Shown here piece by piece: positions 1 to 22,246 of a stretch of DNA of 22,246 nucleotides (its first letter is position 1; each line of letters begins with the position of its first letter). This stretch comes from Thraustochytrium sp. TN22 (lineage: Eukaryota > Sar > Bigyra > Thraustochytrida > Thraustochytriidae), in assembly GCA_013306675.1 (NCBI GenBank), contig JABLUY010000030.1, positions 1 to 22,246 on the forward strand, given 5' to 3'. The notes under the pieces are model-generated. The model saw only the letters and a program-made list of their open reading frames with translations, was not told the origin of the DNA and made no database searches. The translations under genes and the position numbers were made by a program.

Positions 1-485
1 GCGCGCGAGGCGCGGCGGCTGCGGCGCGAGCGGGCGAGCGCGCGAGCGCGCGAGCGAGCCCGCGCGCGCGCGCGCGCGTGCGCCGCCGGGAGCCGCCGGC
101 CGCCGGCCAGGCAGGACCGGGACCCGTGCTGGCGCGCGGGCCCCCATCCCGTTCCATCCAGGCGCGCCGGCCTGGCCTGGTCGCGCCCGCCAGGCCCGCC
201 GGCCCCGGCGCGCGCGGCGGCTGCGGCAGCTCGCGCGCGCGGCCGGCGAGCGCGCAGGCGCGTGCGCGCTCGTGCGCGCGCGAGTGTAAGGCGCTTCCCC
301 GCGCAGCCGTGGCGAGCGGAACAGCCCTAAAGTAGCAGCCAGGTCGAGGCGGAGCGCGCAGTCAAGAAGAGGCGAAGAAGAAGCCGCGCTCGCGGCCGCC
401 GTCTCGTCGCGCGCTCGCGCTCGCGCTCGCGCTCGCGACTGCGCTCGCGCTTGCGACCGCGCTCGCGCGGCGCGGCGCGCCCACC
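1..485 (+). promoter_or_regulatory. CpG-rich upstream region and leader of the SPRY gene
   Basis: This stretch is extremely GC-rich, with alternating CG runs around 60-80 and imperfect gctcgc-type hexamer repeats at about 407-475 that end just before the ATG at 486. Short open frames exist here, but they are Arg/Ala/Gly-rich and look like GC-driven artefacts. It most plausibly holds the promoter and 5' leader of the downstream gene. I see no TATA box. Confidence 0.4.
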
Positions 486-649
486 ATGTACGTCATGGAC
501 GAGGGCAAGAGCCGCGTCGTGGAGATCGGTGTGTATATTCTCGAGACGCTCGGCTCCGTCGGCCTTCCCGCCGACCAGGTGACGCAGGTGCTGCTGCGCT
601 ACGCCAACATGCCGCACCCGCGCAAGGCCGCCGAGGAGGACCTCCAGAA

Positions 650-688
<39 letters not shown>

Positions 689-3002
689 CCAGCAGCGCAA
701 GAAGAAGAGCAGCCGCACCGGCACCAACGGCAAGAAGAAGGCGTCCGGGTCCGCCGGGTCCGGGTCCTCGGCCTCGTCCACGGGCGCCAAGCGGCATCGG
801 CGGCGGCGGCATCGCGACGCGCGCACGCTGGCGCGCGAGTCGCGCATCGTGCTGCAGGCGCAGGAGGACGCCAGGAGACGCAGGCGCGCCGGCGCCTCGG
901 CCGGCGCGCTCGAGCGCCGCGACCGCTCCGGCCACGGCGCGCTCTTCCAGCGCGCCATGCGCTTCGTCATCGAGGCGCGCAACAGCAGCCCGCAGCAGAT
1001 CATCAGCCGCATCCTCTTTTACCTGGCCGACGCGCTCGGCGAGTCCTTCGACGACCCATGCAAGCGCGATCTGGAGCGCGCCGTGGACGCCTTCATGGAG
1101 GAGGCACAGTTCCGCCGCGGCCGCGGCGGCGTCAAGCTCGGCCACATCCCCCAGCACCTTTGCAAGTCCGTTACTGGCGTCGTGCTCTCCTATCGCGAGC
1201 GCGACGATCTGCAGCTCCCGCCTGCGGTGCTTAGCCGCATCCGCCGCGGCATGCACTTTGAGATCCCCGTGCGCCCCTTTGACGCCACCGTGCAGCTCCT
1301 CCCGCCGCCCCAGGTGCGTGCGCACTCCGATTCAGCCGGCTCAGGCTCCTCGGCGCTGTCCTTCTCCACCGCGCACCACTCGCGCCAGCTACTCGACGAC
1401 TCGCAGCAGCACTATTTCCACCACCACCACCACCATCATCACCACCACCACCATCACCATCACTTCCACCGTGTCGACCAGGACGCCGCGGGCGCCGTCC
1501 AGGACCAGGCTCAGGCCGGAGCCGTGGACGTCGCCAAGGCGTGCTTCGGCAAGCACGAGGCGCGGCCCGAGGAGGAGGACTTCGAGAACGAGGGCAGCGC
1601 CGAGCAGCAACCGCAGCACGACTGCTGCCCCGCCTGCGACGCCGCGGCGGCCAACGCCGCCTGGGCCGATGACGTCAGCAACCACCTCATCGAGCGCGTC
1701 GAGGAGTACGACTACATGAGCCGCCTCATGGCTGCGCGCATCTCCTCCGGCAACGGCTCACCAGCCGCACGCTCCCGCGACGCCTCTGACGCCGGCCGCC
1801 ACGACAACCTCGACTCGCAGCCCGAGCGCCCGCCGCCCCCAGACTGCGTCGTGCCCTGCTCGCCCAAGTCCTTCCCGGCCACGCCTGACTCGCGCTCCGC
1901 CGTCCTCGACTACTCGCTCGCCTTTACGGAGAACGTTCTCTGGCGCGCGCGCGACGAACTGCGCGGCGAGCAGGTCGCCGACGACCGCCCGCGCATGGCC
2001 ATCTTCAACCAGGACGACGCCCACCCCAAGGTCGTGCTCACCTGCGGCGGCCACTGCGCCTCGCTCGACTATTACATTGGCGCGCGCCGCGCGAACTTCC
2101 AGCGCCCGCGCCTGGCCGCCTCCGACGCCGTGGCCGACGCGCCCGCGGACGACGACGCCAAGCAGCCCACGGCACCTGTACAAAGTCTCCCCAATGCCGC
2201 GGACGCTGCCAGCGCCGACATCGTCGACGCCGCTTCCTCCTCCACCTCCGCCTCCACCTCCACTTCAGCCACCACCACGACCAGCACCACCAAGCCGTCG
2301 GCCCAGGCGCCCGGCCAGCCGCCCAAGCAGCAGAGCGACGCCGCGCCCGCGCCCGTCGCGCAGCGCATCTACCGATCCGTGCGTGCTGCGCTCGCCCTGC
2401 CCTACGGCCGCACCACCTACTACGAGATGTGCCCTGTCTGGGCCGGCGATGACCAGCTCGACCTCAACAGTGCACCCCTGCACGTCTGCGTCGGCCTGTC
2501 CACGCGCAAGATGCCGCTCCGCAACACCGTGCCAGGCTGCGCGCCCGCCGCCGTTGGCCTCGACTCCTCCGGCATCCTCCTCATCGCCGGCCAGCGCACG
2601 CGCACCAGCGCCAAGTTCACCTATGGCAGCGTCGTCGGTGTCTGCGTCCGCGCCTGGCTCTCGCACCTGCTCGTCGCCTTTTTTGTCGACGGCAAGCAGG
2701 TGGCGTGCCACGCCCAGGATATTGGCCTTGGTGCACCGGAGGACTCCTCTGGCTGGCTCCAGGCATTTCCCATCCGCAATGCCTCGGGCGCCGAGCCTGC
2801 CAACTATTACCCCACTGTCTCGCTCAAGTCTCGCAACGTCAAGGTCTTTGCGCACTTTTCTGCGGCCGACATGCGTCACGCTGACCCCTCTTCTTCTTAC
2901 TGGTCTGCCATTGCTCGCTTTGTCCCTGGCGAGCCTATTTATGCTCTCGACGGTACTCTTCTTTGTGGCGATCACTACCGTGGTCAGTCTACAGCAGAGT
3001 AA
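486..3002 (+). CDS. SPRY-domain protein with polyQ and polyHis tracts
   Basis: The frame is a single uninterrupted 838-aa protein. I chose the first ATG, which sits in a good context (cccaccATG). The C-terminal part, about residues 490-800, reads as a SPRY domain: YYEMCPVW near 644, then VCVGLSTRKMPL, VGLDSSGIL, GSVVGVCV, VAFFVDGK, YYPTVSL and a closing VKVFAHF. This is the order seen in Ash2L/SSH4-type SPRY folds, which bind partner proteins. The N-terminal half is mostly low complexity: a polyQ run at about 55-66, Lys/Arg-rich stretches, 15 consecutive His near 312-326 and a Ser/Thr run near 580-600. No RING, TRIM or LisH/CTLH module is visible, so the partner and pathway are unknown. The last 24 codons lie in a tandemly duplicated segment. 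Confidence is high for the gene and good for the SPRY call; function is open. Confidence 0.85.
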
Positions 3003-3378
3003 AAACTTACCAAACCCCTCTCTCTTCTTTTTCGTGCCTTGTTTTTGCGTGGCCTGGCGATCACGTGACGCTCGCGCCGCCGCGAACGGACTCGTGTGGC
3101 CAGGCTGTCGCTTCAGCGAGCTCAACCTTGGCTCAGCTCCTCCAAAGCCGCTGATCGTCTCTCTCGAGCCTATTGATGCTCTCGACGGTACCACGGGAAT
3201 CACTTGGTCAGTCTACAGCAGAGTAAAAAACTTACCACCAAACCCCTCTCTCTTCTTTTGCGTGGCCTGGCAAGCATGTGACGCTCGCGCCGCCGCGAAC
3301 GGACTCGTGGCCAGGATGTCGCTTTAGCGAGCTCAACCTCGGCCAAGCTCCTCCAAGGCCGCTAATCATCTCTCTCTC
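2931..3378. repeat. Tandem duplication of the SPRY gene 3' end (about 235 bp and 213 bp)
   Basis: Copy 1 starts at 2931 (gagcctatttatgctctcga) and covers the last 24 codons, the stop and the 3' flank to about 3165. Copy 2 starts at 3166 (gagcctattgatgctctcga) and runs to about 3378, including a second cagtctacagcagagtaa. The copies share long blocks, for example gacgctcgcgccgccgcgaa. Copy 2 has lost 11 bases within the coding-homologous part, so it can no longer encode the same C-terminus. Copy 1 ends the present gene; copy 2 looks like a decaying duplicate. Confidence 0.9.
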
Positions 3379-3389
3379 TCTCTCTCTCT
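3369..3389. repeat. (TC)n microsatellite
   Basis: An uninterrupted TC dinucleotide run sits at the end of the second copy of the 3' duplication, followed by a pyrimidine-rich tract ending tttctcag. It lies between the convergent SPRY and Atg18/WIPI genes, in non-coding DNA. Confidence 0.9.
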
Positions 3390-3439
3390 GCCCGCTCTTT
3401 TCCTCTTTCTCAGCGTTTCGACAGAGATCAAAATCATCA

Positions 3440-4951
3440 TCAGGCATCTGGACGAGCCGCAGGGGGGCGAAAGACACGGAGACCCGCAGATGGCGCCTCG
3501 CTACCAGTCAGCGAGCTGCCTGAAGCAGCGGCACCGGCAGCACCGAGCGGCGGCGTGGAGGCACCGTCGCGGGCATCTGCCTCGACCCCGGTATGCAGAG
3601 ACATCTCAAAGGCCAGCTCGCAATCGTGCTGGCCTATTCGGTACTGGTAAAAGTGGCCCTCGGCCGTCACGACCGAGACGAGACCCTTGCCAAGACAGCA
3701 GGCTGTGCGCATGCCGCTGTCCGGGAGCCGTGCCGTGGCAAAACTGCGCGCCGGCTCCACCATGTCGCTAATGGACCCGGGCAGGTACCTGCCGGCCACG
3801 GCCTTTTGCTTCTCGAGCAACGCCATGGCGTTCGACGCAGCCATGCCCAGGAGGGAGGACGCGCGGCTGTGGCCGCTCTGACGTCCCCAGCTCGAGTCGC
3901 GCGAAGAGCCCGGCGACCGCGCGCCAGAGTCGCCGTCCGCGCTCGCGCCGGCCGCCGCAGCTGCTGCGGAGCCGTAACGCGCGCCCGTGCCTGCATCGTC
4001 AGCGCCGCTGCCGCCGCGCGCTCCCTGCTCCGTTCCGTAGCGTGCCTCGGCCGTGAGCGCAAAGAGGTGCACGGTGCCGTGGCTCGAAGAGGCTGCGAGC
4101 GTGGCGCCGACCTCGTCAAAGGCCAGCGAGTACACCGTCGCCGGGTACGAGCCGCGGCGGAAGGAGTAGAGCTTCTCGCCGGATGGCACGCGAAAGACAC
4201 GCACGACGGTGCCAGTCTCGGAGGCCGTGGCCAGCATGCTGCCGTCGCGGCTAAACTGTAGTGCTGCGAGGCGGTTCTTGTGTGCCTGGATCCAGCGGAA
4301 CTCGACCAGGTTGAGCGCATCGTACAGGAAGACGTCGCCCGACACGCTATTGGCCGGGAGCGCCAAAAAGGAGCTGTTTTCATCTGGCGAGAGCTCGCAG
4401 AGCGGCGCCGTCAGCAGCGAGGAACTGGACTGCTGCTGCTGCTGTTGTTGCTGCTGCTGCTGTTGCTGCTGCTGGAGTTGCTGCTGCTGTTGTGCATTGC
4501 TGGCGGGCGAGGCGGGCGGCTGCGGCGGGGCACCAGGGTGCGCCGCGAGCGTGGCGACCTCGAGCGTCTGCAGATTCACCATGGTCTCGAGGTCATAAAT
4601 GTGGAGTTCGGTTTCCAGGACGACAATGAGGCGCTTGCGGTTCATCTTGACGGCAAGGATGCGCGAGTGAAAGTCGAGCTCGCAAATGACGCTTGCCGTC
4701 ATGCTATTCCAAAGCTTCAGGTGGCACGGCGAGAAGGCCGGCTTCTCGCCGCCTCCCACGAGCGCCACCAGGCTCGTGGAGAAGAGCATCTCCACGATGC
4801 CGATGCCGCCCTCGGTCGAGAAGATGTTGCGTCCGAACGGCTGGCAGTTGAAGATCCTGTACCCGCTCTTGGTCCCGATCGACACGCAGCTCGCGTCCTG
4901 ATTGAAGCCCATGAAGAGCATGTCCCGCTCCGCGCCGCTGCGCCGCGGCAT
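3440..4951 (-). CDS. Atg18/WIPI-type PROPPIN (PtdIns3P-binding autophagy protein)
   Basis: The predicted product is 503 aa. The start at 4951 (aggATGccg) is chosen because family similarity begins at once (MLFMGFNQDASCVSIGTKSG); the upstream open frame is Ala/Arg/Gly junk. Blade sequences follow in order: GYRIFNCQPFGR, VALVGGG, HLKLWNS, LHIYDLETM, NSFLALP-like, HKNRLAALQFSRDGSMLATASETGTVVRVF, then FRRGS at about 263-267, the phosphoinositide-binding FRRG signature. After GTVHLFAL comes a roughly 100-residue Ser/Gly/Ala-rich insert where PROPPINs carry the membrane-inserting 6CD loop. It ends in YLPGSISDMVEPARSFATARLP, typical of Atg18/WIPI1/2. A polyQ run at about 154-173 lies in another loop. 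By family, such proteins bind PtdIns3P or PtdIns(3,5)P2 on phagophores or endosomes and recruit Atg2 or Atg16. Atg18 versus WIPI2-like subtype is not decidable here. Confidence 0.93.
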   Translation of the reverse strand: MPRRSGAERDMLFMGFNQDASCVSIGTKSGYRIFNCQPFGRNIFSTEGGIGIVEMLFSTSLVALVGGGEKPAFSPCHLKLWNSMTASVICELDFHSRILAVKMNRKRLIVVLETELHIYDLETMVNLQTLEVATLAAHPGAPPQPPASPASNAQQQQQLQQQQQQQQQQQQQQQSSSSLLTAPLCELSPDENSSFLALPANSVSGDVFLYDALNLVEFRWIQAHKNRLAALQFSRDGSMLATASETGTVVRVFRVPSGEKLYSFRRGSYPATVYSLAFDEVGATLAASSSHGTVHLFALTAEARYGTEQGARGGSGADDAGTGARYGSAAAAAAGASADGDSGARSPGSSRDSSWGRQSGHSRASSLLGMAASNAMALLEKQKAVAGRYLPGSISDMVEPARSFATARLPDSGMRTACCLGKGLVSVVTAEGHFYQYRIGQHDCELAFEMSLHTGVEADARDGASTPPLGAAGAAASGSSLTGSEAPSAGLRVFRPPAARPDA

Positions 4952-5368
4952 CCTCCCCTTGTGCAGCCGTTCTGCCGGCCTGCCCGCCCGCCCGCCGGCG
5001 CCTGCCTGCCTACCTGCCTGCTGCCCCGCCGCGCCGCGCCGCCGCGCCGCCGCGCCGCCGCGCCGCGCCGCCGCCCGCGCAGCCCGCGCACGCGACGCGC
5101 CGCCGCCCGCGCGCGCAGGCGAGAACTCTTCTTCTGCTCTGCTCGCTCGAACCTGAAGCGGGTTTGGCACCGCCGCGGCGCGGCGCGAGTCCGAGTCCAG
5201 CCTGCTGGAGCTGCCGGTGCGGAGCAGGACCCAGAGGTCGACCACGCCGCCGAGACCGAGGGCCCGGCCCGACGTGGAGCGCGAGAGCGGAGAGCGAATA
5301 GATAAGAATATGGTATGCGAGTGGGAATGGTACATGATAAAAAGGACAGCCGAGGTCAGGTCACGCCG
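4952..5368 (-). promoter_or_regulatory. Leader/promoter interval of the Atg18/WIPI gene
   Basis: This 417-bp spacer lies between two genes on the minus strand. It is very GC-rich, with gcc/gcg triplet runs at about 5028-5080 and a repeated CAGGCAGG-like motif (plus-strand cctgcctgcctacctgcctg near 5001-5020). It should hold the 3' end of the 7TM gene and the promoter and leader of the WIPI gene. No further gene is seen. Confidence 0.35.
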
Positions 5369-5600
5369 TCACACCAGGGCGAGGCGGCGGGCCTCGGGCG
5401 CCTCGTCCGCGTCAGACTCGTCCGAGGAGTCTGCGCTGGGACGACGCGCCGCAGGCGCGGCCATGTCGAGGCCCAGGGGCTCGTGCAGACCGGAGAGGCG
5501 GTCCTCGCGGATCGTGAGACTCGTGGTGCTGCCCGAATCGGCGGCAGCGTCGGCGTCCGCGTCGTCGTCCTTGTGGTGGGACCCGGCGCTCGAGGTGAAG

Positions 5601-5642
<42 letters not shown>

Positions 5643-6760
5643 CCCGCTCGCCCGCCGTTCGCGTAGGGCCGCGGCTGGTTGCTGCCGGCCAAGCTGGCCG
5701 CCGCGCCGCGCGAAGAGGACTGCGCGCGACGGTGGATGGCGACCAGACTCATGCAGGAGTAGCCCATGACCGCGACGACCACCGAGACGTTGGTGATGGG
5801 AATCATGATGTAGACGACCTGGAGTGCGCCGAGCGAGTCGCTGGAGCCCGCGTGCTCCATCCAGCCGCCCGCGGACAGGTAGAGCGCCGCGTAGATGCAG
5901 CCAAACAAGACCGTGAGCACCAGCAGCGTCGTGACGAGCAGCGCCGTGCGGCGCACGCGGTGCACCTGCTTGAGGTAGAAACGCTTCTGCGCGGGAGGCG
6001 TGTTCTCAAAGAGCGCGGCGCGGCGCAGCAGCGACACGAGCTTGCTCTGCGCGTACGCGTAGAGCAAGATGATAAAGGCGTAAAAGGGCAGCGTGATGAG
6101 AATGCCGACCTCGATCACGTTGAGTCCAAAGCACGGCACGAGCGCCAGCAGGTAGAGCAGCTCCGCGACCGCCACGAGGCGCCGCGAGTGCTCCAGGTAC
6201 CGCATGGACGGCGTCGTCAGGCTGTTGGTGCCGCGGATGACGCGAATCCACACCAGCGCGATGTTGAGCACCGAAGCCGTGCCGACTACGAGCGCCAGCA
6301 GAATCAGCACGTGCTCCGCGCGCGACCACTGGTGGAACTTGCTCTCGCCCTCGTTCGCGTCCGCCACGAGCTCCGTGTTGCGCGCCGGCGTGAGCAAAAT
6401 CCCTGCCGACACCGAGAACCACCCCACGCAGAGCCCGAGCGCGATCCCGCTCAGCGCAAAGGTGCCCAGCACCGAGTTGAGCGGCAGCTGCGTGCGCGTG
6501 GCCAGCTTGAGCCACGCCAGCGTGCCGAGCCCGCCGGCCAGCGCCGCCAGCGCCACCGCGGCCATGACCATGTAGATGGCCGCCATGGCCACCGTCGCGC
6601 TGCCCAGCGACTCGCACGCGGGCGCGCCCGTCCACCCGTAGAACGGGCTGCACTGGCACGTGTGCCAGTCCTCCTCGGCCGCCCAGCTCGGCTCGCTCAG
6701 GCAGACCAGCGTGCCGGGGCAGTCGCCGTCGCGCTCGCACCCTCCCTCCGTCCCATTCAT
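5369..6760 (-). CDS. Seven-transmembrane protein with an EGF-like N-terminal ectodomain
   Basis: The product is 463 aa from the ATG at 6760 (agagcATGa). An in-frame ATG at 6913 would add 51 Arg/Gly-rich residues and cannot be excluded. Residues 8-49 contain six Cys spaced C-x5-C-x5-C-x14-C-x-C-x11-C, with CQCSPFYGWTGAPAC at the end, an EGF-like pattern. There is a possible N-glycosylation site, NGT, at residue 2. Seven hydrophobic segments follow at about 58-84, 94-122, 150-172, 194-216, 218-238, 272-296 and 312-342. The tail (345-463) is cytosolic by inference and is acidic and Ser-rich, with a DAD repeat. No signal peptide is visible, which is compatible with an N-out 7TM receptor. It does not match a GPCR class that I can name (no DRY or NPxxY), so ligand and signalling are unknown. 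Confidence 0.8.
5598..5642. repeat. GTC/GGC triplet microsatellite within the 7TM gene
   Basis: A run of gtcggcgtc-type triplets encodes the repeated Asp-Ala-Asp pattern in the acidic tail of the minus-strand 7TM protein. It keeps the reading frame and looks like a length-variable coding microsatellite. Confidence 0.8.
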
Positions 6761-7578
6761 GCTCTCGCGTGCCGCCGACCGCGCCGCCGCGGGGCCGCGG
6801 CGCTGCCTGCCGCTGCGCCCGCCTCGCCTCGCGCCGCCGCCGCGCGTTGACCGCGCCGCCGCGCCGCCGCGCGAAAGGGGAACGGGATCTGCGGGCGTCC
6901 GCGCGCCGACCATCGCTGCGCAGTAGTAGTAGGACTTGGCGGTGCCAGCCGTGCATTACATTACATACGTAAAACAGCAGCAGCTGGCGGAACGAAGAGC
7001 AAGGCAGCGAGCGCGGCGCGGCCCACCAAACCAGCCGCTGCACTCGAGCCTGGAGCTAGCTAGCTAGCCAGCGCAGGAAATATGCAGAGCTTGGGCGCCG
7101 TGCCCGTGGCAGTGGCCGGATCTGAACGCGCTCGTGGACCGCTGGACCGTGCTTGGACCGTGCGCACGTGAGCGATGCCTTCTGTCACGTTCTGTGCGAG
7201 GAAAATACAAGACGAAGGTGGAGTAGGCAGGGGCGGAGGCGGAGGTTGAAGGCTGTGTGCTTGGCCGCGATCTATGACGAGTTGTTCTGCTTCTCTTTTG
7301 TCACAAACACCCTGCCTCTCGTTGCTGCTGCGAAGTCACAAGGCGGAGAAGGCAAGTGCGTCCATGATCGCCCGTTGGCAGTCGAAACAAGAGTTTACAC
7401 AGGAAGCCTTGAAGAAGCGAGAACCAAAAAGCAACAAGAAAACGTTGAGCGGAGCGTGCTGTCTCAAACCTTTTCCGGCGCACCAACACGAGCCGTCGCG
7501 ATCCACGCAGTTGCTGTTTTTGCGAGTTATCCTGACTGAGAGTAAAGAAGAAGCCGAGGACCGTACCAGCACAAGGCC

Positions 7579-7662
7579 ATGGATCTCGAAGATGTCGTGC
7601 GCAAGACCAATCCGCGACCAAGTGCCGCAAGGCTCGGCTTTCGGCACAGACACCTTGGTTGA
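7579..7662 (+). CDS. Candidate upstream short ORF, copy 1 (27 codons)
   Basis: The ATG sits in gccATGg, a strong initiation context, and reads MDLEDVVRKTNPRP through to RHRHLG before TGA. The matching frame in the second repeat copy has the same length. If the main transcript starts upstream, this would be a translated uORF; transcript extent is unknown. It may equally be a by-product of the duplication, since all early differences between the copies change amino acids. Confidence 0.35.
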   Translation: MDLEDVVRKTNPRPSAARLGFRHRHLG

Positions 7663-7777
7663 GTTGCATGGCCTTCTCGAGCACCTCCTCTCCGCAAACA
7701 AACGTCGAGCAGGGCTCTCGCTCCACTTTCCTGACGGAGAGTGAAGAAGAAGCCGAAGACCGTACCAGCAAAAGGCC

Positions 7778-7861
7778 ATGGATCTCGAAGATGCCTTGTA
7801 CAAGACCGATCCGCGACCAAGTGCCGCAAGGCTCGGCTTTCGGCACAGGCACCTTGGTTGA
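7778..7861 (+). CDS. Candidate upstream short ORF, copy 2 (27 codons)
   Basis: This is the homologue of the short ORF 199 bp upstream, with the same gccATGg context, length and stop position. It reads MDLEDALYKTDPRP through to RHRHLG. Five residues differ near the N-terminus and the last 14 or so are identical. It ends 86 bp before the main ATG at 7948. It is a candidate translational regulator only if it is included in the mRNA. Confidence 0.35.
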   Translation: MDLEDALYKTDPRPSAARLGFRHRHLG

Positions 7862-7947
7862 TCAGTGAGTGTTGCATAGCCTTCTCGAGCACCTCCTCTC
7901 CACAAACAAACGTCGAGCAGGGCTCTCGCTCCACTCCACATGGCACC

Positions 7948-9729
7948 ATGAGCGCCGCGGCGGCGGCGACGACGACGGCGGCAGAGGAGGAGGAGGAGGA
8001 GGAGGCCGCAAGCAGCAGCGGCAGCGAAGCCGCGGACGACGAGCAGCAGGAGCTCGGGGATGAGGAGCTCGATGAGACCGAGGCCGCCGCCGACCTGGAG
8101 CGCCGCCTCGCGCGCGCGCTGCAGGACCGCGCCAAGCTCGTGCAGGCGTGCAAGGACATGGCGGCTGAACGCCAGGCAGCCCGAGCGCAGGCCGGGAAGC
8201 TCGAGGAGCGCGCCAAAAAGGCAGAGGCGGCGCGGGACAAGCTTCAGGCGCGCAACCGCGACCTGGAGGCCACGGTCCAGGAGCTCCAGGAGCTCCAAAA
8301 GGCCGCGCCAGTGACGCCACGGGCGGCTGGACCACCCGTCCCCCGCACGCCGTGGGCCGCGCTCTGGGCCCTGCGCGCCCGCGTGGAGCTGGAGGTGGCC
8401 GCCGACACGGGCGACGCCAGCGGCCTCGCCGAGGCCGCCGCAGCCTGCGCAGAGGCCCTCTGCGCTGCGGGCCAGCGCAAGACCGCGGCCGGCCTGCGCG
8501 ATGCCCAGACCGCCGCGGCGGCGCTGCTGGTGCGCATCGCGCCCACCTTTGCCGGCAGCGAGCTCGCCATCGGCACCTGGACCTCGGTCGTTGTCATGCT
8601 CGCTCACCAGGAGCGCCTGCACAAGGGCTTTCGGACAGTCGTGCTGCGCAGCGTGCGCGCCTCCGTGGCGGCAGCCTGGGACGCCGGCGTGCGCGGCCGC
8701 GAGCTGCGCGGCTGGGGGGTCGCCTTCGGCGAGCTCGCCCAGCGCGCCGGCCAGCGCCGCCAGACCCGCGAGCTCCAGGTCGCCGCTGTCGACCGCCGCG
8801 ACTGGGTCTTCTTCGACGTCGTCGCCCAGGCATACCCATGGCTCGAACACAACGTCCTCGACGAGATCGTGCAGCTGCTGCGCTCCCGCGCCGCGCGCGC
8901 TGCCGGCGCCGCGCTCGATGACGTCCTGCGCGAGGAGCACCGCCTGCAGGCCGCCGTCCTCGCCTTCTTCGAGCACTCCGCAGACAAACGGCGCGGCCTG
9001 CTCACCAAAAACGGCCAAGCCGACATGGCGGCAGCCCTGGACCTGCTTGTCGCCCAGATGGGTCCGCGCTGGGTCCTTGAGCGCGTCGTGCTCGCCCTCC
9101 TTGTGCCTCGTCTCTGTGACGCCACTCTGGGACCCGTTCTGACCGGCATCGTGCGCAATGTTTGCACTGCTCACGTCGCGCAGAGCCGCGCCGTGGTCTC
9201 GGATATCCGAGCTGCGCTACGCGAGCGCCTCGATGTTGCGCCGCCCGCATCGACATCGCTTGGCGCGGACCTTCGCGGCCTCCTCGAAGACCTCGCCGCG
9301 GTCCTGCGCTCGCCTTTTTGCTCTGCTGACAAGACCACCGCGGTTGTTTCGCTCGACTTTGACGAACCGCGACCCCGCAAGCGTCGGCGAGACGAGCCAG
9401 AGAAGGAGCGCAACAGCAGCGTCAGCCATGAGCAGCGCGAAGGAGGCGGCGAGACGCACGACAACGAGCAAGAACCACAAGTCGACCATGACGGCGATGA
9501 AGACGGCGACGGCGAGTTCCTGGAGGAGCACAACGACGGGGAAGAACCCGCAAGCAGCGCAGATACGAGTGGCACGCAAGACCAGGCCCAGGCCCAGACA
9601 AACGCGAATGTCATGATGGGAGTGGAACCGGTGGAAGCTGTCGTAGTAAGCGCCAGCGCCCCGGGGCGGGCTGCCCCAGGAGGTGCAGCTGGCAGCCTAG
9701 TCGATCCCCCAGGCACGGAACACTTCTGA
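7948..9729 (+). CDS. Unknown coiled-coil, helical protein with acidic C-terminus
   Basis: The product is 593 aa from the ATG at 7948 (gcaccATGa). I do not recognise the family. Visible order: an Ala/Thr and polyGlu N-terminus (1-45); a heptad-like, Ala/Arg/Glu/Lys-rich coiled coil (about 48-115); a mostly helical, Ala/Leu/Arg-rich core (about 130-465) with local conserved-looking segments such as RRDWVFFDVVAQAYPWLEHN and MGPRWVLERVVLALLVPRL; a basic cluster RPRKRRRDEP near 474, a plausible nuclear localisation signal; and a Glu/Asp/Gln-rich disordered tail. There is no signal peptide or membrane segment. The upstream region is a tandem repeat with short ORFs, and a Harbinger transposon starts 29 bp after the stop, so its 3' UTR is probably truncated or supplied by the element. 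A nuclear scaffold or chromatin role is a guess. Confidence 0.75.
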   Translation: MSAAAAATTTAAEEEEEEEAASSSGSEAADDEQQELGDEELDETEAAADLERRLARALQDRAKLVQACKDMAAERQAARAQAGKLEERAKKAEAARDKLQARNRDLEATVQELQELQKAAPVTPRAAGPPVPRTPWAALWALRARVELEVAADTGDASGLAEAAAACAEALCAAGQRKTAAGLRDAQTAAAALLVRIAPTFAGSELAIGTWTSVVVMLAHQERLHKGFRTVVLRSVRASVAAAWDAGVRGRELRGWGVAFGELAQRAGQRRQTRELQVAAVDRRDWVFFDVVAQAYPWLEHNVLDEIVQLLRSRAARAAGAALDDVLREEHRLQAAVLAFFEHSADKRRGLLTKNGQADMAAALDLLVAQMGPRWVLERVVLALLVPRLCDATLGPVLTGIVRNVCTAHVAQSRAVVSDIRAALRERLDVAPPASTSLGADLRGLLEDLAAVLRSPFCSADKTTAVVSLDFDEPRPRKRRRDEPEKERNSSVSHEQREGGGETHDNEQEPQVDHDGDEDGDGEFLEEHNDGEEPASSADTSGTQDQAQAQTNANVMMGVEPVEAVVVSASAPGRAAPGGAAGSLVDPPGTEHF

Positions 9730-9755
9730 AAGCGTAAAAAGAGTCTCACTCAAAC

Positions 9756-9758
9756 TAA
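9756..9758. other. Target-site duplication (left), TAA
   Basis: TAA directly precedes the first base of the left terminal inverted repeat and is repeated directly after the right one. A 3-bp TAA/TTA duplication is the hallmark of PIF/Harbinger insertion. Confidence 0.9.
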
Positions 9759-9802
9759 GGCTGTACGATCACGGCGCGCGGGTGAGTGCCGATGTCCGCT
9801 TC
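9759..9802 (+). repeat. Left terminal inverted repeat (44 bp)
   Basis: Begins GGCTGTACGATC and ends GTCCGCTTC. It is identical base for base to the reverse complement of 14607-14650. After three mismatches, a further tgccgaa also matches, so the repeat extends imperfectly to about 54 bp. Confidence 0.95.
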
Positions 9803-9975
9803 AGAGTGCCGAAGCCTGCCCAATCCGACTTCCAACCTAACCCCCCTTCCGCGGCCTTCCGAGCTAGGCATGTTGACGTATATGACAACTTTATTGATAG
9901 GACCATGTTATGGTTCTATTATTCGGTACTGAGTGGTGGTTGGTCGTTGTCACGCGGATTGCTCGACTCGCAGCA

Positions 9976-10038
9976 GTCGCGCAGCTCGCCGCTGGTCGGC
10001 AGCTCGTCGCTGGTCGCGCAGCTCGCCACTGGTCGCGC
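9976..10038 (+). repeat. Subterminal 18-19-bp tandem repeats inside the transposon
   Basis: Three and a half units begin at 9976, 9995, 10013 and 10032, built on gtcgcgcagctcgccgctg with one or two changes each. They lie about 220 bp inside the left end and upstream of the accessory gene start. Subterminal repeats in DNA transposons often bind transposase; that role here is inference. Confidence 0.8.
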
Positions 10039-10129
10039 TTACTCACACGCTTGTGCCCTACACCGGAGCCCCCGGCGTCGGATCCGTCCATTGCGCTCCG
10101 TTCTTCGCAGTCGAGTCGCAGCGGCCGCC

Positions 10130-12292
10130 ATGGCCATCCTTGAGAGCGACAGCGACTCCGAGTCGTCCAGCGGGGACAAAGCCATGCCCGCCAGCGCGGT
10201 GCAACACCAGCAGCACCAGGAGCCGATGCAGCAGCAAGTCCAGCAGCACGAGCCCCAGCGCCATCGCCTCCAGGACCAAACCCAGAGTATCTCGTCATCG
10301 TCGTCGTCATCTTCGTCATCTTCGTCATCTCCGCCGCAACCGCCGCAACCGCCGCCGCAGCAGCAGCAGCAGCAACAACAACAACAGCAAGAGGGACAGC
10401 AGGATCCGTCCTCGTCCCCGTCGCGGGAGGCGCTGCTGAAGGCCTGGGCGGGACACCTAGAAGAAGAAGCGCTGCGGCGCCTCGCTGAGCTTCTTGGCAA
10501 TGCGCAGGACACTGCCAGGGCGTTACAAACTCTCCAGGCGCTGCAGGTCCAACTGCAATCCAGTTCCAAAGCTGTGCTGCAAAAGCGTCTCAATGAAGCA
10601 TCGGAATTGCTTCTAGTCAGGTCCGCGTTCAGCTCAATCATGAAGTGGGGTCTCGAGTGTCTCAAGTCGATGCCTTCACCAGTGCAGGGGAGTCCACTCG
10701 TTGATCAGGATATTCTCCGCATACTGGAGCCTGGCGAGCCAAAGCCGGGTCTTCTCGTCATCCTCTTTCGCGGGGTGTACGAAGATTTTGATGCGCTTCA
10801 AACTCGCAACCGCAAGCCGCTGCTGGTACAGAGGAGCCTGAAGAAGGCCGAGGCCGACGGGCTTTTGCGCCTAGGCCAGCGCTTCCCAACGTCATTGTGC
10901 GACTATGCTATCGTCGCAGCGCTGCTTTTCTCGCTTCAGAATCTGGAGCGAGTGGGCAACGCGATTCGTCCCATGTCGAGCGGCAACACCTCGGCCGATT
11001 CCTGGCTCCAGTGGCTCGCGAGGCTACTGACGGAGGCAGCTGCTACCCACACGGCTGGAGGAGGGCCCACTTCGGGGCCTGGCGCTGCGAACACCCGGCG
11101 CGCAGCGCCTCGCTTTGCCGACTGGAAGTCATACGAGATGGCCGACACCGTCGCGCGTGTCGTCTGGATTCTTCTCCACCCTGACGACGAGGAGGCTGCG
11201 GACATTATGCGACGTCTCCGTGACCCCGGGAGTAGCAGCACAACCAGCACGCAAACGTTCGCGCTTAACACAATGCGCGAGACGGAGTACGCGGTGCTCG
11301 CGCGCAAGGTGAACGACCCCCAGGTCCGTGGTGAGCTGCTCGTGGAGGGCTCGCCGCTGAGACCATTGGGGCCACCAACACTTGGCGTTCCGTTTGACAT
11401 GCTCAAAGCTCGACAACTCATCGTGAAGATGAAATCCTCTTTCCAGAAGGCTACTGCAATTGCGAGCTACAGTGGTCAGAACATTCCAGACCCCTTCTCT
11501 GGTGCTGCTTCGTTCGGCGCTGACGCGCGTCAGTACGGAGAAGAGTATGTGCGGGCATCCTCCACGGGTGACTTTGAAGGATTGGAGGACGCGGACTACG
11601 CCGGGTATGGGACCAACCAGGACCATGACGACGAGCTTGATGAGGCGAAGACTTTCCGAGCTCGCCTCGTCGGGGACTCTGCGATCCGATTGCACGTGGA
11701 CGCCGTGTGCTATCTCGTGTTGGCAGCAAAAGACAGCGAAAGTCTAGCTGACCTCCTGGGCTCTGGCCCGGCGGATCAAGCGCCCACCCGAGACGCATCA
11801 GACGACAACGATGATGGTCGCGAGGGTAACATCCTCTCGGATAGCAGCAGCTTGGCGGACTCCTCTTCAGGACGTCTTTCTTCCGCACGCGGTCGGACGC
11901 CGCGTGGACGTGGGCGAAGAGCAGCCCATTCTGAACGCCGCCTTGATTCCCGCAGGCGGCGTGCAGATAGCGCGAGACGCTCGCGAAGCACGTCTACCAC
12001 ACCTCGGTCGCGCGGGATGAGCAGGAGTCCACGGTTCTACACGGTGTTTGGAGATGAACACAACGCATCTTTAGCAACGCAGGTTCATGCCGCGAACAAG
12101 CGAAAGGCTGATTATGAGCAATCGCCGCGGGAGGCCAGGGAGGCCAAGATCAGGCGGCGGATCGCGGATATCGAGAAGATCATTGATCGTTACCCAGACG
12201 CCACTGCGCCCGATGGCACGACTTACCAAGCGAGGCATCTTCGGCTGTTGCAAAGCCTCGTAGGCGAGGAAGACGAGGAATACATGTCTTGA
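10130..12292 (+). CDS. Harbinger accessory (second) protein, unknown family
   Basis: The product is 720 aa. The ATG at 10130 has a near-perfect context (gccgccATGg). The frame stays open upstream as far as the left terminal repeat, so an N-terminal extension from the ATG at 9905 is possible. Visible order: an acidic Ser/Asp start; Gln/His-rich segment (25-50); polySer (about 55-67); Pro/Gln run ending in polyGln (68-87); a helical, globular-looking core (about 98-500); a Ser/Asp-rich linker; an Arg/Ser-rich stretch at about 577-640, reminiscent of RS domains; and a charged C-terminal helix (about 665-720) with KIRRRIADIEKIIDRYP. PIF/Harbinger elements usually encode a Myb/SANT-like partner that binds DNA and carries the transposase to the nucleus. 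I see no three-helix Trp-spaced Myb signature here. Its placement inside the element makes a transposition-partner role likely; the fold is unknown. Confidence 0.8.
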   Translation: MAILESDSDSESSSGDKAMPASAVQHQQHQEPMQQQVQQHEPQRHRLQDQTQSISSSSSSSSSSSSSPPQPPQPPPQQQQQQQQQQQEGQQDPSSSPSREALLKAWAGHLEEEALRRLAELLGNAQDTARALQTLQALQVQLQSSSKAVLQKRLNEASELLLVRSAFSSIMKWGLECLKSMPSPVQGSPLVDQDILRILEPGEPKPGLLVILFRGVYEDFDALQTRNRKPLLVQRSLKKAEADGLLRLGQRFPTSLCDYAIVAALLFSLQNLERVGNAIRPMSSGNTSADSWLQWLARLLTEAAATHTAGGGPTSGPGAANTRRAAPRFADWKSYEMADTVARVVWILLHPDDEEAADIMRRLRDPGSSSTTSTQTFALNTMRETEYAVLARKVNDPQVRGELLVEGSPLRPLGPPTLGVPFDMLKARQLIVKMKSSFQKATAIASYSGQNIPDPFSGAASFGADARQYGEEYVRASSTGDFEGLEDADYAGYGTNQDHDDELDEAKTFRARLVGDSAIRLHVDAVCYLVLAAKDSESLADLLGSGPADQAPTRDASDDNDDGREGNILSDSSSLADSSSGRLSSARGRTPRGRGRRAAHSERRLDSRRRRADSARRSRSTSTTPRSRGMSRSPRFYTVFGDEHNASLATQVHAANKRKADYEQSPREAREAKIRRRIADIEKIIDRYPDATAPDGTTYQARHLRLLQSLVGEEDEEYMS

Positions 12293-12301
12293 TCAGTTCT
12301 T

Positions 12302-14182
12302 TTATTGCATCGTGTCAGGGGTGATTCTCGTGTGCCGTCGAGTCCTAAGCTTGCGTCGCGCGTTGCGTTGAGTTCTGAGGAGATGTGCTCTGTCCACCTT
12401 GTTTCGCCACTTCCGCTCGGCTCGGGCAACGTCAAAGGTGTAGTGCATCCTGAGCTCCCGCGAAAGCCGCGTCCGGCGTTGTGATGCTCTACTGTTGGGT
12501 GGCACGGCAAGGTCGCGGCCACCGCCGAGCTCAATGGTCTGGGCAGGCACCTCATTGCTCGACAACGGCGCACCCTGGACGTGCAAGGTGCTAAGGTCCG
12601 TGCCGTTTGGCGACCTGTCGGTCACAGGCCCGAATGTAGTCGATAAGGTTGCCTGTTGGAAATTCTCTGCCACGTTGCGGCCGCGACAGAAGTTGTGTAG
12701 CAGCACGCTGGCGCGAAAGATGCTCTGCGCTAGACGGACGTCCTTGGTGGGAATGTGCCGGATGATGCGGAAGCGGTTTGTGAGGATACCGAAGCTCATT
12801 TCAATGCGGCATCGCAGGGAGGAGAGCTTTTCGTTGAAAGAGGTGCGCTCCAGCGATCTCCCCGTGCGCGCAAACGGGGTAATGATCTGGTCGCAGCAGG
12901 TGTATGCGCCGTCAGCTGCAATCCAGTAGTCGTCACCGAGCTTGTTGTGCACCTTGATAGCGGTATGTAACGTTGTGTCTTGAAAGCACCTCGAGTCCGA
13001 TGTGCTCCCGTAGAAGAACTTGGAGCAGAACGTGAACTCGTAGTTGGCATTGCACATGCACTGGAATACAATCGCATGATAGCCCTTGCGGCAGTAGAAG
13101 CGACCAGCCGTCGGTAGGTCAGGTTTCAGAACGCGGACCACAATGCCGTCCAGCGCTCCAACGCAGTTTTGCATGGTGCGCGCTCCGCGTTCATAGTCGT
13201 ACGTGAGTACATTGAAGCCGTGCGCAAGTGCGCGGAGCTTTTCTTCACTGCCGAACGGGTCAGAGTCGATGAGGTGGCTCATCGTAGTGATGATGGCCTC
13301 CACACCATCCTTCGCGAGCTTGGGCACCGTGTCTGGGGCGATGCCAAAGATGCTGGAAATTGCGAGTGTAGAGTCCACGCCTCCGAGGTAAATGAGGGTC
13401 ACCGCCATGATTGTGCGCGGACAGCAAAGTACGATGTCGGAGCGCAGACACATGGACGCGTCACGCTGCAGGCGAGGGTGGTCTCTCACGATCTCCATGA
13501 GGGCGTTGAAGGAGTCGAGGTCCATTCTGATCCACCGGCGAAAGTATCGGTCGCGACTCATGTCGGACCCCTCCCATGTCCTCACAAACTGCTCCCAGCC
13601 GATGCGCACCCGCCGACTTCCGTATACATACAGCCGAGGCTCACCAAGAATACGCCGGGCCTCGTCGTCGAGTCTGGCGGCTAAGCGATAGCACTTGCGA
13701 CGCCTCGCAGCGTCAGCTTCTGCTCGCAGAAGTCGTGCCTCAACCCAATCAAGGCATCGCGGGGCCATCCACCACGGGTAGACTTTCCTGTACGAGCCAA
13801 AACGGAACTCGAGCGACAGCTCCTCCGGGCTGACGTAAGGCGGAGGCTCATAGCCGAGACGTCTCGTCATCTCGTCATGCTTCTCATCGAGGACGCGCAT
13901 GCAATCAGCTCCGAACGGCGTCCACTCGGAGACTGACGTCGACGGACGGGCGGCGCGCAGATAGTGCATGATCTCCAACCTATGTGGCGTCAGGTCTTCA
14001 TAGACTTCTTCCATCTCGGCGAGAGCCTCTGCTTCGACAAAACTGACCCGTCCATCGGCCTCACGCACTTCCACGATTTGAGCATCATCTTGCGAAGCCT
14101 GCCCCGTGTCCTCGCCAGTGTCTTCCCCGGACTCGTGCGACGCGTCTTCGAGTGCATCTGCGTCGCCGCGCGCAGCCGCCAT
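12302..14182 (-). CDS. PIF/Harbinger DDE transposase
   Basis: The product is 626 aa from the ATG at 14182. The frame is open to 14395, but that extension is Arg-rich and looks like leader. The nuclease core is clear: GALDGIVVRVLKP carries D345, FYCRKGYHAIVFQCMCNAN follows, YGSTSDSRCF carries the family Asp at 396, IAADGAY carries D424, and FNEKLSSLRCRIEMSFGIL carries E461, followed by NRFRIIRHIP and LLHNFCRGRN. This matches the DDE_Tnp_4/HARBI1 superfamily, with 36 residues between the last two catalytic positions. The N-terminal 330 residues are acidic at first, then helical, and probably hold the DNA-binding part. The C-terminus is strongly basic. By family it cuts and pastes the element at TWA sites, typically with help from the second element-encoded protein. 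All three catalytic residues are present. Confidence 0.95.
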   Translation of the reverse strand: MAAARGDADALEDASHESGEDTGEDTGQASQDDAQIVEVREADGRVSFVEAEALAEMEEVYEDLTPHRLEIMHYLRAARPSTSVSEWTPFGADCMRVLDEKHDEMTRRLGYEPPPYVSPEELSLEFRFGSYRKVYPWWMAPRCLDWVEARLLRAEADAARRRKCYRLAARLDDEARRILGEPRLYVYGSRRVRIGWEQFVRTWEGSDMSRDRYFRRWIRMDLDSFNALMEIVRDHPRLQRDASMCLRSDIVLCCPRTIMAVTLIYLGGVDSTLAISSIFGIAPDTVPKLAKDGVEAIITTMSHLIDSDPFGSEEKLRALAHGFNVLTYDYERGARTMQNCVGALDGIVVRVLKPDLPTAGRFYCRKGYHAIVFQCMCNANYEFTFCSKFFYGSTSDSRCFQDTTLHTAIKVHNKLGDDYWIAADGAYTCCDQIITPFARTGRSLERTSFNEKLSSLRCRIEMSFGILTNRFRIIRHIPTKDVRLAQSIFRASVLLHNFCRGRNVAENFQQATLSTTFGPVTDRSPNGTDLSTLHVQGAPLSSNEVPAQTIELGGGRDLAVPPNSRASQRRTRLSRELRMHYTFDVARAERKWRNKVDRAHLLRTQRNARRKLRTRRHTRITPDTMQ

Positions 14183-14606
14183 CGGCGCTGCTCGCCCTCG
14201 CCCGTGACCTTCGTGCGAGCGCGGGAGCTCCTCCGCGTCTCTTGTACAGCAGCGCAGCCGCCGCCGCTCGCCACTCGCGCGTCCCGGCGCCAACTGTCGC
14301 AGCAGCCCCCGTAGCCGCAGCCAAGGACTTCGTCGATTGCAACACTGCCTCCTGTCGCCGTGCTCTGCTGTGCAACTCATCGACTCAACCACCACCGCGT
14401 CTAACCACCGCGCAACCCCGGATTCCGACGCAAAAGAGCGCCGAAGTGAATTTAGGACTTACCAGCACTCAGTTTTGGACGGGTCACAGGGTCTGTTCCC
14501 CGTAAAGTATTATTGCCTGGCCGGCCCTGGCCGTCGGCAGGCTGCCCCCCCGCTCGCGGCCAAACCTTCCAACAGGGAACATTGGGAATCGAACTTTCGG
14601 CATGCC

Positions 14607-14650
14607 GAAGCGGACATCGGCACTCACCCGCGCGCCGTGATCGTACAGCC
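14607..14650 (-). repeat. Right terminal inverted repeat (44 bp)
   Basis: This is the exact reverse complement of the left repeat at 9759-9802. It ends ...gatcgtacagcc and is followed directly by the TAA duplication. Confidence 0.95.
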
Positions 14651-14653
14651 TAA
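14651..14653. other. Target-site duplication (right), TAA
   Basis: Directly follows the right terminal repeat and matches 9756-9758. Removing the element plus one TAA restores a plausible continuous 3' flank of the upstream gene. Confidence 0.9.
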
Positions 14654-15028
14654 CAATTTGGAAGAGACGACGCGCGATCCGAGAACCTGCCCCCGCTAAG
14701 CGCCGCAGCGCCGCAACGCCGCACTGGCAGCGCGCGTCGGCCCTCCCAGTGCAAATGACTGACTGCGCTAGGCCAGGCAAGCTACTAGTAGTAGTGTTCA
14801 ATCACCCGTGACTGTGCGGCAGACAGGCGGCGTCGTGACGCTTGGATCACGCGTGACTCGCGTGATGAAGGCTTGGTTACATACCGTGCCACGTCACCAA
14901 GCCTAACTTTGCGCGTCGACCCGGCGCTGCCACGCCGTTGAGGCAGCAGATACCAATCATCGCGACGGGACAGCACTCTAGCTAGCTAGCCATAGCTGGA
15001 GCCAGCCTTGCAAGCCAGCTCAAGAGCC
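14654..15028. promoter_or_regulatory. Spacer between the transposon and the first zinc-module gene
   Basis: This 375-bp spacer likely holds the displaced 3' flank of the coiled-coil gene and the promoter of the zinc-module gene. It contains a perfect palindrome TCACGCGTGA at 14847-14856, part of a larger hairpin (atcacgcg / cgcgtgat at 14846-14866), an aggcttggt / accaagcct inverted repeat (14869-14904), and a CTAG tetranucleotide run at 14978-14991. No gene is seen. Confidence 0.5.
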
Positions 15029-15925
15029 ATGAGTGAGCGGAAGCGGAAGCAGGGCAAGCGTGAGGAGGCGGTCATCAAACTCGAACACGGCGACAAGAAT
15101 AAAGTCGGGGCGAAGAAGGCGGCTCGTGCGAAGCGAGTCAAGCAGGAGAAGCTGACGGATGACCCAAAGCTGACGGATGACCCGAACGTCGAGCCGGAGC
15201 CCGCTTCACATCTGCACCTGAACATCGCGCCGAAGCCTGCTTCGCACATTTGCCCAAAGACCGAGCCAGAGCCTGTCTCGCCGGAGCCAGCTCCGCAACC
15301 CGAACCCGCCCAGCCCTTGCACGCCCTGCGCTGCACCATGTGCCCAAAGCAAGCGCAGGATCGCCACGCTGGCTATCCACTGTGCGCCTATCACATCACG
15401 CACAAGTGTCACGTCGACCAATGCATCAGGATCGCCGTAGACCGTGGCAACACGCGCTGTAGACCGTGCCATCAAGGTGCTTCGTACAGTATTTGTACCA
15501 TCCCAGGCTGCGAGGAGGAGACCAAGCACCGCACCCGTTGCCAAAAGCACACGAGCGAGACAGGGACCTTTCGAACCACGGACTTCAGACACCAGCTCTG
15601 CAAATTCATCAATGCCCGCAACCAGCACACATGCTTCAACAAGAAGGTGCCGCACGGGCAAATGTGCCTTCTTCACCGGGAGCAAGACGTATGTGGCCAA
15701 AGTGGTTGCAAAGCCCAGAGGTACCACATCAACACCTTCTGCAAGAACCACTACAAGAGCAATCCCGACAATATCCAACTCCGCCCATTCACGTTCGTGC
15801 GAGACTTCGAGAGCGGCACGTGCGAGCGTGAACATCCCAGGCTCTTCAACAAGTACCTCGAGAAACGCCACGTGATGGCCGCGGCCGACGAGGAGTCGCG
15901 TCGCAAGCAGGCCTCTAAGAGCTAG
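15029..15925 (+). CDS. Cys/His-rich zinc-module protein, copy 1
   Basis: The product is 298 aa from the ATG at 15029 (gagccATGa). The N-terminus is basic (KRKQGKRE, KKAARAKRVKQEK; possible nuclear signal), followed by a Pro/Glu linker with an LTDDPKLTDDP repeat. From residue 102 there are five Cys/His clusters: C102-x2-C105-x13-C119-x2-H122; C127-x4-C132-x11-C144-x2-C147; C156-x4-C161-x9-C171-x2-H174; C191-x10-C202-x10-C213-x2-H216; C222-x4-C227-x10-C238-x2-H241. The C-x4-C-xn-C-x2-H spacing recalls WRKY19-like zinc fingers of oomycetes and plants, but I cannot assign it to that family. The C-terminus carries a motif, HYKSNPDNIQLRP, shared exactly with the neighbour. It is probably zinc-binding and nuclear; targets are unknown. 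It is the tandem paralogue of the next gene. Confidence 0.8.
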   Translation: MSERKRKQGKREEAVIKLEHGDKNKVGAKKAARAKRVKQEKLTDDPKLTDDPNVEPEPASHLHLNIAPKPASHICPKTEPEPVSPEPAPQPEPAQPLHALRCTMCPKQAQDRHAGYPLCAYHITHKCHVDQCIRIAVDRGNTRCRPCHQGASYSICTIPGCEEETKHRTRCQKHTSETGTFRTTDFRHQLCKFINARNQHTCFNKKVPHGQMCLLHREQDVCGQSGCKAQRYHINTFCKNHYKSNPDNIQLRPFTFVRDFESGTCEREHPRLFNKYLEKRHVMAAADEESRRKQASKS

Positions 15926-16073
15926 CTAAGACAGACAAAGCTTACGTAAAGAAGATTTCACGTGTAATACGTTAGCTGGCGACTCAATGCACTTTGTAGT
16001 GAGCCCAAAGCGGCAGTATTGCCGCTCCTGTGACTTCTTCCAACAGACGCAGTGCGACGCATTCCAGGAACAC

Positions 16074-16118
16074 GCGCTCCCGCGGTGCGTCTGGGGAGAC
16101 CCAGTGCCGCGGGAGCGC
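16074..16118 (+). other. Strong inverted repeat/hairpin upstream of zinc-module copy 2
   Basis: Twelve-base perfect arms (gcgctcccgcgg at 16074-16085 and ccgcgggagcgc at 16107-16118) enclose a second 5-bp stem (ctggg/cccag) with a gaga loop. It lies 55 bp before the ATG at 16173, in the 247-bp gap between the two zinc-module genes. If transcribed it would form a stable RNA stem in the leader. Confidence 0.75.
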
Positions 16119-16172
16119 CGCCGGTCCACGGGGCCGGCAGTGAGGAGGCAGCAGAACCGAAACGCCGAGAAG

Positions 16173-17345
16173 ATGAGCAACCCGAAGAGAAACGCTGCCA
16201 GTGAGCTTGCGGAGGGAACGACCGGCGAAAAGCGGGTGAGGACAGAGGAGACGCAACCGGAGGAAACCCGGCAAGAGAACTCGATGCCGACGACGCAACC
16301 GGAGGAGACCCAGCGAGAAGACTCGATGCTGACGCCGACGCCGACGCCGACGTCGCCGACGCGGACGCTGCCGACGCTGCCCGACAAATGCGCGGGGTAT
16401 GGCTGCCAAAATACGCCAGTTCTTATTCTGTTTGGCAAGCCTCTGTGCACTTGTCACTACACTAAAAGGTGCCATGTCGACAAATGTATCGGGATCGCCA
16501 CGGCCCGTGGCAACACGCGCTGCAGAGATTGTGAGCTTGCGGAGGGAACAACGGGCGAACAGCGGGTGAGGACAGAGGAGACGCGACCGGAGGAAACCCA
16601 GCAAGAGAACTCGATGCCGACGACGCAACCGGAGGAGACCCAGCGAGAAGACTCGATGCTGACGCCGACGCCGACACCGACGCCGACGCCAACGTCGATG
16701 ACGCCGACGCTGCCGAGGCTGCCCGACAAATGCGCGGGGTATCGCTGCCAAAAAACGCCAGTTCTTTTTCTGTTTGGCAAGCCTTTGTGCCTTCGTAACT
16801 ACAGTAAAAGGTGCCAGGTCGACGGGTGCATCAAAATCGCAACCAACAAGAAGTGTTGTCGGCAACACTATCGAGGTCGTGACTACAGTCGCTGCAAACA
16901 ACGTAGTTGTACCAAAGACTCAAAGCACCGTGAAAAGTGCGAGGACCACACCACCAAGACAGGGGAATATCGAACTCGTGACTTCAGACAGAAACTCTGC
17001 AAGTTCAACATCGACAACCAGTACATGTGCTTCAACAACAAGGAGCGCTTCAGCCAAATGTGCGAGGGGCACCAGAAGCAAGACGTATGTGGCCGCAATG
17101 GCTGCGAAGCAAAGAGGTACCACTTCAACACCTTCTGCGAGAACCACTACAAGAGCAATCCCGACAACATCCAACTCCGCCCATGCACCTACCCGCGTGA
17201 CTTCGAGGCGTGCAAGGAATCCCATCCCTCACTCTACCGTACGTATCAGACCGAGCGCGACGATATGGAAGACGCCGACGAAGAAAGTCGCACGAAGGCC
17301 CGAGCAAAGAGAGCTTCCCAGCGTCCTCCTGCCCAGCCTGCATAA
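16173..17345 (+). CDS. Cys/His-rich zinc-module protein, copy 2, with internal duplication
   Basis: The product is 390 aa from the ATG at 16173 (gaagATGa), chosen because MSNPKR parallels the MSERKR start of copy 1. The frame is open to an ATG at 15987 in a poor context. Residues 11-120 and 121-230 are an in-frame 330-bp repeat: an acidic Thr/Glu/Gln linker with a TP-dipeptide run, then two zinc modules. Unit A has C73-x4-C78-x13-C92-x2-H95 and C100-x4-C105-x11-C117-x2-C120. Unit B has C187-x4-C192-x13-C206 but Asn209 where His is expected, then C214-x4-C219-x8-C228/C229 with H232. Three further modules (241-259, 276-300, 306-325) match copy 1 closely, including HYKSNPDNIQLRP. The tail is basic. 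It is probably zinc-binding and nuclear; function is unknown. Confidence 0.8.
   Translation: MSNPKRNAASELAEGTTGEKRVRTEETQPEETRQENSMPTTQPEETQREDSMLTPTPTPTSPTRTLPTLPDKCAGYGCQNTPVLILFGKPLCTCHYTKRCHVDKCIGIATARGNTRCRDCELAEGTTGEQRVRTEETRPEETQQENSMPTTQPEETQREDSMLTPTPTPTPTPTSMTPTLPRLPDKCAGYRCQKTPVLFLFGKPLCLRNYSKRCQVDGCIKIATNKKCCRQHYRGRDYSRCKQRSCTKDSKHREKCEDHTTKTGEYRTRDFRQKLCKFNIDNQYMCFNNKERFSQMCEGHQKQDVCGRNGCEAKRYHFNTFCENHYKSNPDNIQLRPCTYPRDFEACKESHPSLYRTYQTERDDMEDADEESRTKARAKRASQRPPAQPA
16201..16860. repeat. In-frame 330-bp tandem duplication in zinc-module copy 2
   Basis: Unit A starts at 16201 (gtgagcttgcggagggaacg) and unit B at 16531 (gtgagcttgcggagggaaca), a period of exactly 110 codons. Similarity is high through the acidic linker and first zinc module and fades in the last 30 bp of each unit. 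Confidence 0.93.
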
Positions 17346-17902
17346 ACCGCCCCACCACCCTCGGCGGAGCTTGGCCCGCAGAGCAAAAAAGCTTAACCAT
17401 CATCATCTTTCCTCTCTTCGATTTCATCACCAGCGCGACCGCAGAGCACGCGTGCCGCCGCTCCCGAAGCGACCTTGCGCATCGCGGTCGCGGGGGGGGG
17501 CAGGCCGCGTTCCGAGCCTGCGACGACCAGTTGAGCCGCGGCGGCGGCGGCGCGCGGTCGCGGTTTGCGCCCTCGGATCGAGCGCCGAGACGCGCAGCGC
17601 AACCCCCATCTAACGGGCGGCGTCCGGAATGGTTTGCGACGGGCGCGACGGCGCCAACGGGCGAGCCCGCGGCGGCGGCGCGCGCGCGGCAGACCAGATC
17701 ACTCGCAGCGGCGCGGCGCGGCGGCGCGGCTCGGCTCGGCGCGGCTCGGCGGCGCGGCGGCGGAGCTCGGCTCGCGGACGCGGCCCCCGGCGCCCGGCTC
17801 GCGCGGCGCGGCGCGGCAGCGGCGGCGCGGCGGCGGTTGGCGCGGCATCGGCATCGGCATCGCGGCTCCCTTCGCGAACGAAGACAGGCAGGGCAAGGCA
17901 CC
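17346..17902 (+). promoter_or_regulatory. Promoter/leader region of the CCT1 gene
   Basis: This 557-bp spacer is moderately AT-containing up to about 17450, then very GC-rich, with a 9-base G run near 17490 and gcggcg/gcgcgg runs from about 17690. The CCT1 frame is open upstream here, but its Arg/Ala-rich reading is GC-driven and precedes the conserved chaperonin start. Just before the ATG lies a CAGGCAGG-like motif (acaggcagggcaaggcacc). No other gene is seen. Confidence 0.5.
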
Positions 17903-19537
17903 ATGTCGGAGGGCGGGATGCTGGCGATCGACGGCAAGCGCGAGACGGGCCAGGATGTGCGCACGCAGAACATGATGGCCGCGGTGTCCATCGCCAACAT
18001 CGTCAAGAGCAGCCTGGGCCCGGTGGGTCTGGATAAGATGCTCGTGGACAACGTCGGCGAGGTGACGGTGACCAACGACGGCGCGACCATCCTCAAGCTG
18101 CTGGACGTGGAGCACCCGGCCGGCAAGGTGCTGTGCGAGCTGGCGGACCTGCAGGACCAGGAGGTGGGCGACGGCACCACGTCGGTGGTGATTCTGGCGG
18201 CGGAGCTGCTCAAGCGCGCCAACGAGCTGGTCAAGCAGCGCATCCACCCGACGAGCATCATCAGCGGCTACAAGCTGGCGCTCAAGGAGGCGGTGCGGTA
18301 CATCAAGAAGAACCTGACCATCCCCATGGTCAAGCTGGAGCGGTCCAACCTCATCATGGCGGCCAAGACCTCCATGAACAGCAAGGTCATCGGCCCCGAG
18401 AGCGACCACTTCGCGGAGATGGCCGTCACCGGCATGATGAACGTGGCCACGGAGCGCCCGGACGGTTCGGTGCGCTACCCGCTCAAGGCCATCAACATCC
18501 TCAAGGCGCACGGCCGCTCGTCGCGCGAGAGCAAGCTCGTGGATGGCTACGCCATCAACTGCACCCGCGCCGCGCAGGGCATGCCCACCTTCGTGCAGAA
18601 CGCCAAGATCGCGCTTCTGGACTTTGCGCTCAGCCGGCACAAGCTCAAGCTCGGCGTGCAGGTCCTCGTCAAGGACCCGCGCGAGCTCGAGGCGCTCCAG
18701 CAGCGCGAGCTCGACATCACCAAGGAGAAGATCCAGTCCATCATCAAGTCTGGCGCCAACGTCGTGCTCTGCTCCAAGGGCATTGACGACGTCTGCCTCA
18801 AGTACTTTGTGGAGGCCGGTGCCATGGCCGTCCGCCGTGTGCCCAAGGACGACTTGCGCCGTATCGCCAAGGCCACCGGTGGTGAGCTTGTGCTGACCAT
18901 GACGGACGAGGAGGGCGGCGACGAAGTTTTCGACCCTGCCTGGCTCGGCTCGGCCAAGGAGGTTTCCGAGGAGCGCCTCGGCGACGGCGAGCTCATCTAC
19001 ATCAAGGGATGTGTCAAGACCGCCGCCCAGACCATCGTGCTGCGCGGCGCCAACGAGTACCACCTCGACGAGATCGAGCGCTCGCTTCATGACTCCCTCT
19101 CCATTATCAAGCGCGTGTTGGAGACCAACACGCTCGTGGCCGGTGGCGGCGCCGTCGAGACTGCGCTCTCCGTGCACCTCGAGGACTACGCCTCGACGCT
19201 CGGCACTCGCGAGCAGCTCGCCATTGTTGAGTTCGCGCAGGCGCTGCTCGTCATTCCGCGCACGCTCGCCACCAACGCGGCCCAGGACGCCACCGAGCTC
19301 GTGGCGCAGCTCCGCGCCAAGCATGCCAAGGCGCAGCAGGCGCCCGAGGAGAACGCTGGCATGCAGTATGCCGGCCTCGATCTCGTCGCTGGCAAGGTTA
19401 TCAACTGCTTCGAAAGCGGCATCCTCGAGCCCGCCATCTCCAAGGTCAAGTCGCTGCGTTTTGCCACCGAGGCCGCCGTTACCATTGTCCGCATCGACGA
19501 CTCCATCGTCTTGAACAAGCGGGAGAACCCTCAGTAG
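17903..19537 (+). CDS. CCT1: CCT/TRiC chaperonin subunit alpha (TCP-1 alpha)
   Basis: The product is 544 aa, the usual length for the family. The start at 17903 (gcaccATGt) places ETGQDVRTQN near residue 14, as in other CCT1 proteins. Group II chaperonin signatures are all present: SSLGPVGLDKMLVD (36-49), VTNDGATIL (56-64), the catalytic GDGTTS (89-94), KTSMNSK (155-161), GGIDD-like KGIDDVCLKYFVEAGAMAVRR (292-312) and AGGGAVE (413-419), with the closing RFATEAAVTIVRIDD. The alpha subtype is chosen from the LEVEHPA-like LDVEHPAGKVLCELADLQDQEVGDG, IHPTSIISGY and INILKAHGRS segments, which fit CCT1 rather than other subunits. By family it is one of eight subunits of the cytosolic ATP-driven ring that folds actin, tubulin and other substrates. 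It is a single-copy housekeeping gene in most eukaryotes and a useful phylogenetic marker here. Confidence 0.97.
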   Translation: MSEGGMLAIDGKRETGQDVRTQNMMAAVSIANIVKSSLGPVGLDKMLVDNVGEVTVTNDGATILKLLDVEHPAGKVLCELADLQDQEVGDGTTSVVILAAELLKRANELVKQRIHPTSIISGYKLALKEAVRYIKKNLTIPMVKLERSNLIMAAKTSMNSKVIGPESDHFAEMAVTGMMNVATERPDGSVRYPLKAINILKAHGRSSRESKLVDGYAINCTRAAQGMPTFVQNAKIALLDFALSRHKLKLGVQVLVKDPRELEALQQRELDITKEKIQSIIKSGANVVLCSKGIDDVCLKYFVEAGAMAVRRVPKDDLRRIAKATGGELVLTMTDEEGGDEVFDPAWLGSAKEVSEERLGDGELIYIKGCVKTAAQTIVLRGANEYHLDEIERSLHDSLSIIKRVLETNTLVAGGGAVETALSVHLEDYASTLGTREQLAIVEFAQALLVIPRTLATNAAQDATELVAQLRAKHAKAQQAPEENAGMQYAGLDLVAGKVINCFESGILEPAISKVKSLRFATEAAVTIVRIDDSIVLNKRENPQ

Positions 19538-20027
19538 CTATTGCGACAAAAAGTAAGGGGTTGGTTGGAGTTTTTAGTTTCTCTCACTGTCAGTCAGGGA
19601 GTGCAGGCGGACCACAACGTGCACACAGACATGCAAGCCCAGAAGAGATGGTCATGAGAACGAGTTGAGGCTTGAGAGGGATCTGGCCGTCGCACGCAGC
19701 GCACGCGTGGGTCGCCCATGTTCTTGGTCGCTGCCACCCAAGGAGGATGCGCGGTGGCGAATCGAGCATCGGCAAAAGCATCTCTCTCTGCGTTTGCCCT
19801 TGATGATCGTGACTCGGCGGATCAAATGAAAAAAATGCCTTGATGATCGAACTGAAAAAGGTGCCTTGATGGTTGCGTTCTCTCAGAGAGAACGAGCGGA
19901 TTGAACGACCGCTGGAAAGTGCCGTGGTGGGGTAGAGTGTCCTTGAACGAGGCCACTTGAAAAGCAAAATATGCCGTGGTAGACTGATCCATCGCTTTGC
20001 GAATGAGCGACTCGGTGCGTGGAACGT
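19538..20027. promoter_or_regulatory. Convergent 3' intergenic region between CCT1 and the oxygenase-like gene
   Basis: The two genes end toward each other across 490 bp that is less GC-rich than the flanks. It contains direct repeats of ccttgatgatcg (near 19798 and 19837, with a partial third near 19862) and a small hairpin at 19876-19894. Both 3' UTRs and poly(A) sites should lie here. A minus-strand open frame at 19590-19967 lacks protein-like features, and I do not call it. Confidence 0.5.
19876..19894. other. Small perfect hairpin in the convergent 3' region
   Basis: Eight-base arms cgttctct and agagaacg flank a 3-base cag loop. It could be a 3' UTR structural element for either convergent gene; it is too short to claim a function. 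Confidence 0.5.
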
Positions 20028-21359
20028 TTAGAAGAGCGCGAACCACGAGGCGACGGCGATGAGCGCCGTCGAGGCCGGCAGAAGCGAGCCGGCAGTGCTC
20101 GTGGGCGCAGTGGTCCCATCGGCCTCAGTCGGCGCGGCCGTAGGCGACTTGGTGACAACGGTCGTCGAGTTGGTGCAGCGGGGCGCAAATTGCATGCCGT
20201 GGCCGCTGTACGATTCCCAGAGGTCCAGGTTCGGGTCGGTGCACTTCATCTCCTGATCGACAGCCTCGCACGCCTCCACCTCCTCGACCGTCACGTTCAT
20301 GCAGCGGTGCCAGCAGTAGATTTGGTTGGACTCGCAGCTCTCCTCCAGGTTGCGCACGTGCAGGGGGCCGGTGCAGCCGATCCCGTCGTGGTCGCCGTTG
20401 TGGATGAGGTCCTGACGGAGCTCGCCGTACGGCCGGCCGTGGTCCTGGTTGATGGCGGCCGGGGGAGGCAGAATCATGCGGCCGTGCCAGCTCCGCGTCG
20501 CGCCGCTCGCCGGCATCGCCATGCTGTGCGGGACGGCCCGCAGCGCCTCCATGCCGTGCTCCGCCAGCACGGGGTTGACAACCGCGTTCATGCCGTCGCC
20601 GAGCATGATGACGATGACATCGCCCTGGTCCACGAACTCGACCGGGTAGACGCGGCCGCCCGGGAGCTCCACGCGGAAGGTGCCAGCCTCATCCGAAACG
20701 GCCTCGCCGTTGGCGCCCACCATCAGAGCCGGGGTAAAGCCAATGAAGAGGCCGCCATCGAGGTGCATCTCCACGGTGTCGCGCGACACCTGCGGCTTCT
20801 CCTGACGGTACGCGTGGAAGTGCTCAAGCTGCTGGCTCTCCCCGACGATCTCGGCGAAGCTCGAGTAGATCTCACCGCCCATCGTGCGGAGGTACTCGGT
20901 CACGGGGAGCGACTCCGCGAGGCGCGTCGCGAAGGCGTCGGTCGCGGCCGCGACCATCCCGCGCAGGTCCGCAGACGCGCGGTCAAAGCGCGCGCACGCC
21001 TCGGACGCCTCGCCGTGCTCGAAGCCCTCGCCGGGCACCGTGCCGAGCGAGCGGCGCGTCGCGCCGTCCGCCATGACGTCGGTCACCGCGGCGCCCGAGA
21101 CGGCGCCGCACGCCACGCTGGCCTCGAGCGTCGCCAGCCGCGCGGCCTCCAGGCCCGGCACCTCCGTCACCTGCACGATGCCGGTCTCGCGCAGCGCGCC
21201 CATGAGCCGCTGCTCCGCGCCGTGCGCGTCGTACAGGTAGCCGTCCTCCAGCTCCGCGAGGGTCACCGTCGCCGGCACGAAGCGCGCATCGGCGCTCGCC
21301 GTGGCCACCGCCGCGGCCGCGGCCACCGCGGCCACCGCCACCGCCGCCGTGCGCGCCAT
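20028..21359 (-). CDS. Secreted, probably GPI-anchored 2OG-Fe(II) oxygenase-like protein
   Basis: The product is 443 aa from the ATG at 21359. Residues 1-23 form an Ala/Val signal peptide with a likely ASA cleavage site. The C-terminus has a Thr/Pro/Ser-rich linker, small residues near STAGS (421-425) and a final hydrophobic stretch (about 427-443), the layout of a GPI-anchor signal. Between them lies an isopenicillin-N-synthase-like pattern: an N-terminal GYLYDAHGAE...LRETGIVQVTEVPG region, then MHLDGGLFIGFTPALM with H199 and D201, DQGDVIVIMLG, VPHSM with H278, and R289 or R294 in TRSWHGRMILPPP. An HxD...H facial triad plus a downstream Arg is what 2OG oxygenases use for Fe(II) and 2-oxoglutarate. 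A Cys-rich module follows (329-395, including CWHRCM), with an NVT glycosylation site. Substrate is unknown. The combination of a surface anchor with this fold is unusual. Confidence 0.8.
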   Translation of the reverse strand: MARTAAVAVAAVAAAAAVATASADARFVPATVTLAELEDGYLYDAHGAEQRLMGALRETGIVQVTEVPGLEAARLATLEASVACGAVSGAAVTDVMADGATRRSLGTVPGEGFEHGEASEACARFDRASADLRGMVAAATDAFATRLAESLPVTEYLRTMGGEIYSSFAEIVGESQQLEHFHAYRQEKPQVSRDTVEMHLDGGLFIGFTPALMVGANGEAVSDEAGTFRVELPGGRVYPVEFVDQGDVIVIMLGDGMNAVVNPVLAEHGMEALRAVPHSMAMPASGATRSWHGRMILPPPAAINQDHGRPYGELRQDLIHNGDHDGIGCTGPLHVRNLEESCESNQIYCWHRCMNVTVEEVEACEAVDQEMKCTDPNLDLWESYSGHGMQFAPRCTNSTTVVTKSPTAAPTEADGTTAPTSTAGSLLPASTALIAVASWFALF

Positions 21360-22166
21360 CCTGCCTGCCTGCTGTCGCCTGGAGTCGAGTCGAGCGGGGG
21401 ACCTTGCGAGCGCGGGCGAGCGAGGGGAGTTGCGGCTCTGCCTTTGACTGCCTTTGCCTGCCTGGCGCTGCAGGGCAGGGAAGGTCGATGATGCCATCAT
21501 GATGGTGCAGAGGTGGACTCGGGGGCCGTGGTGGTGCGGGCAGGTGCCAGCGCGCCGACCTGCCAGGCTGCCTGCAGCTTGTGGCTGCGGAGGTTTGCTG
21601 CCAAGTTGGCTGCAGTCACTGGCCGCGAATCTAAAACATCGCAACCAACTGGAGGTGGGGCACCGTGGTGGTGTCCATTCGCCACCACCACGGCCAGTGA
21701 GACTGAGTGAGGGAAGCGCCGGCTGCGCGGCGGCAGCCATCGAAAGGACAACACGTGCAACGCGGCGTGGCCACAGCGCGCGAGCTCGCACGTGCAGTGC
21801 GGGTCAGCTGTGGTCTGCAGCCTGTTGCAGGACAACACTGCGCCGCTGCTGGGCAGGGAAGCTGCGGCAGGACGGAGCCCCGAAGATCCGTGGCTCCTTC
21901 AAGTTGGCCGGTCGCTCAACTTGCGGTGCTCGCCACGGCAGCGCTCGGCACCGATCTCGCCGCCGCTGCCAGTGCAGCGCTGCAGGACTGCCAGTGGCCG
22001 CTGGACTTGAAAACCACTGGCGTGGAGTGCAGTTGCTCTCATCATGAGTCGAGTCCTCATGCGCCGTGTGCACCTGTCCGCGCGGATGTGACTGAAGTTA
22101 GTGACCCTTCGGCGGTATTGGCCGTCTAAGGTATCGATTTGGGGGTCCTTTTGAGAGTCGCGGTCT
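21360..22166. promoter_or_regulatory. Upstream region of the oxygenase-like gene; no gene seen
   Basis: The first bases upstream of the minus-strand ATG carry CAGGCAGG repeats (plus-strand ctgcctgcctg at 21361-21371). Further out are a perfect 12-bp palindrome ccatcatgatgg (21494-21505) and an 11-bp-arm inverted repeat ccgtggtggtg/caccaccacgg (21663-21693). Open frames on both strands are compositionally unlike proteins. The rest holds nothing I can identify. Confidence 0.45.
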
Positions 22167-22246
22167 CGGACCGGGGATTTCGCAGTGCCGACCGGGCCTT
22201 TTCGCGCCGGACCGGGGAAAACGCAGTGGCGACCCGGGGGGGGCAG
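22167..22246. repeat. 41-bp-period minisatellite at the window edge
   Basis: Units start with cggaccgggga at 22167 and 22208 and continue with cgcagtg-cgacc-ggg. A more degenerate partial unit (ggtccttttgagagtcgcgg) precedes at about 22145. The array runs off the end of the window, so its length is unknown. Confidence 0.75.

What the first reader, a model, noticed from the sequence alone, without database searches (positions are those of the whole stretch)
9756..14653. Structurally complete, possibly active PIF/Harbinger transposon
The 44-bp terminal repeats are 100% identical, both flanks carry TAA, the transposase keeps D345, D424 and E461, and both element genes are uninterrupted. Together these suggest recent insertion and potential autonomy. 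PIF/Harbinger elements are known for TWA target duplications and two-gene structure; recency is inference.
Basis: partly seen in the sequence, partly recalled or inferred. Interest (0 to 1): 0.75.

Follow-up and report, generated by a model that had tools for sequence, protein, structure and literature searches.

The report
Intact two-gene PIF/Harbinger DNA transposon
This is a complete-looking cut-and-paste DNA transposon in the genome of what is probably a marine protist, the best preserved of a small and mostly decayed family; it is an ordinary kind of mobile element except that its second protein resembles no known helper protein.

Summary
A 4,892-bp element (9759-14650) has terminal inverted repeats matching at 44 of 44 positions, TAA on both sides, and two convergent open genes: a DDE_Tnp_4 transposase with D345, D424 and E461, and a 720-aa second protein. 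Target duplication, ends, transposase and two-gene layout fit PIF/Harbinger. 'Possibly active' is reasonable; 'recent' is only bounded. Identity of terminal inverted repeats is no clock, and no near-identical copy was found. The close relatives found are diverged and damaged: C224 (85% aa; one end and most of gene 2 missing), C398 (53%; catalytic E lost), C88 (about 657 bp, internally deleted). The window transposase has a tree branch of 0.032 against 0.16 for C224, which suggests that this copy was kept working longer. Absence of stops allows at most about 2% neutral decay. The unusual point is gene 2: no Pfam family reached its cut-off (no Myb/SANT), nothing matched in a large protein search, and matches elsewhere in this genome lie at two loci only. 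Myb-type partners evolve fast, so this may be a hidden one. The host is probably a thraustochytrid (nearest named relative: Hondaea fermentalgiana). A new member of a known kind.

The parts
9756..9758 (.). target site duplication TAA, left
   Evidence: sequence
9759..9802 (+). left 44-bp terminal inverted repeat
   Evidence: 44 of 44 match
10130..12292 (+). gene 2, 720-aa protein, no Pfam family above its cut-off; start codon uncertain
12302..14182 (-). transposase, 626 aa, DDE_Tnp_4, triad D345 D424 E461
14607..14650 (-). right 44-bp terminal inverted repeat
14651..14653 (.). target site duplication TAA, right
   Evidence: sequence

Best explanation
A structurally complete, probably autonomous PIF/Harbinger-type cut-and-paste transposon. 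Its transposase, helped by the second element protein, pairs the two 44-bp ends, cuts the element out and joins it into a TAA target, duplicating the 3 bp. Shown: ends, target duplication, transposase domain with catalytic triad, open second gene. Inferred from the family: the cut-and-paste steps, the need for both proteins, and gene 2 acting as DNA-binding or nuclear-import partner. It is the best preserved copy found of a small family and was probably under selection for longer than its nearest relative.
For: Ends and TAA; DDE_Tnp_4 and triad; both frames open; ends shared with C88, C224 and partly C398; tree branch 0.032 against 0.16 for C224; resolved amino-acid changes 13 on the window and 33 on C224, p 0.0045; the last part of gene 2 is also beside the C224 transposase. 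In print, PIF/Harbinger has TWA duplications, two ORFs and mostly short ends (PMC4482050, section 5 read).
Against: No Myb/SANT domain in gene 2 and no HTH in the transposase by Pfam. No near-identical copy in the own genome (counts are lower bounds). dN/dS between window and C224 is 0.80, near neutral; the window branch alone does not differ from neutral (p 0.29); and the contrast of replacement with silent changes between the branches is not significant (Fisher p 0.22). No expression or movement was seen.
Confidence: 0.62

Rival explanations
1. A complete-looking but immobile relic: it inserted some time ago, is no longer expressed or mobilised, and has not yet gained visible damage.
For: It is a single copy as far as found, with diverged and damaged relatives; the window branch does not differ from neutral (p 0.29); the C224 transposase frame is also open although that element is broken, so an open frame is weak evidence of activity.
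Against: Perfect ends, exact TAA, both frames open and the short branch; neutral decay is capped near 0.021 changes per site.
Confidence: 0.3
2. Gene 2 is not a transposition partner but a passenger gene picked up by the element; the transposase works alone or with a host protein. (This concerns gene 2 only and can hold beside the best explanation.)
For: No Myb/SANT or other family above its cut-off; a relative of gene 2 stands on C420 with no transposase match within about 3.9 kb on either side; the C398 and C63 elements have a transposase but no detectable gene 2.
Against: It stands where the usual partner stands, is open, and its tail is also beside the C224 transposase. The one-gene elements may be defective: C398 lacks the catalytic E.
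Confidence: 0.2
3. It belongs to another group of the same superfamily, such as NuwaII (target C|TNA|G).
For: TAA fits TNA and the base before it is C; no reference transposases of the groups were at hand for a tree.
Against: The base after the duplication is C, not G; TAA fits the TWA of PIF/Harbinger.
Confidence: 0.07

Closest known systems
PIF/Harbinger group of the PHIS superfamily (PMC4482050, abstract, passages and section 5 seen)
   Same: TWA target duplication, ends under 60 bp starting with G, DDE transposase, two ORFs, length near the published mean of about 4,124 bp
   Different: Gene 2 shows no Myb/SANT domain and is 720 aa against about 300-400 aa (PMC9710019, passages seen); no HTH found in the transposase
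PHISTA elements of rust fungi (PMC12730594, passages seen)
   Same: Harbinger-related elements whose third protein has no Myb/SANT domain
   Different: They have TA target duplications and a TET/JBP dioxygenase; here TAA and neither
Protein ALP1-like of Hondaea fermentalgiana (P0005)
   Same: Nearest named relative of the transposase, 56% identity over 36% of the query
   Different: A 273-aa gene model whose last part aligns poorly; its surroundings were not seen

Membership tests
PIF/Harbinger | TWA target site duplication | tested here: met
   TAA on both sides; one site only
PIF/Harbinger | DDE transposase of this superfamily | tested here: met
   DDE_Tnp_4 87.6 bits against a cut-off of 24.8; D345, D424, E461
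PIF/Harbinger | terminal inverted repeats, mostly under 60 bp, first base A or G | tested here: met
   44 bp, first base G
PIF/Harbinger | two ORFs (most autonomous candidates) | tested here: met
PIF/Harbinger | second ORF with a Myb/SANT domain (most autonomous candidates) | tested here: inconclusive
   No such Pfam match at E up to 1; the structure model was too poor to judge the fold; such proteins evolve fast (PMC9710019, passages)
PIF/Harbinger | HTH motif in the transposase (most autonomous candidates) | tested here: inconclusive
   No HTH family among the 3 Pfam matches; structure model poor
PIF/Harbinger | paralogous empty site confirming the duplication | tested here: inconclusive
   Flanks matched nothing in the fetched loci; the whole genome was not searched for them
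NuwaII | C|TNA|G target | tested here: not met
   The target reads C TAA C; the outer bases are a preference in print and only one site is at hand
ISL2EU | AT duplication and a YqaJ exonuclease as second protein | tested here: not met
   TAA; no YqaJ match

The most novel reading that the evidence does not exclude
The second gene is a true transposition partner of a new, non-Myb type: a protein family so far seen only in this genome, probably of a thraustochytrid, which takes the place of the Myb/SANT adaptor of Harbinger elements and has a relative standing apart from any transposase (C420).
Probability: 0.35. Interest if true: 0.5.

Novelty: new member of a known kind. Interest (0 to 1): 0.3.

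Why it matters
If it is active, an intact Harbinger element in a probable thraustochytrid would be a natural way to study mobility in these marine protists. Its second gene allows a test of whether Harbinger transposases always need a Myb-type partner. Otherwise it is an ordinary mobile element.

Tried and rejected
Structure: both predictions were poor (gene 2 alone, mean pLDDT 40.9; transposase with one relative, 36.8), so no fold search was made.

PDB by sequence: nothing for the transposase at E up to 1; for gene 2 three weak matches, E 0.88 to 4.1, taken as chance. Viral contigs: 4 pattern matches for gene 2 and 6 for the transposase alignment, none confirmed.

A resemblance of gene 2 to the far side of the C398 element was rejected: 32, 10 and 28 of 200 shuffles did as well in the three frames. 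The left-hand ORFs beside the window element and the C224 element show no relation. Ten ORFs near the other transposases and C224 gave no Myb/SANT match; these were 10 of many.

Papers: thraustochytrid with Harbinger and transposable elements 0; thraustochytrid with transposon, transposase and genome 0; a thraustochytrid paper with DNA transposons in its repeat table exists (PMC12258536, passages; 'Harbinger' 0 times in it). A search for Harbinger elements without Myb returned unrelated papers. I make no claim that the element is absent from print.

Rows dropped: of the 9 matches to the transposase (10 candidates scored) one is the window; C274 (at a contig end) and C444 (52 aa) were left out of alignment A1 and the tree. 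The tree used the first 190 of 273 residues of P0005. Its C36 and P0003 branches are long and their places unsure.

Full report
What is there. The element runs from 9759 to 14650 (4,892 bp) with TAA on both sides (9756-9758 and 14651-14653). Its ends are inverted repeats identical at 44 of 44 positions, after which they diverge at once. Two convergent genes lie in it: gene 2 on the plus strand (10130-12292, 720 aa) and the transposase on the minus strand (14182-12302, 626 aa), their stop codons 9 bp apart. The transposase matches DDE_Tnp_4 at E 8.7e-25. D345, D424 and E461 are confirmed; in an alignment of 8 transposases both D are in 8 of 8 and E in 7 of 8, the exception being the C398 copy, which has M there.

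Host. The assembly has 37.9 Mb in 453 contigs; the window is 65% GC. It holds a eukaryotic CCT-alpha gene. The nearest named relative of the transposase is from Hondaea fermentalgiana, a thraustochytrid, so the host is probably a thraustochytrid. This is an inference; the 18S search did not complete.

The family in this genome. The transposase search gave 9 matches: the window, C224 (85%), C398 (53%), C387, C63, C30, C36 and two fragments. C224 is 87% identical in DNA over 2,488 aligned columns covering the transposase, one subterminal region and the last part of gene 2. Its gene 2 is cut to about its last 50 codons, with stops just upstream; only one end was found, and the triplet beside it is AGA, not TAA. 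C88 carries about 657 bp made of the left end, then pieces of the right side, then an end resembling the right end, with no matching target duplication: an internally deleted derivative, presumably old. C398 has its own perfect 44-bp inverted repeats but no clear target duplication by eye, no catalytic E, and no detectable gene 2. Counts of repeats by the genome search are lower bounds, as the tool states.

Selection and age. Between the window and C224 transposases dN is 0.086 and dS 0.108, ratio 0.80, which is near neutral; the ratio is 1.0 and 1.08 in the two outer parts and 0.56 and 0.68 in the two middle parts. With C398 as outgroup over 578 codons, amino-acid changes resolve as 33 on C224, 13 on the window and 48 unresolved; silent changes as 8, 7 and 18. 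The amino-acid asymmetry has p 0.0045, but the contrast with silent changes is not significant (Fisher p 0.22), and the window branch alone does not differ from neutral (p 0.29). Tree branches are 0.032 for the window and 0.16 for C224. About 5.6 stops would be expected among 161 random changes and none is seen in either copy (P about 0.004), so the frames were probably under selection for part of the time. I read this as a window copy kept working longer than C224. For age, the absence of stops allows under about 0.021 neutral changes per site, and the identical ends and duplications under about 0.032 per arm. These are upper limits under neutral change; they do not show that the insertion is recent.

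Gene 2. No Pfam family reached its cut-off; the best hit was SR-25 at 19 bits against a cut-off of 40. NCBIfam gave nothing at E 0.01. A search of about 5.8 billion proteins gave nothing at E 0.001 among the 7,991 candidates scored. In the own genome it has three further matches, at two loci, out of 43 candidates scored: two pieces at the end of contig C157 (52% and 44%) and one on C420 (30%). The C157 stretch has stops. The C420 protein is an open frame of 417 residues with no family above its cut-off and no transposase match within about 3.9 kb on either side. Most autonomous PIF/Harbinger candidates encode a Myb/SANT protein in this place (PMC4482050, section 5 read), and both proteins are required in the tested systems (PMC2836001, passages seen). 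Such proteins evolve fast and are hard to find by BLAST (PMC9710019, passages seen), so the missing domain is not proof of a new type. A non-Myb accompanying protein has a precedent in PHISTA (PMC12730594, passages seen), and ISL2EU has a different second protein (PMC9179366, passages seen).

Mechanism. By family knowledge the transposase pairs the ends, excises the element and inserts it at TAA. Gene 2 most likely serves as adaptor, binding the ends or bringing the transposase to the nucleus; it has basic clusters at residues 608, 657 and 675, and the transposase has two as well, at 160 and 609. That role is inference. Of 9 occurrences of TGCCGA on both strands of the element, 7 lie within 300 bp of an end, some of them inside the repeats. 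They are candidate binding sites, not tested against chance.

Verdict. The element is a new member of a known kind, structurally complete and plausibly autonomous. Recency is bounded, not shown. The open question worth a specialist's time is gene 2.

Noticed in passing
17201-19537 (+): Gene for T-complex protein 1 subunit alpha (TIGR02340, 827 bits against a cut-off of 800), a host gene.
   Followed up: partly
3440-5368 (-): PROPPIN/WD40 protein (PF21032, E 6.1e-49), a host gene.
   Followed up: no
14996-15925 (+): Open frame rich in Cys and His, just right of the element; no Pfam family above its cut-off.
   Followed up: no
7735-9729 (+): 664-aa open frame ending 26 bp before the left TAA; no Pfam family above its cut-off. 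If it is a gene, the element sits just behind it.
   Followed up: partly
L031:3369-6296 (contig C63): Another Harbinger-like element of about 2.9 kb with one open frame matching DDE_Tnp_4 and TTT beside both ends.
   Followed up: partly
L029:3882-5132 (contig C420): Open frame related to gene 2 (30%), with no transposase match nearby.
   Followed up: partly
L027:3718-3757, 7244-7283, 9606-9645 (contig C398): A 40-bp repeat in three copies, two of which flank the C398 element in inverted order.
   Followed up: no
L004 and L005 (contig C88): The same chance strings recur at regular places, which hints at duplicated segments around the C88 copy.
   Followed up: no
10130-14182: Third-position GC of the element genes is 0.66 and 0.70, against 0.86 in the CCT-alpha frame; only one host frame was compared.
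   Followed up: no
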